A DNA stretch of 64,000 bases from NCBI GenBank assembly GCA_018645475.1, contig JABGWU010000235.1, positions 29,801 through 93,800 on the forward strand, in the 5' to 3' direction. The stretch comes from Opitutia bacterium (GTDB lineage: Bacteria > Verrucomicrobiota > Verrucomicrobiia > Opitutales > Seribacteraceae). Shown here one piece after another: positions 1 to 64,000 of this stretch. Under the pieces are notes generated by a model, which was given only the letters and a program-made list of their open reading frames with translations, was not told the DNA's origin and ran no database searches. The position numbers and the translations under genes are program-made. Positions within the stretch are counted from its first letter, which is position 1, and every line of letters begins with the position of its first letter.

Positions 1-2820
1 CGGGATAATAAGTTTGTTACAATGAACAATCCATTTGGTGGAATCATACCCGCAGAAGGTTTTGGTAATTTCGGGCTACAGGGAAATCAGCGTGAACCAC
101 TTACGCTTTTCGTCCCTTTGAATTCCTTGCAGAAGAAACTTTTCCGTTCTCTTGATGAAATTTCAGGCAACACACAATTTGCAAACTTCCTCCTTATGGG
201 TGCTCCGAATGAAGCCGAGGTTGACCTAGAACTCGCAAAGAAGGCAATGAACAAAAGTTGGACCTTAGAAGATGCAGGAATCGAAATTAAGGAGCTCCGT
301 AATTCAAATGAATGGAGTGTTAGAACTCGGCAGGTTTTTCTTTCGGATCGTTTAGCTAAGCAGGTTAGCCGTGTAAGCGGGAAATCCGTTGGTGTTCTAA
401 CTTATTTAGTAAATGCAATTGAAAATAGATCGGATATGGATGGTACTGCTTTAATACCGTACTCCATGATGAGTGCGGTGGCACCCCAAAGTGTGGATTT
501 TCTTAGCGAGGATTGGAAGGATCAAGACATTGCACTTAATCAATGGGCTGCGGATGATTTAAATGCATCACTTGGAGATTCAATAAGTGTTAGTTATTAC
601 ACGGTTGGGGAAAGAAGAAAATTGATCGAATCTTCAAGAGAATTTGTCTTGCGAAAAATTCTTCCGATGTCACAAGCCGTTCCGGAAAATCAGGAAAGCG
701 ATTGGACTCCCCGATTTCCAGGACTGTCAGACGCCGAATCCTGTGGAGAGTGGGATACGGGGATTCCTATTGTCCATAAGGTACGGGATCGCGATGAACA
801 TTATTGGGACGAGTACCGGGGCACGCCAAAGGGTTTCATTTCTCTTAAGGCCGGACAGGAGATGTGGGGAAACCGTTGGGGTTCGCTAACTGGACTGAGA
901 ATAGACAAAGGAAGTATTTCCAAGGAAGAGTTAAAAAAGAATTTGCGTAAAAATTTATATGCGGAGGATGCCGGACTGGTCCTCCGGGCTCTTCGAGCAG
1001 ATGCACAAAAAGCCGTAGAATCACCAGTTGATTTTGGTCAGTTGTTTATAGGCTTTAGTTTTTTTGTGATTATGGCTGCATTGGCAATAACCGGGATGCT
1101 CTTTAGTTTTTCGCTTGAACAAAGAAGTCAGCAAATCGGGGTTTTGAGAGCAGTTGGTTGGAAAACAATAAAGTTAAGACTGGTTTATTGGGGCGAGGGC
1201 TTATTGACCGCAGGTATTGGTTCTATTGTGGGAGTATTCCTTGCAACTATTTATGGAAAAACGATTCTTGGTCTGTTGAGCGGACAATGGAGTGGGGCGG
1301 TATCCGGTACCCATTTTGATTATAATTCATCATCAAATTCTGTGATTATTGGTGGAATATGTTCTACTGCTATTTCTTTATTGGCTATGATTTGGTCAAC
1401 GAGAAAGTTGTTAAAGCGAGAGCCCAGAGAGCTCCTTGTCACTGGATGCGAGGGTTCGGTTGGCGAAAACATTATTGTAACGAGAGCAAGGTGGCACAAA
1501 TGGGTTGGGATCCTTTGCATGCTCCTTTCTCTATTTTTAGCTTGGTTCGTTGGTTTACAGAGCAGTCACGCATCAATGGCTTTTTTTGGTGCGGGCGGGT
1601 TATTACTGGTGAGTGGACTTTTCTTATTTTGGTCAAACTTAGGTAAAAAAGAAGAAGCTGATAAAAGTTTTTCTAACCTTACCCAACTTAATCGTAGGAA
1701 TTTAGGTAGGCGTTCAGGAAGAAGTCTGGTAACAGTGGGTTCTATGGCCGCAGGTGCGTTTCTTGTTGTGAGCACAGGAGCCTTTCGAAAGGCTCCTCCT
1801 GCTTCTCCAACTGATTTACAATCTGGCACGGGCGGGTTTTCCTTCTGGGGGGAATCAGCCGTGCCTATATATGATGATTTAAATCAGGGTGAGGCCATAA
1901 ATCTTTTTGATTTAAATAAAAGTCTTCTACACGAGGCGAATGTGATTCCTTTACGTTTACGGGAGGGAGATGATGCTAGTTGTCTAAATTTGAACAAAGC
2001 ACTTCGTCCTAAAATTTTCGGTATTAAACCTAGTGATTTTGAAGGTCGATTTGAATTTGCCGAGGGAAACTGGTCTAGTCTATACCAAAATCTGGACGGT
2101 GAAGCTATTCCTGCTTTAGTCGACCAAAACACTTTAATGTGGGCATTGAAGATGGGAACTGGTGAACGGCTAAACTATGTTGACGGAGAAGGAAAACCTT
2201 TCGAGATTGAAGTCGTCGGAGCCTTCAAAGGATCTATGTTACAGGGATCAATCTTTATTAAAGAAGATGATTTCTTGAATAAATTTAAACAACAGGGTGG
2301 ATATCGAAGTTTTATGCTGACCGGAAATAGAGTGGCTGCTGAGAAGTTAGCAGTTCATTTGGAGGACCGACTATTTCAAAATGGGATGGAGTTTCAGAAT
2401 TCTTTAGAAAGGCTTTCAGAATTACAGAAAGTAGAGAATACATACTTATCTATTTTCCAGGGACTAGGGGGGTTGGGAATGTTAATTGGAACATGTGGAT
2501 TAGGGTTGGTCGTGGCACGAAACTTAGTTGAGCGCGGTCATGAATTTGCTTTATTTGAAGCAATTGGATTCCAGTTAAACCAACTTCGAAGAAATGTCTT
2601 TTTAGAGCATGCACAATTAGCAATATGGGGAATCCTCCTCGGTTCAATCTCGGCCATTTTGGGAATTTCCCCAGCTTTGTTTGGTGGTATCCTAGATTCG
2701 CCAAGCCTTAGTTTCATATGGTTTTTTATAATACTTTCCATCCTCGCTTTTTTCTGGGTGGGTGTTGCCGTTCACATAATTTTGGGCAAAAGCCAACTTC
2801 ACCTGTTACAAAATGAATAA
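1..2820 (+). CDS. FtsX/MacB-type ABC transporter permease, 5' end cut by window
   Basis: Large inner-membrane permease of the FtsX/MacB superfamily. The frame is open from base 1 through the ATG at 22, and the usual N-terminal membrane segment is missing, so the gene starts upstream. One FtsX domain lies near residues 340-470, with the typical cytoplasmic stretch around 'LRAVGWK'; a short membrane pair follows near 495-545, and a second FtsX domain fills the last 130 residues ('ARNLVERGHEFALFEAIGF'). The large segments between them are predicted to be periplasmic. Such proteins work with a LolD/MacB-type ATPase in lipoprotein or envelope transport; none is visible here, so it may sit upstream. 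The last 8 bases overlap the next gene. The superfamily is clear, the substrate is not. Confidence 0.85.
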   Translation, partial: RDNKFVTMNNPFGGIIPAEGFGNFGLQGNQREPLTLFVPLNSLQKKLFRSLDEISGNTQFANFLLMGAPNEAEVDLELAKKAMNKSWTLEDAGIEIKELRNSNEWSVRTRQVFLSDRLAKQVSRVSGKSVGVLTYLVNAIENRSDMDGTALIPYSMMSAVAPQSVDFLSEDWKDQDIALNQWAADDLNASLGDSISVSYYTVGERRKLIESSREFVLRKILPMSQAVPENQESDWTPRFPGLSDAESCGEWDTGIPIVHKVRDRDEHYWDEYRGTPKGFISLKAGQEMWGNRWGSLTGLRIDKGSISKEELKKNLRKNLYAEDAGLVLRALRADAQKAVESPVDFGQLFIGFSFFVIMAALAITGMLFSFSLEQRSQQIGVLRAVGWKTIKLRLVYWGEGLLTAGIGSIVGVFLATIYGKTILGLLSGQWSGAVSGTHFDYNSSSNSVIIGGICSTAISLLAMIWSTRKLLKREPRELLVTGCEGSVGENIIVTRARWHKWVGILCMLLSLFLAWFVGLQSSHASMAFFGAGGLLLVSGLFLFWSNLGKKEEADKSFSNLTQLNRRNLGRRSGRSLVTVGSMAAGAFLVVSTGAFRKAPPASPTDLQSGTGGFSFWGESAVPIYDDLNQGEAINLFDLNKSLLHEANVIPLRLREGDDASCLNLNKALRPKIFGIKPSDFEGRFEFAEGNWSSLYQNLDGEAIPALVDQNTLMWALKMGTGERLNYVDGEGKPFEIEVVGAFKGSMLQGSIFIKEDDFLNKFKQQGGYRSFMLTGNRVAAEKLAVHLEDRLFQNGMEFQNSLERLSELQKVENTYLSIFQGLGGLGMLIGTCGLGLVVARNLVERGHEFALFEAIGFQLNQLRRNVFLEHAQLAIWGILLGSISAILGISPALFGGILDSPSLSFIWFFIILSILAFFWVGVAVHIILGKSQLHLLQNE

Positions 2821-3568
2821 GTTTAGATCATCTATGAGAAGTCATAAATCTCCATTAAAGACATTTGCTCTTTTAACCTATTTTTTAATTTTTGGATGCG
2901 TTCATAAAGAAATTGAAAGCGGTTTATCTGTTAAGAATGCCAATGATAAAAATGTGAATGTAGCTACCAATAAAAGTAATTCCGAATGGGTTGTTGAGTT
3001 CAGTGAAGACTTTTCAGAATTAGAAATTGGATCCGAGCCAGAGAGTTTATTTATATTGGACGGAGCGTATTCGGTACAGGTGGATCAGAATAATCAGAAA
3101 AGCTTGGCTTTGCCTGGATCGCCGATGGGCGACTTCGGTCTTCTTTTTGGTCCGAGGATTAGAGAAAAGGGATTGGAATTACGATTTTCTTTTTTCTCGA
3201 GTAAGAAAGGAAGGAGAATGCCATCATTTGCGGCGGGAATGGGAGGAGTCCGTGGGCTGCGATTGCGGTTAAATCCAGCATCTAGGAATCTAGTTTTATC
3301 TTTCGATGATCAAATTCTAAAGGAAATACCCTTTTCTTGGATGGGAGATCAATGGTGGTCAGTTCGCTTCCAAATGACGCCAGAAGATTCAAATCAATCT
3401 ACATTCGCACAGTACAAGCTCTGGCCGAAGCAAGAAGCGGAACCCGACACTTGGTTGATCAGTGAAAAATTCAGTATCCAATACAAGGGAGGAAAATGCG
3501 CCTTGTGGGGTTTTCCTTATGCCAGCACACCAATCCTCTTTGACGACATAACCATTCTTTCCAAGTAA
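2813..3568 (+). CDS. Lipoprotein, possible concanavalin/LamG-like beta-sandwich
   Basis: Predicted lipoprotein of unknown function. A basic N-terminus and hydrophobic stretch lead to the lipobox 'LIFGC' near residue 29. The mature part (about 220 residues) has alternating short hydrophobic strands and many Trp, Gly and Phe residues, as in concanavalin-like beta-sandwich domains found in PVC secreted proteins; that fold is inferred from pattern only. The ATG overlaps the end of the preceding permease by 8 bases, so the two are probably co-translated, suggesting the lipoprotein is a partner or cargo of that transporter. A second ATG at 2834 would give a shorter n-region and is also possible. 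Confidence 0.7.
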   Translation: MNKFRSSMRSHKSPLKTFALLTYFLIFGCVHKEIESGLSVKNANDKNVNVATNKSNSEWVVEFSEDFSELEIGSEPESLFILDGAYSVQVDQNNQKSLALPGSPMGDFGLLFGPRIREKGLELRFSFFSSKKGRRMPSFAAGMGGVRGLRLRLNPASRNLVLSFDDQILKEIPFSWMGDQWWSVRFQMTPEDSNQSTFAQYKLWPKQEAEPDTWLISEKFSIQYKGGKCALWGFPYASTPILFDDITILSK

Positions 3569-3656
3569 ATTTAATGTTATCTTCTGATATAAAAGTTCGT
3601 ACTACCTAGAGAGAATATTTGTAGTATTTTTTAAAAAGAATGAGAATGGAATTTGT

Positions 3657-5954
3657 ATGAAATTCGTTCGCAAATTTTTTTGGACTGTTGGAATCTTTTA
3701 CTTTGCATTGCTAGGATTCAGTTTTGCTAAAGAGGGAAAGAGGGAATTAATTTTGAATGAAGTACTACCCTTGTTGGAGGAGTACTGCTATGATTGTCAT
3801 GGTGATGGTGCGCAAAAAGGTGATTTTGCTTTGGACGAATTAATTTCATTGGGAAAGTTCGAAGATCATCATAAAAAATGGGATAGAGTTTGGAAGAACA
3901 TTTACAATCGAAATATGCCTCCAGCTAATGTTCTTCAACCAAGTGATCATGAAATTTCCACAATTTTATCTTGGGTGGAAAAAGCATCCTTCCAATTCGA
4001 ACCTGATCAGATTGACCCTGGGCATGTGGTTTTAAGAAGGCTTAATCGCACCGAATACGAAAATACGGTCAAGGATTTATTTCAGGTTTCGATTGATGCG
4101 AATAATTATTTCCCAGCTGATGATACAGGATATGGATTTGATACAATTGGAGAAGTACTGACTCTTTCTCCACTGCTTATGGAAAAGTATTTGGGCATGG
4201 CTGAAATCGTTATGGAAAAGACTCTTGGCCCAGTAGACGATTTGCAAGAGCCTCTCCGATTTCTAGTGGATGATATTGGCGGTGGCACTAAGCGGGGTAA
4301 TTACCGTGTACTCCCTACTCTTGGTAGTTTTATCATTTCTCATCCATCGGAACATGGAGGAATATATGAAGTAAAAGTACACGCTTCGGCAAGCAGAGCC
4401 GGTGACGAATTGGCAAAGATGCAAGTGAATGTTAATGGCAAGAAAATCAAAACCTTTTCCATTGATTCAGAATATCCTCAAAATTCTATTTTCACATTCC
4501 AGTTTTCTGCAAAAGAAAAAGCTATCAATGAAATTTCACTTGCTTTTATTAATGATTTCTATGATCCCAAAAATAAAAATCCAAAACTTCGTGATCGAAA
4601 TTTATATATAAATGAAGTCAAAATATGTTTCCCAAATGACATTGCTCTAAAATTTAGGGATTCGAGAACCCGCCTGTTAGGTGAATGGGAAACAGAAAAA
4701 ATAGAAGATGTCCATGTATTGAAAACTCTTGAGAAATGGCTTCCTCGTATTTACCGAATGCCATTAGATGAGAAAGAAGTGTATCGGCACAAAGCTTTTT
4801 ACTTTATGAAAAGAAATGACGGAATTTCGGGTGTAGAGGCTTTGCGGGAGACTTTCAAAGCAGCTATGATTTCTCCCCGGTTTATTTTTCGAGAAGAGAA
4901 AAAAAGTCTTCAGAAAAGTAACTCGAATTATAAACAACTTGACGAATTTGCCTTGGCTCACCGGATGTCATATTTCCTCTGGAGTTCGGTTCCAGATGAT
5001 GGTCTTTGGGGCTTGGCAGAAAAGGGTAAACTTAGGGCAAATTTACATCAGGAATTTAATAGGATGGTCTCTAATGAAAATATTGATGCATTCGTTCAAA
5101 ATTTCTGCGGGCAATGGCTCCAGTTGAGAGACTTGTATTTGGTAAACCCAAACCCAGAACAATTCCCAAAATTTACTAATAAAGTTCGAGTGTCCATGCT
5201 TCGGGAGACTGAGGAATTTTTTAAATTTTTACTTAAACAAAATTTACCCGTAGATCTTCTTTTGGGTGCAAACTTTTCCATGATCAATCAAGACCTTGCC
5301 ACATATTACGGATTGGGTGGGAAATACGATCAAAAGTTTAGCAAAGTTATTTTCAATGGAAGTGATTTAAAGAAGCGAGGTGGCTTGCTTACTCATGGCT
5401 CCATTTTAACAATAACTTCTAATCCGACTCGCACCTCTCCGGTTAAGCGCGGGAAATGGGTATTGGATAATTTATTGGCTTCACCACCCAGGGATCCACC
5501 ACCAGGTGTAGCCGAATTGGAGGCACCTCATAAGGGAAGTCAAAAAACGCTTACATTAAGAGAACAGATGAAACAACATTCCCAAAACCCAACATGTTAT
5601 TCCTGCCATGCGAGTATGGACAACCTAGGCTATGCAATGGAGAATTTTGACGCGGTAGGAAATTGGAGAAATTATGAGGGGGATCAACCTATAGATGTTT
5701 TCGGAAAATTGAGTACTGGAGAAAAGTTTAGCGGTATCAAGGAATTACAAGATTTCCTTTTGCAAAATAAGAAGCATTCAATTGTTCGCTGCATTACCCA
5801 GAAGTTATTTGTTTATGGACTAGGGCGGGGGCTTACCTACAAAGACAGAGTGGCTGTGGACCAAGTTGTTATGAGTTTTAAAAATGGTCAAATCAATCTT
5901 GCTGATATACTTTTTAAAGTTATTCAGAGTAAACCTTTTCAATTTTCCAACTAA
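3657..5954 (+). CDS. Cytochrome-c-like DUF1587/DUF1595/DUF1592/DUF1588/DUF1585 protein
   Basis: Exported protein of the multi-domain family typical of Planctomycetes and Verrucomicrobiota. A signal peptide (about residues 1-24) precedes a Planctomycete cytochrome C-like segment with heme motif C44-x-x-C-H48 ('CYDCHGDG'). DUF1587 follows around 'LRRLNRTEYENTVKDLF', then a beta-rich DUF1595-type region, DUF1592 ('AHRMSYFLWSSVPDDGL'), DUF1588 ('TSNPTRTSPVKRGKWVLDNLL') with a second 'CYSCH', and DUF1585 at the C-terminus. The length of 765 residues is normal. The family is thought to act in periplasmic redox steps on polymeric or sugar substrates, but no reaction is established. The next gene encodes its usual DUF1552 partner, 50 bases downstream. 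Confidence 0.92.
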   Translation: MKFVRKFFWTVGIFYFALLGFSFAKEGKRELILNEVLPLLEEYCYDCHGDGAQKGDFALDELISLGKFEDHHKKWDRVWKNIYNRNMPPANVLQPSDHEISTILSWVEKASFQFEPDQIDPGHVVLRRLNRTEYENTVKDLFQVSIDANNYFPADDTGYGFDTIGEVLTLSPLLMEKYLGMAEIVMEKTLGPVDDLQEPLRFLVDDIGGGTKRGNYRVLPTLGSFIISHPSEHGGIYEVKVHASASRAGDELAKMQVNVNGKKIKTFSIDSEYPQNSIFTFQFSAKEKAINEISLAFINDFYDPKNKNPKLRDRNLYINEVKICFPNDIALKFRDSRTRLLGEWETEKIEDVHVLKTLEKWLPRIYRMPLDEKEVYRHKAFYFMKRNDGISGVEALRETFKAAMISPRFIFREEKKSLQKSNSNYKQLDEFALAHRMSYFLWSSVPDDGLWGLAEKGKLRANLHQEFNRMVSNENIDAFVQNFCGQWLQLRDLYLVNPNPEQFPKFTNKVRVSMLRETEEFFKFLLKQNLPVDLLLGANFSMINQDLATYYGLGGKYDQKFSKVIFNGSDLKKRGGLLTHGSILTITSNPTRTSPVKRGKWVLDNLLASPPRDPPPGVAELEAPHKGSQKTLTLREQMKQHSQNPTCYSCHASMDNLGYAMENFDAVGNWRNYEGDQPIDVFGKLSTGEKFSGIKELQDFLLQNKKHSIVRCITQKLFVYGLGRGLTYKDRVAVDQVVMSFKNGQINLADILFKVIQSKPFQFSN

Positions 5955-6004
5955 GGATGTTTGATTAATTCGTCTTCAATGATTAATATTTATCAACATG
6001 ATTT

Positions 6005-7375
6005 ATGATGCGTAGTCCTAATTTCAGTCGTAGATCCATACTTCGGGGCTTGGGAGTTTCTCTCGCATTACCTTATATGGAATCCCTTGGTAGTACATTG
6101 CCCAAGACCATTCCATTAAGAATGGGCTTCACCTATATCCCCAATGGAGTCATTATGGACAAGTGGCGTCCGCAAAAGACCGGAGTTTTGAGGGAATTAC
6201 CAAACAGCCTAAAACCTCTTCAAAATCTTAAGGACGACTTACAGGTTTTGAGCGGACTAGATCATACCAAGGCAAATGCAAATGGCGACGGTGCCGGAGA
6301 TCATGCAAGAGCTAATGCTACTTTTTTGACGGGCTGTCAGGCCAAAAAGACAGGAGGCAAGGATATTAGGATTGGGGTCTCGGTTGACCAAATTGCTGCA
6401 GGGGTAATTGGTAATCATACAAAACTACCTTCATTGGAATTGAGTTGTGATGGAGTAAGAAGGTCTGGCAAATGCGACTCCGGCTACAGCTGTGCATACC
6501 AATACAACCTGTCTTGGAAAACAGAGTCTATGCCTATGGTTCCTGAGTCTAATCCTCGTTTGGTCTTTGAACGCTTGTTTGGCCAATCAAACTCTTTCAT
6601 TGACCGCCAAAACCAACTTAAAAGAAATGGGCTTAACAAAAGTATTCTTGATTTTGCTTTGGAAGATGCCGCTCGTTTAAAAAAGCGTCTTGGAAAAACG
6701 GATCAAGGAAAATTGAACGAATATCTCACGAGCGTTCGTGAACTTGAAAAGAGAATCGAGCGGGACGAAAATCAAAGAGCGAATCTGTCTGATTTTAAAA
6801 GTCCTGAAGGGATCCCCGGGAATTATAAAGATCATTTGAGAATCATGTTTGATATGATGGCCATCGCTTATCAAAGTGATTCAACTCGAATAAGTTCTTT
6901 TTTGATGGCACACGATGGAAGCAATAGAAGTTTTCGGGATATTGGTGTTCCCGAAGGTCATCATTCTCTTTCGCATCATCGAAACGATCCAAATATGATT
7001 AAGAAGTTGGCTCGCATAGATCATTTTTATTCCGAACAGTTTGCTTATTTCCTGGAGAAACTCGCTACGACAAAAGAAATGGATGGCAGCCGTTTAATCG
7101 ATCACTGCATGATTATTCTAGGAAGCGGTATTAGTGATGGCAATCTACACCGGCATTCGGACCTGCCTGTACTTCTGGCAGGGGGTAAGTCTCATGGTTT
7201 ACAAACTGGTAGACACCATGATTTTTCTGAAGGAAGATATAATGAAGGAACCAATAAATTTACAAAAAATAGTGTTGGCGTTCCTATGACAAATTTACAC
7301 CTTGGATTGTTGGATAAAATAGGTGTAAGAGCCAAACACATGGGTGATAGTACGGGAATGATTGTAAATATATAA
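6005..7375 (+). CDS. DUF1552 family exported protein
   Basis: DUF1552 protein, the usual neighbour of DUF1592-type cytochromes in PVC genomes. The N-terminus 'FSRRSILRGLGVSLALP' is a twin-arginine-like signal, so export in folded form is likely. Conserved stretches include 'GFTYIPNGV', 'DHARANATFLTG', 'RIGVSVDQIAA' and 'ILGSGISDGNLH'. The last resembles the alkaline-phosphatase/sulfatase-like core of the related DUF1501 family, so a metal-dependent hydrolase fold is possible but unproven. The length of 456 residues is typical. The stop is followed by an AT-only weak inverted repeat that I do not count as a terminator. Confidence 0.9.
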   Translation: MMRSPNFSRRSILRGLGVSLALPYMESLGSTLPKTIPLRMGFTYIPNGVIMDKWRPQKTGVLRELPNSLKPLQNLKDDLQVLSGLDHTKANANGDGAGDHARANATFLTGCQAKKTGGKDIRIGVSVDQIAAGVIGNHTKLPSLELSCDGVRRSGKCDSGYSCAYQYNLSWKTESMPMVPESNPRLVFERLFGQSNSFIDRQNQLKRNGLNKSILDFALEDAARLKKRLGKTDQGKLNEYLTSVRELEKRIERDENQRANLSDFKSPEGIPGNYKDHLRIMFDMMAIAYQSDSTRISSFLMAHDGSNRSFRDIGVPEGHHSLSHHRNDPNMIKKLARIDHFYSEQFAYFLEKLATTKEMDGSRLIDHCMIILGSGISDGNLHRHSDLPVLLAGGKSHGLQTGRHHDFSEGRYNEGTNKFTKNSVGVPMTNLHLGLLDKIGVRAKHMGDSTGMIVNI

Positions 7376-7485
7376 TTAAAAAACATTTAATATTTAAATT
7401 ATAACTTTTTTTCCTCTGTTATCTCCTAGATAAAGACTATAGAAAACCTTGCATATATTTCTGTTTTATAGACAATGAAGATTCC

Positions 7486-8574
7486 GTGCCTAGCATTAAC
7501 CGAGTTTTTTTTCTTTCATTGGGGGGTGTTTGTTTTTTAATAATCCCGTTCTTTTGGCTTGCATTAACATTTGATTATAAAGCCTTAGAAAACTTTATGA
7601 TAACCTTGTCAGATAGTTATTTTGTAGGTTATCCAATACCAGAATTATTTGGTGCTTCGAGTTCAGATTCAGTTGTGAGCAAAGTCTTTAGGTTGAAAAT
7701 TTTCCTTTCCTTAGCTTTACTATTTTATTCCCTTTTTTTTATAAGCCTTTATTCGATAGAAGAAAATTTTAGGCGACTCAGATTTCTCTTTCGGGGAATT
7801 TCAATTCCACTATTTTTGGTGGTAGTTGCGTTCTGGTTAAAGTTTGTCGGCGAAGATCATATTGTTGTGAAAAGCGAAAAAAATGAATTATTTATTGCAA
7901 CAACGATCTCACTTGTTTTTTCAATTCTTCTCTTTGCTTATTCATTTCGTTCTCAAAAGAAGACTCGCAGAATTGATGCGGTTAAAGTTTCTGAAAATGT
8001 TAGTACTTCATCTGTAAAACAAACTGTGCCACCTGTTGAGCAAACTGTAAGCGAATCGAATAATGTAAAGGAAATACCCCCCCCCGATGATTTACAAAGT
8101 GAAATACCAGAGCAGCAAACTACTGAAGAAACTTCGATGGCACTTCCAACCCAAATAGATTCAACTGAAATTGACAGTAAATCAGACTCAAAAGAAATTT
8201 CCTTGAGCGAGGAAGGTGATGAATTAGAACAACCTAACAAGCAAACTCAGGGAAATAATGAAATGTCGGACTTGCCTACTGAAGATTTAGATACCCAATC
8301 CACAAGTTCAAAAGAAATTTCCTTGAGCGAGGAAGGCGATGAATTAGAACAACCTAACAAGCAAACTCAGGGAAATAATGAAATGTCGGACTTGCCTACT
8401 GAAGATTTAGATACCCAATCCACAAGTTCAGAAGAAAATTTATCAGAGGAAGTTATTAAATCTACAATGAATCAGATAGATGCCGCAACTTCAGTAGAAA
8501 ACCCCAATATTGAGATTTCTGAAAATGAAAAAAACCTTTCTCAGAATACTCTAGTTGAAGATAAGGCAGAATAA
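7486..8574 (+). CDS. Unrecognised membrane protein with acidic Ser/Thr/Glu-rich repeat tail
   Basis: I do not recognise this protein. The first 150 residues contain about four hydrophobic segments (near 6-30, 66-88, 99-118 and 134-150). The remaining 210 residues form a hydrophilic acidic tail rich in Ser, Thr, Glu and Gln. The tail holds a 40-residue unit ('KEISLSEEGDELEQPNKQT...') present twice in tandem, and a Pro run coded by a C9 tract. The ORF opens at a GTG with no obvious ribosome site; an ATG eleven bases upstream is in another frame. The next gene starts six bases after the stop, suggesting an operon. The tail could be an unstructured spacer; its side of the membrane is unclear. Confidence 0.6.
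   Translation: MPSINRVFFLSLGGVCFLIIPFFWLALTFDYKALENFMITLSDSYFVGYPIPELFGASSSDSVVSKVFRLKIFLSLALLFYSLFFISLYSIEENFRRLRFLFRGISIPLFLVVVAFWLKFVGEDHIVVKSEKNELFIATTISLVFSILLFAYSFRSQKKTRRIDAVKVSENVSTSSVKQTVPPVEQTVSESNNVKEIPPPDDLQSEIPEQQTTEETSMALPTQIDSTEIDSKSDSKEISLSEEGDELEQPNKQTQGNNEMSDLPTEDLDTQSTSSKEISLSEEGDELEQPNKQTQGNNEMSDLPTEDLDTQSTSSEENLSEEVIKSTMNQIDAATSVENPNIEISENEKNLSQNTLVEDKAE
8077..8085 (+). repeat. C9 homopolymer tract inside a coding region
   Basis: Nine consecutive C residues encode 'PPP' within the acidic tail of the 7486 gene. It is the longest C run noticed in this AT-rich window. Slippage by one base would shift the reading frame before the 40-residue repeats. Confidence 0.9.
8191..8430 (+). 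repeat. Tandem repeat, two 120-bp units in frame
   Basis: Two adjacent 120-base units (8191-8310 and 8311-8430) differ at one position that I can see (T at 8217, C at 8337), a silent change. Each encodes the same 40 residues. A degenerate start of a third unit ('EENLSEE') follows. Near identity points to a recent duplication. Confidence 0.95.
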
Positions 8575-8579
8575 GAAAA

Positions 8580-9998
8580 ATGAAGAGATTTTTAAAAGTT
8601 TCAACCTTGGTTTTATTTACATTATTTTGTGTTTATATTTTAGAAAGTGCTTGTTTCCGCTTGGTAGAGGGTTATGCAAATTGGAGGCTTTCCTTAGCAT
8701 GGGGTAAACCTAGCCAAGCAATTTATAATTCATTCCTCAAAAAACTACCTCTCGATCATTTTGCTGAAAGACCCACAGATTCTCCTAAACCTGATCACTT
8801 AGGTTACTGGGTTGGGGAAGAAAATGAATACGCAGAAAGTGTTATGAGTTTTACACGCCCCCTTAGGGATTCTTACATGAACTATATTCAAAGTAAGTTT
8901 GAACCATTGTCTGATTTTGAAATTCGTGATTTTGAAAGTGTTCATGGCGTTGTTTTACCAGGATTTAAGAAATTGGCGACCGTAATGGATGTTCAATCAC
9001 AGAAAGCAAGAAGAGTTGGCGATGGGCTAGAATTTGCAAAAGGCATATTTATAAAGATTGTCTTTAAAGATTTTACTGATTCTTACAGAGAAGATTTTTC
9101 GAACCTTGAGGCAAGTTTTGGTTTTATATTAGAGAGAGGATTTGGTTGCCTAGTTTTACCTGTCACTTCCAGCTCTGACTTGCTTGATAAGATAACACAA
9201 TGGCAACGTGATGAAAGTTTATTAGCAGAGAATTTATATGCCTGGGCGGACGGAAAGGCCGCCTCAATTTTAATGGAATCCTGTCAAATAAAACCAAATT
9301 GCTGGAAGGCGATAATGATCACAGATCCTGATGAGTTTGTGGCTCCTCCTACAGACATGACTTTACCTTGGGTCTATTTTGAAATAGACGATGAACGACG
9401 AATGAATGAAGACGGGTTGGATTTACTCTATAGTTGGGTGAAAATGGCACGATCAAATGAAAATCTTTACACTTCAAAATTAGGCGGATTAGTTCGTATC
9501 AACGAAAACTTTCATGCGAGAAAAGCCTTACCATCCTCGTTCGCTTCTTATGTACTTCATTGTGCAAATTTCATTGAAGATATGAAATTGGATAATAATT
9601 CTTTCAAGAAAGAAGTTGTAAGTAATGTTGATACAATCTCCAAGCAACCCACAAATTTCGATTCTACTGTAATTGAAAGCAACCCACAAATTCAAACGGT
9701 TAATAATTTTGATTTAAGCAGGATTGAAGAGTCTATAAATGAAATTGAAAAACAGGATGAAATTAATCCTAATTTAAATACTCCAAGTTTTGATTGTGAA
9801 ATAATTCGGGGATATAGACAGATTCATGCCGCAGATGTTAAACTCAAATTAGTTAGTAATCGAGATTTGATTATAAAACTAGGTTTTGGGTTCGAAGAAA
9901 TGGGTAAGGGTGTTATGAATCAAATTCGTACAAAAGATCCTCTTTTTTATCGTTATTTTAATTCTTTAAGGGCAATAGAAGAATCTCCTTTGAATTAA
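8580..9998 (+). CDS. Unrecognised protein with N-terminal signal anchor
   Basis: A 472-residue protein that I do not recognise. One hydrophobic segment near residues 7-25 acts as a signal peptide or anchor, and the rest should lie outside the inner membrane. Residues about 130-335 alternate predicted strands and helices ('FGCLVLPVTSSSDLL', 'WADGKAASILMES', 'AIMITDPDEFVAPP') in a way reminiscent of an alpha/beta-hydrolase-like fold, though no nucleophile motif is clear. A low-complexity Asn/Ser/Glu stretch (about 335-405) leads to a conserved-looking C-terminal 60 residues. It starts six bases after the repeat-tail gene and is probably co-transcribed with it. Confidence 0.6.
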   Translation: MKRFLKVSTLVLFTLFCVYILESACFRLVEGYANWRLSLAWGKPSQAIYNSFLKKLPLDHFAERPTDSPKPDHLGYWVGEENEYAESVMSFTRPLRDSYMNYIQSKFEPLSDFEIRDFESVHGVVLPGFKKLATVMDVQSQKARRVGDGLEFAKGIFIKIVFKDFTDSYREDFSNLEASFGFILERGFGCLVLPVTSSSDLLDKITQWQRDESLLAENLYAWADGKAASILMESCQIKPNCWKAIMITDPDEFVAPPTDMTLPWVYFEIDDERRMNEDGLDLLYSWVKMARSNENLYTSKLGGLVRINENFHARKALPSSFASYVLHCANFIEDMKLDNNSFKKEVVSNVDTISKQPTNFDSTVIESNPQIQTVNNFDLSRIEESINEIEKQDEINPNLNTPSFDCEIIRGYRQIHAADVKLKLVSNRDLIIKLGFGFEEMGKGVMNQIRTKDPLFYRYFNSLRAIEESPLN

Positions 9999-10087
9999 AT
10001 TAATATTCTATCAAGACTCTACTTTAGAAGTCTGATTAATTATAAAGTTTCCTTACTTAAATTAGTTAAGAATAAAAATGAAGTGAT

Positions 10088-10825
10088 ATGCTTGATGTCA
10101 TAAAAAATAAACAAGGAGAAAAAATTGATTACACTTTTCATTACGGTTCTCAAAAAAATCGATATCTCTTGATTGTGGGCCACGGAGTAACAGGAGATAA
10201 AGATCACTCTTTGGTAGCTGGATTGTCTGAAAATGTAGCCAATGAAGGGATGTCAGTTTTACGCTTTTCTTTTTCTGGTAACGGTGAATCTGAAGGTAGG
10301 TTTCAGGAAAGTACCATTTCAAAAGGAATTGATGATCTGTATGCCATTTTAACTACTGCTACTAAACAAGGATGGCGCCCAATTTATGCAGGGTATGATA
10401 TGGGTTCAGCAATTGGGGTGTTAACTGCTTCTATAGATTCACGAATTCAACTTTTGATATCTCTCGCAGGAATTGTAAAAACTCAAGTTTTTAGCCAAGC
10501 TGAATTTGGAGTAGTTTCGCCCAATAATGCGTACATGCGGGGTGATCCGAAATGTCCTTTATCTCATGAATTCGTTGATGATATGAAGCAGATTAATAGT
10601 GTGCTACCAAGGGCTTCAAGTGTGGAGATACCTTGGCTGTTAGTTCATGGAACAGCAGATGAAATTGTGCCAATAACTGACTCGCATTCGTTAATATTAA
10701 ACTTTGAAAACTCTCGGGAATTAATTGAAATTGATGGTGCGGACCATCTCTTTTCTGGGGGCGCAATCAATATATTATCTGAATCTGTTATAGATTGGTT
10801 AGGTCGTAAGTTGCAGGCAAATTAG
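10088..10825 (+). CDS. Alpha/beta hydrolase with Asp at the nucleophile position
   Basis: Cytoplasmic alpha/beta-hydrolase of 245 residues with no signal peptide. The oxyanion-side motif is 'VGHGVTGDKDHSL', followed by 'LRFSFSGNGESEG'. The nucleophile elbow reads 'GYDMGSA', with Asp where serine hydrolases carry Ser. The acid region is 'HGTADEIVP' and the final histidine is in 'GADHLFSGG'. Asp nucleophiles are known in haloalkane dehalogenases and epoxide hydrolases, but the overall sequence resembles S33/dienelactone-type esterases, so either an altered chemistry or a non-classical active site is possible. It follows the unknown membrane genes by 89 bases. Confidence 0.8.
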   Translation: MLDVIKNKQGEKIDYTFHYGSQKNRYLLIVGHGVTGDKDHSLVAGLSENVANEGMSVLRFSFSGNGESEGRFQESTISKGIDDLYAILTTATKQGWRPIYAGYDMGSAIGVLTASIDSRIQLLISLAGIVKTQVFSQAEFGVVSPNNAYMRGDPKCPLSHEFVDDMKQINSVLPRASSVEIPWLLVHGTADEIVPITDSHSLILNFENSRELIEIDGADHLFSGGAINILSESVIDWLGRKLQAN

Positions 10826-10856
10826 AAGTTTTCAGGTAATATCATTTAGAGCAATC

Positions 10857-12134
10857 TTATACAAATCGAGTTACACCAGGAATCGGTGGGTTCGGAACTG
10901 GCAGTTTCATTTCCCAGTCAAATTTTGATGGAACGAGTGATTCTTTTGAGTTCAGTGCATCATGAAAGCTAATTTTTTGTCCAGTATAAGCGACCATTCT
11001 TCCTAGTATTGCAACCATTGTACTTTGTGCTGCTCTTTCCCCATCATTGAAAACTTTGCCATTTCGAATGGATGCAAAGAGTTCGTCATGTTCAGTTTGG
11101 TACATGTCATTATTTTCTCCTCTGTATCTCCAAGAATTATCACCTGCATCAATAAGATGTCTATTTTTAGCGGAACAAAATCCTTTGTTTCCAAAAAGTT
11201 CTAATTCATAACTCCCAGCTGCTCCATTCTGTTGGCGAGAAAAGTGGTAACCACGAGGGCCATTTTCCCATTGATATGCAACTGCAAAATGGTCGTAAAT
11301 ATTTCCATATTTATCCATGTCATCGTAAACTTGTCTACCTCCGGAACCTTCAGCATGGACGGGCAATGTATCTCCCATTGCCCATTGCATCATATCAATA
11401 CAATGAACCGCTTGTTCAACAATGGAGTCTCCTGAAAGCCATAAATGTGCATTCCAGTTTCTTGTCTGTGCCTCCAGGTCGCTCCACCCATCTTCTCGTT
11501 TCTTTTTCCAAACTTCTCCTCCGTTATAGGTGCTGTACATGGCATTAACATCTCCAATGGCACCATCTAAAATGCGCCCAAAAACTTCTTGTTTCGGTTT
11601 GTGGTGCCTCCAGCAGAACCCCGACATAAAACTTAGGTTTTTCTCTTTTGCTTTCTTGGCAAGTTCAATCACTTTTCGAACTCCTTTGGCATCTACCGCC
11701 ACTGGTTTTTCAAAAAAACAATGAACACCTTTTTGAATAGCATATTCTAAGTGTTGAGGTCTAAACGCAGGTGGAGTAGTTAAAATTACTACATCAACAC
11801 CCGAATCAATGACTTTTTTATAAGCATCAAAACCAGTAAAAGTAGTTTCATCTGTAACCTGATATTTGTCGCGACCTCGAGCCTTAAGAATTCTACTACG
11901 TAATTTGATTCGGTCTTCAAAAAGGTCACCAATTGCTGTAAGGGCTACATTCGGATCTGCATTCATTGCCTGTGCGGCCGCTCCGCTTCCGCGACCTCCA
12001 ATTCCCACTAAGCCTATTTTAATAATTTGGTCATTCTGTGCAGCTTTTCCAATGTAAGGCGAGGTAAGAATTGTTCCGGCAGTAATTGCGGAACTTGCTT
12101 TAACAAAATTTCGACGAGAAGATGAATGATTCAT
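10857..12134 (-). CDS. Gfo/Idh/MocA family oxidoreductase with Tat-type signal
   Basis: NAD(P)-dependent sugar-type oxidoreductase, exported form. The N-terminus 'SSRRNFVKASSAITAG' is a twin-arginine-like signal, as in many PVC members of this family. The Rossmann motif 'GLVGIGGRGSGAA' (about residue 41) is followed by the conserved 'EKPVAVDAKG' motif near 141, whose Lys is normally catalytic. The C-terminal half carries the beta-sheet substrate domain ('GYHFSRQQNGAAGSYELELFG'). Its neighbours on the same and opposite strands are an MFS permease and a ThuA-type protein, which supports a role in sugar catabolism. Substrate unknown. Confidence 0.9.
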   Translation of the reverse strand: MNHSSSRRNFVKASSAITAGTILTSPYIGKAAQNDQIIKIGLVGIGGRGSGAAAQAMNADPNVALTAIGDLFEDRIKLRSRILKARGRDKYQVTDETTFTGFDAYKKVIDSGVDVVILTTPPAFRPQHLEYAIQKGVHCFFEKPVAVDAKGVRKVIELAKKAKEKNLSFMSGFCWRHHKPKQEVFGRILDGAIGDVNAMYSTYNGGEVWKKKREDGWSDLEAQTRNWNAHLWLSGDSIVEQAVHCIDMMQWAMGDTLPVHAEGSGGRQVYDDMDKYGNIYDHFAVAYQWENGPRGYHFSRQQNGAAGSYELELFGNKGFCSAKNRHLIDAGDNSWRYRGENNDMYQTEHDELFASIRNGKVFNDGERAAQSTMVAILGRMVAYTGQKISFHDALNSKESLVPSKFDWEMKLPVPNPPIPGVTRFV

Positions 12135-12189
12135 TATTAATTTCTATTATATAATATTAGTTAATTTTAAAGTGATTAATGGTAAAATA

Positions 12190-13455
12190 TTAAATTTCTT
12201 TTACCGAGGGAGGATCCCGAAAGGCAAAGAAGAAGATCAATAATACAACTGCGGCCATAATTGCGGGGAAATACCAAACTGCTTCCCAATTCATCTCTTC
12301 TGCAATTTTTTGTTTGGAGTTCCACCATCCATTAAGTTCTCCTCCAACAAACATTCCTGCTCCAAGAGTCACAAAAGCAATAAACCCTTGTGCGCTTGAA
12401 CGAATATCTTTTGGGGCTACTTTATCGACATAGAGTTGACCGGTAACAAAGAAGAAGTCGTAGCAAATCCCATGAAAAATGACTCCTAAATAAAGCAGGG
12501 CATGTGTTTGAGCATCTGCATTTGCGAAAAGAATATAACGAAGGACCCAAAAGCACATACCAATCATTAGCATTTTTTTAACACCAAGTTTACGGAAAAA
12601 ATACGGTACTAATAGAAGGAAGAAAATTTCTGAAACCTGTCCAAGGGTCATTACACCTTCCGAATTAGATACGCCCATTTCCTTAAGAAATCCATTTGCG
12701 GATTGAAAGTAGAAAGATAGTGGAATGCAGGTAAGGAACGAACAAAGTATAAAAATAGCAAACGATCTGTCTTTCATAAGCCTGAATGCCTTTAGTCCAA
12801 GCACTTCTCCTGCAGTCACTGCCTTCCCTTTCATTTTGGGGGGTGTGTGAGGAAGTGAAAATGCATAAAGACCTAGAGCAAAAGAAGCAATCGCACCAAT
12901 TTCAAAAGTTCCAGGTGTAAGTGAAATCGAACTCCATTCGTCCGGAGGTGGATTCCCTCCTAAAAAGGCTGGCCACGAGATTTTGTATATTCCATCCACA
13001 AAGAAACTGCTTCCAACTAATATTCCTGAAGCAATCCATCCGATGGTTCCTAAAGTACGTATGGGAGGGAATTCTTTCTGTGGATCTTTCATGTTCTGAA
13101 AGGAGAGGGAATTAGCCAACGCAAGGGTAGGCATGTAAAAAATTAAATGCATCAGTAAATAAGGGTAAAAACTTTCCCAATTATTGGCTTGTCCGATCAT
13201 CAATAAGCAGGCACCTCCTAAAATATGAAGCCAGCCATAAACTTTTTGGGTCGGGAAAAATCGATCGGCTATCATTCCAACAATAAAAGGCGAAATAATT
13301 GCGGCTACTCCAGTGGCAGCATAAGCTGTTCCGCGCAGACTGGCTTCAATTTCTAAAGTGCCAAGAAATGTCCACATCGGGACATACCAAACCCCCCAGA
13401 TGAAGAACTGAAGAAACATCATAATGCAAAAACGAAAAACTAGTGATGTACTCAT
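12190..13455 (-). CDS. MFS transporter, nucleoside:H+ symporter type
   Basis: Twelve-helix inner-membrane permease of the major facilitator superfamily, close in pattern to the nucleoside:H+ symporter group. The start 'FCIMMFLQFFIWGVWYVPMWTFL' is typical of that group in PVC and Bacteroidetes genomes, where it usually sits in sugar-use clusters. 'SFQNMKDPQKEFPPIRTLGTIGWI' is the conserved loop between helices 4 and 5, and 'FISPDIRSSAQGF'-like sequence ('VAPKDIRSSAQGF') marks the loop near helix 10-11. The oxidoreductase gene follows it by 55 bases on the same strand, so the two probably form an operon. The substrate is inferred to be a sugar or nucleoside. Confidence 0.88.
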   Translation of the reverse strand: MSTSLVFRFCIMMFLQFFIWGVWYVPMWTFLGTLEIEASLRGTAYAATGVAAIISPFIVGMIADRFFPTQKVYGWLHILGGACLLMIGQANNWESFYPYLLMHLIFYMPTLALANSLSFQNMKDPQKEFPPIRTLGTIGWIASGILVGSSFFVDGIYKISWPAFLGGNPPPDEWSSISLTPGTFEIGAIASFALGLYAFSLPHTPPKMKGKAVTAGEVLGLKAFRLMKDRSFAIFILCSFLTCIPLSFYFQSANGFLKEMGVSNSEGVMTLGQVSEIFFLLLVPYFFRKLGVKKMLMIGMCFWVLRYILFANADAQTHALLYLGVIFHGICYDFFFVTGQLYVDKVAPKDIRSSAQGFIAFVTLGAGMFVGGELNGWWNSKQKIAEEMNWEAVWYFPAIMAAVVLLIFFFAFRDPPSVKEI

Positions 13456-13495
13456 GTTGTTCTTAAAGTTAACAACATTTTAATAACTGCCAAGA

Positions 13496-13519
13496 ATTAA
13501 TTACATATATGTAATTAAT
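13496..13519. promoter_or_regulatory. 24-bp perfect palindrome between divergent sugar-type genes
   Basis: The half-site ATTAATTACATA is followed directly by its exact reverse complement, giving 24 palindromic bases with no spacer. It lies in the 162-base gap between the divergent MFS and ThuA genes, a good place for an operator controlling both. No protein can be assigned. Confidence 0.6.
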
Positions 13520-13617
13520 GGCTGAATGTTAAACAAATTAGATACAGGTGTTACTTTTGTGTTTGATAGAAGATCAGAATATGAAAGGATTAGAAATCTT
13601 TTTATCTTAATTTTATT

Positions 13618-14571
13618 ATGCTTATAATCAAAAAATACTTATTACTATTACCCCTGTTTTGTTCTTTTTTAACCGGAGAGACAAAAAAAGTAGTCTTTGT
13701 TGCTGGTGCAAAAAGTCATGGATATTTTTCCCATGAACATATAGCCGGATCCAAGCTGCTGGCTAAGCAACTTGATAAGGCTAATGTGGGTATAAAATCT
13801 ATTGTTATTACAGACAATGGATACCCCAAGGATTCTAATGTCTTCAAAGATGCAGCGGCAGTCGTTGTTTATTGTGATGGAGGAGGTCGGCATCTGTTAA
13901 ATGCCCATCTTAAGGAATTTGATAAGGTCATGAGGAGGGGGGTTGGTTTAGTTTGTCTTCATTATGGAGTTGAGGTACCGAAGGGTGCACCGGGTGATTA
14001 TTTTCTTAAATGGATTGGTGGGTACTTTGAAACCAATTGGTCAGTAAATCCCCATTGGGTGGCAGACTTTAAATTATTTCCAACTCATCCAATTAGTCAC
14101 GGTGTGAAACCATTTATAATTAAAGACGAATGGTACTATCATATGCGTTTTCAAGAAAATATGAATGGGGTAACTCCCATTCTCTCTGCTTTACCATCCG
14201 AAGAAACCTTGAAGAGGAAGGATGGACCACATAGTAATAATCCGCATGTGAGAGAAGCGGTTATAAAGAGAAAAGAAAAGCAACATGTTGCTTGGGCTTA
14301 TCAGCGCGGAAAAGATTATGGTAACGGTAGAGGGTTTGGTTTTACCGGGGGGCATAACCATATCAACTGGGGTTCCGACAACTTTCGCAAACTGGTTTTA
14401 AATGGAATTATTTGGACGGCGAAAGGTAGAGTTCCGCCAGCAGGTGCATCCTTAGCCGAACTGACAGTTACTGATTTGAGGGCAAACCAAGATTATGCTC
14501 CCAAGGGTTGGAGTGATACTCAGATTTTTGATAAGTTAACTACATTCAATCCAAGTCGTTCAAAGGAATAG
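13618..14571 (+). CDS. ThuA-domain protein, exported
   Basis: ThuA-like protein (glutamine-amidotransferase-like fold) of 317 residues with a signal peptide of about 21 residues. It begins its domain with 'KVVFVAGAKSHGYFSHEH' and contains 'VVVYCDGGGRHLL', 'GVGLVCLHYGVEVPKG', 'ADFKLFPTHPISHGV', 'DEWYYHMRF' and 'GRGFGFTGGHNHINWG', all landmarks of the PVC ThuA group. ThuA proteins are linked to trehalose and other disaccharide utilisation, but their reaction is not settled. Divergent from the MFS/oxidoreductase pair and probably part of the same sugar pathway. Confidence 0.88.
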   Translation: MLIIKKYLLLLPLFCSFLTGETKKVVFVAGAKSHGYFSHEHIAGSKLLAKQLDKANVGIKSIVITDNGYPKDSNVFKDAAAVVVYCDGGGRHLLNAHLKEFDKVMRRGVGLVCLHYGVEVPKGAPGDYFLKWIGGYFETNWSVNPHWVADFKLFPTHPISHGVKPFIIKDEWYYHMRFQENMNGVTPILSALPSEETLKRKDGPHSNNPHVREAVIKRKEKQHVAWAYQRGKDYGNGRGFGFTGGHNHINWGSDNFRKLVLNGIIWTAKGRVPPAGASLAELTVTDLRANQDYAPKGWSDTQIFDKLTTFNPSRSKE

Positions 14572-14644
14572 TAATTTCCGTAAATATTAAAAATAGTTCC
14601 ATGAATTAAAAGTTCAGTGTAACAACTTTATTTTTTTATTTAAT

Positions 14645-14673
14645 TTGGCACTACTTTGGGTGTCCGATAGTAA
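14645..14673 (+). promoter_or_regulatory. Putative promoter of the PDE/HD gene
   Basis: TTGGCA with a 15-17 base spacer to a weak -10 (GATAGT or TAGTAA). Its left part and spacing match the sequence before the response-regulator gene at 15676, which supports a shared promoter, but each element alone is weak. Confidence 0.35.
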
Positions 14674-14717
14674 TTTTATAGCTTGCTAGTTATATGGATC
14701 ATTATTTCGATTGATCT

Positions 14718-15575
14718 ATGTTAAATTTACAAACGCTTAAAATCTTACCTTTTACTGAGCTTTTGAGTAAAGGTTATGAATCTACATTTGGAAATCAACA
14801 TCCAGAATATATTAATTTCCTAAAAATGGCGTCTTCTATTTCTTTGGAAAATATAGCAAATGGTGATATGTTGTACCATAATGTAGACCACACAATAATG
14901 GTTACATCTGTAGGGCAGGAAATAATTCGCGGGAAACACCTTTTTGAAGGTGGTTTTAGTGCAAAGGATGGACTGAATTACTTATTAGCCCTCTTATGTC
15001 ATGATGTTGGATTTGTTAAGGGTGCGTGTAAAAAAGATGATTTGAAGAATGGATTATTTGATAATGGAGAAGGAAGTATGGTTAAAATTGCTGATACAGG
15101 AACCTGTGCCTTGCTTCAACCGCATCATGTTTCGAGAAGTAAACTTTTTGTTCATGAGCGATTCGATAATTTTTCATTTGTGGATTTAGACTTAGTTTCA
15201 AATTGTATTGAAAGAACCCGCTTCCCGCTTCCAGATGGAGAGGACTATCAAAATACAGAGGATTTACCTGGCTTGGCTAGGGCTGCTGATTTGATTGGGC
15301 AATTAGGTGACCCTGAGTACTTGCATAAAATTCCAGCTCTTTTCTATGAATTTGAAGAATTGGGCATAAATGAAGTAATGAATTGCAAATCCCCAGGTGA
15401 ACTTCGACGTGGATACGCTCATTTTTTTTGGGGTGAGGTGCATAAGTATGTTGAAAATGGAGTGAACCTTTTACAGGTAACGCAAGAAGGAAAGGAGTGG
15501 ATCAGCAGACTACATTCTCATGTATTTGACTGTGAGCACTTTATTTTAGAATCTGAAGCAGAGAGTAATTCATGA
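14718..15575 (+). CDS. HD/PDEase-fold metal-dependent phosphohydrolase
   Basis: Soluble 285-residue protein with the metal-binding signature of class I cyclic-nucleotide phosphodiesterases. 'YHNVDHT' (residues 53-59) matches the Y-H-N-x-x-H motif, and 'CHDVGF' (H95, D96) supplies the HD pair. A later 'LARAADLIGQLGDPEY' is the usual third Asp-bearing helix. Hydrolysis of a cyclic or other phosphoester nucleotide is therefore likely; the exact substrate cannot be read. It has no sensor domain of its own. The gene is followed after 100 bases by a response-regulator operon that shares promoter-like sequence, so it may act in the same signalling circuit. Confidence 0.8.
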   Translation: MLNLQTLKILPFTELLSKGYESTFGNQHPEYINFLKMASSISLENIANGDMLYHNVDHTIMVTSVGQEIIRGKHLFEGGFSAKDGLNYLLALLCHDVGFVKGACKKDDLKNGLFDNGEGSMVKIADTGTCALLQPHHVSRSKLFVHERFDNFSFVDLDLVSNCIERTRFPLPDGEDYQNTEDLPGLARAADLIGQLGDPEYLHKIPALFYEFEELGINEVMNCKSPGELRRGYAHFFWGEVHKYVENGVNLLQVTQEGKEWISRLHSHVFDCEHFILESEAESNS

Positions 15576-15612
15576 TTTCAATTGTGAAAAGTATTTGATT
15601 AGAGCCGTTCCA

Positions 15613-15639
15613 TTGGCAATACTTGCAACTGTCTATAAA
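15613..15639 (+). promoter_or_regulatory. Putative promoter of the response-regulator operon
   Basis: TTGGCA, 15-base spacer, TATAAA, about 37 bases before the ATG at 15676. It shares TTGGCAnTACTT and the downstream ATA position with the 14645 site. Confidence 0.4.
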
Positions 15640-15675
15640 ATTTTTTATTCGGCTACACCCCTACGATACTAATTA

Positions 15676-16818
15676 ATGAATAATAAAATACTCTGTGTTG
15701 ATGATGAAGAAGCCATTTTAAAAGGTTTTCAATTAAACTTAAGGAAAGATTTTGAGCTTCATTTAGCCTCAAACGGAGCAGAAGGGTTGGAGGTTTTTGA
15801 TCGTGAAAAAGGTTTTGCCTTAGTTTTGTCTGATATGCGTATGCCTGAAATGAACGGTGCAACAATGCTTTCTGAAATCAAAAAGAGGGACCCCGAAGTA
15901 GTAACGGTTCTTTTAACGGGACATACAGATTTTGAATCTGCTATTGCAGCTGTTAATGAGGGAAATGTATTTAGAATGCTTTCTAAACCTTGTCCGCCGG
16001 ATACTCTCATTAAAGTTCTTCGTTCTGGACTTGAGCAACATGATTTAATTAAGAGTAAAAGAATATTATTAGATAAAACATTACGCGGTGCAGTCGATGC
16101 TTTAGCTCAATCCTTATCTACTGCAAAACCATTGTTCTTTGGCAGGGCTCAGCGAGTTCAAAGACTTTCAAATGAATTGGCCGAAATGATGCAAGTTCCA
16201 AACAGCTGGCGAGTTGATGTGGCAAGCGTTTTTTCTCAACTAGGATATATTTCATTACCAGAATCGGTAAGTGAAGATGTATATCATAAACGGGATTTAC
16301 CTCATGAAGTGAAGAAGTTAGTCAAGCAGGTACCCATCGATACTCAGAATTTGATTAAAAAAATCCCTGGACTCGAAGAAGTCGAAGAAATTCTTCAGAA
16401 AATAGATGTTCAGCATCGGTTTGAAAAAGATAATGGTTCAGGGGTGCGAACATTAGCCTCAATTTTAAGAGTTTCATTAGATTTTGATTTTTATGAGGAA
16501 CTGGGGCATGATAGGAGTGTCATTGTACAAACTCTCAAAAGTAGGGCTAATGATTATGATCCTGTCATCACTGATTCTTTATCAAATTTATTGGTAGTTG
16601 CAGAGCGAACTTTTCACCTTGAAGAGGTTGCTGTCAAAAATTTGGAGGTAGGAATGAGATTAGCGCAGGAGCTTCGACTTGATGATGGTTTTCTTGTTGC
16701 TTCTTGCGGAGCAGATGTTGATCGCCAACTTCTTAAAGTGATACGAAACTATAATTCTTGTTATGCGGAAAGTCCATTTCCTTCAAAGTTGCAAGTCACA
16801 GTTCCAATAGCTCATTAA
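15676..16818 (+). CDS. Response regulator with degenerate HD-GYP output domain
   Basis: Receiver domain (residues 1-120) with 'CVDDEE', phospho-acceptor Asp in 'LVLSDMRMPEMNG', Thr in 'VLLTGHTD' and Lys in 'LSKPCPP'. The rest aligns by eye with RpfG-type HD-GYP domains but lacks the catalytic residues: 'LHDIGKIGIP' is replaced by 'FSQLGYISLP', and the HHE/GYP region by 'VQHRFEKDNGSG'. It is therefore probably not a cyclic-di-GMP phosphodiesterase, and may bind a ligand or partner instead. A histidine kinase follows 20 bases downstream and is the likely cognate partner. Length is normal for a receiver plus HD-GYP protein. Confidence 0.85.
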   Translation: MNNKILCVDDEEAILKGFQLNLRKDFELHLASNGAEGLEVFDREKGFALVLSDMRMPEMNGATMLSEIKKRDPEVVTVLLTGHTDFESAIAAVNEGNVFRMLSKPCPPDTLIKVLRSGLEQHDLIKSKRILLDKTLRGAVDALAQSLSTAKPLFFGRAQRVQRLSNELAEMMQVPNSWRVDVASVFSQLGYISLPESVSEDVYHKRDLPHEVKKLVKQVPIDTQNLIKKIPGLEEVEEILQKIDVQHRFEKDNGSGVRTLASILRVSLDFDFYEELGHDRSVIVQTLKSRANDYDPVITDSLSNLLVVAERTFHLEEVAVKNLEVGMRLAQELRLDDGFLVASCGADVDRQLLKVIRNYNSCYAESPFPSKLQVTVPIAH

Positions 16819-16837
16819 AATTATTCTCTAAAAAACA

Positions 16838-18514
16838 TTGAAAGTTAGATCATATATTTGGCTACTTTCTTCGGCAAGTTTGGGTGGTGCACTCTTAGTA
16901 GGGATTTTGGGCTGGTGGATGTTTCACAGTACCAGCAAGTTAACAAAAGAACTCAATGAAGAAAGTAAAAATTCCGGAAAATCTGCTGGTGAATATTCTG
17001 ATGTAAAAGACTTTCTGGAAGTTTCTCGAAGTATCATTGTTTCCCTCGAAGTTTACCCCGAAAGTTACGAAGGTATTTTTGGGGTAACTTGGGATCGTTT
17101 AACTGCTGCAAAAAAAGGCCTTAATGATATTTCTGAAAAGTATTTAGAAAACTATCCCAAAGTTTTGCTAGAGCCAATTGCAAAAGGACTTAGTAAACTA
17201 TCATCTGCCATTAAAAAAATGGAGAAGATATCTGTATGGGATGAATCAAAAAATAAGGCAGGTTTAAAAGCAAATAACATAGCAAAATCACAGTTTAACG
17301 AGGCAAGAGAAGAACTTGATCGAGGACTTAATATTTTGGAGCAAAAGTCAGAAAATTTTCTTCAGGAATCTCGTGGTGCCCTTGAAGCGAAGGGAATAGA
17401 ACTTCGCCAAAAAGAAGAGACAGATTTAATTATGTTGATTGTAGCTAGTATACTTTATTTTGTATTGGTATCTTACTTGGCATTTGTGATTTACAAGAGT
17501 TTTGCCAGCCCGATCCGTAAGCTTGAATATGCTGCCAAAAATTCTATAGATCATAATAAACCATTCACTTTAAAGGAAACCGGTCCATATGAAATCAGGT
17601 CGGTCATTAAAAGACTGCAAGGTCTCATATTGGGATTGGAATCAACTGTCAAAAAGCGAACTGCTTCCTTGCAGGCTAAAACAGTTCAATTACAGGAAGA
17701 GATGAACCAACGCAAAGAACTAGAAACTCAATTGGTTCATGCCCAGAAAATGGAGGCAGTTGGGCAACTTGCATCTGGGATTGCTCATGAAATTAATTCT
17801 CCTTCACAGTTCGCCAATGATAATATTTTGTTCTTAAAAGATGCCGTAACAGGTTTTATTTCAAAGTTAAGGGGGGAATCAAACGCACCAGATCTTAAGG
17901 AACTTCAATTTCTTGCCGAAAATGCCCCTGAAGCCGTGGATCAGGCAACAGAGGGAATAAGCAGAATTACAACGATTGTGAAATCGATGAAAAATTTTGC
18001 ATACAAAGATGCAGAATCTGCTAAAAAGCCAAGTGATTTAAATCAGGCAATTCAAGCAACAATAGTTGTGGCTACCAATGAGTGGAAATACCATGCCGAA
18101 TTACAATTAGAATTAGATGAAAATTTACCCTTTGTACCCTGTAATATTGGAGAGATTAATCAAGTTGTATTGAATTTGGTGGTAAATGGAGCTCACGCGA
18201 TACGAGATCGATTTCAAGATGGTCAAAAAGGAAATTTAAATGTCTCGACCAAGCATTACCCCGATGCAGGTTGCGTGGTTATTTCTATTAGTGATAATGG
18301 TGGAGGTATCCCCCAAAAAGTTCAGGCTCGGATCTTTGAACCTTTTTTTACGACAAAGGAAGTCGGAGTGGGTACGGGGCAAGGCTTAGCCATTGCACAT
18401 AATGTGATCGTCAAATCTCATGCAGGACAAATTTGGTTTGATACCATGGAAGGGCAGGGCACAACTTTCTTTATTAAATTACCCATGCAAAACAAAACGG
18501 AGGATAAAAAGTGA
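16838..18514 (+). CDS. Membrane sensor histidine kinase
   Basis: Inner-membrane histidine kinase of 558 residues. Membrane segments near 8-30 and 190-215 flank a helical periplasmic sensor domain of about 160 residues. A HAMP-like and coiled-coil stretch leads to the H-box 'GIAHEINSPSQF' near residue 315. The ATPase domain has an N-box ('INQVVLNLVVNGAHAI'), G-boxes ('DNGGGIP', 'GTGQGLA') and F-box ('FEPFFTTK'). This is the PAS-less DctB/NtrB-like kinase type. Translation appears to start at TTG, 20 bases after the response regulator. No receiver is attached, so the neighbour is the likely phospho-acceptor. It overlaps the next gene by 4 bases. Confidence 0.9.
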   Translation: MKVRSYIWLLSSASLGGALLVGILGWWMFHSTSKLTKELNEESKNSGKSAGEYSDVKDFLEVSRSIIVSLEVYPESYEGIFGVTWDRLTAAKKGLNDISEKYLENYPKVLLEPIAKGLSKLSSAIKKMEKISVWDESKNKAGLKANNIAKSQFNEAREELDRGLNILEQKSENFLQESRGALEAKGIELRQKEETDLIMLIVASILYFVLVSYLAFVIYKSFASPIRKLEYAAKNSIDHNKPFTLKETGPYEIRSVIKRLQGLILGLESTVKKRTASLQAKTVQLQEEMNQRKELETQLVHAQKMEAVGQLASGIAHEINSPSQFANDNILFLKDAVTGFISKLRGESNAPDLKELQFLAENAPEAVDQATEGISRITTIVKSMKNFAYKDAESAKKPSDLNQAIQATIVVATNEWKYHAELQLELDENLPFVPCNIGEINQVVLNLVVNGAHAIRDRFQDGQKGNLNVSTKHYPDAGCVVISISDNGGGIPQKVQARIFEPFFTTKEVGVGTGQGLAIAHNVIVKSHAGQIWFDTMEGQGTTFFIKLPMQNKTEDKK

Positions 18515-19713
18515 AGCTATGGATGGTAAAATATATATTTTCGATCAGCTTTTTTTTCATTATCGGTTGTTCTGAACCTAATAATATTAGTACTTCGGAC
18601 AACGGAAATTATGTACCATTTCCGAGCGATAAAATGTACGAGGTGAATGAGCATGAGTTTAAAAAATTGAACGCACGCAAAAATTATATCTTGGTAAAAC
18701 CTGGTGAATTTTGGATGGGTAGTCCCGTTTCAGAACCAGGCAGAAATCAAGATGAATCCAAACATCTTGTTCGTATAAGCAAACCATTCTTAATCAGTAA
18801 ATTTGAACTTACTAATCAAGAATGGAATGCAAATGTTCCCGCATCAATGAAAAAAGGTAGCCGTGTTTACGAGTTAACCGGTAGAAAACTTAAAAAAATG
18901 TGCGTCGGAGAAAATTTTTTGGATGGAAATTTCACAATAACCAATTATGAAAAAAAAAGTTCCCAGGGAAAATATTCTCTCGATTTTTTCTTTGAGGAAG
19001 TAGTTCCCAATTCCGGTACGAGAGGAAATTGGGAAATAAAGGAGAAAGACCGTAAAAACTATCAATTAGATAGCGAAAAATTTTTAAAACATCTAGATAT
19101 TACAGACTACTTGAAAGAAAAAAATATTTCTTCGCATGGTATAATTGGTGAAAAAAATCCAGTTACCCGAGTTTCTCATTCACAAGCAACGGCATATTGT
19201 TGGAAACAATCAACACGTGCTCATAAAGAGGGTCGATTACCAAAAGGATTAATTTATCGCTTACCTACCGAAGCTGAATGGGAATACGCTTGTCGAGCGG
19301 GTACTACAGGTATTTGTGGATTAGGCAGTGGAGAGCGATTATCTGGGGTAAATGCTTGTTTAAATGGTTCTAGAGCCGAGTATGTTCTAGGTGGTGAAGT
19401 AATGTTGATTAATCGAAGGAAGGTTGCACCTATAGATGTGTTTAAACCAAAATATTCCCCCAATGCTTGGGGAATTCATGATATGCATGGTAATGTAATG
19501 GAATGGTGCCATGATTATTACTCGCCATATGGTACTAAAAACAAAACGGTTGATCCGTTGGGTTTCTTTAATGGAAGCCGTCGCGTAGTAAGAGGTGGAA
19601 GCTTTTATCGAACAGCTCAGCAATGTAGGTCCGCTAGTAGGGCGAGTTATGAACCTTCTTATAGGGGATCTGAAATTGGGTTTCGAATGGTGATAGGATA
19701 TCGTCTTTTGTAA
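18511..19713 (+). CDS. SUMF1/FGE-sulfatase-domain lipoprotein
   Basis: Lipoprotein with a formylglycine-generating-enzyme-like (C-type lectin-like) domain. It begins at GTG overlapping the kinase stop by 4 bases, and its lipobox is 'FIIGC'. Domain landmarks are 'LVKPGEFWMGSPVSEPGRNQ', 'YRLPTEAEWEYACRAGT', 'NAWGIHDMHGNVMEWC' and 'RGGSFYRTAQQCRSASR'. The Cys pair used by true FGE enzymes after 'GGS' is absent, so sulfatase activation is unlikely; a binding role is more plausible. About 100 residues with charged repeats (near 110-205) interrupt the domain. Its place in a kinase operon suggests an envelope ligand-sensing accessory. The stop abuts the convergent gene with no gap. Confidence 0.82.
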   Translation: MKLWMVKYIFSISFFFIIGCSEPNNISTSDNGNYVPFPSDKMYEVNEHEFKKLNARKNYILVKPGEFWMGSPVSEPGRNQDESKHLVRISKPFLISKFELTNQEWNANVPASMKKGSRVYELTGRKLKKMCVGENFLDGNFTITNYEKKSSQGKYSLDFFFEEVVPNSGTRGNWEIKEKDRKNYQLDSEKFLKHLDITDYLKEKNISSHGIIGEKNPVTRVSHSQATAYCWKQSTRAHKEGRLPKGLIYRLPTEAEWEYACRAGTTGICGLGSGERLSGVNACLNGSRAEYVLGGEVMLINRRKVAPIDVFKPKYSPNAWGIHDMHGNVMEWCHDYYSPYGTKNKTVDPLGFFNGSRRVVRGGSFYRTAQQCRSASRASYEPSYRGSEIGFRMVIGYRLL

Positions 19714-20748
19714 TCAAGGAATTTTTTGGAAGAATGAATTTATCGTTTTGAGTGATTCAGTCGTGGGCAAGGCGTACATTGTAACTCGGTCTACTCGGGC
19801 AATATTTATCCCAATGCATTGACCATTTAAGTTAAAAAGAGGGCCACCCATAGCCTCTCTTGGTAGAGGCAAGTCATGTTGTAAGACCGTAGAAAAACTA
19901 TCTTTTCTCTTTGATACAGGTCCGCTCATTTGTAGGTTTCGATTAAATAAATCAAAAGTAACAGAGCGGTGCCCTAATGTGACGACAAAGTTTTTAATTT
20001 CATTGTTTCGAATAAGTTTGATCTGAACTACATCCCCAGGGTCTTTTTTCCCAACTATCTTGATTAATGAATCTTGAGTTTTTACACGTCTATTATCGAC
20101 ATATGTAATAATATCATCTTGTAATAAACCAGCTCGATATGCAGCGGCTTGTGGAACGACTTCCGAAATTTTTACACCCTTGGCTTTTGTATCGTCGTTC
20201 ACTAGTAGGACACCCATGACACCTCCTTCACGATCAATTTTTCTGTAATTCCCACTTTTAATTCCTACCCGAATTTCATTTAAGGAATAGTGAGCAGCAA
20301 TAACCCAACTCCCTTCGGTTACATTTTTTTTGGTTTCCCAATTCAATACAGGAAAGGAATTATCTTTGGAGATGAGTTGGTATATAGCTAGGTCATTTTC
20401 TTCGAATCTCCTTTTAATTTTTAATGGATATTTTGTACCATCAAAAGTTTCCGCTTCCCTTGCCCCAACGCAGGAACTAGCTTTGGTTAAGATATAACCA
20501 TCAGGGTGAATGAATCCGCCCAATGCGATGAGTTTATCGTTTCTAAGTAACCGAACTGTACTTTTAAGTGCTGAATCCTTAGCGTTACCAAATGCATTTT
20601 GAATAGACTTCCCATTTAGCCGATAGTCGAGTGCTAAGAGTTTTGAACGATTTGAATCTTCACTGTATCCCGCGGAAAAAAAATGAAAAATCAAAATGAT
20701 AGTTATAGCCCCCTTCACAATTTGCTTCCTATTTTTGAGGCCTTGCAC
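19714..20748 (-). CDS. HtrA-like pseudo-protease with PDZ domain
   Basis: Exported protein (signal segment about residues 11-30) with a trypsin-like domain followed or interrupted by a PDZ domain ('VSEVVPQAAAYRAGLLQDDIITYVDN'). The catalytic triad is broken: the His region reads 'LTKASSCVGA' instead of 'LTAAHV', the Ser motif reads 'REAMGGPLF' instead of 'GDSGGPLF', while 'ENDLAIYQL' keeps the Asp. It overlaps the end of the active-looking HtrA paralogue by 20 bases, so the two are translated together. It probably regulates or scaffolds that protease in the periplasm. Its C-terminus meets the end of the convergent SUMF1 gene exactly. Confidence 0.85.
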   Translation of the reverse strand: MQGLKNRKQIVKGAITIILIFHFFSAGYSEDSNRSKLLALDYRLNGKSIQNAFGNAKDSALKSTVRLLRNDKLIALGGFIHPDGYILTKASSCVGAREAETFDGTKYPLKIKRRFEENDLAIYQLISKDNSFPVLNWETKKNVTEGSWVIAAHYSLNEIRVGIKSGNYRKIDREGGVMGVLLVNDDTKAKGVKISEVVPQAAAYRAGLLQDDIITYVDNRRVKTQDSLIKIVGKKDPGDVVQIKLIRNNEIKNFVVTLGHRSVTFDLFNRNLQMSGPVSKRKDSFSTVLQHDLPLPREAMGGPLFNLNGQCIGINIARVDRVTMYALPTTESLKTINSFFQKIP

Positions 20749-21703
20749 CTAGCGCTAGCTGAACGGAGAGTTCTGTGCTTCCACGATGATATTCTAGTGA
20801 GATTAATTCATTAGGTTTCTTTAATGATATAAGTATGGTTAATTCTTCTCGGGAATCGAGTTTTTCTCCATCTAAAGAAATTAAATAATCGCCTACCTTA
20901 AGACCGCTTTGTTTTGCAGCACTTTTTTCAACGACGCTGATAATTTTTAAACCTAAGTCAGTTTTTTCACATGCGACCCCTAAGAAACCTTGATCTTGCA
21001 ATTTTTCAAGAGTTAGTATTTCCCCTTCTTGATAAAAATCCCAATTGATGTGAAAGCACTCAACGGGAACATGAAAGTTTTGATCTGATTCCTTTGAAAC
21101 ACGACTATGTATGGCGATTATATTTCCATTGAAATCAAAAAGCGGCCCACCCGAATCTCCTCCAAGTAAACGACTGTCCGATTGTAAAGTATCTTCATTT
21201 TTACCAATTACTCTCCCTAATCTTACCACTACGCCTCTTTTCTTGTCAAAACCTCCTGGATGCCCAATGGCAAAGCACCAATCTCCAACTTTTGATGTTT
21301 CCCTTTTTGCTATTGGTGAAAAGGGCCATTTTCCTTTTTGTGTAATTCTTAACATTCCGGCATCTGAAATTTCAGATCCTCCTAGGCTAATTGCGGATAC
21401 CCTTTTTCCATTAATTAAACGAACATTCATTTTTTGCCCTGTCTTACCAATCACATGTGCTGCGGTTAATACAAGGCCATCTTCAGAAACAATCACTCCA
21501 CTACCCACCCCGTCGTCTGTTTCAATAGAAACAAGTGCCTTTTTGGCATTTGGTAAGAGTTTTTGCAGTCGGTTTTGTATCTCAATTAAATGCTCGTGAT
21601 TTATTGGATTAATTGATTTCCATTTTGCATCAGAAACAACATCAGCAGATGTAACATTATTGAAAATGAAACTTAAGAATAATTGCAGAATGATTAATCT
21701 CAT
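20729..21703 (-). CDS. HtrA/DegP-type serine protease with one PDZ domain
   Basis: Periplasmic S1C-family protease of 324 residues. A signal peptide of about 20 residues precedes a trypsin-like domain with an intact triad: His in 'LTAAHVIG', Asp in 'ISDAGMLRI', Ser in 'GGDSGGPLFD'. One PDZ domain occupies the last 90 residues ('IISVVEKSAAKQSGLKVGDYLISLDGE'). It should degrade misfolded or specific envelope proteins. It is the upstream member of a translationally coupled pair with a triad-deficient paralogue. One PDZ instead of the two in DegP resembles DegS, but no membrane anchor beyond the signal peptide is seen. Confidence 0.9.
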   Translation of the reverse strand: MRLIILQLFLSFIFNNVTSADVVSDAKWKSINPINHEHLIEIQNRLQKLLPNAKKALVSIETDDGVGSGVIVSEDGLVLTAAHVIGKTGQKMNVRLINGKRVSAISLGGSEISDAGMLRITQKGKWPFSPIAKRETSKVGDWCFAIGHPGGFDKKRGVVVRLGRVIGKNEDTLQSDSRLLGGDSGGPLFDFNGNIIAIHSRVSKESDQNFHVPVECFHINWDFYQEGEILTLEKLQDQGFLGVACEKTDLGLKIISVVEKSAAKQSGLKVGDYLISLDGEKLDSREELTILISLKKPNELISLEYHRGSTELSVQLALGARPQK

Positions 21704-21762
21704 CTAAATACAACAAAGATGTTTTTGAGAAAACTGCAAACCTGGGGTATGAAAAATTCCAT

Positions 21763-22926
21763 TTAATCTTTTGTTTGAAAAAAATTAATCACTCTTTTGC
21801 ATAGTATCTTATATTTTGAATTTCGATATAGTAAGATATTCATTTTGTTAAAATTATCATCAACCTGGAGTCGTTCGTAATTTGGTGAAATTTTCTTCTC
21901 CGTTGACGAGGTAACTAGCAAAATATCTGGCATTAGTCCTTGTGCACTGCTTTGTGAAATGGAGACTAGAGTATTTAGTATATTTTCTTTTTCAGTAGAT
22001 AAAATTTCTGATTCTATTTTTTCTATCTCGTTAAAAAGTAGGAATGTAGACTTCAATGTATTTTCAAATAATGGTTCACAAAAAACTGAAATAGAGGGTG
22101 TTCCTGCCCACTCATCCCCTTTATAAGGAGAAAAATTAAAATTCTTAAAGTGCCTGTTACCTTTTGAGGGCGCATTAAGAAATCTTATGAATTTAAAAGT
22201 CTCATCGGTGTGCGATTCTTTGTTTAAAACGAGTCCATAAACTGGTAATCTTTTGGTTCTAAATTCCTCAAGTTGTAAAATTTGTAAACCATTTTGCAAT
22301 GCAGTGCTCTTAGTCATAAAACCACCCGATAACTGGTCAGTGTGGAGAAGAGTTGATGCAAGTTCAGATTCAGATTTATAAAACTTAACTTTATAATTAT
22401 TTTGATAGTGATTATTACCAATCACCTTTTTAATTTCATTCCCAGAGATCGTATTTGCATGGGAAATTCCGATGGTATTATTAAGGTCAAAAATTTCTGC
22501 AAGACTTTCAGGTAATAATCTTGAGTTTTTTTGTAATGCAAAAACGATCCAGTCATGCGCAATGGTTATAGCCTTTTTATTTTCTATTCCTTGAGATTCA
22601 CTCGTTTTGTCATTTCCACTATAAAATACTAATAAATTAGAATCATTTAAATTTTGAGGAAGGGACGAATTAGAATTTTCAAAATAGGAGATATCGATAT
22701 TAATTTTTAGTTCGTTCTCAAAGTCTTTTGCACAAGCTTCTAGTGGCAGCCTCAAGGATTTTGCACAATAAATATTAATAGTGGATTTATGTGAAGTCTG
22801 TGGGGTAATTTGATTCCAAACAACGAACATTGAAGCAAGAACGAACATTGAAAGTAAGGAGAGAGTAATTCCCGTATATTTTGGAGCACGAAAAGTTTTT
22901 ACCTGACTAGGTTCAAATGGCCTCAT
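21763..22926 (-). CDS. ModA-like solute-binding protein, membrane-anchored, possibly two half-domains
   Basis: Membrane-anchored protein resembling type 2 periplasmic solute-binding proteins of the ModA group. One hydrophobic segment (near 'ITLSLLSMFVLASMFVVW') precedes 'INIYCAKSLRLPLEACAKDFENEL', which matches the first strand-helix of ModA, and 'AHDWIVFALQKNS' fits the hinge region. Near residue 280, 'ISVFCEPLFENTLKSTFLLFNEIEKIE' looks like the start of a second, shortened ModA-type domain. The ORF track starts at 22986, but the second Met at 22926 places the anchor more normally. It is divergent from the PhoB-like gene, so an oxyanion such as phosphate or molybdate is a possible ligand; that is inference. 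Confidence 0.6.
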   Translation of the reverse strand: MRPFEPSQVKTFRAPKYTGITLSLLSMFVLASMFVVWNQITPQTSHKSTINIYCAKSLRLPLEACAKDFENELKINIDISYFENSNSSLPQNLNDSNLLVFYSGNDKTSESQGIENKKAITIAHDWIVFALQKNSRLLPESLAEIFDLNNTIGISHANTISGNEIKKVIGNNHYQNNYKVKFYKSESELASTLLHTDQLSGGFMTKSTALQNGLQILQLEEFRTKRLPVYGLVLNKESHTDETFKFIRFLNAPSKGNRHFKNFNFSPYKGDEWAGTPSISVFCEPLFENTLKSTFLLFNEIEKIESEILSTEKENILNTLVSISQSSAQGLMPDILLVTSSTEKKISPNYERLQVDDNFNKMNILLYRNSKYKILCKRVINFFQTKD

Positions 22927-23147
22927 ATTTAATTTAAAGGAAGAAGAGGTGAGAATTGTGAGGTTTTGAACAATGAGATCACACAATAAAAAAGTATATG
23001 AAATTGCTTTGAAATTAATAAAAACAAGTTCATTACATGAATAATATCACATAGAACAGTCAAAATGTCACAACTATAAAAGAATCATTTTTTGATGAAA
23101 TCAACCTTGCCATTTCTATGGTTGATAATGGAATGTGTTTTCCATTT

Positions 23148-23846
23148 ATGAACTCTCGAATCCGTATTTTTGTCGTCGATGACGAGCAAGACCTTACTGA
23201 TCTTTTACACTACCAACTAGGTAAGGAAGGCTTTAATGTAAAATTTTCGAATAATCCTTATGAAGCTCTAGGTAATGCAAGAGACTTCAGCCCCGATCTT
23301 ATTATTTTGGATGTCATGATGCCTGACCTCGACGGTTTTCAGTTATTGCGGATGATTCGTGCCGATAATCTGCTTCAAAAAACTCCAGTTATCATGCTTA
23401 CCGCAAAAACGGATTTAGAGCACAGGATTAAAGGGTTAGAGCAAGGCGCCGACGATTATCTAGGCAAACCATTTGACTCTCAGGAACTTGTTTTACGAAT
23501 CCGTTCGATTCTCAAAAGAACCGCAGATCAAAAAGATGAAAACCTAAGCCGTATTATATTCGGAAATCTTCTCCTTGATGAAGAAGATCATAGTATTTCG
23601 GTATCCGGAGAGAAAATTGATTTTACATTAACTGAGTTTAAACTGCTTCATTACTTTCTTAAGCGTCGCGGTCGGGTTCAGACTCGGGATAATTTATTAC
23701 TTGGAGTTTGGAAATTTGACGCGGATATTGAAACTCGGACTGTTGATGTTCACATTCGTCGCGTTCGTCAAAAAATCAAAAATGCTGGAGTGGAAATTGA
23801 GACCATCCGAGGAGTTGGATATCGAATGATTGAGCAACTTGTTTAA
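23148..23846 (+). CDS. phoB: OmpR/PhoB-family response regulator
   Basis: Two-component response regulator with receiver and winged-helix DNA-binding domains. 'FVVDDEQDL', phospho-acceptor Asp in 'LIILDVMMPDLDG', Thr in 'IMLTAKTD' and Lys in 'LGKPFDSQEL' mark the receiver. The C-terminal part has 'FTLTEFKLLHYFLKRRGRVQTRDNLLLGVW' and 'TRTVDVHIRRVRQKI', the PhoB-type DNA-reading helices. The ATG at 23148 places the first Asp cluster at the usual distance; the ORF track uses 23118. A PhoR-like kinase follows, then a phosphate-porin gene with an 11-bp direct repeat, so a phosphate-starvation regulator is the best reading. Confidence 0.85.
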   Translation: MNSRIRIFVVDDEQDLTDLLHYQLGKEGFNVKFSNNPYEALGNARDFSPDLIILDVMMPDLDGFQLLRMIRADNLLQKTPVIMLTAKTDLEHRIKGLEQGADDYLGKPFDSQELVLRIRSILKRTADQKDENLSRIIFGNLLLDEEDHSISVSGEKIDFTLTEFKLLHYFLKRRGRVQTRDNLLLGVWKFDADIETRTVDVHIRRVRQKIKNAGVEIETIRGVGYRMIEQLV

Positions 23847-23850
23847 AGAT

Positions 23851-24687
23851 ATGTCCTTACCTATTTGGTTGTTCGTCCTGATGTTAATTGGGTCTTCTTA
23901 TGCCATCTATGTCTCTATAAAAGCATTTATCACAAAGAAGAAGGAATCTTGGCCCAAACACTTCCCTCAGAAAAGAGAACTCAAAGATAAGGATGAGCAA
24001 AGCCGTAGAGATTTTGTTGCCAATGTCTCACATGAGTTGCGCACACCGGTTTCTATTATTAAAGGTTTCGCTGATTCTTTAATCGAAGACTATGAGGTTC
24101 TTAAAGATGAAAAACGAAAGCAATTTTTAGCTAAAATTCAAAAGAATGCGAAACGCCTAAATACTTTGGTCGAAGATCTTCTTGCTTTGGCAAAATTAGA
24201 AAAGCCCCAAACCACCTTATCCATAGAATTGTTCGATCTCTGTAAGCTCGTTCGAAACATAGAAGAAGAATTTTTACTAAGAAAAGAAACTCCTTTGCCC
24301 AAGTTTGTTTTAAAATGTCCAAATTCCCCTGTCTTTACTCGAGCAGACCCAGTAAAATTGGTAAGCGTATTCGAAAATCTTATAGACAATGCAATGCTCC
24401 ATGCTGAAGGGCTTTCTTACCTAATGATTTGTATAAAGGAAGACACTAAGAAAAAACAGATCATCTGTGAGGTTGAAGACGATGGAATTGGAATATCACA
24501 AGAGGATCAGGAGATGCTTTTTGAGAGATTTTATCGTGTAGAAAAAGGGAGGTCTCGAATGAGAGGGGGTACCGGATTGGGACTAAGTATAGCCCGTGAA
24601 ATAATAAAAGCCCACAATGGAGAGATTTCCATACAAAGTAAAACTGACCAAGGTGCTGTATTCTCCTTCCACATTCCAAAATCTTGA
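23851..24687 (+). CDS. phoR: PhoR-like sensor histidine kinase
   Basis: Short histidine kinase with one N-terminal membrane segment (about residues 3-25). The H-box is 'FVANVSHELRTPVSIIKGFADSL', typical of PhoR/HPK1a kinases, followed by 'FENLIDNAMLHAE' (N-box), 'VEDDGIGISQEDQ' (G1), 'LFERFYRVEKGRS' (F) and 'GGTGLGLSIAREI' (G2). No PAS domain is visible, so it is shorter than E. coli PhoR. The track starts at a TTG (23830) overlapping the regulator; the ATG at 23851, four bases after its stop, is preferred. It should phosphorylate the preceding PhoB-like regulator. Confidence 0.85.
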   Translation: MSLPIWLFVLMLIGSSYAIYVSIKAFITKKKESWPKHFPQKRELKDKDEQSRRDFVANVSHELRTPVSIIKGFADSLIEDYEVLKDEKRKQFLAKIQKNAKRLNTLVEDLLALAKLEKPQTTLSIELFDLCKLVRNIEEEFLLRKETPLPKFVLKCPNSPVFTRADPVKLVSVFENLIDNAMLHAEGLSYLMICIKEDTKKKQIICEVEDDGIGISQEDQEMLFERFYRVEKGRSRMRGGTGLGLSIAREIIKAHNGEISIQSKTDQGAVFSFHIPKS

Positions 24688-24740
24688 AAATAATAGAGCT
24701 ATCTATGTCCAAGTTTTATAATATTAATACCACTATGTTT

Positions 24741-24762
24741 AATTGTAACACAATTGTAACAC
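24741..24762 (+). promoter_or_regulatory. Pho-box-like 11-bp direct repeat upstream of porin gene
   Basis: AATTGTAACAC occurs twice in immediate succession, giving the 11-bp phasing expected for PhoB-type regulators that bind 7-bp repeats with 4-bp spacers. A weaker third unit (TCATGACCCAA) follows, then TTATGTA, a possible -10, before the porin ATG at 24799. The location directly after phoB/phoR-like genes supports the reading. Confidence 0.65.
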
Positions 24763-24798
24763 TCATGACCCAATTATGTAAGACAAGTGTGATTAAAT

Positions 24799-25938
24799 AT
24801 GTTGATGCACCTGCTTAATTTTTTAAATTTAAAAAATAAAGACCTACTCCAAACTTTTTTGGCGGCAGCAATGTTTGGATGTAATCCTTCGATCAAGGCC
24901 GAAACGAGCGATTATGAGGGATTATGGAGTAACGCTGTTCTTTATGAAAATAATGAGAACTCTGTGGTGAGCAAGTTTACCTTAACCGGAAGACTACAAG
25001 CAGACTATCATAGTTTTGAAAATGATGTCGATGGTTTGTCAGAAGTTGATTCACAATGGCGTCGCTTTCGGTTTGGGTTCAAAGCCAACCTTTTGGGAGC
25101 CATTACTCTTCATTCCGAAGCCAATATGAATCTAAATGAACCCGAACCTCTTTACAGGAACCTGACCGACACTTATCTTTCTTGGACTACAGATGATGGT
25201 ATGAAGATTAAGGTTGGTAAACAGTCCGCTCCTTTTACCCTGCATGGATCGACTTCCTCTAAGAAACTCTACACTTTGGAGCGTGGGAAAATTGCACGCA
25301 ATATCTGGTTTACTAATGAATACTTTTCAGGAATTTCTCTATCTGGGAGTAAAGAAAAATGGAGTTATTTAGCCGGCGTTTATTCTAGTGACGAAGGTCC
25401 AGAGTTTGATGAAGCTTTCGAATATGGCTCTTTTGCGGTTTTTTCTGCCGGATACAATTTCGAAAAATCTGAATACTTTGACGAATCCCTACTCAGGTTT
25501 GATCTTATGCTTCAGGAGGAAGACCCGCACAATCAAACGCCCCACCATAAAAGTGCTTTTTCCGTAGTCGCTAAGCTTAATCAAGGAAATTTCAACTTTT
25601 GGGGAGACCTCAGTTTTTCTAATGGTTACGGAAGTCAAAGTGATGTATGGGGAGTCCAGTTCATGCCTTTCTATGATTTCACCGATAAACTACAAGGTGT
25701 GTTCAGCTATACTTACGTGGAAAGCGAACTTGCTGGTGGTGTTGATGTTACCCGCTATGAGAGAGATTTATCAGGGACAGGCGACGAAGTGCAGGAATAC
25801 TTCCTTGGGCTAAATTATTTTTTCTATGGTCATAAATTAAAATGGCAAAATGCGATTCAATACTCCGAGATGGACAATCTCGGAACAAAACAATACGAAG
25901 GTTGGGGCTTCACCTCAGGCATCCGTATTAATTGGTAA
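24799..25938 (+). CDS. Phosphate-selective (OprP/OprO-type) porin
   Basis: Outer-membrane beta-barrel of the OprP/OprO family. A signal segment (about residues 14-36) precedes strands with alternating polar and aromatic residues: 'GRLQADYHSFENDV', 'WRRFRFGFKANLLGAITLHSEANM', 'LSWTTDDGMKIKVGKQSAPFTLHG', 'ARNIWFTNEYFSGISLSG'. The 'KVGKQSAPF' turn is a landmark of this family. The C-terminal strand ends in 'WGFTSGIRINW', with an aromatic last residue as expected for barrel assembly. It should let phosphate or polyphosphate through the outer membrane under phosphate limitation. An 11-bp direct repeat upstream and the downstream Na/Pi transporter support this. Confidence 0.85.
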   Translation: MLMHLLNFLNLKNKDLLQTFLAAAMFGCNPSIKAETSDYEGLWSNAVLYENNENSVVSKFTLTGRLQADYHSFENDVDGLSEVDSQWRRFRFGFKANLLGAITLHSEANMNLNEPEPLYRNLTDTYLSWTTDDGMKIKVGKQSAPFTLHGSTSSKKLYTLERGKIARNIWFTNEYFSGISLSGSKEKWSYLAGVYSSDEGPEFDEAFEYGSFAVFSAGYNFEKSEYFDESLLRFDLMLQEEDPHNQTPHHKSAFSVVAKLNQGNFNFWGDLSFSNGYGSQSDVWGVQFMPFYDFTDKLQGVFSYTYVESELAGGVDVTRYERDLSGTGDEVQEYFLGLNYFFYGHKLKWQNAIQYSEMDNLGTKQYEGWGFTSGIRINW

Positions 25939-25999
25939 CCCATCAATATTCTTTTTATCCCGCACTCTTTAATTTAATCACAAAATTTAATTATCAATC

Positions 26000-27835
26000 A
26001 TGGCTAATGTATCAACTTGGGAATTTATTGTAGGTTTTCTTTACATCTTGGGAGGTCTGGGCATATTTCTTTTTGGAATGCGTGTGATGAGCGAAGGCAT
26101 TCAAAAAGTGGCCGGAGAAGGAATGAGAAGAATCATGGCAACCATGACTCAGAACCGCTTTTTTGGGTTGGCTACGGGCTTATTGGTTACCTGCTTAGTT
26201 CAATCTTCTTCAGCTACTACCGTCATGGTCGTAAGCTTCGTCAACGCTCAACTGCTCACCCTGATGGAATCGATAGGGGTGATTATGGGGGCAAACCTGG
26301 GAACCACATTGACCGGATGGATCATCGCAACAATTGGTAAGTTTAGCTTATCAAAGATAGCTCTTCCTATCATCGGGATTGGTTTACCGCTTGTTTTTAT
26401 GAGCCAACCAAAATTCAAACATACTGGAGAATTTCTGGTAGGTTTTGGCTTACTCTTCTTTGGGCTCAGTGAACTTAAAAATGCAGTACCCGATGTAAAG
26501 AGCTTACTGAAGAGTTCGGATCCTGGAGATCAGTTACTTGTGCAAGACATTCAAGGATTTATTGAACAACTTAATAGTTATGGGTTTGGCTCCGTAATTA
26601 TATTCCTGATCATTGGGGTCTTTCTTACTATTTTAGTTCAGTCTTCTTCCGCTGCTATGGGAATTACGATCATTGTCGCAATTAACGGTTGGATCAATTT
26701 CGAGATCGCCGCTGCGATTGTCCTTGGTGAAAATATTGGGACGACGGTTACAGCTTGGCTTGCATCCCTTGGAGGTAATATAAATGCAAAACGGGCGGCA
26801 CGTGCCCATTTTATTTTTAATATAGCCGGTGTAATTTGGATGTTACTTCTATTTTATCCATTCATTGGTATGTTGGATCAAATCATGCCGGGTGCAATTT
26901 ACATAGACGATGTGACGCAGGCTGAAGCCACTGCTTATCTAAAGGAAATTGATTTTGAAGGCATACCATCTGAAGATGATTTTTCCAAAGCCAAGAAAGC
27001 TATCGTTGATAGGAATATTCCTCTGCACTTATCTCTTTTTCACACTCTCTTTAACCTGACTAATATTGCATTGTTAATTGGATTCGCACCACAGCTTGGT
27101 CGATTAGTCGAACGACTTGTAAAGCCGAAGACGCATGATGGGAAGGCTCCGAAACCAGGGAGTTTAGCCTCACTTCACTACGAAGGCTCGGGGGTTCTCC
27201 CTAAGACAGGTGAGTTGAACTTAGCTCTCGTCGAAGCAGAAATTAACCGTCTAGCTGCGATTACTCGATACATGTTTGAAGGCTTTGTGGAAGTTTTTGA
27301 AAGTCCAGATTCGGATAAGAGTGATCTTATCAAAGAACTTAAAGAACTTGAGGAAAAATGCGATGAGCTCGCATTTGAGATTACACAGACTTTAATTTAC
27401 TGTACAACTGAAAGCCTTGCCGGTGAAAGAGCACTCCGAGTGACTTCCCTACTTCGAGTAGCAGGAGAACTTGAAGATATTGGAGATTGTTGCCATCGTC
27501 TCGTACAATTAGCTCACCGTAAATATAGAAAGAATCGAGTCCTCCCTCAGGAAACCCTTCGGGAGATCAAAGTGTTCTCCGAACAAATTCTGGATTTCAT
27601 GGAATTGTATCAGACTCATCTGAAGGATGGAAGTATTCCAGATATAGAAAAGGCAGAAGTTATAGAAAATCGTATTGATGCATCCAGAAAATCTCTACGT
27701 AAAAATGCAGTTAAAAGAATGCAGGATAAGGAAAACCTGAAGGCTGAAATGATCTACATTGATATTCTGAATGAAATGGAGAGTATCGGAAACGATGCCT
27801 TAAATGTTGTTCAAGCCCTAAACCATGTGGTTTAA
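26000..27835 (+). CDS. Na+/phosphate cotransporter with PhoU-like C-terminal domain
   Basis: Inner-membrane Na/Pi cotransporter family protein (NptA/YjbB type), 611 residues. The two inverted repeats carry the signature 'VQSSSATTVMVV' and 'VQSSSAAMGITI', each followed by a 'GANLGTTLTGW' or 'GENIGTTVTAW' motif. Eight to nine hydrophobic segments occupy residues 8-370, and the last 170 residues form helical PhoU-like hairpins ('ELEEKCDELAFEITQTL', 'IGDCCHRLVQLAHR'). An insertion near residues 300-335 separates two membrane segments. It likely imports phosphate or exports excess of it; placement after the porin favours uptake in the Pho regulon. Confidence 0.9.
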   Translation: MANVSTWEFIVGFLYILGGLGIFLFGMRVMSEGIQKVAGEGMRRIMATMTQNRFFGLATGLLVTCLVQSSSATTVMVVSFVNAQLLTLMESIGVIMGANLGTTLTGWIIATIGKFSLSKIALPIIGIGLPLVFMSQPKFKHTGEFLVGFGLLFFGLSELKNAVPDVKSLLKSSDPGDQLLVQDIQGFIEQLNSYGFGSVIIFLIIGVFLTILVQSSSAAMGITIIVAINGWINFEIAAAIVLGENIGTTVTAWLASLGGNINAKRAARAHFIFNIAGVIWMLLLFYPFIGMLDQIMPGAIYIDDVTQAEATAYLKEIDFEGIPSEDDFSKAKKAIVDRNIPLHLSLFHTLFNLTNIALLIGFAPQLGRLVERLVKPKTHDGKAPKPGSLASLHYEGSGVLPKTGELNLALVEAEINRLAAITRYMFEGFVEVFESPDSDKSDLIKELKELEEKCDELAFEITQTLIYCTTESLAGERALRVTSLLRVAGELEDIGDCCHRLVQLAHRKYRKNRVLPQETLREIKVFSEQILDFMELYQTHLKDGSIPDIEKAEVIENRIDASRKSLRKNAVKRMQDKENLKAEMIYIDILNEMESIGNDALNVVQALNHVV

Positions 27836-27911
27836 CAAAGTGCGTATATATAATTAGGTAATCCAATCGTCCGACTTGCCTTTTTGGGTGTTTTTGTTGA
27901 AATAAATACAG

Positions 27912-28610
27912 ATGAGTTTGCTTAGGGTTAACCAACTTAAAAAATCTTATGTATCTGCCGATGGTGAGAGTACCCGAGTAGTAGATGTGGATGATTTTAT
28001 TCTTAAAGATTCAGAATTTTGCGGAATGCGTGGTGAAAGTGGTTCTGGAAAAACGACCTTTTTACATCTTCTTGCTGGCATTTTATCTCCAGACAGTGGA
28101 GAGATTGAGCTGATGGGAAAAAATCTAAGGTCATTGTCTCATTCAGAACGTGATGGTTTGCGGGCAAGTGTACTAGGGTATGTCTTTCAAACCTTTAATT
28201 TACTACAAGGTTTTACCTCTCTAGAAAATTTAAAAATTGCTATGTCATTTGCCGGTTCTACAGATCATGAAATAGCCATTGATTTACTTGGTCGTGTTGG
28301 TCTTTCGAAACGCTTACATTACTATCCACACCAACTTTCTATTGGACAACAACAGAGAGTTGCTCTTGCTCGTGCATTGGTCAATAAACCCAAGCTAGTG
28401 TTAGCCGATGAGCCAACCGGAAATTTAGACCCATCAAACGCTAGCAAAGCTATTGAACTATTACATGAACTATGTCTTGAGGCTAATTCTGCACTTTTAG
28501 TTGTAAGTCATGATGAAGGGGTAATTCAGGGTTTTGATAGACAGGTTGATTGGGGAATAATTAATCACCCAGCTAACACCAGTGAACAAAAGAATCTAAT
28601 TCGTAAGTGA
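27912..28610 (+). CDS. LolD/MacB-type ABC transporter ATP-binding protein
   Basis: ATPase subunit of an FtsX-type ABC transporter. Walker A 'GESGSGKTTFL', Q-loop 'YVFQTFNLLQGF', signature 'LSIGQQQRVALARAL' (Ile in place of the common Gly), Walker B 'LVLADEPTGNLD' and H-loop 'VVSHD' are all present in 232 residues. It overlaps the permease gene by 4 bases and is followed by a DUF3299 lipoprotein. The same ATPase-permease-DUF3299 order is found in the zinc-starvation locus PA4064-PA4066 of Pseudomonas aeruginosa, so a zinc- or metal-related envelope role is inferred. Confidence 0.92.
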   Translation: MSLLRVNQLKKSYVSADGESTRVVDVDDFILKDSEFCGMRGESGSGKTTFLHLLAGILSPDSGEIELMGKNLRSLSHSERDGLRASVLGYVFQTFNLLQGFTSLENLKIAMSFAGSTDHEIAIDLLGRVGLSKRLHYYPHQLSIGQQQRVALARALVNKPKLVLADEPTGNLDPSNASKAIELLHELCLEANSALLVVSHDEGVIQGFDRQVDWGIINHPANTSEQKNLIRK

Positions 28611-29824
28611 AAACGAATTTACGCACACTTTTTCTTCTATGCAATCGAGGCGTTCGTCAGTTTGCATTTTCTTCTTTTGTTGCCTCTCTTGCGATTGCGA
28701 TGGCTGGGGGATTATTTTTGGGAACCTGGAAAATAAAGGAGGGAGCTCAAGAAGCATTTAATCTTTCTTCCGGTGGATTTGATGCCGTTTTAGGTGCCCG
28801 TGGATCAAAATTACAACTTATTCTAAATGCTGTTTTCCACCTAGAGGCATCTCCTGGCAATCTTAAGTGGGAGCAATATGAGGTATTAAAAAACACTCCT
28901 GGAGTGAAGGAAGCGTACCCACTTGCTGTAGGCGATAATTTTATGGGCTATCGATTAGTCGGCACTTTAAGCTCTCTTTTCCATGACCATGAATGGAAAG
29001 AGGGAGTTAAATATAAAGTGCAATCTGGAGGACGCTATTTCTCCGATAATGCAAAAGAAGCCTTGGTCGGGAATTTTGTTGCTAACAAATTAAATTTAAA
29101 AATTGGAGATACTTTTAATCCTTATCATGGCCTTACTTATAGGGAAGATAGTAAACATGATGAAATTTATGTGGTTGTAGGAATTTTAGAAGCAACTGGT
29201 ACACCTTCTGATAAAGTAATATGGATTCCAATAAAAGGAATTCAATTAATGGAAGGTCATGCATCAGAGTATGCGACTTCGGTTAGTGCTGTTTTGGTGA
29301 AATTAAAAGGAGCAGCAGGTTTTACCCTTGAAATGAAATATAATAAACAGGGTAATCAAGCGACATTTGCATGGCCAATTGCAGCAACCCTTGCACAATT
29401 TTTTGACCGTTTGGTTTGGTTTGAAAAAGTACTCGAGTGGATTGCATACCTCGTGGGTTTAGTTGCTGGACTAATTATTTTAGCAATATTACGAAATTCC
29501 TTGAATGAAAGAAAGCGAGAGTTTGCAATTTTACGCTGTCTCGGAGCGAGTAGGGGATTTATAATTAATGTGGTTCTAGGCCAATCATTAATTATTTCTA
29601 TGCTTGGTGCTTTGGGATCTTTACTAATTTATTTCATTATGAGTGGCGTAGCATCGTATTTTATACGGGATCAAACAGGCGTTCTTTTAGATCCATTCTC
29701 CATAGATTTTACCTTTATCTATGTATTTTTTGTAATTTTATTTTTGGGCTTAATTAGTGCGTTACCTCCTGCATTTCTTGCATACCGAGTAGATATAAGT
29801 AAAAATTTAAGACCTTTGGCTTAG
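28607..29824 (+). CDS. FtsX-domain ABC transporter permease
   Basis: Inner-membrane permease of 405 residues starting at a GTG that overlaps the ATPase stop. One membrane segment (about 18-40) is followed by a periplasmic domain of about 220 residues and a C-terminal FtsX domain with three segments ('LVGLVAGLIILAILRNSLNERKREFAILRCLGASRGFI'). 'GARGSKLQLILNAVFHLEA' near residue 62 is a stretch I associate with the PA4065-like permease group. It acts with the preceding ATPase; these transporters use ATP to move or release periplasmic or membrane-bound clients, not to import ions directly. Confidence 0.9.
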   Translation: MKTNLRTLFLLCNRGVRQFAFSSFVASLAIAMAGGLFLGTWKIKEGAQEAFNLSSGGFDAVLGARGSKLQLILNAVFHLEASPGNLKWEQYEVLKNTPGVKEAYPLAVGDNFMGYRLVGTLSSLFHDHEWKEGVKYKVQSGGRYFSDNAKEALVGNFVANKLNLKIGDTFNPYHGLTYREDSKHDEIYVVVGILEATGTPSDKVIWIPIKGIQLMEGHASEYATSVSAVLVKLKGAAGFTLEMKYNKQGNQATFAWPIAATLAQFFDRLVWFEKVLEWIAYLVGLVAGLIILAILRNSLNERKREFAILRCLGASRGFIINVVLGQSLIISMLGALGSLLIYFIMSGVASYFIRDQTGVLLDPFSIDFTFIYVFFVILFLGLISALPPAFLAYRVDISKNLRPLA

Positions 29825-29898
29825 TATAGTTTGGATAATTATTAAATTAGAGTTAAGGACTTGCGACTTGCTGTTTCTGAGGTAATCCTAAATCCGTT

Positions 29899-30633
29899 AT
29901 GTTTAATAAACTTATCCAAATTTTATTTTTTTTGTTTCTATTTTCCTGCACTCAAGAAAATAAGGACGGATCCTCAACCCTTCCCTTACCCGTTGGTGAA
30001 CCGATTCAAGGGGACCCTATTTTATCATTTGGTAAAGAATCTAACCAAACAGAAGCAATTGTTCATGTAGAAAAAACTTTAAAAACCTCCGAAAAAGAAA
30101 TCGATGAGGAAGAGATAATTGAAGAAGGACTTGTCTTTAATGGGGTGCGTAAACCCAAGGATGATAATTCCACACAACCTACGATTTTAAGTAATTTGCC
30201 TCCCCTTGATGAAAATAGCGGTTATGAACATCTAGATTTTCGTGATTTAGCTAATTTTACTTATGAAGTAAATTGGGAAAAAGATGGTAAGGAATTTGAT
30301 TTTTCTACTTATTCTAAACGAGTTCCCAAAGGAGTAAGGGCAAAGTCGGGTTTATCTATTGCAGTTGAGGGTTTTATGCTTCCAACCGTGGTTGATGAAA
30401 ATAATAAGGTAAAAGAATTCCTCCTCCTTCCCGATCAAATGAGTTGTTGCTTTGGAAAAAGTCCGGAAGCAAACGGATGGGTCGTAGTCAGTTCTTCCGC
30501 AGGCGTAGAGGTACTAATGGACCAAATAATTCGGGTCTCCGGAACTATTACTGTTGAAGAACGCTGGGATGAGGAATTTTTCGTTGGCCTTTATCACTTG
30601 GACTGTAAAGAAATTACGGGTCCTTCTTTGTAA
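29899..30633 (+). CDS. DUF3299 lipoprotein
   Basis: Predicted lipoprotein with lipobox 'FLFSC' near residue 17, an acidic linker, and a C-terminal DUF3299 domain. The domain starts near 'LSIAVEGFMLPTVV' and contains the family motif 'MSCCFGKSPEANGWVVV'; the paired Cys may bind metal. In Pseudomonas the homologous gene (PA4066) is Zur-controlled and follows the same ABC genes, so a metal-chaperone or metal-dependent role is likely but unproven. The stop codon falls in the loop of a hairpin shared with the convergent cyclophilin gene. Confidence 0.85.
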   Translation: MFNKLIQILFFLFLFSCTQENKDGSSTLPLPVGEPIQGDPILSFGKESNQTEAIVHVEKTLKTSEKEIDEEEIIEEGLVFNGVRKPKDDNSTQPTILSNLPPLDENSGYEHLDFRDLANFTYEVNWEKDGKEFDFSTYSKRVPKGVRAKSGLSIAVEGFMLPTVVDENNKVKEFLLLPDQMSCCFGKSPEANGWVVVSSSAGVEVLMDQIIRVSGTITVEERWDEEFFVGLYHLDCKEITGPSL

Positions 30634-30639
30634 GAAGGA
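30621..30639 (+). terminator. Hairpin between convergent genes
   Basis: TCCTTCTT and AAGAAGGA pair perfectly over 8 bp with a 3-base loop, spanning the stop of the DUF3299 gene. The plus-strand tail is T-rich but interrupted. A terminator for the DUF3299 operon is likely. Confidence 0.5.
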
Positions 30640-30644
30640 TTAAA

Positions 30645-31247
30645 TTATTTCTTTTTAGGTGCCTTCTTTTCTTTTTTTGCTGAACCAACGGACACTTTTT
30701 TCATCATATCCGGATCATCGACTGATCCATTATCGGATTTGGAACCTAATTTGATCTTGTCCACGAATTCAATTCCTTCAATGACCTGTCCCCAAACCGT
30801 GTATTGACCGTCTAAAAACGATGAGTCATCAAAGCAAATAAAGAACTGACTGTTGGCACTATCCGGACTTGATGAACGAGCCATAGAACAAGTTCCCTTT
30901 ATGTGCTTACGATCGTTAAATTCCTCTTTTAAATCCGGTAGATCTGATCCACCAGTACCCACTCTTCTCTTACTAAAGTCTTTGGAGTTTCCGTATTCAA
31001 CATCACCGGTTTGAGCCATGAAACCTTCAATTACACGATGAAAAACAACTCCGTCATACTTTCCTTCACGGGCTAACTTTTTGATTCTTTCAACATGCTT
31101 TGGAGCATCGTCCTTAAATAATTCAATCACAACTTTTCCATCTTTGAGTTCAATGATTAATGTGTTTTCTGGATTTAACTTTTCAGTTTTAGCTTCTGAC
31201 ATGGCAAAAGGAAGCAGGAACACGAGTAACGCGAAATACTTCTTCAT
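30645..31247 (-). CDS. Cyclophilin-type peptidyl-prolyl isomerase, exported
   Basis: Peptidyl-prolyl cis-trans isomerase of 200 residues. A signal peptide of about 19 residues (cut after 'MSEA') indicates a periplasmic location. Cyclophilin core motifs are 'FHRVIEGFMAQTGD', 'GTCSMARSSSPDSANSQFFICF' and 'LDGQYTVWGQVIEG', including the catalytic Arg in 'FHRVI' and the Q-F-F-I substrate-binding segment. It ends with a Lys-rich tail ('KKEKKAPKKK') not found in most cyclophilins. It helps fold exported proteins. It is a single gene, convergent with the DUF3299 operon. Confidence 0.92.
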   Translation of the reverse strand: MKKYFALLVFLLPFAMSEAKTEKLNPENTLIIELKDGKVVIELFKDDAPKHVERIKKLAREGKYDGVVFHRVIEGFMAQTGDVEYGNSKDFSKRRVGTGGSDLPDLKEEFNDRKHIKGTCSMARSSSPDSANSQFFICFDDSSFLDGQYTVWGQVIEGIEFVDKIKLGSKSDNGSVDDPDMMKKVSVGSAKKEKKAPKKK

Positions 31248-31381
31248 AGTTTAATGATTATGGTTAGATTAAGGGTGAAATTTGAGTTTTTTATATCAAC
31301 CCAAAATCAGGCTTTGGTAAAGAGTGAAATTGAATATTTTTTTCGAACCGGTTTACTAAAAGATTAGATTTTAAAATAATC

Positions 31382-32683
31382 TTATATTAATTGGGTTATG
31401 GGTTGCCCTTTATCAGAAAGGGTAAAGGGCCGCCGTGTTGGGGAGTATACGATTTCATCGAGGGGTAAGCCTAGAGTAAAGGCAATAGTAGCGTTGAAGT
31501 CGGGGATTTCTACCTTTTGGTCAATTACTTCTCTTCCTTCCTTATCCGTTTCCCCCCAAACCTGCCCACCTTTGATTCCTCCACCTGCTAGCATACAGGA
31601 GAAAGCCTTGGGGTAATGGTCACGACCGTCATTTACATTAATATTGGGGGTTCTTCCAAATTCAGTCGCAAGTACAACTAACGTTTCTTCGAGCATTCCT
31701 CTTTGTTCCAAATCAGCCAGCAATGCAGAGAGAGCCTGATCTAAAATGGCACATTGTTCGGGAACTCGGGAAAAGTTATTTTGATGGGTATCCCATCCTC
31801 CAAGTTGAACTTCCACAAACCTTACTTGTCGTTCAACAAGGCGCCGGGCAAGTAATACTCCCAGACCAAATCTATCTTCGCCATAGGATTCTCTTGTCTT
31901 TTCTGATTCCTTAGTCAAATCAAAGGCTGATAAGTCTCCACTCTTCATTAAACGAATGGCGTCGTCATACATATCGGCATAAGAATTTACTTTTGCAGAT
32001 GCATATTTTTTTACGAAGGATTCATCAAGTTTTTGGGAAAAATCGAGTCTCTTTTCAAATGTATCATTGGTTAGACCCGGGTGCATTTTACTATTTCTAA
32101 GACCAGCTTCCGGATCTCCGATCGCGAGAGGTTGATGAGATGATGGTAGAAAGCCTGCAAGTGGGTGACGGCTACCGCCGTTTACGACCACGGCACCTGG
32201 AAGGGTAGGGTTAAAGCGACCATCAAGCTTTGTCATCCACGAACCCATTGTAGGGTGCTTAATGGTGGCCCTTTGTGCATAGCTAGTGTGCATGAAATAA
32301 TTACCCTGCTCATGTGCACCTTTTGTGGATGTCATTCCGCGAATCACGGCTATTTTTTCTGCGTGGTTCGCGAGCAAGGGTAAGTTTTCTGAAAGTTTTA
32401 GATGATCAGCTTTCGTGTTAATTGCCTGTGTTGGACCACCGGTTTCGGTGTCCGGTTTTGGGTCAAAGGTATCAATATGGGTCATTCCACCCGACATGTA
32501 TAGGTAGATGACATTTTTTGCCTTGGGTGCGTAATTGAGCGGGCGGTTTAATCCAAGACCTGCTCCTTTGAGAGGTAGTGAGCCTGCCCATGGTAAAATA
32601 CTTACTCCGAGAAGTCCTTTTGCAGCTAAGCTAATAAAACGTCTGCGTTCCAATTCTTCCGATTTGTTGATTGTCGCGTCCAT
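31382..32683 (-). CDS. DUF1501 family exported protein
   Basis: DUF1501 protein, a predicted periplasmic member of the alkaline-phosphatase/sulfatase-like fold. The N-terminus 'ERRRFISLAAKGLLGVS' is a twin-arginine-type signal. Conserved parts are 'KNVIYLYMSGGMTHIDTFDPKPD' (first metal-site Asp region), 'RQVRFVEVQLGGWDTHQNN' and 'VVLATEFGRTPNINVNDGRDHYPKAFSCMLAGGGI'. The 433-residue length is usual. It lies 22 bases after the DUF1549/DUF1553 gene on the same strand; this pairing is a hallmark of PVC bacteria. The biochemical role is unknown, with polymer or sulfated-compound breakdown often suggested. Confidence 0.93.
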   Translation of the reverse strand: MDATINKSEELERRRFISLAAKGLLGVSILPWAGSLPLKGAGLGLNRPLNYAPKAKNVIYLYMSGGMTHIDTFDPKPDTETGGPTQAINTKADHLKLSENLPLLANHAEKIAVIRGMTSTKGAHEQGNYFMHTSYAQRATIKHPTMGSWMTKLDGRFNPTLPGAVVVNGGSRHPLAGFLPSSHQPLAIGDPEAGLRNSKMHPGLTNDTFEKRLDFSQKLDESFVKKYASAKVNSYADMYDDAIRLMKSGDLSAFDLTKESEKTRESYGEDRFGLGVLLARRLVERQVRFVEVQLGGWDTHQNNFSRVPEQCAILDQALSALLADLEQRGMLEETLVVLATEFGRTPNINVNDGRDHYPKAFSCMLAGGGIKGGQVWGETDKEGREVIDQKVEIPDFNATIAFTLGLPLDEIVYSPTRRPFTLSDKGQPITQLI

Positions 32684-32704
32684 GATTTTGTTGAGTTAAG
32701 TATT

Positions 32705-34870
32705 TTATTGAATGAAAGAAAATTGCCTTGTGTTGATCAACGACCAAGCGATACCTCGAAAATCACGATCATTGTAATAGGCAAGCTTCTGTTTTTTATC
32801 CTGAATTGATTTCAGGTATTTTTTCTTTTTTTCAGGGCTAACTTTATTGGGAAGTGGTATCTGGTAAGGAACTTTCGGCGTGGTTGTTACCATGGCGAGG
32901 GATTGAGATAGTTCTTCTGCAGATGGTTTTCGATTTAGGATCGAAAGAAAGAGGACATGAATTTTTGCTTCAGTGTTTTTTGCCTTGAGAAGATTTTGAG
33001 AGAGAGGAGATCTTGGATCAAATAAAGCCTTGTAAAAGACTCCGTTAAGAAGAGTTAATGCCTGTGGCACAGATGATTCACTGGATGAGTTTTCAATAAC
33101 CTCACGATCTGATTGCCCGAATTCACGCAGGAAATGCCCTGGAGGTGCAGGTGTTTCTATTTCTGCAGCCCGCATTAAATTACTTGAATATCCATTCCAT
33201 CTATCATCAGTAGATGTTTTACTTTTCCCTCCACGGTAAAGGGATCGGGTGTCAAATTCAGACCCCATTACTAAACTTGCAAAAAGAGACTTTTGTTTAT
33301 TCCTTTCTTCGCCATATTCTCGTCTTAATCTTGATACGGCCAACCTGTCATCTGCTTCCTGAGCTTCACGAACCTTTAGTTGAATCTCATTCATGTTATT
33401 ATTAATGCGTGCGTTTTCTTTGGCCCCTTTTTTTGCTAGTTGAATAATTTTTTTCTCCGTTAAATTTTCAACTGTATTTTGATAATTCGCAAAGTTTGTA
33501 AGTCGTCCCTCAACTTTAGAGGGGTTCGTTTTTCTTTCATCAACTTCAGGGATGGATAAAGTAACGATCGAGTCCCAGAGCTGTTCTGCACTCATACGCT
33601 TAAGGATAGGGGCTTCAAAATAATATTTTTCTACATTAGTAAGCTCGCGACCGATAGCCTCTCTTTCAAAGGCTTCCACATTGTGCAGAATCTTTTGAAA
33701 TTCTTTAAGATCATACTTCACACGAACCATGAGCGACTCTAGGTGAGTTAATAATTCAGGAATGGAGGATTCTGAATCGTCACGTAAATTGTCCACAGGC
33801 TCTATGATTCCGCGGCCAAAGACTTTCTTCCATATTCGGTTAGAAATTACTTTAGTGAAGCGCGGATTATTGGTTGAGATGATCCATTGTCCGTAAGCAT
33901 CTACTGGATTTTCTATTTCTTTATTCAGGGAGTCTGGAGCAAAAATAGGTTCCGAATCAACTACGCTTTTTGGTTTAGCATCTTCGTATTGATAGTCATG
34001 AGGTAAATTGAGTTTTTTACCAGTCTGAGTTGCTCCATATCGAAGGGGTTGTACCATTTCCTGGATCGCCTTTTTTAGGGACTGTGTTGTTTTAGAGCTA
34101 CTCAATTTTCTTTTATCTGTCTTAGATAAGCCTCTGGTTTGTTGATAAAAATACTGACTGATTTTCTTTTGTAAGCCCTGTCCCATTCGAGTAGAAACTC
34201 CATAAGTATAAGACGCCATTTTGTAATACTCCATTTGAGTCCATTTATCAAAAGGGTGGTTATGGCATTGTGCACAAACCATTTGTGTTCCAAGAAAGAT
34301 TTGAGCGGTGTTGGACATATTATCAAGTGGCATACCGGTGTCTCGTAGGTAATACCCAACGGCACCGTTTTCCCATGGGTATCCCTCTGCTGTTACCAAT
34401 GAGTATGCCATCTGGTCAAAGGGTACATTTTTCTCGACCTGTTCTTTAACCCAATGGTTATAAAGCTGACCAGCTTGGATTTGATTCCCTCCACGCATTC
34501 TCGATTTTAATCTCAGCAAATCAGCCCACCAATTAAACATATGACTATCATAACCTGAAGATTCAGTTAGCTTTTCAATAAGCTGAGATTTTTTTTGGAT
34601 AGATGTATCGGCAAGGAAGGAATTTATTTCGCCATAAGTCGGAATTCTTCCAACCAAAGAAAGGTATAGTCTTCTAACCAATGCTGACTCACTTATTTTA
34701 TCGGGTATTTCAACATTTCTTTTTTGGTAAGTGCTGTTTAGGATTTCATCGATTGCCCTTGCTTCTGCTCGAATAATTGAAGGAGAAAATCTTTCCTCGG
34801 GTAAGGCTGCAGTTAATGTGAATTGCAAACAAATCAAAAAAACCAAATGGGCAATAGATGTAGTCTTCAT
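32705..34870 (-). CDS. DUF1549/DUF1553 cytochrome-like protein
   Basis: Exported PVC-type protein with DUF1549 (about residues 35-250) and DUF1553 (about 325-715). A signal peptide covers residues 1-22. DUF1549 has 'LYLSLVGRIPTYGEI' and the heme-type motif C199-A-Q-C-H203 followed by 'NHPFDKW', where heme or metal binding is likely. DUF1553 has 'SNRIWKKVFGRGIIEPVDNLRD' and 'ALTLLNGVFY'. A charged coiled-coil stretch (about 470-525) sits inside DUF1553. No separate PSCyt1 cytochrome domain is present. It is translated with the DUF1501 partner and probably forms a complex or pathway with it. Confidence 0.93.
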   Translation of the reverse strand: MKTTSIAHLVFLICLQFTLTAALPEERFSPSIIRAEARAIDEILNSTYQKRNVEIPDKISESALVRRLYLSLVGRIPTYGEINSFLADTSIQKKSQLIEKLTESSGYDSHMFNWWADLLRLKSRMRGGNQIQAGQLYNHWVKEQVEKNVPFDQMAYSLVTAEGYPWENGAVGYYLRDTGMPLDNMSNTAQIFLGTQMVCAQCHNHPFDKWTQMEYYKMASYTYGVSTRMGQGLQKKISQYFYQQTRGLSKTDKRKLSSSKTTQSLKKAIQEMVQPLRYGATQTGKKLNLPHDYQYEDAKPKSVVDSEPIFAPDSLNKEIENPVDAYGQWIISTNNPRFTKVISNRIWKKVFGRGIIEPVDNLRDDSESSIPELLTHLESLMVRVKYDLKEFQKILHNVEAFEREAIGRELTNVEKYYFEAPILKRMSAEQLWDSIVTLSIPEVDERKTNPSKVEGRLTNFANYQNTVENLTEKKIIQLAKKGAKENARINNNMNEIQLKVREAQEADDRLAVSRLRREYGEERNKQKSLFASLVMGSEFDTRSLYRGGKSKTSTDDRWNGYSSNLMRAAEIETPAPPGHFLREFGQSDREVIENSSSESSVPQALTLLNGVFYKALFDPRSPLSQNLLKAKNTEAKIHVLFLSILNRKPSAEELSQSLAMVTTTPKVPYQIPLPNKVSPEKKKKYLKSIQDKKQKLAYYNDRDFRGIAWSLINTRQFSFIQ

Positions 34871-35037
34871 AATTATATTTAAACTACAAACTTAGGTAAA
34901 AAGTTTCAGCCTTAAAATAACTAAATTTTAGATTTTTATTATTGAACTTGGTACTATTTTATTTTCTGGATCAAATTTAGATGTTACAAGCACTTAATAA
35001 TAAAAGCCCTCATAAATTGTTAGGTTCTTAAAATTGT

Positions 35038-37194
35038 TTAGAAGGAATGGGATAATGAAATTATGAAATTTCGCCCGGCTCCATTAAGGCCTGATCCATG
35101 TACTCGATAATCAACATTACCCAGATTTTCCACCGCAAGGAAAATCGATGAACCTTCCCCCCATTTTCGTCCACCACTTAATCCCACTAAGGCGTAGCCC
35201 GGAGTTCCATCCGAGGGAATGCGTGAAGAATCTGTTTCATCTTTTAATGACAGGTCATCTGCCTGACCAACACCCAGAATGGAAATGTCTCCCCACCAAT
35301 TAGACTTTGGAGGAGCGTAACGGGTCACAAAATGAATTTGTGGGGGCATAAGCCGGGAGGTTGCCCGGTCAATTGGGTCGTAGTTTCTACCGTCAATGGC
35401 AATGGTCCCGGTTGCGTTGTTGTCTAATAATTGTTCTACTTCAGAATCCATTAATGAAATGCGTAGTTGCGAATTCCATGCAGGGGACCAGTTGTGCCCA
35501 ACTTGAAATTCTACCCCTTGAGTAAAGCCGTTTGCATGGGCTTTTAAAACATCTGATTTTCCAGACTCAATTGGCGAACGAACAATCATATCATAGATCC
35601 AGGTATGATAGTATGAAGCTTCCCAGTTCCAAGAATTTGAGCTTCCTTTATATCCAATTTCTGCCTGTAGGAAGTTTTCTGAATCAAGGGAAGTATTGGG
35701 TCGCTCGACGGCACTGGTTTCATCGGTTGAAGTTAAATCATATAAACTGGGGGGACGAAAGCCTTGGGATACCCCGCCAAAAACAAAGTTATCTTCTTTT
35801 ACCTCTTTGCTTATTCGTATGCTTCCAATCAGTTCATTATAATTCTTTATCTCCGGTTTTTGTATGGTCAATGGATCACTATTATTAAGGTAATATCGCT
35901 CAAGGTCTGCTTGTATGGATGAAAAGCGTATGCCGGGTTCAATGTTCCAATGGCCAACATCGTAGGTATCGCTCAGGTAAAAAGCATAACGGTCATAGTG
36001 TGCATCTGCAGCAAGAGGGCCTTGGGCTAAATCCGTACTTTTTATCTCTGAACTGTTAAATTTGTAACCACCTGAGTTCAATGATTCGTGATGCCATGTG
36101 CCACCATATGCGAGCCTTCCACCCCATGGATCATCGGTTTCAAACCGTAGAGATAAGCCGAGATCTTCGAGTCCAAAATACTGGATGTCTCCCCCAATAG
36201 GGACACCGCTTGTTGATCCTTTCATTCGGTAACGCTCCTGCTCATGTTTATGTAGGCTTAGGGTAAGTAACCCAGCATCGATCCACCCACCGGCATTCTC
36301 CCAAGAAAATTTTCCATAATAAAGATTTCTTTTCTGGTCCAACTGACGCCAAATTTCTGAGCCTGGAATTAGGCCTTTCCAGGTCAAACCATTTATTGTT
36401 TTGTGAGTTCGTGGAACATCGTCCATAAACACATTCTGAAAGCCAAGAATGAATCGGGAATCCTCATTTATTTTACGGGATAGTCTAAACTGTGAGCCTC
36501 GTGAATCGTAGGCTGTATTTTCTTGTTTACCAATACTCTTACCTCCTTCGAGATCTCCGAAAGAGCGTTCGACATGGGATAGTTCGGCAAACCAATCGGG
36601 TGTAGACAAATTGCCTTTGACTCCCGCAGTCCATGAATGTTCAGCAGAAGAAAGCCGACCGATGAATTGGCCGTTATGTGAAATTTCTTTATACGTAAAA
36701 CGAGGCTCTTCTGATATGATATTAACAACGCCTCCAATCGCATCTGCGCCATGTATTATACCATTGGGCCCGCGAACAATTTCAAGACGATCTGCTCCAA
36801 GCATTTCCACCGTGCTCCAATATTGGTTTGGGCCTGAGCGCATCGCTGAATGGTTAATTCTTATTCCATCAACCAACAGTACATTGTGATAGCCGGTAAG
36901 TCCACGTATATAAGGAGAAGATTGCCCCAGTGCGGTTTTTTGAACCATGACTGAAGGAATTCCAGATAAAGCTTCGGGCAACGATCTGGCAGTCCTCTGT
37001 ATGGCATCAGTTTCCAAAGTAGTAATCGACCAAGCGGTTGAATTCAAAGGCTCAGGGAACCCACCTTTGGCGGTAACAACCATTGGTGTAAGTTCATCAA
37101 TCGCCTCTATTTTGTGAGTTGAGAAGGTAATACTTGGAAAGTTAGCAGTCAACAGGGCAAAAACCAAAGAAGTATAGATACAAAAAGAATTCAT
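35038..37194 (-). CDS. TonB-dependent outer-membrane receptor
   Basis: TonB-dependent receptor of 718 residues. The signal peptide (about 1-25) is followed by a TonB-box-like 'ELTPMVVTA', a plug domain with 'ALSGIPSVMVQ', 'IRGLTGYHNVLLVDGIRIN' and 'DRLEIVRGPNGIIHGADAIGGVVNII', then a 22-strand-type barrel. The C-terminal strand ends in 'FIISLSHSF' with a terminal Phe. The plug resembles siderophore, heme and copper receptors, so the substrate is not fixed. It is last in a minus-strand run with an MFS permease, a Met/His-rich outer-membrane protein and a HupE-like protein, which points to metal uptake. Confidence 0.92.
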   Translation of the reverse strand: MNSFCIYTSLVFALLTANFPSITFSTHKIEAIDELTPMVVTAKGGFPEPLNSTAWSITTLETDAIQRTARSLPEALSGIPSVMVQKTALGQSSPYIRGLTGYHNVLLVDGIRINHSAMRSGPNQYWSTVEMLGADRLEIVRGPNGIIHGADAIGGVVNIISEEPRFTYKEISHNGQFIGRLSSAEHSWTAGVKGNLSTPDWFAELSHVERSFGDLEGGKSIGKQENTAYDSRGSQFRLSRKINEDSRFILGFQNVFMDDVPRTHKTINGLTWKGLIPGSEIWRQLDQKRNLYYGKFSWENAGGWIDAGLLTLSLHKHEQERYRMKGSTSGVPIGGDIQYFGLEDLGLSLRFETDDPWGGRLAYGGTWHHESLNSGGYKFNSSEIKSTDLAQGPLAADAHYDRYAFYLSDTYDVGHWNIEPGIRFSSIQADLERYYLNNSDPLTIQKPEIKNYNELIGSIRISKEVKEDNFVFGGVSQGFRPPSLYDLTSTDETSAVERPNTSLDSENFLQAEIGYKGSSNSWNWEASYYHTWIYDMIVRSPIESGKSDVLKAHANGFTQGVEFQVGHNWSPAWNSQLRISLMDSEVEQLLDNNATGTIAIDGRNYDPIDRATSRLMPPQIHFVTRYAPPKSNWWGDISILGVGQADDLSLKDETDSSRIPSDGTPGYALVGLSGGRKWGEGSSIFLAVENLGNVDYRVHGSGLNGAGRNFIISLSHSF

Positions 37195-37260
37195 GAATCA
37201 AAAATTTGATAAAAACAGATTATGTTTTTCTTTCAATGTAGGAATTAGGACCACCTTTAT

Positions 37261-38481
37261 TTAAGAATTTCCGAGCTGTAACCTTTCATCAGAGGCAAGC
37301 TTTAAGAAAATCAGGCAACTAAGAATGATGAGAGACGCGGAAGCCCATGAGACTCCACTGGGTCCTAGGCTTGTAAGAATCCAATAGCCCAGGAAGGGTG
37401 CTGGTAAGCCTCTCATTCCGGAAAAAAATAAATGCACGCTCATGTAACTAGATTCCCTTCCTTTGGGTGCTATTCTTGTTACCCATAGTGTCCAAACCAT
37501 TGTACCGCCGCCGGCACCTGTTCCAATTAATGCTGAAGCAAAGCAAAGTGCTGGAAGACCTTCAGATTGGAAGAAAAGAAACAGACCAAAAAGAAAAAAA
37601 ATGCATGCAAGAATCCTTATGTAGGCTAAGTTAAATTTATCATAAGCCCAGCCCCAAATCGGCGTAGTGCCAACATCTGTGACCAGTGGAACTACCATAG
37701 TTATACAAAGAACCACAGTATTGCTGAAATCTAGTCCGTAGGTTGGATTAACTAAGTATTCCACACGAATTGGGATCGTCAACATGACGCCAATACCTGT
37801 TAGCATCAAACCCGATAACATCCATAAGTAAAGCCGGTCTTTAATCCCATGAAGAAGATTTTTGGATAAACCTAAGGAATCAGATTCGAGCGGTTTGGAT
37901 GGAATTTTCAGATGGAAGTAGGCAGTGCCAAGGCAAATCAGGAAAGTGCCAAAGGCTATGAGCTTAAAGTAACCAAGTCCCGAATCCAGAACTAATCCAA
38001 TGACAAGTGCCGTGGCGCCCCCAGCCGTGGATGAAAGCATGAGGTTGCCAGAAATTCTCCTTCCCTTTTCATTAGGTCGATAATTGTTGGAGTATACATG
38101 AACCATCAAAGATGGCACTTGAACAGCAACTATACAGGCTAGCAATACACAAATTACATAAAACCAAGCAGAAGTTGAGATAGCGGAGATTAGAATAAAA
38201 ATAGCGGTCAAGGCCATTAGGATTGAACAGATCTTGCTGACGGGCAAGTTGCTCTTTCCAATAAGAATTAAAAATAGAGGGGCAAAAAGAAATCCGATTG
38301 CTCCTCCACTGGCCAGCAATGATTTTGCGGTATCGGATGCCTCGAAGTATCGAATCGTAACAAGCAGGCATGTGGAGGTAAAACTTGCCTCCACGATGCC
38401 ATTACAAGTATTTCGCCAGAGATCGAATTTCTGAGTTTTTGAGGCGATATTTTTAGGATGATCTTTGGTCTCCCTACTCAT
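37261..38481 (-). CDS. MFS transporter, unknown substrate
   Basis: Twelve-helix major facilitator of 406 residues. The first half contains 'GGAIGFLFAPLFLILIG' and 'GRRISGNLMLSSTAGGATALVIG', the second 'GTTPIWGWAYDKFNLAYIRI' and 'GTGAGGGTMVWTLWVTRIAPKGRESSYMS', as in sugar-type and drug/metal-type MFS. A Cys-Asn rich first helix region ('RNTCNGIVEASF') is unusual. It sits directly upstream of the TonB receptor, as expected for an inner-membrane step taking up what the receptor brings in. I cannot assign a substrate; a metal complex or siderophore fits the neighbours. Confidence 0.82.
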   Translation of the reverse strand: MSRETKDHPKNIASKTQKFDLWRNTCNGIVEASFTSTCLLVTIRYFEASDTAKSLLASGGAIGFLFAPLFLILIGKSNLPVSKICSILMALTAIFILISAISTSAWFYVICVLLACIVAVQVPSLMVHVYSNNYRPNEKGRRISGNLMLSSTAGGATALVIGLVLDSGLGYFKLIAFGTFLICLGTAYFHLKIPSKPLESDSLGLSKNLLHGIKDRLYLWMLSGLMLTGIGVMLTIPIRVEYLVNPTYGLDFSNTVVLCITMVVPLVTDVGTTPIWGWAYDKFNLAYIRILACIFFLFGLFLFFQSEGLPALCFASALIGTGAGGGTMVWTLWVTRIAPKGRESSYMSVHLFFSGMRGLPAPFLGYWILTSLGPSGVSWASASLIILSCLIFLKLASDERLQLGNS

Positions 38482-38571
38482 AACTACTTTGCTAGATCTC
38501 TCGTAATATCTAAAAATTCATTGGTAATCTTCAAAGTTAACAACCAAAGTTATCTAAATCACAACCCTTTA

Positions 38572-39582
38572 TTACCAGGCGTACTGCCAACCAAGAGTCC
38601 ATGTGGAATCAAGCTCCAGTTGGACACCATTTACTTTTTGATCGAGAGGTGTTTCCCACTCGGCAGCCAAGCGATGTCCTTTCAGTCCACCGTTTTGGAA
38701 ATAATAATTAAGACCGAGGCCAAGAGTAGTTATGTCACGCCCGTGATGATCAGGACGATTTGCAGGACTCATCATCTTTTGCATATTAGTTATTCCACTA
38801 TGACTACCATCTACTTCTTCTTGGCTCGAATAATCTAATTTTAAGGATGCACTTAAGGATTCAGTAATTTTACGAGCTCCCCATAAGCCGGCTTCAAAAC
38901 GATCTCCTAATGTATAACCCTGATCATTTTCCCCAATTCGAATAATGCCTGCTAATTGAGCACCATAAGAGTAATTTTCGGTTTGTCCAAGATATGTGAT
39001 GGCGGGATGAAAGTCCCAAGTGCCTGAACCAAGCTGCATGCCATAACCAAGAAAAGATCCGTTGGAATGTTTTTCATCAATCGAGCCAGTGGGTGCACTT
39101 AAGCCGACTGAAAGGTGTGCACGACGACCATCGTCCCAGCGTGCAAGATCGTAAAGTCCAGCGAGTTTTATATCTCCAATACCATTTGATTCCATTTTAC
39201 CCATACTGGTACCTTGCATAATCATTTCATTATCCAAATAATTAAGCATGGCCATAAGCGTCCATTTATCGGAGATGGCATGCATTGCTCCGAACATGTG
39301 CATATCCATTGTCATAGACTTGGGTAGCATCATTTTATTATAACCATAAGTACTATTTGCATCTGATGCGGTAATATCATTTGATCCATCCAGTAGTCCC
39401 TCCATCTCCATGGTCATATAGCGATAGGATAACATCCACTCGCCCATGGCGTGCATATGGTCACCCATTACAGAAATGGGGGCGTGTCCATCCGGACGGG
39501 CTGCAGACCAGGGTCCTTCATGGGCAGTGGAGACAGAGAAGTTTAAAAGAAGGGAGATAAAGAAGAGAGTTAATTTTTTCAT
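38572..39582 (-). CDS. Met/His-rich outer-membrane beta-barrel protein
   Basis: Exported 336-residue protein with a 20-residue signal peptide ('VSTAHEG'). The mature start is rich in Met and His ('VMGDHMHAMGEWMLSYRYMTMEMEG'), and a second Met-rich stretch follows ('MMLPKSMTMDMHMFGAMH'). The rest alternates polar and aromatic residues as in the MetA-pathway phenol-degradation/transporter barrel group (PF13557-like), ending '...TWTLGWQYAW' with a terminal Trp. I associate such proteins with copper and other metal loci. It is between a CxxC protein and the MFS/TonB genes. Copper or another soft metal is a reasonable ligand guess. Confidence 0.78.
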   Translation of the reverse strand: MKKLTLFFISLLLNFSVSTAHEGPWSAARPDGHAPISVMGDHMHAMGEWMLSYRYMTMEMEGLLDGSNDITASDANSTYGYNKMMLPKSMTMDMHMFGAMHAISDKWTLMAMLNYLDNEMIMQGTSMGKMESNGIGDIKLAGLYDLARWDDGRRAHLSVGLSAPTGSIDEKHSNGSFLGYGMQLGSGTWDFHPAITYLGQTENYSYGAQLAGIIRIGENDQGYTLGDRFEAGLWGARKITESLSASLKLDYSSQEEVDGSHSGITNMQKMMSPANRPDHHGRDITTLGLGLNYYFQNGGLKGHRLAAEWETPLDQKVNGVQLELDSTWTLGWQYAW

Positions 39583-39620
39583 TATTGTAAGAGTGTATAA
39601 GTTTGAATGTAGATTAAAAA

Positions 39621-39639
39621 AATACCGAGTATCGATATT
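39621..39639. promoter_or_regulatory. Near-perfect inverted repeat upstream of the Met/His-rich gene
   Basis: AATACCGA and TCGATATT are inverted copies (7 of 8 bases) with a 3-base spacer, about 40 bases before the start of the 39582 gene. It could be an operator for a metal-responsive regulator; no specific family is indicated. Confidence 0.4.
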
Positions 39640-39709
39640 TGCATTAGAACAGATGTAAGAAATTCCCTTTTACATCGAAGCGGAAAGGGATAGATCAAAT
39701 TTTTATTTC

Positions 39710-40099
39710 TTATGCTCTACTTCGCGGAGGGGGCAGCTCCATTGGATTATATGTTGAGCAAACATGCCAGAGGGTAGGGCATAATTTCCCGATCATTTTT
39801 AATCCTTTGTTTGAAATAATTTCAGAATTTGGTGACGCCAATTTTAACTTATGGGAAAAAATTTCCATTGACGGTAAATCTTTTTTTTCAGAGTCATTTT
39901 GTTCACTCACAAATTGGCATGCACTACAGGGGTGATCTCCGTTGAATGTCCATTCCACAGATAAGCTGATCGACTGGCTTTCTTGATAAAATTCACCAAT
40001 CATATTTAACCAAGCCCCCAATTGTACGAAGGCCAATGGCATTCCGCTTATTGTAAGGACAGAAATAAAAGAAAGTAAATATAGAATTCTTTTGGTCAT
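39710..40099 (-). CDS. Small exported CxxC protein, unknown function
   Basis: A 129-residue protein with an N-terminal hydrophobic segment (about residues 5-30) and a 'HPCSACQFV' motif near residue 56. Further Cys residues lie near the C-terminus ('LCPTLWHVC'). It resembles, by pattern only, the small DUF2946-like proteins found near copper and TonB genes. The pair of Cys motifs suggests metal binding or a disulfide. It is located between the HupE-like gene and the Met/His-rich barrel gene on the same strand. Confidence 0.65.
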   Translation of the reverse strand: MTKRILYLLSFISVLTISGMPLAFVQLGAWLNMIGEFYQESQSISLSVEWTFNGDHPCSACQFVSEQNDSEKKDLPSMEIFSHKLKLASPNSEIISNKGLKMIGKLCPTLWHVCSTYNPMELPPPRSRA

Positions 40100-40196
40100 G
40101 AAACTGAAGCAGAATCTTAAAATTTAAAATCCAAGAATGTTCAAGGATTTTAAGTTAATATTATCTAAAATTTTCAAAGAGAATCGTCTTTGAAAA

Positions 40197-41357
40197 TTAA
40201 AAAAAGATTCGTTCCACTGTCCAATATATTCCGAAAAGAGCGATGGTAAATGAACCGGGTACGACAATCCACTCCCTATAATTTCTCTCATCTTTGATTC
40301 GAACTGTTAACAAAAAGGCGGCAATGAGCAAAGCAAGTTGTCCGAATTCGACTCCTAGGTTAAATCCGAACAATCCAATGAGAAGGGAGGTGGGTTCAAG
40401 ATCAAATCCACTGAGAGCACCCGCAAATCCTAAACCATGAATTAGACCAAAAATAAAAACGATTACTAATCGATATGGTTTGTAGCCTGGAAACATGATA
40501 TTCTCGATGGCAATTACCGCAATACTGGCCGCAATAATGGGCTCAACAATTTCAGGAGAAATTGAAATGAAGCCCATTGTCGCAAGTCCTAATGTAAGAG
40601 TATGTGCCAAAGTGAAGGCACTAACTTGTAAAATAAGAGGTTTCCACTTTCTGGATAAAAGGAAAATCCCTAGTACGAATAAAATATGATCCAGTCCGAG
40701 TGGAATAACATGAACAAATCCCTGCCTCATGAATGAGAATAAAGTACTTAGTGAGTCCCCTTTATTCTCCTTCTTAAAACTGATTGCTTCGGCAGTGTTT
40801 TCCCCGTCAGCAGTTTGAAAGAAATTATTCAAGTCCAAGATAAAGCTGTCTTCACCCGGAAATAATACATTAACTCGCTTTTGTGGTATACCATTAAGCC
40901 GGTTTGTAAATATGATGTCGTAGGCGGCAGATTCTTTGGCACGCACTTGGTAGGATTTTGTTTCAGAATTTAATTCTTTTCGAGCGTAAGCTCGAATGAC
41001 AAATGTGTCAGTTTCTTCAACGGTGTTTCCTCCAACTTTTCGCTCAAAACCGTAATCGAAATTAGGTAAATACCACTCTCCTTCATTAAAACGAATGAGC
41101 AAAGCATCTTTAATCATATCTTCTCCTTTTAAAAGTAAGCCATTCTGATCTTCTAAAGTTAGCCTTTCAAAAGCTTCTAACTCTAACATCGGGACTTCTT
41201 CTGGATCGTCAGAAAAACTTCTGGTGTCTAATTCGATAATGATAACAGATGACCCATTTTGTTCAAAATCACCAATAACTAATATATCAGGGATGGGGTG
41301 ACCGTGCACAAGTGCAGTAAAAAATTGAAAAAGAAAGATGATTTTTAGAAATCTCAT
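40197..41357 (-). CDS. HupE/UreJ-type membrane protein with periplasmic domain
   Basis: HupE/UreJ_2 family protein of 386 residues. A signal peptide (1-19) and a periplasmic domain of about 190 residues precede six or seven membrane helices. The family signature is 'HVIPLGLDHILFVLGIFLLS' with its conserved His residues, then 'FTLAHTLTLGLATMG' and 'FGLIHGLGFAGAL', the metal-conducting His motifs. HupE relatives transport nickel or cobalt; the long-domain form is common in marine bacteria near TonB receptors, where copper or another metal may be handled. First gene of the minus-strand metal run. Confidence 0.88.
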   Translation of the reverse strand: MRFLKIIFLFQFFTALVHGHPIPDILVIGDFEQNGSSVIIIELDTRSFSDDPEEVPMLELEAFERLTLEDQNGLLLKGEDMIKDALLIRFNEGEWYLPNFDYGFERKVGGNTVEETDTFVIRAYARKELNSETKSYQVRAKESAAYDIIFTNRLNGIPQKRVNVLFPGEDSFILDLNNFFQTADGENTAEAISFKKENKGDSLSTLFSFMRQGFVHVIPLGLDHILFVLGIFLLSRKWKPLILQVSAFTLAHTLTLGLATMGFISISPEIVEPIIAASIAVIAIENIMFPGYKPYRLVIVFIFGLIHGLGFAGALSGFDLEPTSLLIGLFGFNLGVEFGQLALLIAAFLLTVRIKDERNYREWIVVPGSFTIALFGIYWTVERIFF

Positions 41358-41449
41358 GAAGAGCGGAAAAATCTTAGGTTCGGTAGCGCGGGTTAGGTTA
41401 ATCTATAAATTTAGTAATATGAAGTACTTCTTACTTGTCTATCTTGTAT

Positions 41450-41477
41450 TTGGATATTCAATGATGTTTTCTATTAT
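41450..41477 (+). promoter_or_regulatory. Putative sigma-70-type promoter of the small exported protein
   Basis: TTGGAT, a 16-base spacer and TATTAT precede the ATG at 41506 by about 28 bases. The -10 matches the consensus at five of six positions, the -35 at four. Confidence 0.45.
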
Positions 41478-41505
41478 AACATACTAACCCACAATATTAC
41501 CCATT

Positions 41506-41817
41506 ATGAAAAAAATATTCTCAATAATCGCTTTACTTGCTTTTGCAGGTTCTGTTTACGCAGGCTGCCCATCTAAGCCCATCCATGGTAAGGTTGTAGG
41601 TTTTGACAAAGAGTCAAAGACCCTTACTGTTGCCCAAGGAAAAAAAGAAAAGAAAATCCAAGTTGGTAGCAAAACTGAAATGGTCGGAGTGGATTGCCCA
41701 ACTAAGCTTGCTAAAGGTGCCCGCGTTTTGATCGATGGTTGCAACTGCAAGAATAAGACTGCATCCAAGATTGCTTTGTCCAAAGGCAAAGGTAAAAAGA
41801 AAGAAAAGAAGGGATAA
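41506..41817 (+). CDS. Small exported Cys/Lys-rich protein
   Basis: A 103-residue protein with a clear signal peptide (cut after 'GSVYA'). The mature part has short strands 'GKVVGFDKESKTLTVAQGKKEKKIQVG' as in DUF5666/OB-like beta-barrels, four or more Cys ('GCPSK', 'DCPTK', 'GCNCKNK'), and a Lys/Gly-rich tail ('KGKGKKKEKKG'). The 'GCNCK' group could bind metal. It stands alone between the HupE and metal-ABC gene blocks, with its own promoter and a terminator, so it may be highly expressed. The function is unknown. Confidence 0.72.
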   Translation: MKKIFSIIALLAFAGSVYAGCPSKPIHGKVVGFDKESKTLTVAQGKKEKKIQVGSKTEMVGVDCPTKLAKGARVLIDGCNCKNKTASKIALSKGKGKKKEKKG

Positions 41818-41828
41818 TTTCTTTCCAG

Positions 41829-42836
41829 TTAACTTTGAGCCTCCGGGAAACTGGAGGCTTTTTTTGTACCTTCTTTAATCGCAGTTTTTTTAGATAGTTT
41901 TCTTTCGAAAAAGTATTTTTTGATAATGCCATCTTCTGTTCCAATAAGCCATGCTATACCAAAGCATGCCATTGCAACCACGACCATGGATGCTGCTATC
42001 GAGCAGTCCAACCATCGGGCTAGGAAAAAACCACCAAATGAATAAAGAATCGAAAGAGGAAAGGAGCATAAAAGAATTGCGGGCATTCTTGTGAAGAAGA
42101 AAGACGCTGTGGTGGAAGGAAAAATTAGCATGGCAATTACTAGAATGACTCCGACTGACTCAAATGAGGCTACTATAGTAACAGCGAGAAATAACATAAG
42201 TCCGTAGTGAATTGCTTTTACAGGGAGTCCAAGTGAGACGGATAATGTCTGATCAAAACTGGTTACTAATAATTGTTTATAAAAGATTGTGATGAGCAAA
42301 ATGATTATCAGGGTAACCAAGCCAATACTCAGGAGTGGTCGGGAACCTATTTCAAGCGAGCCCCAATAAATACTCTCAGCTAGTGGAGTAAACCCGATTT
42401 CTCCATATAATAAACATTCCGCATCAATATGTGCGTTATTTCCTAATTGTGTAATTAAGAGAACGCCAAAAGCAAAAAAACTGGTAAAAGTAAGGCCCAG
42501 GGCCGCATCCATCTTAAGAGGGGTTTTCTTGTGCAACCATTCGATGCAAAAACTGCAGAGCAAGCCGGCTCCACAAGCACCAATAAACATTGGAAGCAAT
42601 GCTTTAGACTGGGTAGCAATAAAAGCAATTGCTAGACCGGGTAGAATTCCATGGCTGATTGCATCACCCATTAAAGCAAGTTTTCGGGCTACGATAAAGG
42701 TACCAATCAAGCCACATGATAGAGAAACCAATATGCCCATCGAGACAATTTGTGCATTCCAAATAAAATCTTTTGGTGTGGCCCAGGGCATCCCAAAAGT
42801 ATCGTTGAAATCAAGTGGTGGAAAAAATTCGCTCAT
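41829..42836 (-). CDS. Metal ABC transporter permease (ZnuB/TroD/MntC-like)
   Basis: ABC-3 family inner-membrane permease of 335 residues with eight or nine helices. 'SLSCGLIGTFIVARKLALMGDAISHGILPGLAIAFI' is the family signature near the first helices, including the conserved D-A-I-S-H; 'GVILVIAMLIFPSTTASFFF' is the second conserved stretch. It overlaps the preceding permease gene by 4 bases (ATGA), so the two are co-translated and probably form a heterodimer. It imports manganese, zinc or iron with the ATPase and binding lipoprotein. A terminator for the convergent gene lies within its last codons. Confidence 0.92.
   Translation of the reverse strand: MSEFFPPLDFNDTFGMPWATPKDFIWNAQIVSMGILVSLSCGLIGTFIVARKLALMGDAISHGILPGLAIAFIATQSKALLPMFIGACGAGLLCSFCIEWLHKKTPLKMDAALGLTFTSFFAFGVLLITQLGNNAHIDAECLLYGEIGFTPLAESIYWGSLEIGSRPLLSIGLVTLIIILLITIFYKQLLVTSFDQTLSVSLGLPVKAIHYGLMLFLAVTIVASFESVGVILVIAMLIFPSTTASFFFTRMPAILLCSFPLSILYSFGGFFLARWLDCSIAASMVVVAMACFGIAWLIGTEDGIIKKYFFERKLSKKTAIKEGTKKASSFPEAQS
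41838..41865 (+). terminator. Rho-independent terminator
   Basis: AGCCTCC and GGAGGCT form a 7-bp stem with an 8-base loop followed by seven T residues. It ends the small exported-protein gene. The hairpin overlaps the last codons of the convergent permease gene. Confidence 0.88.
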
Positions 42837-44290
42837 GGAAGACTTTTTGCGATCCTTCTATCGATGTAGCCCTGTTCGATATCCTGTTGACTTGGGATCA
42901 ACTTTCCATGGGGATCTTTGCGTGGATTTGAGAGAATACGTTCAATTTTTCGAACGGTTTCATCTCCCAGAACATGCTCGATTTTTTCAGCGTCTTCATG
43001 AACATGGTCGGCCGGGTATTGAACTTCATTGGTTAGGTACAATTCCCATAAGCGGTGGTTTCGAACGATTCGGCATGCTTCACTCCAACCCGTTGGAGTC
43101 AGCGACAGGGTATTATCACTTGGGAGGGTTTGATTTTCGCCGCGAAGAAGAAATGCAAAATCTTTTCTTACCAAGTGAACAGACTCCTGATACATTTCTG
43201 GCATGCTGATCCTTCTTCGTTTTGCGAGATTGCCAAGTTTGACAGTATCATGAAAAAAGTTATCCGCTTCTAATTCTTGATAAACTGCCTTTAGTGTATT
43301 TTCTAAGGCAATTTTACGATCTTTTCCACGCAAGCGTATCCATTGAATGAACAGACCATTTTCATAATGAAGGAAAAGGACGGTAACAAATAATAGTGTA
43401 GAACTTAGTACGATAAGTGGCCCCGTTGGTAATCGACTGCCAAGAAATGAGATGTATGAGCCAGTCACTCCTGCTATCATTCCCAGTGACGCCGACCATA
43501 TCAAAAGTGCCTTCATTTTTTGAGTAATAATGGAAGCGGTGGCAGCGGGAATAATGAGCAATGCGGAAACAAGAATAACTCCGACTACTTGTAACGAGGT
43601 AATTACCGAGAATGCTAATAACATCCAAAGTAGATATTGTAGTAGGTCTACTGGTAATCCAATTGAATGAGCAAACCCGGGATCAAATCCGGTTACTAAT
43701 ATCTCCTTGTAAAAAATTGTGGTAATCAAAGCGATCAAGAGACATGAAATTCCCATACTCCAAACATCTGCAGCCGAAAGCCCTGTAATTTGTCCAAAAA
43801 GATACCTGTCAATTCCTGACTGATTTCCAAATTCCAATTTTTGAATTCTTGTTAAGAGACATATTCCAACTGCATAGAAGCCTGAAAGAACTAACCCTAA
43901 AGCACTATCGAGTCCGACCTTGGTTGATTTTTTAATTAAAGAAATTAGCAATACTCCAAGAAACCCGGCTATCATTGCACCCACAACTATACTGATAGAG
44001 TTTTTCGACTGACTCCACAAGAATCCCACTGCAACACCAGGTAAAACCGCGTGAGAAAGCGTATCCCCGAAAAGAGATAATTTTCGGGTTACCACGAATC
44101 CTCCCATTAATCCACAGCCCACACCCATGAAAATCACGCCCAAGACAACAACTTGAACAGAATGGTCTGAAAAAGAGAAAAATCTAAGGGTTTTAGAAAC
44201 CAGGTCCGACCCATCAGCTACCTGTGCGGCGTCCATTTTGAAAAATGGAAAAACCAAAAGAAAAACAGAAAATTTACCTAAAGCATTCAA
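42833..44290 (-). CDS. Metal ABC transporter permease fused to a DtxR-like domain
   Basis: Permease of the ABC-3 family (about residues 1-310) with an added C-terminal region of about 170 residues. The membrane part has 'GVGCGLMGGFVVTRKLSLFGDTLSHAVLPGVAVGFL' and 'GVILVSALLIIPAATASII'. The extra part reads as a winged-helix stretch ('TVKLGNLAKRRRISMPEMYQESVHLV', 'LTPTGWSEACRIV') followed by the DtxR dimer/metal domain ('HRLWELYLTNEVQYPADHVHEDAEKIEHVLG', 'ILSNPRKDPHGKLIP'). The metal-ligand His/Glu pattern is kept. It may sense cytoplasmic metal at the transporter. Similar fusions occur, as I recall, in PVC and Bacteroidetes genomes. Confidence 0.9.
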   Translation of the reverse strand: MNALGKFSVFLLVFPFFKMDAAQVADGSDLVSKTLRFFSFSDHSVQVVVLGVIFMGVGCGLMGGFVVTRKLSLFGDTLSHAVLPGVAVGFLWSQSKNSISIVVGAMIAGFLGVLLISLIKKSTKVGLDSALGLVLSGFYAVGICLLTRIQKLEFGNQSGIDRYLFGQITGLSAADVWSMGISCLLIALITTIFYKEILVTGFDPGFAHSIGLPVDLLQYLLWMLLAFSVITSLQVVGVILVSALLIIPAATASIITQKMKALLIWSASLGMIAGVTGSYISFLGSRLPTGPLIVLSSTLLFVTVLFLHYENGLFIQWIRLRGKDRKIALENTLKAVYQELEADNFFHDTVKLGNLAKRRRISMPEMYQESVHLVRKDFAFLLRGENQTLPSDNTLSLTPTGWSEACRIVRNHRLWELYLTNEVQYPADHVHEDAEKIEHVLGDETVRKIERILSNPRKDPHGKLIPSQQDIEQGYIDRRIAKSLP

Positions 44291-44347
44291 CTTTACATTC
44301 TAAGTGATGGAAAAAAGGATTCTGTAAGTTTTTTCTCCACTTGTATG

Positions 44348-45124
44348 TCAATGCCCGACATCTGAATTTTTTGCCGATTGATCTGCAATTTCAGTAAAAA
44401 CGGTTAATCGTCCGCCATAGGTTTTTTGTAACAGATCTTTGGTGAAGGTTGTGTTTGCGTCACCATACGCAATCAATCGCATATTTAATAAAATGATTTG
44501 ATCAAAATATTCCTTTGCATTCGAGAGGTCATGATGAACAACTATCAAAGTCTTTCCCTTTTGTTTTAATTCTCTAAGGAGTTCAATAATAGCATTTTCG
44601 GTTACAGCATCAACTCCTGCAAAAGGTTCATCCATTAAATATAAATCACTTTCCTGTGCTAATGCCCGGGCAAGAAAAACCCGTTGTTGCTGGCCTCCGG
44701 AAAGTTTTCCAATTTGCCTGTCAGCGAATGGAGACATATTAACCTTTTCAAGACATTCATGAGCTATTTTCTTATCTTTTTTGCTTGTTCTTTTCAACCA
44801 TCCTGCATGGCCGAATCTGCCCATTAGGACGACATCAAGTACCGACACTGGAAAGTCCCAATCTACCGATTCCCGTTGTGGAACATAGCCAACACGTTGA
44901 TATGATTTTTTTCCTTTTTTACCAAAAATCTTAACCCATCCGCCGTTTGAGGGAATGATACCCATAATGCTTTTAATCAAGGTTGATTTGCCGGCACCAT
45001 TGGGCCCAATTATTCCGATTAGTCCGCCTTCTTGGATTTCGAGATCGATTCCATATAGAACGGGTTTTCGATTGTATGATACAGTCAGATCATGCACTTC
45101 TAGCGGGAGAAGTGATTTATTCAT
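44348..45124 (-). CDS. Metal ABC transporter ATP-binding protein (TroB/MntB-like)
   Basis: ATPase of the metal-importer type, 258 residues. Walker A is 'GPNGAGKSTLIKSIMG', Q-loop 'GYVPQRESVDWDFPVSVLDVVLMGR' (the 'VDWDFPVSV' stretch is typical of Mn/Zn/Fe importer ATPases), signature 'LSGGQQQRVFLARAL', Walker B 'LYLMDEPFAGVD' and H-loop 'VVHHD'. It overlaps the binding-protein gene by 4 bases upstream and precedes the permease genes by 57 bases. It powers import of a divalent metal. Confidence 0.95.
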   Translation of the reverse strand: MNKSLLPLEVHDLTVSYNRKPVLYGIDLEIQEGGLIGIIGPNGAGKSTLIKSIMGIIPSNGGWVKIFGKKGKKSYQRVGYVPQRESVDWDFPVSVLDVVLMGRFGHAGWLKRTSKKDKKIAHECLEKVNMSPFADRQIGKLSGGQQQRVFLARALAQESDLYLMDEPFAGVDAVTENAIIELLRELKQKGKTLIVVHHDLSNAKEYFDQIILLNMRLIAYGDANTTFTKDLLQKTYGGRLTVFTEIADQSAKNSDVGH

Positions 45125-46134
45125 AATGAATTTCCTCTTAATGCCTTAACAATGGTATTCACATTATGTACCATCATGCCTGCCCAGGTGTTAGCGGGAA
45201 AAGATTTTCCATTTGGACCAGTGGACATATGGTCTTTAGAGCCAAGTGCGTCAGAAAATAATTCTCCACCGACTATCACTCCGCATTCATTAGCAACTTC
45301 ATTGATTGCGTCGGGATTGACGCTGCTTTCAATGAAAATTGCCTTAATGTTTTGCTTTTTAATTAAATCGACCAAGTTTGTTCGGTCGCCCAAACCGGCT
45401 TCAGTTGTTGTAGATACACCTTGAAGGGCAACGACTTCCAGGCCCATTGATCTCCCAAAGTACTGAAAGGCATCATGACTGGTAATCAACTTCTTTTGGG
45501 ATGGTGGAATACTTTTCATCTGGTCAATTGACCAGTTTTCAATGAGTAAGATGTCATCCGTAAATAATTTTAAGTTTCTTAAATAAAAAATTTCCCCTTG
45601 GGGATCAAAATTTGATATCATTTTGGTAAATTCATTCGCAATCGAAGACCAAATCTTTGGGTCAAACCAAACATGGGGATCCGGGTGTTTTGTATCCCCG
45701 CCATGTTCATTTGGAAATATGATCTGTTCTTTGGGTAAGGCAGAGGTCGCGTCAAAAGTTAAAATCCCCATTTTTTTACCGCTGGCAAGTGCTTCAGAGA
45801 GCCTGCCTTCGAGCATCATTCCGTGAAAGATCACAATATCTGCTTTGGATAGTGCAAGAATATCTCTCGAGGTGGGTTTGTAAATATGAGGATCCACTCC
45901 TGGGCCCATGAGTGAGGTAATTCGAAATCGATCTCCTGTTATTTTTGTAACCATGTCCCTTAAATGAGTTGTGGTAACAACAATTTGAGGTTTCTCACTA
46001 TCAGGCAAAATTGGATTCTGGTTATTCGTGAAACCCTGTTCACATGACATAAGTAATAACAGCCATACTGAGAATATGTGGTAACAACCAAACTTGATTA
46101 GTGAAATAAATTTATTATGGTATTTAAAAGTCAT
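45121..46134 (-). CDS. Metal-binding lipoprotein of an ABC importer (TroA/ZnuA-like)
   Basis: Cluster A-I solute-binding lipoprotein; the lipobox is 'LLLMSC' near residue 31. Likely metal ligands are His in 'GVDPHIYKP', His in 'DPHVWFDP', His in 'TSHDAFQYFG' and Asp in 'ELFSDALG'. This H-H-H-D set is that of TroA/ZnuA, whereas manganese-specific PsaA-type proteins carry Glu at the third place. No His-rich ZnuA loop is present, so zinc, manganese and iron all remain possible. It is first in the operon and divergent from the DtxR-family repressor, with a short palindrome at its start. Confidence 0.92.
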   Translation of the reverse strand: MTFKYHNKFISLIKFGCYHIFSVWLLLLMSCEQGFTNNQNPILPDSEKPQIVVTTTHLRDMVTKITGDRFRITSLMGPGVDPHIYKPTSRDILALSKADIVIFHGMMLEGRLSEALASGKKMGILTFDATSALPKEQIIFPNEHGGDTKHPDPHVWFDPKIWSSIANEFTKMISNFDPQGEIFYLRNLKLFTDDILLIENWSIDQMKSIPPSQKKLITSHDAFQYFGRSMGLEVVALQGVSTTTEAGLGDRTNLVDLIKKQNIKAIFIESSVNPDAINEVANECGVIVGGELFSDALGSKDHMSTGPNGKSFPANTWAGMMVHNVNTIVKALRGNSL

Positions 46135-46137
46135 AAT

Positions 46138-46151
46138 TTTGATTAATCAAA
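46138..46151. promoter_or_regulatory. 14-bp palindrome at the start of the metal-ABC operon
   Basis: TTTGATT followed by its exact reverse complement, three bases upstream of the binding-lipoprotein start codon, in the short gap to the divergent DtxR-family gene. It may be an operator for that repressor, though it would lie inside the leader. Confidence 0.4.
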
Positions 46152-46208
46152 GTAATGCCTTAATTGTTGTTGAGTCAATGTAACATTCGGTTTATGTTTA
46201 TTATTGTT

Positions 46209-46868
46209 ATGCCAAGTGCTACGGTTGAAAATTACCTCAAATGCATCCTGATGCTATCCATGGAATGCAAGGGTGCCGAAGTACCTATGGGTCTAATAGC
46301 AAATTCCCTGGGTGTAACTCCAGGAACTGCTACCTCGATGATGAAAAATCTTCAACGAGAAAAGTGGCTTACCTACAAATCTCGGAAAGGAGTAACACTT
46401 ACTGCATCAGGAAAAAAACTTGGTATGAGAATGATTAGGCGACACCGTTTATTGGAAACATTTTTAGTTGAAACTCTTGGATTGGATTGGAGTGAGATAC
46501 ATGATGAAGCAGAAGAACTAGAACATTCGATCTCTGAAAAAGTACTTGAACGTCTAGATGTTTTCCTCGGTAACCCGCAACACGATCCTCACGGTCATCC
46601 AATTCCAACGAAAGGGGGAGTCATCAGAAAACTTCCTCAAAAAACTTTATTGGATTCTTTATTGGGGAAGAAAATGAAGATTGAATCCATTTTGGATCAG
46701 GGGTCTGATTTTTTGAAATTTGCTCAAAAAAAAGGACTCATGCCTGGGAAAATGATTACCATCATAAAGCGAGATAAGATGGCTGACACTATTGAATTAC
46801 AGTTGGAAAAAAAATCAAAGTTTTCCTTGGGTTTTAAATCAGCGGAAAAGATTTTAGTTTCAGGCTAG
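46209..46868 (+). CDS. DtxR/MntR-family metal-dependent transcriptional repressor
   Basis: Three-domain DtxR-family regulator. A winged helix ('ENYLKCILMLSMECKGAEVPMGLIANSLGVTPGTATSMMKNL') is followed by the metal and dimer domain ('HRLLETFLVETLGLDWSEIHDEAEELEHSISEKVLERLD', 'NPQHDPHGHPIP') and a C-terminal SH3/FeoA-like domain (last 65 residues). Metal-loaded protein should repress the adjacent importer operon. The third domain resembles DtxR/IdeR/TroR more than the two-domain MntR. The track begins at a TTG (46164); ATGs at 46194 and 46209 are better, and the latter gives 'MPSATVENYLK' as in homologues. Confidence 0.9.
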   Translation: MPSATVENYLKCILMLSMECKGAEVPMGLIANSLGVTPGTATSMMKNLQREKWLTYKSRKGVTLTASGKKLGMRMIRRHRLLETFLVETLGLDWSEIHDEAEELEHSISEKVLERLDVFLGNPQHDPHGHPIPTKGGVIRKLPQKTLLDSLLGKKMKIESILDQGSDFLKFAQKKGLMPGKMITIIKRDKMADTIELQLEKKSKFSLGFKSAEKILVSG

Positions 46869-46932
46869 TTTTAATCGCTCAACTTTTCCATATTTGGAAA
46901 AAAGTATATACATGCAAAAAGAAATTGCCCAT

Positions 46933-46951
46933 CTTGTGAAATATGCACAAG
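46933..46951. promoter_or_regulatory. Inverted repeat upstream of the sugar-isomerase operon
   Basis: CTTGTG and CACAAG separated by seven bases, about 60 bases before the 47012 start. Size and position fit an operator; the stem is short and chance occurrence cannot be excluded. Confidence 0.3.
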
Positions 46952-47011
46952 TTGAAGTTATAGTAGAAAATTTGACCTAATTATTCGTTAAACTTCAATC
47001 CATACTTAACA

Positions 47012-48055
47012 ATGCCAAGACCTGTAACTTTGTTCACCGGCCAATGGGCCGATCTATCCTTACCAACTTTAGCAAAAAAAGCTTCAGAGATGGGCTATGA
47101 TGGTTTAGAATTAGCCTGCTGGGGAGACCATTTCGATGTTGATAAAGCCGCGATTTCTAAGAAATACTGCCAAGAAAGATGGGAAATTTTAGGCGATCAT
47201 AAACTTACTGCATTTGCAATTTCAAGCCATTTGGTTGGTCAGGCGATTTGCGATCTAATCGATGATCGCCATAAATCTATTCTGCCTCCGGATGTTTGGG
47301 GAGAAGGCGACCCGGAAAAAGTTCGTAAACGTGCAGCCAAGAAAATGGCTAAGACTGCGAAAGCCTGTCGTAATTTTATGAATGCTAAGCCGGGTAGAGG
47401 AAAGAAAGATGATTTTCCGGCTGTTGTGAACGGATTTACAGGTTCAAGTGTTTGGCATTCAATTTATGCATTTCCTCCGACGGATCAGGAATATTGGGAA
47501 AAAGGTTTTCAGGATTTTGCTAAACGCTTTGGGCCAATTTTAGAGGAATTTGATAAACATAATGTAAATTTTGCCCTCGAGGTTCATCCCACAGAGATTG
47601 CTTTTGATATAGCAAGTGCAGAACGTGCCTTAGCTTCAGTAAAAAAACACAAACGTTTTGGTTTTAATTACGACCCTTCTCATCTTGGTTATCAAGGTGT
47701 TGATTATGTAAAATTTATCCGAAATTTTTCAGATCGAATTTATCATGTGCACATGAAAGATGCGTGGTGGGGGCATGGGGACGGAACGGTCGGGGTATTT
47801 GGAGGACACACCACTTTTGGTGACCCTCGCCGTCAATGGGATTTCCGTTCAGTTGGACGGGGTGATGTTAATTTTGAGGAAATCATTGTGGCATTAAATG
47901 ATGTAAGATATGCTGGCCCACTTTCTATCGAGTGGGAGGATGGTCGAATGGATCGACTTCATGGGGCAAAAGAATCTTGCGAATTCGTGAAAATGCTCGA
48001 TTTTAAGCCAAACGAGATGGCTTTTGATTCGGCATTTGACAAGAAGAATCAGTAA
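47012..48055 (+). CDS. Sugar phosphate isomerase/epimerase (TIM barrel)
   Basis: Xylose-isomerase-like TIM-barrel protein (AP endonuclease 2 superfamily) of 347 residues, cytoplasmic. It starts with '[38 protein letters not shown]'; metal-site residues are likely Glu in '[14 protein letters not shown]', Asp and His in '[13 protein letters not shown]', His in '[12 protein letters not shown]' and Glu in 'PLSIEWED'. Two Gfo/Idh/MocA dehydrogenases follow on the same strand, a combination seen in inositol, ketosugar and glycoside-oxidation pathways. The exact sugar is unknown. Confidence 0.92.
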
Positions 48056-48104
48056 TAAATTTTTTCTGATCTCTGCTCAACCCTATAAAAAAAATTTTAA
48101 AAAA

Positions 48105-49271
48105 ATGAATAGAAAATTAAAAATGGGAATGGTTGGCGGTGGACGTGGTGCGTTTATCGGTGGAGTTCATCGTCGTGCGGCAAATCTTGACGGTCAAATA
48201 GAATTAGTTGCCGGAGCGTTTTCGTCTGACCCGAAAAAATCGAAGCTTTCTGGAAAAGATTTCTTTATCGATCCCTCTAGGACCTATGGTTCATACCAGG
48301 AGATGGCGGAAAAAGAGGCTTTGCTACCTGCAGGGGAACGTATCGATTTTGTCAGTATTGTTGTTCAGAACTACTTACATTTTGATGTAGCCCAAACTTT
48401 TTTAAAAGCTGGATTTAATGTAATTTGTGATAAACCGGTTACATTGGACCTTGCACAAGCAAGAGAACTCAAAAAGATAATCACCAAGTCCAAAAAAGTT
48501 TTTGCTTTAACTCATAATTATACGGGTTATCCCATGGTTAAGCAGGCTCGTAGTATGGTAAAAAAGGGTACTCTTGGAAAAATTATTAAAGTTGTCTGTG
48601 AATATCCACAGGGCTATGCGATTACTGCTCTTACGGGAGAAACTAAGGCAATTTCAAATTGGCGAGCAGATCCAAAAATTGCGGGTGTTTCTAATTGCAT
48701 GGGAGATATTGAAACCCATGCAGAAAATTTGGTTCATTATATATCTGGCTTGGAGATTGATTCACTTTGTGCGGATTTGTCCGTAAATATACCTGGTCGT
48801 ACCTTAGATGATGATGGAAATGTATTGGTTCGGTTCAAGGGCGGGGCAAGAGGAATAATTTACGCTTCTCAAATTTCTAATGGGGATGAGAATAATTTAA
48901 ATATTCGAGTCTACGGAACCAAGAAATCCCTTGAATGGCATCAGGAGCATCCGAACGAATTAATTGTTAAGGATGCCCGGTCACCTAGAGAAATTTATCG
49001 ACGAGGAAATGATTACATAACTGGAGCTGCAGCCGATAGCACGCGAATTCCATTCGGTCACCCCGAAGGTTTTATTGAGGCTTTTGCTAATGTTTATAAT
49101 TCTGCTATGGTTGCAGTAAAGGACGAGATTGCGGGGAAGTTCCCACGAAAATCCGGTTATGATTATCCAGATATCCGAGATGGAATAATTGGAATGGCTT
49201 TTATTGAGACAGTAGTGAAAAGCTCGAAGCTAAAGGAAAAATGGATGAAGTTTCCATCCATTCCTAAATAA
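48105..49271 (+). CDS. Gfo/Idh/MocA family oxidoreductase
   Basis: Cytoplasmic NAD(P)-dependent oxidoreductase. The ORF track begins at 48024, but the ATG at 48105 gives 'MNRKLKMGMVGGGRGAFIGGVH', placing the Rossmann motif at the usual distance and avoiding overlap with the isomerase gene. The catalytic-Lys motif is 'VICDKPVTLDLAQA'. 'AFALTHNYTGYPMV' and 'GVSNCMGDIETHAENLVHYI' are typical of this subgroup in sugar-isomerase operons. It probably oxidises or reduces a hydroxyl of the sugar handled by the neighbouring isomerase. Confidence 0.92.
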   Translation: MNRKLKMGMVGGGRGAFIGGVHRRAANLDGQIELVAGAFSSDPKKSKLSGKDFFIDPSRTYGSYQEMAEKEALLPAGERIDFVSIVVQNYLHFDVAQTFLKAGFNVICDKPVTLDLAQARELKKIITKSKKVFALTHNYTGYPMVKQARSMVKKGTLGKIIKVVCEYPQGYAITALTGETKAISNWRADPKIAGVSNCMGDIETHAENLVHYISGLEIDSLCADLSVNIPGRTLDDDGNVLVRFKGGARGIIYASQISNGDENNLNIRVYGTKKSLEWHQEHPNELIVKDARSPREIYRRGNDYITGAAADSTRIPFGHPEGFIEAFANVYNSAMVAVKDEIAGKFPRKSGYDYPDIRDGIIGMAFIETVVKSSKLKEKWMKFPSIPK

Positions 49272-49298
49272 CCCAAAAATAAATTCTAAGGAGATTAA

Positions 49299-50384
49299 AT
49301 GACTATAAAAATTGGAGTAATTGGAGCGGGAGGAATGCTACAGTATCATGCCGCTGGTTTTCGGGCCGCCGGAGCGGAAATCCTTGCGATATGTGACATG
49401 AATCAAGCCGCTGCTAAAAAAGCAGCTCAAACTTATGATGTTCCACATGTATTTTCTGATTCTGTGGAAATGCTAGATCAATTAAAAGAGCTAGATGCCG
49501 TAAGTGTAATTACTCCCAATCGAACCCACCGTCCTTTGGCCTTGCAAGTCTTGCAGGCTGGGAGACATGTTTTCTGTGAGAAACCACCGGCTTTAAATGC
49601 TGCTGAAGTTTCTCAAATGAAAGATGCTTCTGAGAATGCGGGTAAGACGCTAATGTTTAACTTTAATAATCGTGCCCGACCAGAATCTTATGCTTTAAGG
49701 CAGTATATTGAAGCCGGCGAAGTTGGACAGATCAATTCGGCTCAGGCAAAGTGGATTAGAAGAACGGGAATCCCTGGTTTTGGGGGTTGGTTTACTAACA
49801 AGGAGTTGTCAGGAGGAGGGCCTTTGATTGATCTTCTGCATATGGTAGACTTAGCTTTATACTACATGGATTATCCAGAACCTTCGAGTGTTTTGGCTCA
49901 GACTTTTTCAGATTTTATTCAGGATAAGAATTTTAAGGGTCCATGGGGGATTCCGGATGTGGCAGATGGTGTGACTGATGTGGAAAGTGCATCTCACGGC
50001 TTCATTAAATTTAAGACCGGGCAAATTTTATCATTCCAAGTTTCATGGGCAGAAATGGTTAAGCGAGAGGAAGTGTCCGTAACCTTTCAGGGGAAAAAAG
50101 CCGGTGGTATGATTCGTCGGCTTTTTGCGTCTGATGGATTGGACGAAACTGCAATTGATGATTGTGAATTGTATGTTCAGGAGCATGGCCGTTCCGTTAA
50201 TCGTTCGATTATAACGGAGACAAATGAAGATATGGGTCGCATTCGCTCCGCGGAAAATTTTGTACGGACAATTGCCGGTGAAGAGCAACCTCTCAACACC
50301 CCGGATCAAGCATTGGCGTTAATGAAAATAATTGATGCCACATACGAATCTGCTCAAACGGGTAAACCGGTGGATATTCAATAA
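49299..50384 (+). CDS. Gfo/Idh/MocA family oxidoreductase
   Basis: Second NAD(P)-dependent oxidoreductase of this operon, 361 residues. Its Rossmann motif is 'IGVIGAGGMLQYHAAG' and the catalytic motif 'FCEKPPALNAAEV'. The substrate-domain landmark is 'GGGPLIDLLHMVDLALYYM'. A strong ribosome site AAGGAG lies six bases before the ATG, the clearest in this part of the window. It starts 28 bases after the previous dehydrogenase. The two enzymes with the isomerase could interconvert keto and hydroxy forms of one sugar. Confidence 0.93.
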   Translation: MTIKIGVIGAGGMLQYHAAGFRAAGAEILAICDMNQAAAKKAAQTYDVPHVFSDSVEMLDQLKELDAVSVITPNRTHRPLALQVLQAGRHVFCEKPPALNAAEVSQMKDASENAGKTLMFNFNNRARPESYALRQYIEAGEVGQINSAQAKWIRRTGIPGFGGWFTNKELSGGGPLIDLLHMVDLALYYMDYPEPSSVLAQTFSDFIQDKNFKGPWGIPDVADGVTDVESASHGFIKFKTGQILSFQVSWAEMVKREEVSVTFQGKKAGGMIRRLFASDGLDETAIDDCELYVQEHGRSVNRSIITETNEDMGRIRSAENFVRTIAGEEQPLNTPDQALALMKIIDATYESAQTGKPVDIQ

Positions 50385-50458
50385 GAAGAAGGGTACAAAC
50401 TTAAGCTGTTTGAATCTTGCCACTTCTGATAATTTCATTCATGGTTAAATTTCAAATT

Positions 50459-50791
50459 ATGGGTAAACAATACAACAAAGTTATCAAGCGACGTCGAAGG
50501 GCAGCTTACCTTGCAAAGAAAAAAGCAGCTGTAAAGGAATTGGTTAGTAAATCCAGCAAAGGAACTAAAGCCAAACCAGCAAAGTCAAAAGCAGTCCGTA
50601 AGCCAGTGGCAAAGAAAGAAAAAGTTGTTGAGGCGAAACCCGAACCTGTAGCGGAAAAAGCAGGGCCTACCGATGTAATTGGCACGAAGAGTAAGGCAAC
50701 TACAGATGCTTCTAAAAAGTCACCTAAAAAAGAAACTGCTGTTAAAGAAGAGAAAGCTCAGGTAGAATCAAAAGATTCCGCCGAGAGTTAA
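50459..50791 (+). CDS. Small basic Lys/Ala-rich protein
   Basis: A 110-residue protein starting 'MGKQYNKVIKRRRRAAYLAKK'; upstream ATG/TTG starts in the ORF track add residues that do not look natural. The N-terminal 25 residues are strongly basic and could bind nucleic acid; then come Lys-Ala-Pro repeats like those of H1-type histone tails, and an acidic end. I recall similar short proteins with this N-terminus in many Verrucomicrobiota, without a known role. It is transcribed with the exported protein and glycosylase genes that follow. Confidence 0.7.
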   Translation: MGKQYNKVIKRRRRAAYLAKKKAAVKELVSKSSKGTKAKPAKSKAVRKPVAKKEKVVEAKPEPVAEKAGPTDVIGTKSKATTDASKKSPKKETAVKEEKAQVESKDSAES

Positions 50792-50803
50792 CATTTTAAT
50801 AAC

Positions 50804-51277
50804 ATGATTTCGGGCAAACATTTTGTTCTGCTCTTGTTTTTTGTTTCATTTATTGTTTCTACTTTTGCACGGGATCAACTAGAGAGAGTTTCATTTAAAT
50901 TCCTTAGTTCCGATCAGTTAACTCGATTGCCTGAATTTTTCTCAGGTAAGGAATATACAGGCAATAGGATTTTTTGTAGAAGTAGTCCCGAGAGGGAAGG
51001 ATTGTATTTTTCATTTCCTTTGGATGGAAAACTTTTAAAACTTCCTTCGAACACGACGATTATATTATCAATTATTCGAGAAGGAAAAAAAGAGATAGAA
51101 ATATTTACATTCAAAATGCCGAATAAGCTTATTGGGAAGAAGTCTATTTTTCTAGGTCTCACCGGTAGAGATTGGCCCATTGGAAATGGCAACCCTGTAG
51201 CGTGGCAGATTGAAATCCAAAATTTATCGGAGGAAGTACTTTTTCAAAAAAAAAGTTTTCTTTGGTCTCATGATTGA
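50804..51277 (+). CDS. Exported protein of unknown function
   Basis: A 157-residue protein with a signal peptide (about residues 1-22, 'FIVSTFARD'). The mature part is beta-rich with no motif that I recognise. It starts 13 bases after the small basic protein gene, and its end lies about 20 bases before the likely start of the OGG1-type glycosylase gene, suggesting one operon, although the three products share no evident pathway. Confidence 0.65.
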   Translation: MISGKHFVLLLFFVSFIVSTFARDQLERVSFKFLSSDQLTRLPEFFSGKEYTGNRIFCRSSPEREGLYFSFPLDGKLLKLPSNTTIILSIIREGKKEIEIFTFKMPNKLIGKKSIFLGLTGRDWPIGNGNPVAWQIEIQNLSEEVLFQKKSFLWSHD

Positions 51278-51297
51278 TTTTTAATGATGGATCTTTC

Positions 51298-52164
51298 ATG
51301 TCACCTTGGAAGGAATTAATAGAGGCCAGAAATCTTTCCCTCCTTGGATTTCGAGAAACTCTGGAGGGAGGACAAAGCTTTAGTTGGTATCCCACATCTG
51401 AAACTTCCTGGATCGGTAGTTTTAAATCTAAAGTAGTGGAGCTAAAGTTTTCAGATAATACGATATTTTGGAGAACATCTTTAAAGCATAAGGCAAGTGA
51501 AGCTGAGATTATTAATTATCTTTGGCTTGATAAAAGTTATGAATCCGCTGTCAATAATTTGCCATGGCGAAGTGATTCGGTACTCGCACAGTGTATTCAG
51601 GCTTTACCTGGACTCACAATTCTTAACCAGCCACTTGAAGAGACGTTATTTTATTTTCTATTGAGTTCGGCTAAAAGTATACCGCAGATAAAAGAGGCTG
51701 TTTTTTTGGTATGCAAGAATTTTGGAACGCCCTTGGGAAATAACTTATGGGGTTTTCCGGGATGGCAGGTTTTATCTGAAGTTGAAGAAAAAGAGTTGAG
51801 AGAATTAAAATTAGGGTATCGTGCCAAATATGTTTGTGGAGTGGCAAAGATTCTACAGGAAGATCCTGCATATTTAAAAAAAATATCAAGATTACCCTAT
51901 CAAGAGGCCAAGTCTAAGCTTATATCCTTACCTGGAGTAGGGCCTAAAATCGCAGATTGTGCACTTCTTTTCGGAGCAAAACAAACGGAGGCATTTCCGG
52001 TAGATACTTGGATTTCAAAAACATTGGACATACATTATAATCTTGAATCTTTTAATCCTGTCCAAAAAATTATTTTTGCACGATCTCACTTTGGAAAGTT
52101 TTGCGGACTAGCACAGCAATTTCTTTTTTCTGGTGAAAGGTTGGGGTTAATAAAACTGAACTAA
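51298..52164 (+). CDS. ogg: 8-oxoguanine DNA glycosylase, OGG1 type
   Basis: DNA repair enzyme of the HhH-GPD superfamily. The N-terminal OGG_N domain has 'TLEGGQSFSWYP', and the helix-hairpin-helix reads 'LISLPGVGPKIADCALLFG'. The catalytic Lys is expected in 'KLGYRAKYVCG', and the conserved Asp is in 'EAFPVDTWISK'. It should excise 8-oxoguanine opposite cytosine and cleave the strand by lyase action. ORF track start is TTG 51274; ATG 51298 ('MSPWKELIEARN') matches the family better. OGG1-type enzymes are less common in bacteria than MutM, but occur in several phyla. Confidence 0.88.
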   Translation: MSPWKELIEARNLSLLGFRETLEGGQSFSWYPTSETSWIGSFKSKVVELKFSDNTIFWRTSLKHKASEAEIINYLWLDKSYESAVNNLPWRSDSVLAQCIQALPGLTILNQPLEETLFYFLLSSAKSIPQIKEAVFLVCKNFGTPLGNNLWGFPGWQVLSEVEEKELRELKLGYRAKYVCGVAKILQEDPAYLKKISRLPYQEAKSKLISLPGVGPKIADCALLFGAKQTEAFPVDTWISKTLDIHYNLESFNPVQKIIFARSHFGKFCGLAQQFLFSGERLGLIKLN

Positions 52165-52224
52165 ATATCCATTTATTTCTAAATAAAAATAATAATCTGC
52201 ATTCGGATCAGAAGGAAGAGTTTT

Positions 52225-53964
52225 CTAGTCCGAAAGAGTAGCTTTGGGTATGGCTTCCAATAACTCTCTTGTATATTCGGATTGTGGATTTTTGTACACA
52301 TCTTCGGCTTTGCCGTTTTCCATGACTTCTCCATTTTTCATTACCATCATGTCATCGGACATAAACTTGACCACGCTGAGGTCGTGAGAAATAAAGAGGT
52401 AGGTAAGATTTCTTTTCTGCTGTAATTCACGAAGTAAATTAAGGACCTGTGCTTGAATAGAGACATCCATTGCACTGACGCATTCGTCGCATACAATGAA
52501 TTCTGGTTCAACTGCAAGGGCTCGTGCCACACTAATTCGCTGTCTTTGCCCGCCCGAGAATTCATGAGGGTATCGAAGGAGAAACTCCGCACCAAGACCA
52601 ACTTCTTCAAGAAGCGAGACTATTCGATCTTTCCGTTCTGAATGATTGGAGCCGATCCTATGAACGAGCATTGGTTCGACGAGGGTTTGCTCGATCGTCT
52701 GGCGGGGATTTAGTGAAGCATATGGATCCTGAAAAATGATCTGCATACGTTTTCGAAAGTGGAGCATATCAGCTTGGCTTAGGTTACTAAGTTCATTTCC
52801 ATCGTAAAGGATAGAACCCGATTTAGTATTCTGTAGCTTGAGTATGGCACGCCCGAGGGTGGTCTTGCCGCACCCAGATTCCCCCACGAGTCCAAGAGTT
52901 TGCCCACTTTGTATTTGAAGGTCTACACCGTCGACTGCTTTGACTATCTTCGGGGGCTTACCGAGAAAATTTCCACCGGTTTGAAAATGCACTGTTAGCT
53001 TCTTTACTTGAAGGAGGACATTACTGGTATCACCGCTAGGGTTGTTGTATTTAGTTTCACTTTTAAGCTCAGCAAGTCGTTTATTTGCATCCGGACATTC
53101 GCTTAGCATTATAGAACCGTCCTTTTCCACCTGAGTTTGGAGAAAATCTTCCACAGTAGGCAAGATTTGATACTGTGTCTCGAGTGTTGGTCTGCAGGCA
53201 AGCAGACCCTTTACATAGGGATGAGATGGTTTCTCAAAGATATCACGCGTCTTGCCCTGCTCAACAATCTTTCCTCGGTACATTACCACCACTCGGTCGG
53301 CAATGTCGGCCACTACTCCGAGATCATGGGTTACGAATAGGACTGCGATCCCTAAGTCATCCTTGAGGTCGCTAAGGATCTTAAGGATACGGGCTTGTAC
53401 GGTCACATCGAGTGCGGTAGTTGGCTCGTCCGCTAATAAAAGATCGGGTTTGGTTACAAGTGCCATAGCGATCATAACTCGTTGTCTCATGCCGCCAGAA
53501 AATTCGTGAGGATAGGAGTGTGCCCTTGACTCGGCGTCCCGTATTCCGACTTTTTTCATCATCTCAATAGCTCGAGTCTCCGCTTTGTTGCGTGAAACAT
53601 TCTCGTGAATGAGGATGGGTTCGGTTACTTGATCGAGAATTTTTAGGTAAGGGTTCAGGCAACTCATAGGATCCTGAAAGATCATTGATATACGTTTGCC
53701 TCGAATTTGCCGGAGAAGCGAGTGAGGAAGATTGATAAGTTCTTCGCCGTCAAAGGTCACGGATCCACCCTCCACTTTTGCGGGCGGTTGCGGGAGAAGC
53801 CCAAGCATAGTGTGGCAGGTAACAGATTTTCCGGAGCCCGACTCCCCAACAACTCCCACAATCTCGCCTTTATTAATGGAGAAACTAATATCATCCACAG
53901 CCCGGTTTGTGCCCGCACGGGTGTGGAAATAAGTTTTAAGGTTCTTTATTTTGAGTAAACTCAT
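52225..53964 (-). CDS. Fused dipeptide/oligopeptide ABC ATPase (DppD-DppF type)
   Basis: Two peptide-importer ATPases in one chain of 579 residues. The first half (1-265) has Walker A 'GESGSGKSVTC', signature '[15 protein letters not shown]', Walker B '[12 protein letters not shown]' and the peptide-family tail. The second half (about 310-575) has 'GESGCGKTTLGRAI', 'FSGGQRQRISVARAL' and 'FIVCDECVSAMD', where Cys replaces the usual Pro of 'DEPVSALD'. Tandem fusion is known from YejF-type importers. It is last in a four-gene minus-strand operon and overlaps the permease gene by one base. Confidence 0.93.
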   Translation of the reverse strand: MSLLKIKNLKTYFHTRAGTNRAVDDISFSINKGEIVGVVGESGSGKSVTCHTMLGLLPQPPAKVEGGSVTFDGEELINLPHSLLRQIRGKRISMIFQDPMSCLNPYLKILDQVTEPILIHENVSRNKAETRAIEMMKKVGIRDAESRAHSYPHEFSGGMRQRVMIAMALVTKPDLLLADEPTTALDVTVQARILKILSDLKDDLGIAVLFVTHDLGVVADIADRVVVMYRGKIVEQGKTRDIFEKPSHPYVKGLLACRPTLETQYQILPTVEDFLQTQVEKDGSIMLSECPDANKRLAELKSETKYNNPSGDTSNVLLQVKKLTVHFQTGGNFLGKPPKIVKAVDGVDLQIQSGQTLGLVGESGCGKTTLGRAILKLQNTKSGSILYDGNELSNLSQADMLHFRKRMQIIFQDPYASLNPRQTIEQTLVEPMLVHRIGSNHSERKDRIVSLLEEVGLGAEFLLRYPHEFSGGQRQRISVARALAVEPEFIVCDECVSAMDVSIQAQVLNLLRELQQKRNLTYLFISHDLSVVKFMSDDMMVMKNGEVMENGKAEDVYKNPQSEYTRELLEAIPKATLSD

Positions 53965-54914
53965 CAGTCTTTAGCAGCCTTTACATCGAGGGCATCGCGA
54001 AGGCCATCGCCAAGAAAATTTAGAGAGAAGAGGGTGAGGGAAAAGAAAAGTCCCGGTAAAAGAAGAAGTTGTACTTCGGTTTCTAGGAAATTGGCACCTT
54101 CCTTGATCAAAACTCCCCACGAACTATTAGGAGATTCTACACCAAGACCAAGGAAAGAAAGGATGGCTTCATACATAATAAAGCCAGGAACTGTGAGGGT
54201 TGAATAAACAACGGTCGGACCGAGTACATTTGGAATAATATGTCGAAATAGTATTCGACCTTTACTATATCCTAGTGCAACTGCGGCTTCCACGAATTCG
54301 CGTTCCTTAATGCTCATCACTTGGGCCCGCACGATTCGGGAAAGGGTAAGCCAACCTAGAAGGCCAAGGGCGAAGAACAGCGGAACTACATTAGTCAACC
54401 GTCCAGTGAATTCTTTGTCCCACTTAAAGTTTCCTACGATCCACTGGGTGACATCTCCTGACCAGTCACTCAATGTTGCCTGCAGGACGATTACGAGAAC
54501 GAGAAAGGGAATGGCCAGTAATGTATCAACGATTCGCATCATGATCGCGTCGGTTTTTCCACCGGCGTAACCTGAAATGGCACCATATACAATTCCAATG
54601 GCAACCGAGACGGCTGTTGCGATTAAGCCGACTAGAATGGAAACTTGGCCACCGTAGAGAATGCGGGCGAAAAGGTCGCGACCGAGAGCATCAGTTCCAA
54701 ACCAATGTTCTGCGGAAGAGGGAGCAAACTTATTGGTGAGATTAACCTGGTTCGGATCTGTACAAAACCATGCGAAAATAAAACAGAGAGAGAACATAAC
54801 AACGATCACCCAGAGTCCTCCCATGGCGAACCTGTTTTTCGCCATGCGGGCTCGGGCGTCCTTCCAAAGTGAGGAACCTTGTGGTGTCTTTTTACTTGGA
54901 TCAGTCATTTTCAT
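53964..54914 (-). CDS. Oligopeptide ABC transporter permease (DppC/OppC type)
   Basis: Inner-membrane permease of 316 residues. An N-terminal cytoplasmic segment precedes 'GGLWVIVVMFSLCFIFAWF', then 'APSSAEHWFGTDALGRDLFARILYGGQVSILVGLIATAVSV', the typical OppC start, and the EAA motif 'EAAVALGYSKGRILFRHIIPN'. 'SFLGLGVESPNSSWGVLIKEG' is a family landmark near the end. It pairs with the DppB-type permease encoded four bases upstream. Substrate class is peptide or related small molecules. Confidence 0.93.
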   Translation of the reverse strand: MKMTDPSKKTPQGSSLWKDARARMAKNRFAMGGLWVIVVMFSLCFIFAWFCTDPNQVNLTNKFAPSSAEHWFGTDALGRDLFARILYGGQVSILVGLIATAVSVAIGIVYGAISGYAGGKTDAIMMRIVDTLLAIPFLVLVIVLQATLSDWSGDVTQWIVGNFKWDKEFTGRLTNVVPLFFALGLLGWLTLSRIVRAQVMSIKEREFVEAAVALGYSKGRILFRHIIPNVLGPTVVYSTLTVPGFIMYEAILSFLGLGVESPNSSWGVLIKEGANFLETEVQLLLLPGLFFSLTLFSLNFLGDGLRDALDVKAAKD

Positions 54915-54918
54915 TTTT

Positions 54919-55848
54919 CTAATCCGTTTTCCTTGTGTGTCTCACTCGAGGATCCAATAATCCAGTAAGCAGATCGGCTAGTAGGTTCATCACAACAATA
55001 AGGAAACCGAAGAACAGTGATAATCCCAAGAGAAGGAATTCATCTCTTGTTGTGGCTGCATTTACGAAGTGCTGTCCCATTCCCGGAACTTGAAAGATAG
55101 TTTCTACGATAAATGAACCGCTTATTAGGGCTGCGAAAGCCGGTCCGAGGTAGGCGACTGCTGGTAGGAGTCCTCCTCTCAGCGTATGTTTAATAATTAC
55201 TTTTGAGGGAGAGACACCTTTTGCATGTGCTGTTCGGACGAAGTCCTGAGAAAGGACTTCAAGGATACCTCCTCGAGTAAGGCGGGCTAGATAAGCGGCG
55301 GAAACCAAACCTAAAGTAAAAGAGGGCAGGAGTATGTCCTCGAGGTTTCCCCAACCAGCCACCTTAAGCCCTGGAATATGAGCGGCCACATAGATTTGTA
55401 AGAGTGGGCCGATTGTAAAAGAGGGAATGCAAATGCCCACCATGGCCACGGCCATACAGGCCCAGTCTATCCAGCTATTTTTCCGAACTGCGGAAAGTAC
55501 GCCAATAGGCACTCCAATTCCGATGGCAAAGGCCAAGGCACAGAGGCCCAGTATTAGAGAATTCGGAAACGACTGAGAAATAATATCGATTACTGGCCTT
55601 CCTTTACTGGTGGAAATTCCGAATGAACCCTTCGTTATAATATTTTTAGGATAAGTTATGTATTGTTCCCAAATGGGTTTATCCAGTCCGTAAAGTTTGC
55701 GTATGTTTGCTTTAGTCTCCGCCGATATATTTTTCTCCGATGTGAATGGCTCTCCTGGCATGGCCTTTGCCAGAAAAAAGGTAATCGTATACAATGCGAA
55801 GAGAACAAGTGCACCTTGAAGTATCCGATCGGTTAGAAAGCGTAGCAT
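54919..55848 (-). CDS. Oligopeptide ABC transporter permease (DppB/OppB type)
   Basis: Six-helix permease of 309 residues. 'FLTDRILQGALVLFALYTITFFLAKAMPGEPF' is the standard DppB start. The EAA motif is 'DFVRTAHAKGVSPSKVIIKHTLRG', and the end 'LLADLLTGLLDPRVRHTRK' is typical. Unlike the DppB-type protein encoded at 57924, it has the normal short loop after helix 1 and no EF-hand insertion. It is four bases after the binding-protein stop, so the operon is tightly packed. Confidence 0.94.
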   Translation of the reverse strand: MLRFLTDRILQGALVLFALYTITFFLAKAMPGEPFTSEKNISAETKANIRKLYGLDKPIWEQYITYPKNIITKGSFGISTSKGRPVIDIISQSFPNSLILGLCALAFAIGIGVPIGVLSAVRKNSWIDWACMAVAMVGICIPSFTIGPLLQIYVAAHIPGLKVAGWGNLEDILLPSFTLGLVSAAYLARLTRGGILEVLSQDFVRTAHAKGVSPSKVIIKHTLRGGLLPAVAYLGPAFAALISGSFIVETIFQVPGMGQHFVNAATTRDEFLLLGLSLFFGFLIVVMNLLADLLTGLLDPRVRHTRKTD

Positions 55849-55852
55849 AAGA

Positions 55853-57700
55853 TTAGTCTTTTCTATTTTCTAAATCCGGTTGCAAGCGTAGATACTTGTA
55901 CGGATGATTATCGAGAAGTAGTGGGTTCCACCCCTTTACATCGGGGTGGAGAAGATAATTTCGGGTATACCAATACACGGGTAGTATTGGACGCTCCTTG
56001 AGAAAAAGTGCCTCGGCTTGGGCGAGCAGTTCGTACCGTTTGGTTGCTTCTCCAGTTTGAGCAGCCATGCCCAGGATGTTCTCAAATTCTTCGTTGTGCC
56101 AACCAGTTCGGTTATTTCCTACGCCTTTCATCCACATATCAAGAAAAGTAAGAGGATCCATGTAATCACCAATCCAACCACCTGCAGCCAAGTCATAATC
56201 TTTTTCGAACATTGCAGTAATGTAAGAAGTCCACTCCATTTGTTTGATCTTAATCGTCGCTCCGAGATGCTTCTTCCACATAGCCTGTAATGCCTCAGCA
56301 GTAACTTTGGAAGATTCTTTATCCGTGGTCAGAAATTCAATATCTGGTAATCCTTTCCCACCCGGGTACCCCGCATCGGCCAACAACTTACGGGCAAGTT
56401 TCGGATTAAAAGTCACGGTGTCAGAGGCAGGATAATTGCCAAAAGGGGGAACCAAGCCACTCGCAGGCTTCTGCCCACCTTTAAGAACATTTTCGATGAG
56501 TGATTTTTGGTTGAGTGCGTAAGAGAAAGCAAGACGTACACGCGGGTCGGTAAAAGGTTTATTGTTCACATTGGTTCTGATGAAGTAAGTACCAAGATAA
56601 AGCTCGCTACGGACATGTTGGGGATATTTTTTTCGGGAGTATTCTATTAGTTCGGAAGCAATGCTGTAGGTCACATGCATCTGACCATCGAAATACATCC
56701 GGTCCTCGGTGTAAAGATTGCCGATAGGAAGGAATCGAATACCGTTGATTCCCACATTATCCCTGTCCCAATATTGGTTATTTCGACTTACTTCAATGTG
56801 GTCATTGAATCTCCATGATTTTAGGACGAAAGCCCCGTTTCCAACAATGTTTTCCGGCTTCGTCCATTTTGTGAATCGTTCTCCGATATTACCGTGTTTC
56901 AAAACAACATGCTTTGGTACTGGGTACCATGTGTAGTGTTTGGTTATTTCGGGTAAAAAAGGGATAGGAGAATTGAGTTTAATTTTTAAGGTGTGCTTAT
57001 CGGGGGCAGTGGCACCAAAGTCAATGAGTTCCCAAAGGTCTTTTAATTCATCTTTTTTCAATTCTCCCCGTTCTTTTTTTTCAAAATTCAGATTTTTCAT
57101 GATGAGGGAGCGACGGACTGAAGGAGAAATATTTTTTGGCCATTTAAAAAGAGATGGGTCTTCCAGAAGATTTTTCAAATTACTAAGGCTTAATTTGTCT
57201 AACCCAATAAAATTGAAGGAATTTTCCTCCGCTTTTTCTTCCGGGCCGAAGTCCACATTTTTAAGGGTAGCCCACCAATCCTCGGTAAAGTTGGCGTCTT
57301 TACGGAAAAGCAGGTAGGTGCGTTGAGACTTATGATAGAATTCAGCATCTTTAATATAATAAAGCATGAAGGAATAGTCAGAGGCGAGGGCAGGGTTTAG
57401 CAGGCGGCGAAAGGAAAAAAGAAAATCATCCGCTGTAAGAGGTTTTCCATCAGACCATCGGGCATCCTTCCGGAGTTCAAAGATCCATTCATCTGGTCGT
57501 TTCGAGTCAACAGGATACCATTTTTCGGCGACTCCGGGCATGGCAACTCCATCTTTGGAGGGATGGGCTTCGACCAAGCCTTCAAAAAGTGAACGGATGA
57601 TATTGCTTTCAAGAACGCCGCTCACAATATGTGGGTCTAGTCCCTTTGGTTCACCACTATTTCCCATGATCAGGATACCATTACGGGAAGCATCATCCAC
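55853..57700 (-). CDS. Peptide ABC solute-binding lipoprotein (OppA type), start codon unclear
   Basis: Family 5 extracellular solute-binding protein for oligopeptides. Landmarks are 'GEPKGLDPHIVSG', 'KWYPVDSKRPDEWIFELRKDARWSDGKPLTADDFLFSFRRLL' and 'AAGGWIGDYMDPLTFLDMWM'. The ORF opens at GTG 57700, inside the mature protein. In the same frame upstream, bases 57701-57772 encode 'KSLRN', a hydrophobic run 'YFLPVFLCLLAV' and then 'SCGETSS', a clear lipoprotein signal, but no ATG, GTG or TTG is found before it. The start may be non-standard (CTG at 57751 has an AAGGA before it) or a frame error exists. A 50-residue charged insertion lies near 170-220. Confidence 0.85.
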   Translation of the reverse strand: MDDASRNGILIMGNSGEPKGLDPHIVSGVLESNIIRSLFEGLVEAHPSKDGVAMPGVAEKWYPVDSKRPDEWIFELRKDARWSDGKPLTADDFLFSFRRLLNPALASDYSFMLYYIKDAEFYHKSQRTYLLFRKDANFTEDWWATLKNVDFGPEEKAEENSFNFIGLDKLSLSNLKNLLEDPSLFKWPKNISPSVRRSLIMKNLNFEKKERGELKKDELKDLWELIDFGATAPDKHTLKIKLNSPIPFLPEITKHYTWYPVPKHVVLKHGNIGERFTKWTKPENIVGNGAFVLKSWRFNDHIEVSRNNQYWDRDNVGINGIRFLPIGNLYTEDRMYFDGQMHVTYSIASELIEYSRKKYPQHVRSELYLGTYFIRTNVNNKPFTDPRVRLAFSYALNQKSLIENVLKGGQKPASGLVPPFGNYPASDTVTFNPKLARKLLADAGYPGGKGLPDIEFLTTDKESSKVTAEALQAMWKKHLGATIKIKQMEWTSYITAMFEKDYDLAAGGWIGDYMDPLTFLDMWMKGVGNNRTGWHNEEFENILGMAAQTGEATKRYELLAQAEALFLKERPILPVYWYTRNYLLHPDVKGWNPLLLDNHPYKYLRLQPDLENRKD

Positions 57701-57923
57701 ACTACTTGTTTCTCCGCATGAAACGGCAAGTAGACAAAGGAAAACCGGCAGGAAATAATTCCTTAAACTTTTAAAAAGTGCTAAGCTGTGATTTGCTTTT
57801 TTGATCCTTTAAAAAAGTGACGACCACTGGATTCTTGGCAAGCAAAAGAATCAGGTAAATTGAAAAGTTCATCGATTTGACTTTGCCCCACTTATAGAAA
57901 TGGCTATGAATTAATACCCTCAA

Positions 57924-59348
57924 ATGCGAGAATACTTTATCAGAAGACTTTTGTTGATTCCCCCTACTTTATTCGGAATTAGTGTCTTGGTTTTTACTAT
58001 AACCCGTTTGGCTCCTGGAGGTCCTTTGGAGCAGGCAATGATGCAGATGCAGCAAGTCTCTCAAGAAGGTGGTCGCGGGCAGAGTATCGGTTCGGATCAG
58101 TCACTCTCACAGGATCAACTAGAACAAATGAAACGTTTGTATGGATTTGATAAGCCCCATTGGGAGGCTTATCTCATTTGGCTTGGGGTTATGCCCAGAG
58201 AAACCGAGTTTCGTCAAATACGGTTCTCAAAATTCGAGTATGAAATTTCCGAAAGAGTAAGGATACCCAGTTTTCATATAGCTGAGCTGGATTGGGATGG
58301 TGATGGCTATGTCCAGCGCAGTGAGGTTCCCAAAAACATCTCGCGATATGTGAAATTTGATGAAACCGACCGAAATGACGATGGGGAAATTGATGGTTAC
58401 GAGGCTGAAAGGATCAACCCCTGGATCGAAGGTGCCAGAGAAACGGTTAACTTTCGCAGAGACGATCAAGGTCGAGTTGAGCTTGTTAATGAGCTTGAAC
58501 TCCTTGGAAATTGGAGTGCTCGTATGAGGGACCAGGATAAAGCCACTCAAAAATCGGCACCTATTGCAGAACTTTTTCTGACCCGATACGAAGGAGTTCT
58601 TCAGGGAAACTTTGGCCAGTCGACAAGATATGGAGAATCTGTGCTACAGGTTATTACAGAACGTTTACCAGTTTCCACTTATTTTGGCTTACTTGCTTTT
58701 TTTATCACTTACTTAATTTGTATTCCTTTGGGAGTTTTTAAAGCTGTCCGACACAATCAGTTGTCCGATGATCTTACATCGGTCTTAATCTTTGTGGGCT
58801 ATGCGGTTCCAGGATATGCCTTGGGTTCATTATTACTTCTTTTTCTGTCTGTGAGTCTAGATCTTCTTCCTATGGGTGGCTTGGTTAGCGATGGCTTTGA
58901 GGAACTAAGCCTATGGGGCAAATTCTCAGATTTGATCGCTCATACAATACAACCTTTATGCTGCTATTTAATAGGTGGTTTTGCTTTCGTGACCATGCTG
59001 ATGAAAAATCATTTGATGGATAATTTGTCTGCAGATTATGTTCGTACGGCAATGGCCAAGGGAGTGTCATTTAAAAATGCAGTTCGCAAGCATGCCTTGA
59101 GAAATTCTTTGGTTCCACTTGCGACAAATGTGGGTCATCAAGTTACGCTATTTGTTACCGGATCTTTTCTAATTGAAACCATTTTTGATATAGATGGTTT
59201 TGGTTTATTGGGCTTCAATTCTGTAATTGACCGAGATTACCCGGTTGTCATGGGCATCCTTACACTCTCCGCAACACTCATGCTTCTTGGCAATATCCTT
59301 TCGGATGCCTTGGTCGCACTGGTTGATCCACGCGTACGCTTCGAATAA
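57924..59348 (+). CDS. DppB-type peptide permease with two EF-hand loops
   Basis: ABC permease of 474 residues, about 150 longer than normal DppB/OppB. The first helix region 'REYFIRRLLLIPPTLFGISVLVFTITRLAPGGP' is typical, and the EAA motif is 'DYVRTAMAKGVSFKNAVRKHALRN'. The enlarged loop after helix 1 (about residues 35-235), expected to be periplasmic, carries two calcium-type EF-hand loops: residues 123-134 ('DWDGDGYVQRSE') and 149-160 ('DRNDDGEIDGYE'), each with acidic ligands at 1, 3, 5, 9 and 12 or close substitutes. Calcium may affect docking of the binding protein or substrate. Divergent from the other peptide importer. Confidence 0.92.
   Translation: MREYFIRRLLLIPPTLFGISVLVFTITRLAPGGPLEQAMMQMQQVSQEGGRGQSIGSDQSLSQDQLEQMKRLYGFDKPHWEAYLIWLGVMPRETEFRQIRFSKFEYEISERVRIPSFHIAELDWDGDGYVQRSEVPKNISRYVKFDETDRNDDGEIDGYEAERINPWIEGARETVNFRRDDQGRVELVNELELLGNWSARMRDQDKATQKSAPIAELFLTRYEGVLQGNFGQSTRYGESVLQVITERLPVSTYFGLLAFFITYLICIPLGVFKAVRHNQLSDDLTSVLIFVGYAVPGYALGSLLLLFLSVSLDLLPMGGLVSDGFEELSLWGKFSDLIAHTIQPLCCYLIGGFAFVTMLMKNHLMDNLSADYVRTAMAKGVSFKNAVRKHALRNSLVPLATNVGHQVTLFVTGSFLIETIFDIDGFGLLGFNSVIDRDYPVVMGILTLSATLMLLGNILSDALVALVDPRVRFE
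58290..58403 (+). other. Paired EF-hand calcium-loop coding segment in a permease
   Basis: Codons for two 12-residue EF-hand loops 14 residues apart. Both keep Asp at 1, Asp or Asn at 3, Asp at 5, Gly at 6, a hydrophobic residue at 8 and Glu at 12, the canonical pattern. They lie in the predicted periplasmic loop of the DppB-type permease. Confidence 0.85.
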
Positions 59349-59353
59349 TCAAA

Positions 59354-60424
59354 ATGTTTCAACTGAACCCACTGACCCGCAAGAAGCTTCGACGATTCCG
59401 CTCGATCAAGCGGGGTTACTGGTCATTTTTGATTCTAGTATTTCTTTATTTATTGAGTATAGCCGGCGAGTTATTTGTTAGTAATCGTGCCTTGATTGTG
59501 TCGTACAAAGATGAGAATTTTTTTCCTACATATGGAGAGCAAATGAGTGGCAAGGATTTTGGTTTGGACTATGATTATGAAGTTGATTACCGCGAATTAA
59601 AAAAGAAATTTGCCAGCGAGAATTCCGATGATTGGGTACTGCTTCCGATTGTACCTTTCGGCCCTTACGAAATGGATTATTTCGAGGAGAATGCCACGGG
59701 TTTTTCTCCTCCAAGTTTTGAAAGAGGACATTTTTGTGGAACAGATAAGACCGAGCGGGATGTCTTGGCGCGCTTACTTTATGGTTTCCGAATCGCGATG
59801 ACTTTTGCTATGGGTTACCTAGTGCTTACTTATTTCATTGCCATTTCCGCAGGTAGTTTCATGGGATATCTGGGTGGAAAGAGTGATATGCTGGGTCTTC
59901 GATTTGTCGAAATCTGGGCAAATGTACCTTTTCTTTACATGGTAATTATTTTGGTCTCTGTCATGCCAAGCGGGTGGGGAGTTGGTTGGCAGGTTTCCTC
60001 GCTCTTAATTATTATGGTCATGTTTTCATGGACTGGCATGACATATTACATACGAGCTTCAGTGTATAGGGAAAAAGCAAGAGATTACATCGCTGCCGCA
60101 AGGGTAATCGGAGCGGGGCCATTTCGAATTATTTTTAAGCATATACTACCTAATGTGGTTTCCACCTTGGTTACTTTTGCACCTTTTACGATAGCGGCAG
60201 CGATTTCCTCCATAACTGCACTTGATTTTCTTGGATATGGCCTGCCACCACCCACCCCAAGCTGGGGTGAGCTTTTGAAACAGGGGGTGAGCAACCTGAG
60301 AACTGCCCCCTGGATTGTCATTTCCACGGTCACGGTTCTGGTGTGTACTTTAACTCTTGTGACTTTTGTGGGTGAAGCGATTAGAGAAGCTTTTGACCCT
60401 AAGAAATTTTCCACTTACGAATGA
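59354..60424 (+). CDS. DppC-type peptide permease
   Basis: Permease partner of 356 residues, five bases after the previous stop. The first helix is 'YWSFLILVFLYLLSIAGELFV'. A periplasmic segment of about 85 residues with 'FCGTDKTERDVLARLLYGFRIAMTFAMG' follows, then five further helices, EAA motif 'DYIAAARVIGAGPFRIIFKHILPN', and 'DFLGYGLPPPTPSWGELLKQG'. The 'NRALIVSYKDENFFPTYGEQ' and the long first loop are typical of YejE-like permeases, so this importer is closest to the Yej type (peptides, microcin C). Confidence 0.93.
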   Translation: MFQLNPLTRKKLRRFRSIKRGYWSFLILVFLYLLSIAGELFVSNRALIVSYKDENFFPTYGEQMSGKDFGLDYDYEVDYRELKKKFASENSDDWVLLPIVPFGPYEMDYFEENATGFSPPSFERGHFCGTDKTERDVLARLLYGFRIAMTFAMGYLVLTYFIAISAGSFMGYLGGKSDMLGLRFVEIWANVPFLYMVIILVSVMPSGWGVGWQVSSLLIIMVMFSWTGMTYYIRASVYREKARDYIAAARVIGAGPFRIIFKHILPNVVSTLVTFAPFTIAAAISSITALDFLGYGLPPPTPSWGELLKQGVSNLRTAPWIVISTVTVLVCTLTLVTFVGEAIREAFDPKKFSTYE

Positions 60425-60425
60425 T

Positions 60426-62621
60426 ATGAAAAAAGCAAATTATCTGAATCTCTTATTGTTTATCTTAATAAATTTATTTTTTACGAGTTGCGATAACCCA
60501 AAACTTAAACCGCCGCGCGAGGATGATAATTCCGATCGAAAGGAAATGGGTGCAAATAACAGAAATATAGATCGGGAGTTTGCCCGTGAGTTGGCAAGGG
60601 AGTTTGGTAGGGAATTCGCCATCGAATTTGCCCGACAAATGAAAGGTTCTTCGAATAAAGTGAATATGGATTTTGCCATGGAGCTGAATTCCACGGAATC
60701 TCCTTCAGGCTTAACTGATGGGCAAGGTAAGCCTCATGCTCTGCTTGCTCATTGCTCAGAGGATGTTCTGGATTTTTATCGGAAGCACTCCGATTGTTTT
60801 TCAATTTCTTCTATGGATGAAATCCCTCAGGGTTTGATTTGGCAGGACGCGAGTGAAGGGAAGGAATTTTCTTCCTCGAAAGCAAAGAAAGGCGGGACTT
60901 GGCAAGTCTACACCAATGACTTTCCTCGTACACTCCGTACTATTGGCCCGGATGCCAATGGTGCATTCCGTTCTTACCTGCTTGATTACAATGTGATTAG
61001 CCTAGTCGAAGCACATCCCAATTCGGATAGTTATTATCCCGGTTTAGCTAAGTCTTGGGCTGTTGGGAAGGATGGAAGAACGGTATATTTTCGCTTGGAC
61101 CCCAATGCCCGTTACAGTGACGGAGAAAAAGTAAAAGTTTCTGACTTCTTTTTCTTCTTTTATTTTATGAGAAGCAAACATATCCAGGCACCTTGGTACA
61201 ATGATTTTTATGGGAAAGATAAATTTCAAAAGGTCACTATTTATGACAAGGAAACTCTTTCGATCACTTTTTACAAAGCAAAGCCGGATATCATTGAAAG
61301 AGTAGCTATTCGGGCAAAACCTGAACACTTTTATGAAGAATTGGATGGTGAATTTCTAAGCAAATATCAGTGGATCCCTGAACCTACTACAGGTGCCTAT
61401 GCCGCTTTGCCTGAAAATGTGGATAAGGGTAAGTCTATTACTTTGGTTAGACAGAAAGATTGGTGGGCGGATCAAAAGAGATTTTTTCGCTACCGATATA
61501 ATCCCGAAAAAATAAAAGTGAGTGTTGTTAGGGATCACAATAAGGCGTTCGAGATTTTTCTAAAAGGAGGACTAGATATGTTCGGATTGGCCAAGACTGA
61601 ATTTTGGTATGACAAGCTTCCTAATGATCATAAATCGGTGCAGAATGGGTATCTTTCGAAGGTGACTTTTTTTAATCAAACACCGCCACCATCTTATGCT
61701 CTACGAATCAATTCCCAGAAACCACCCTTTGACGATTTAAATGTTCGGATTGGTTTTCATCATGCGATGAATTTTGACTTGGTAATCAAGAAAATTTTCA
61801 GGAGTGATTTTGTTCGAATGAATACAGCTGCTGACGGTTATGGCGGTCGATCCCATCCAACATTGAAAGCGAGAGAGTTTTCGGTTGAACAAGCATTGGA
61901 ATATTTTGCAAAAGCCGATTTCAAGAAAAGGGGTGGTGATGGAATATTAATAAATTCTGCAGGCGAAAGGCTTTCCATTGAATTACTTACCGGCTACAAA
62001 AGATACGAGGATGTTCTCGTTGTGCTTAAGGAACAGGCTAAAAAAGCTGGACTCGAAATTAAACTAAAAGTTTTGGAACAAACGGCTGCATGGAAGGCAG
62101 CCAAGGAAAAAAATCATCAGGTTATTTTTTCGGCGTTTAATTCTTTTGTGGAACTCTTTCCAAGGTTTTGGGAGCCTTTTCATTCGGATAATGCGTATGA
62201 AGAGGAAGGAGATTCGAAATTCAATGAGGATGGTTCACTGAAAGCTAATCTGACAACCAAGGTAAATACCAATAATTACAGTCAAACGGCGGTAAGGGAT
62301 ATTGATCATTTGATCAATCAATACCGAAATGAAGAAAATTTGGATCGAATCACTGAAATGTCTCATCAATTAAGTCAAATGATTCATAATCATGCCGTTT
62401 GGGTACCTGCCTGGAAGAAGCCATGGTTAAGACTTGGACACTGGAACTGGATTAAGTTTCCTGAAGATTGGGGACCTAAAGAGACCAGAGAGTATGAGGA
62501 ATTTCAAGTCTTTTGGATAGATGAGCCGGAAAAGGATAAAATCCTTGAAGCGATGGCAAAAGATGAGCCTTTTTCAGAAAAACCTACTGTGCGAAATTAC
62601 GAGAAATATAAATCGAACTGA
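60426..62621 (+). CDS. Peptide ABC solute-binding lipoprotein with EFAR repeats (YejA-like)
   Basis: Family 5 solute-binding lipoprotein of 731 residues. The preferred ATG at 60426 gives '[22 protein letters not shown]', a clear lipobox signal; the ORF track start at 60366 lies within the permease gene. After the Cys come five tandem tetrapeptides ([20 protein letters not shown]) forming a charged helix. The binding domain has '[22 protein letters not shown]', '[23 protein letters not shown]' and '[20 protein letters not shown]', matching YejA-type proteins more than OppA. It delivers peptides to the EF-hand permease complex. Confidence 0.9.
60576..60635 (+). repeat. Five tandem 12-base units (tetrapeptide EFAR-type repeat)
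   Basis: Five in-frame 12-base units code for [16 protein letters not shown] and EFAR, diverged at the DNA level. They follow the lipidated Cys by about 30 residues and predict a charged helical stalk. Confidence 0.85.
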
Positions 62622-62641
62622 AATACAAAATTCGTAATCGA

Positions 62642-63640
62642 ATGATCGAAAATAACCAGAATGCACCCTTACTTGAGATTAAGGATCTTTCTGTCCGATT
62701 CAAAACAGATGAGGGAGATGTGGAAGCATTGGACAAAGTCAGTTTCGAGATTCAGGCTGGGCAAACTGTTGGGGTAGTCGGTGAGTCTGGTTGTGGGAAA
62801 AGTGTCACTGCTTATTCGATCATGCGACTGCTGCCCAGACCGACGGGTAAAATTACTCACGGCAGCATTTTCTTTAAGGGCAAAAACATTCTTGATCTGA
62901 GTACCGATGCTATGCGAGATATTCGTGGCAATGAGATCGGAATGATTTTTCAGGAACCGATGAACGCTCTGAATCCTGTGCAAAAAATTGGTAAGCAAGT
63001 GAGCGAGGTTTTTCATTTGCATGATGCAAATGGGAACCATCAAGCATGGTCTAGGTCAATCGAGATGCTTAAAGCGGTCGGGATACCTTCACCGGAGGAT
63101 CGGATGCATGAATATCCTCATCAGTTATCTGGAGGTATGAGGCAAAGGGTGGTTATTGCAATGGCTTTGGCTTGCAAGCCAAAGTTAATTATAGCTGACG
63201 AACCTACCACTGCGTTGGATGTGACTGTGCAGGCACAAATTTTGGACCTTTTACAAAACTTACAAAAGGAAACGGGTTGTTCCATTCTGCTAATCACTCA
63301 TGATTTAGGCGTGATTGCAGAAACTTGTGATGAAGTATGTGTAATGTACGCAGGAAGAATGGTGGAGCGGGCCAAGACGGTTGATCTTTTTGCTCACCCT
63401 ACGCATGCTTACACTCGGGGGCTTCTTTCTTCCATCCCTCGTCTCGATGGCGTTCCGAAAACCAAACTCGTTGCGATCGAGGGGATGGTCCCCAGCCTCT
63501 CCGAACTTAAACCCGGTTGCCGTTTCGCTCCCCGGAGTGGATTGGACCATTCGCAAGAAATGCTTGAGCAGAGACCGCCTTATTTGGAAATCTCGCCCAG
63601 CCATTGGGTGGAGGCCTGTCCCGTTTGCTTCAATCCATGA
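62642..63640 (+). CDS. Oligopeptide ABC ATPase (DppD/OppD type)
   Basis: Peptide-importer ATPase of 332 residues. Walker A '[15 protein letters not shown]', Q-loop '[18 protein letters not shown]', signature '[15 protein letters not shown]', Walker B '[12 protein letters not shown]', H-loop 'LITHDLG'. The C-terminal peptide-family region has 'GCRFAPRS' and ends '[11 protein letters not shown]' with a Cys pair, as in OppD/DppD proteins that bind an iron-sulfur cluster or metal there. Separate from its partner, unlike the fused ATPase of the neighbouring importer. Its stop overlaps the next gene start (ATGA). Confidence 0.94.
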
Positions 63641-63762
63641 GTGAGAGCGAAAATATTGTGGAGATCAACGATCTTCGGGCTCATTTCCTTGCAACGCTTG
63701 GCAAGTACGCCATGAATGAAAGCGAAAACATTTTGGAAATCGAAAACCTGCGGGTTCATTTT
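63637..63762 (+). repeat. 75-bp-period imperfect tandem duplication of a gene start
   Basis: Units 63637-63687 and 63712-63762 match at 39 of 51 bases, with most changes at third codon positions. Both begin with an in-frame ATG. Confidence 0.88.
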
Positions 63763-64000
63763 CCGGTGAGGGGAGGGGTCTTTCGACGTGCTGTGGGCTC
63801 TTGCAAGGCCGTCGATGGAGTTAGTCTTAGTTTGAAAGAGGGGCAAACCCTTGGCTTGGTCGGTGAGTCAGGTTGTGGGAAATCCACTCTTGTCAAGGCG
63901 GTCGCTCGCTTGGTCAAGACAACGGATGGGACGGTTAAGTTTCGGGGGAAAGAAGTTCTGGAATCCGGCAGTTCCGGGCTCAAGGCTTATCGTCGAGTTG
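63637..64000 (+). CDS. Oligopeptide ABC ATPase (DppF/OppF type), 3' end cut by window, duplicated N-terminus
   Basis: Open to the window end, so absent from the ORF track. The reading frame continues through Walker A '[19 protein letters not shown]'. The first 25 codons and the next stretch are near copies: '[17 protein letters not shown]' from ATG 63637 and '[17 protein letters not shown]' from ATG 63712, 75 bases apart and in the same frame. '[25 protein letters not shown]' after the second copy is the normal OppF start, so the second ATG is the ancestral start. Overlap with the DppD stop (ATGA at 63637) favours use of the first. Base composition rises in GC here. Confidence 0.9.

Follow-up and report, generated by a model that had tools for sequence, protein, structure and literature searches.

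A conserved EF-hand pair in the periplasmic insert of a YejB-like permease: a possible docking site for a tethered binding protein

Why should the membrane permease of an ABC importer for peptides carry two EF-hand loops, and what might they do there? The question arises from the window, a stretch of 64,000 nucleotides from an Opitutia bacterium that runs to the end of its contig and belongs to a genome that is 83% complete. The first-pass annotation had described a DppB-type permease with a pair of EF-hands in a long loop after its first helix, and had proposed that external calcium either gates peptide uptake or stabilizes docking of the substrate-binding lipoprotein. The permease gene is the first of a Yej operon that lies divergent from an adjacent Opp importer:

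57924..59348, + strand: YejB-type permease with an EF-hand-bearing insert, 474 residues (BPD_transp_1, PF00528, E 6.9e-33)
59354..60424, + strand: YejE-type partner permease (NF011596, E 1.2e-75), in which the EF pattern is absent
60426..62621, + strand: YejA-like substrate-binding lipoprotein (SBP_bac_5, PF00496, E 6e-44)
62642..63640, + strand: OppD-like ATPase subunit with a single nucleotide-binding domain (PF00005, oligo_HPY)
54919..55848, - strand: OppB of the neighbouring divergent importer, 309 residues, the insert-free contrast

The gene order YejB, YejE, substrate-binding protein (SBP), ATPase is that of the YejB subfamily, and the permease has the BPD_transp_1 core with a coupling (EAA) loop and six transmembrane (TM) helices by which this subfamily is recognized. 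Its top NCBIfam model is YejB (NF011712), with 245 bits under a cut-off of 445 bits, so that the protein is better called YejB-like than YejB sensu stricto; the ATPase scores 368 bits with NF007010, under the 575-bit cut-off of that model. What stands of the DppB-type assignment is thus the permease core and the match to the DppB fold (8z1y, top Foldseek match, E 1.6e-10; E. coli DppB and OppB are the nearest solved relatives), while the family label gives way to YejB-like. The contrast with the neighbouring importer holds: OppB retains an intact BPD_transp_1_N domain, and its TM1-TM2 loop is only 71 residues long and free of the insertion. The OppA of the same importer (55853-57700, - strand) seemingly contains an extra charged stretch of ~100 residues (around 120-226), which the NCBIfam OppA models skip.

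Hydropathy places TM1 of the YejB-like permease at residues 9-27 and TM2 at residues 254-272, leaving a loop of ~210-225 residues, close to the ~200 first described. Two regions can be distinguished within it:

58017..58154, + strand: region matching the DppB scoop motif, approximately residues 32-77 (alignment to DppB 8z1v; boundaries approximate)
58188..58559, + strand: periplasmic insert, residues 89-212, a predicted beta-domain split by the EF pair; absent from loci L031 and L040-L044 and from the OppB of the window

Compared with insert-free YejB relatives, the ~124 residues of the insert, of which the EF pair takes only ~50, lie between the post-scoop helix and the segment running to TM2, and the scoop-equivalent region upstream is uninterrupted. 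AlphaFold2 (AF2) predicts strands at residues 92-100, 107-113, 172-179, 185-187, 197-201 and 214-221, which would form a small beta-domain, its strands 2 and 3 flanking the EF pair; the mean pLDDT of the pair is 80-85 in the full model and ~90 in a model of the insert. By DSSP, short predicted helices flank both EF loops and two-residue strands occur at 130-131 and 155-156; in the insert model, these short strands in both loops resemble those of EF lobes. A Foldseek comparison of the beta-domain with known folds returned nothing under E 0.3, and hhalign found no kinship between the insert and the inserts of other YejB types. Two further EF-type permeases, L032:206-1861 (genome G076) and L076:3704-5425, have a second insertion of ~85-90 residues in the TM3-TM4 loop, from which the window protein is free.

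The TM1-TM2 region of DppABCDF lies in the periplasm, and its scoop motif (DppB residues 32-62) enters the cleft of DppA (PMC12136057). Because of this homology, the EF pair would be expected to face the periplasm, near the docked binding protein. Cytoplasmic placement of the loop is ruled out by homology to the solved DppB and OppB together with hydropathy; one TM helix of the window protein (P0001) escaped a simple hydropathy scan, so that the topology argument rests on DppB.

Translation and an alignment of 24 homologues of the permease (68-100% identity) recover both canonical loops at exactly the residues first reported:

58290..58325, + strand: EF-hand loop 1, DWDGDGYVQRSE, residues 123-134; D1, D/N3, D5, G6, Y7 and E12 in 24/24 homologues
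58368..58403, + strand: EF-hand loop 2, DRNDDGEIDGYE, residues 149-160; D1, N/D3, D/N5, D9 and E12 in 24/24 homologues

Homologues lacking the acidic ligands would have marked the pattern as accidental, and the opposite is seen: in both loops, every aligned sequence has D, N or E at positions 1, 3, 5 and 12. Gly6 is present in 24/24 homologues in loop 1 and in 21/24 in loop 2. The ligand columns are conserved above the remaining insert (mean majority identity 0.93 versus 0.64, permutation p ~0.001), the codons at invariant ligands vary only silently (GAT/GAC, GAA/GAG), and the non-silent variation consists of permitted D/N exchanges at positions 3 and 5. The ligands are also kept in the partial homologues of G010 and G008 and in the divergent ones of G076 and JAAZZB010000049.1. 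A degenerate motif might be suspected from the whole-protein search, in which the Pfam EF-hand models match the permease below their cut-offs only (best score for the window protein 19.7 bits, under a 25-bit cut-off); with the insert alone as query, 23 of 24 members match EF-hand_1, EF-hand_5 and EF-hand_6, with a best E of ~2e-7. When the insert composition was shuffled, 0.085% of trials yielded one strict EF loop and 0/20,000 yielded two, which together with the ligand conservation rules out a chance pattern, and the fact that the 24 homologues come from separate assemblies and single-cell genomes also refutes misassembly. That the motif is degenerate, accidental or misassembled and binds no metal is therefore barely credible. 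The permease carries a genuine, conserved EF-hand pair, for which metal binding is predicted.

The pair should bind two Ca2+, as judged from its ligands. A different metal is conceivable, since the closest PDB sequence match of the insert is lanmodulin (profile E 6e-6), whose EF-hands are likewise closely spaced, and the 14 residues between the loops come near lanmodulin's 12-13, unlike the usual 25 (PMC11845868). However, Pro is missing at loop position 2 (W124 is invariant in loop 1; position 150 varies without Pro), a search of the 83% complete genome returned no lanthanide-type alcohol dehydrogenase over the cut-off, and closely spaced loops are frequent among ordinary EF proteins of the order (L110-L114). 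These three points leave the case for lanthanides weak, and it is very unlikely that they, and not calcium, occupy the sites.

Within the window's family, 26 genomes have the EF type, and two further cases are G076 (family f18) and the outside record JAAZZB010000049.1; the carriers are named Opitutales, Opitutia or Verrucomicrobia and appear to be marine, judging from their isolate names, many of which are those of marine collections. A sample of 388 genomes across the phylum had the EF type in none of the 387 others. Among 373 genomes sampled from the order, the insert is matched over its full length only in the window's family and in G076; in G058 and in three f19 genomes the match covers its C-terminal part alone, and the other five weak matches cover the EF part alone, in loci that hold non-permease EF proteins. 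When the insert is left out and the tree is built from the permease core, every EF row falls into a single supported clade together with G058, which is nested on fully supported branches between the G076/JAAZZB010000049.1 pair and the remaining EF rows. The beta-domain is still present in G058 (hhalign probability 98.6, E 7e-16), which is devoid of the EF pair. The simplest reading is that this lineage lost the pair, the alternative being two independent gains at the same place. Other Opitutales proteins (L110-L114) contain short-spaced EF pairs, 24 residues from loop to loop, and proteins of this kind are a plausible source of the permease pair.

In other genomes of this genus and family, another Yej cassette, whose EF-less insert is unrelated, occupies the same place next to the Opp importer (loci L081-L085, L094 and L095). 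Relative to the window, its YejB and SBP are 45% and 37% identical, versus 76-87% for the adjacent OppA and OppB (L081, L085), and its YejE has ~540 residues, with low similarity outside the core, versus 356 in the window. In some genomes it is the Opp cassette that diverged instead (L052: OppA 43%, OppB 47%, YejB 86%). The Opp and Yej importers thus seem to have been exchanged independently of each other. Elsewhere in the order, permease matches lie in frames of ~740-830 residues (G056, G060, G063, G075, G078, G089) and ~1120-1130 residues (G064, G081), so that other permeases may contain larger insertions or fusions.

Seawater contains ~10 mM Ca2+. At this concentration the sites should be saturated, which argues against the proposal that calcium gates uptake. 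A gate or sensor through which changes in periplasmic Ca2+ toggle peptide import via the EF pair would fit the completeness and conservation of both loops, as well as the position of the insert next to the scoop region, which handles substrate transfer in DppB. Yet seawater calcium is not only high but steady, and the G058 lineage lost the EF pair and kept the transporter; such a gate is improbable. A search of the open-access literature found no paper on a calcium-gated Yej or Dpp importer.

Sites that should stay loaded in seawater favour a docking lobe over a switch, and a candidate partner is found in the lipoprotein of the same operon:

60570..60641, + strand: conserved tether helix of the lipoprotein, in 25/25 EF-type loci and 0/19 EF-less loci

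The stretch sits in the N-terminal tether between lipid anchor and binding fold, conserved amid an otherwise variable linker, and is unique in the genome. Its consensus ends EfArQ, with a hydrophobic residue at about every fourth position. From this sequence pattern we infer that it is helical; its helical moment at 100 degrees is no more amphipathic than that of shuffles, the period of the pattern being 4 residues. Upstream, the signal peptide, as read from the sequence, ends LFFTSC, with the lipobox Cys codon at 60489. The residue after the lipidated Cys (60489-60497 in the window) is D or E in 22/24 parsed EF-type loci and rarely acidic in EF-less ones. In E. coli, Asp after the lipidated Cys favours retention in the inner membrane; such retention of the lipoprotein would hold its tether close to the permease.

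Docking is suggested because the EF pair occurs only together with the tether helix in the partner lipoprotein: the helix is present at each of the 25 EF-type loci where the lipoprotein is readable and at none of the 19 EF-less loci, and G058 has neither feature. Helices are common ligands of EF lobes. The Fisher test for the association gives 7e-13, which is far too optimistic owing to relatedness; on the tree the association comes down to about two joint events, one gain and one loss, and this weakens the case for docking. For the loss, the G058 branch makes up 3.1% of the clade length, and the rough chance that a random single helix loss would fall there is ~0.03.

The model that we tentatively favour, while putting it at somewhat less than even, is that a constitutively calcium-loaded EF lobe in the YejB insert docks the tether helix of the lipoprotein. 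Specifically, a Yej-type importer would have gained a periplasmic accessory domain, composed of the beta-domain and the EF pair, in the TM1-TM2 loop of YejB. The pair would bind two Ca2+ and remain permanently loaded at marine calcium levels, and the N-terminal tether helix could then dock on the loaded lobe, which would keep the binding protein beside the scoop motif and the entrance of the permease. As such, the docking half of the first proposal gains a specific correlate in the co-occurrence, with the contact itself conjectural. The target of the helix might instead be the beta-domain, the membrane or a different SBP region, and EF-less Yej importers, which work without either element, count against docking.

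Nearly as likely, and the main rival, is pure structural stabilization, in which two Ca2+ staple and rigidify the loop of the periplasmic beta-domain without any part in docking or regulation, the helix being an independent feature of the cassette. Canonical sites that are permanently loaded at ~10 mM external Ca2+ are what it predicts, extracytoplasmic DxDxDG loops frequently stabilize folds (PMC3123361), and the loss of the pair in G058 with retention of the beta-domain fits a detachable element. A stabilizer alone, however, predicts neither the strict co-occurrence of EF pair and helix nor their joint absence in G058. The docking model can be sharpened into calcium-dependent capture, by a calmodulin-like lobe of the permease, of the tether helix of its own SBP, a mode of coupling that would be undescribed before; we consider this rather unlikely.

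The strict pairing of EF lobe and helix amounts to a concrete and testable claim on what holds a tethered binding protein to its translocator. Natural controls are offered by G058, the relative without the EF pair, and by the EF-less cassettes that related genomes carry at this locus. In ABC importers, calcium sites are known from the binding proteins; a search of the open-access literature turned up no account of a canonical EF-hand pair within the permease.

Among known systems, YejABEF, which imports microcin C in E. coli and muropeptides in Rhizobiales, comes closest: it is the best NCBIfam match, its operon has the same order, and the alignment of the C-terminal permease core spans residues 212-474. 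The window type departs from it in scoring 245 bits under the 445-bit cut-off, in the 124-residue insert with its EF pair, in a lipoprotein SBP with a long tether, and in single-domain ATPases where YejABEF has the fused YejF. E. coli DppB (8z1y) shares the permease fold and the scoop in the periplasmic TM1-TM2 region, but has neither the post-scoop insert nor a metal site there. MalF of the maltose importer (type I) also bears a large folded periplasmic insertion, the P2 domain, which lies against the binding protein (PMC8134467); it occupies another loop and is free of EF-hands, and no homology is claimed. Lanmodulin and L110-L114 resemble the insert, whose profile matches them, in their 12-residue loops and short inter-loop helix, but are soluble or secreted, whereas the window pair sits in a membrane permease. 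Finally, in the ABC importers of AlgQ2, Smon0123 and FusA, the binding protein has an EF-hand-like calcium site, and that of AlgQ2 contacts its transporter (PMC5717064), which provides a precedent; this site is single and atypical, whereas in the window a canonical pair sits within the permease.
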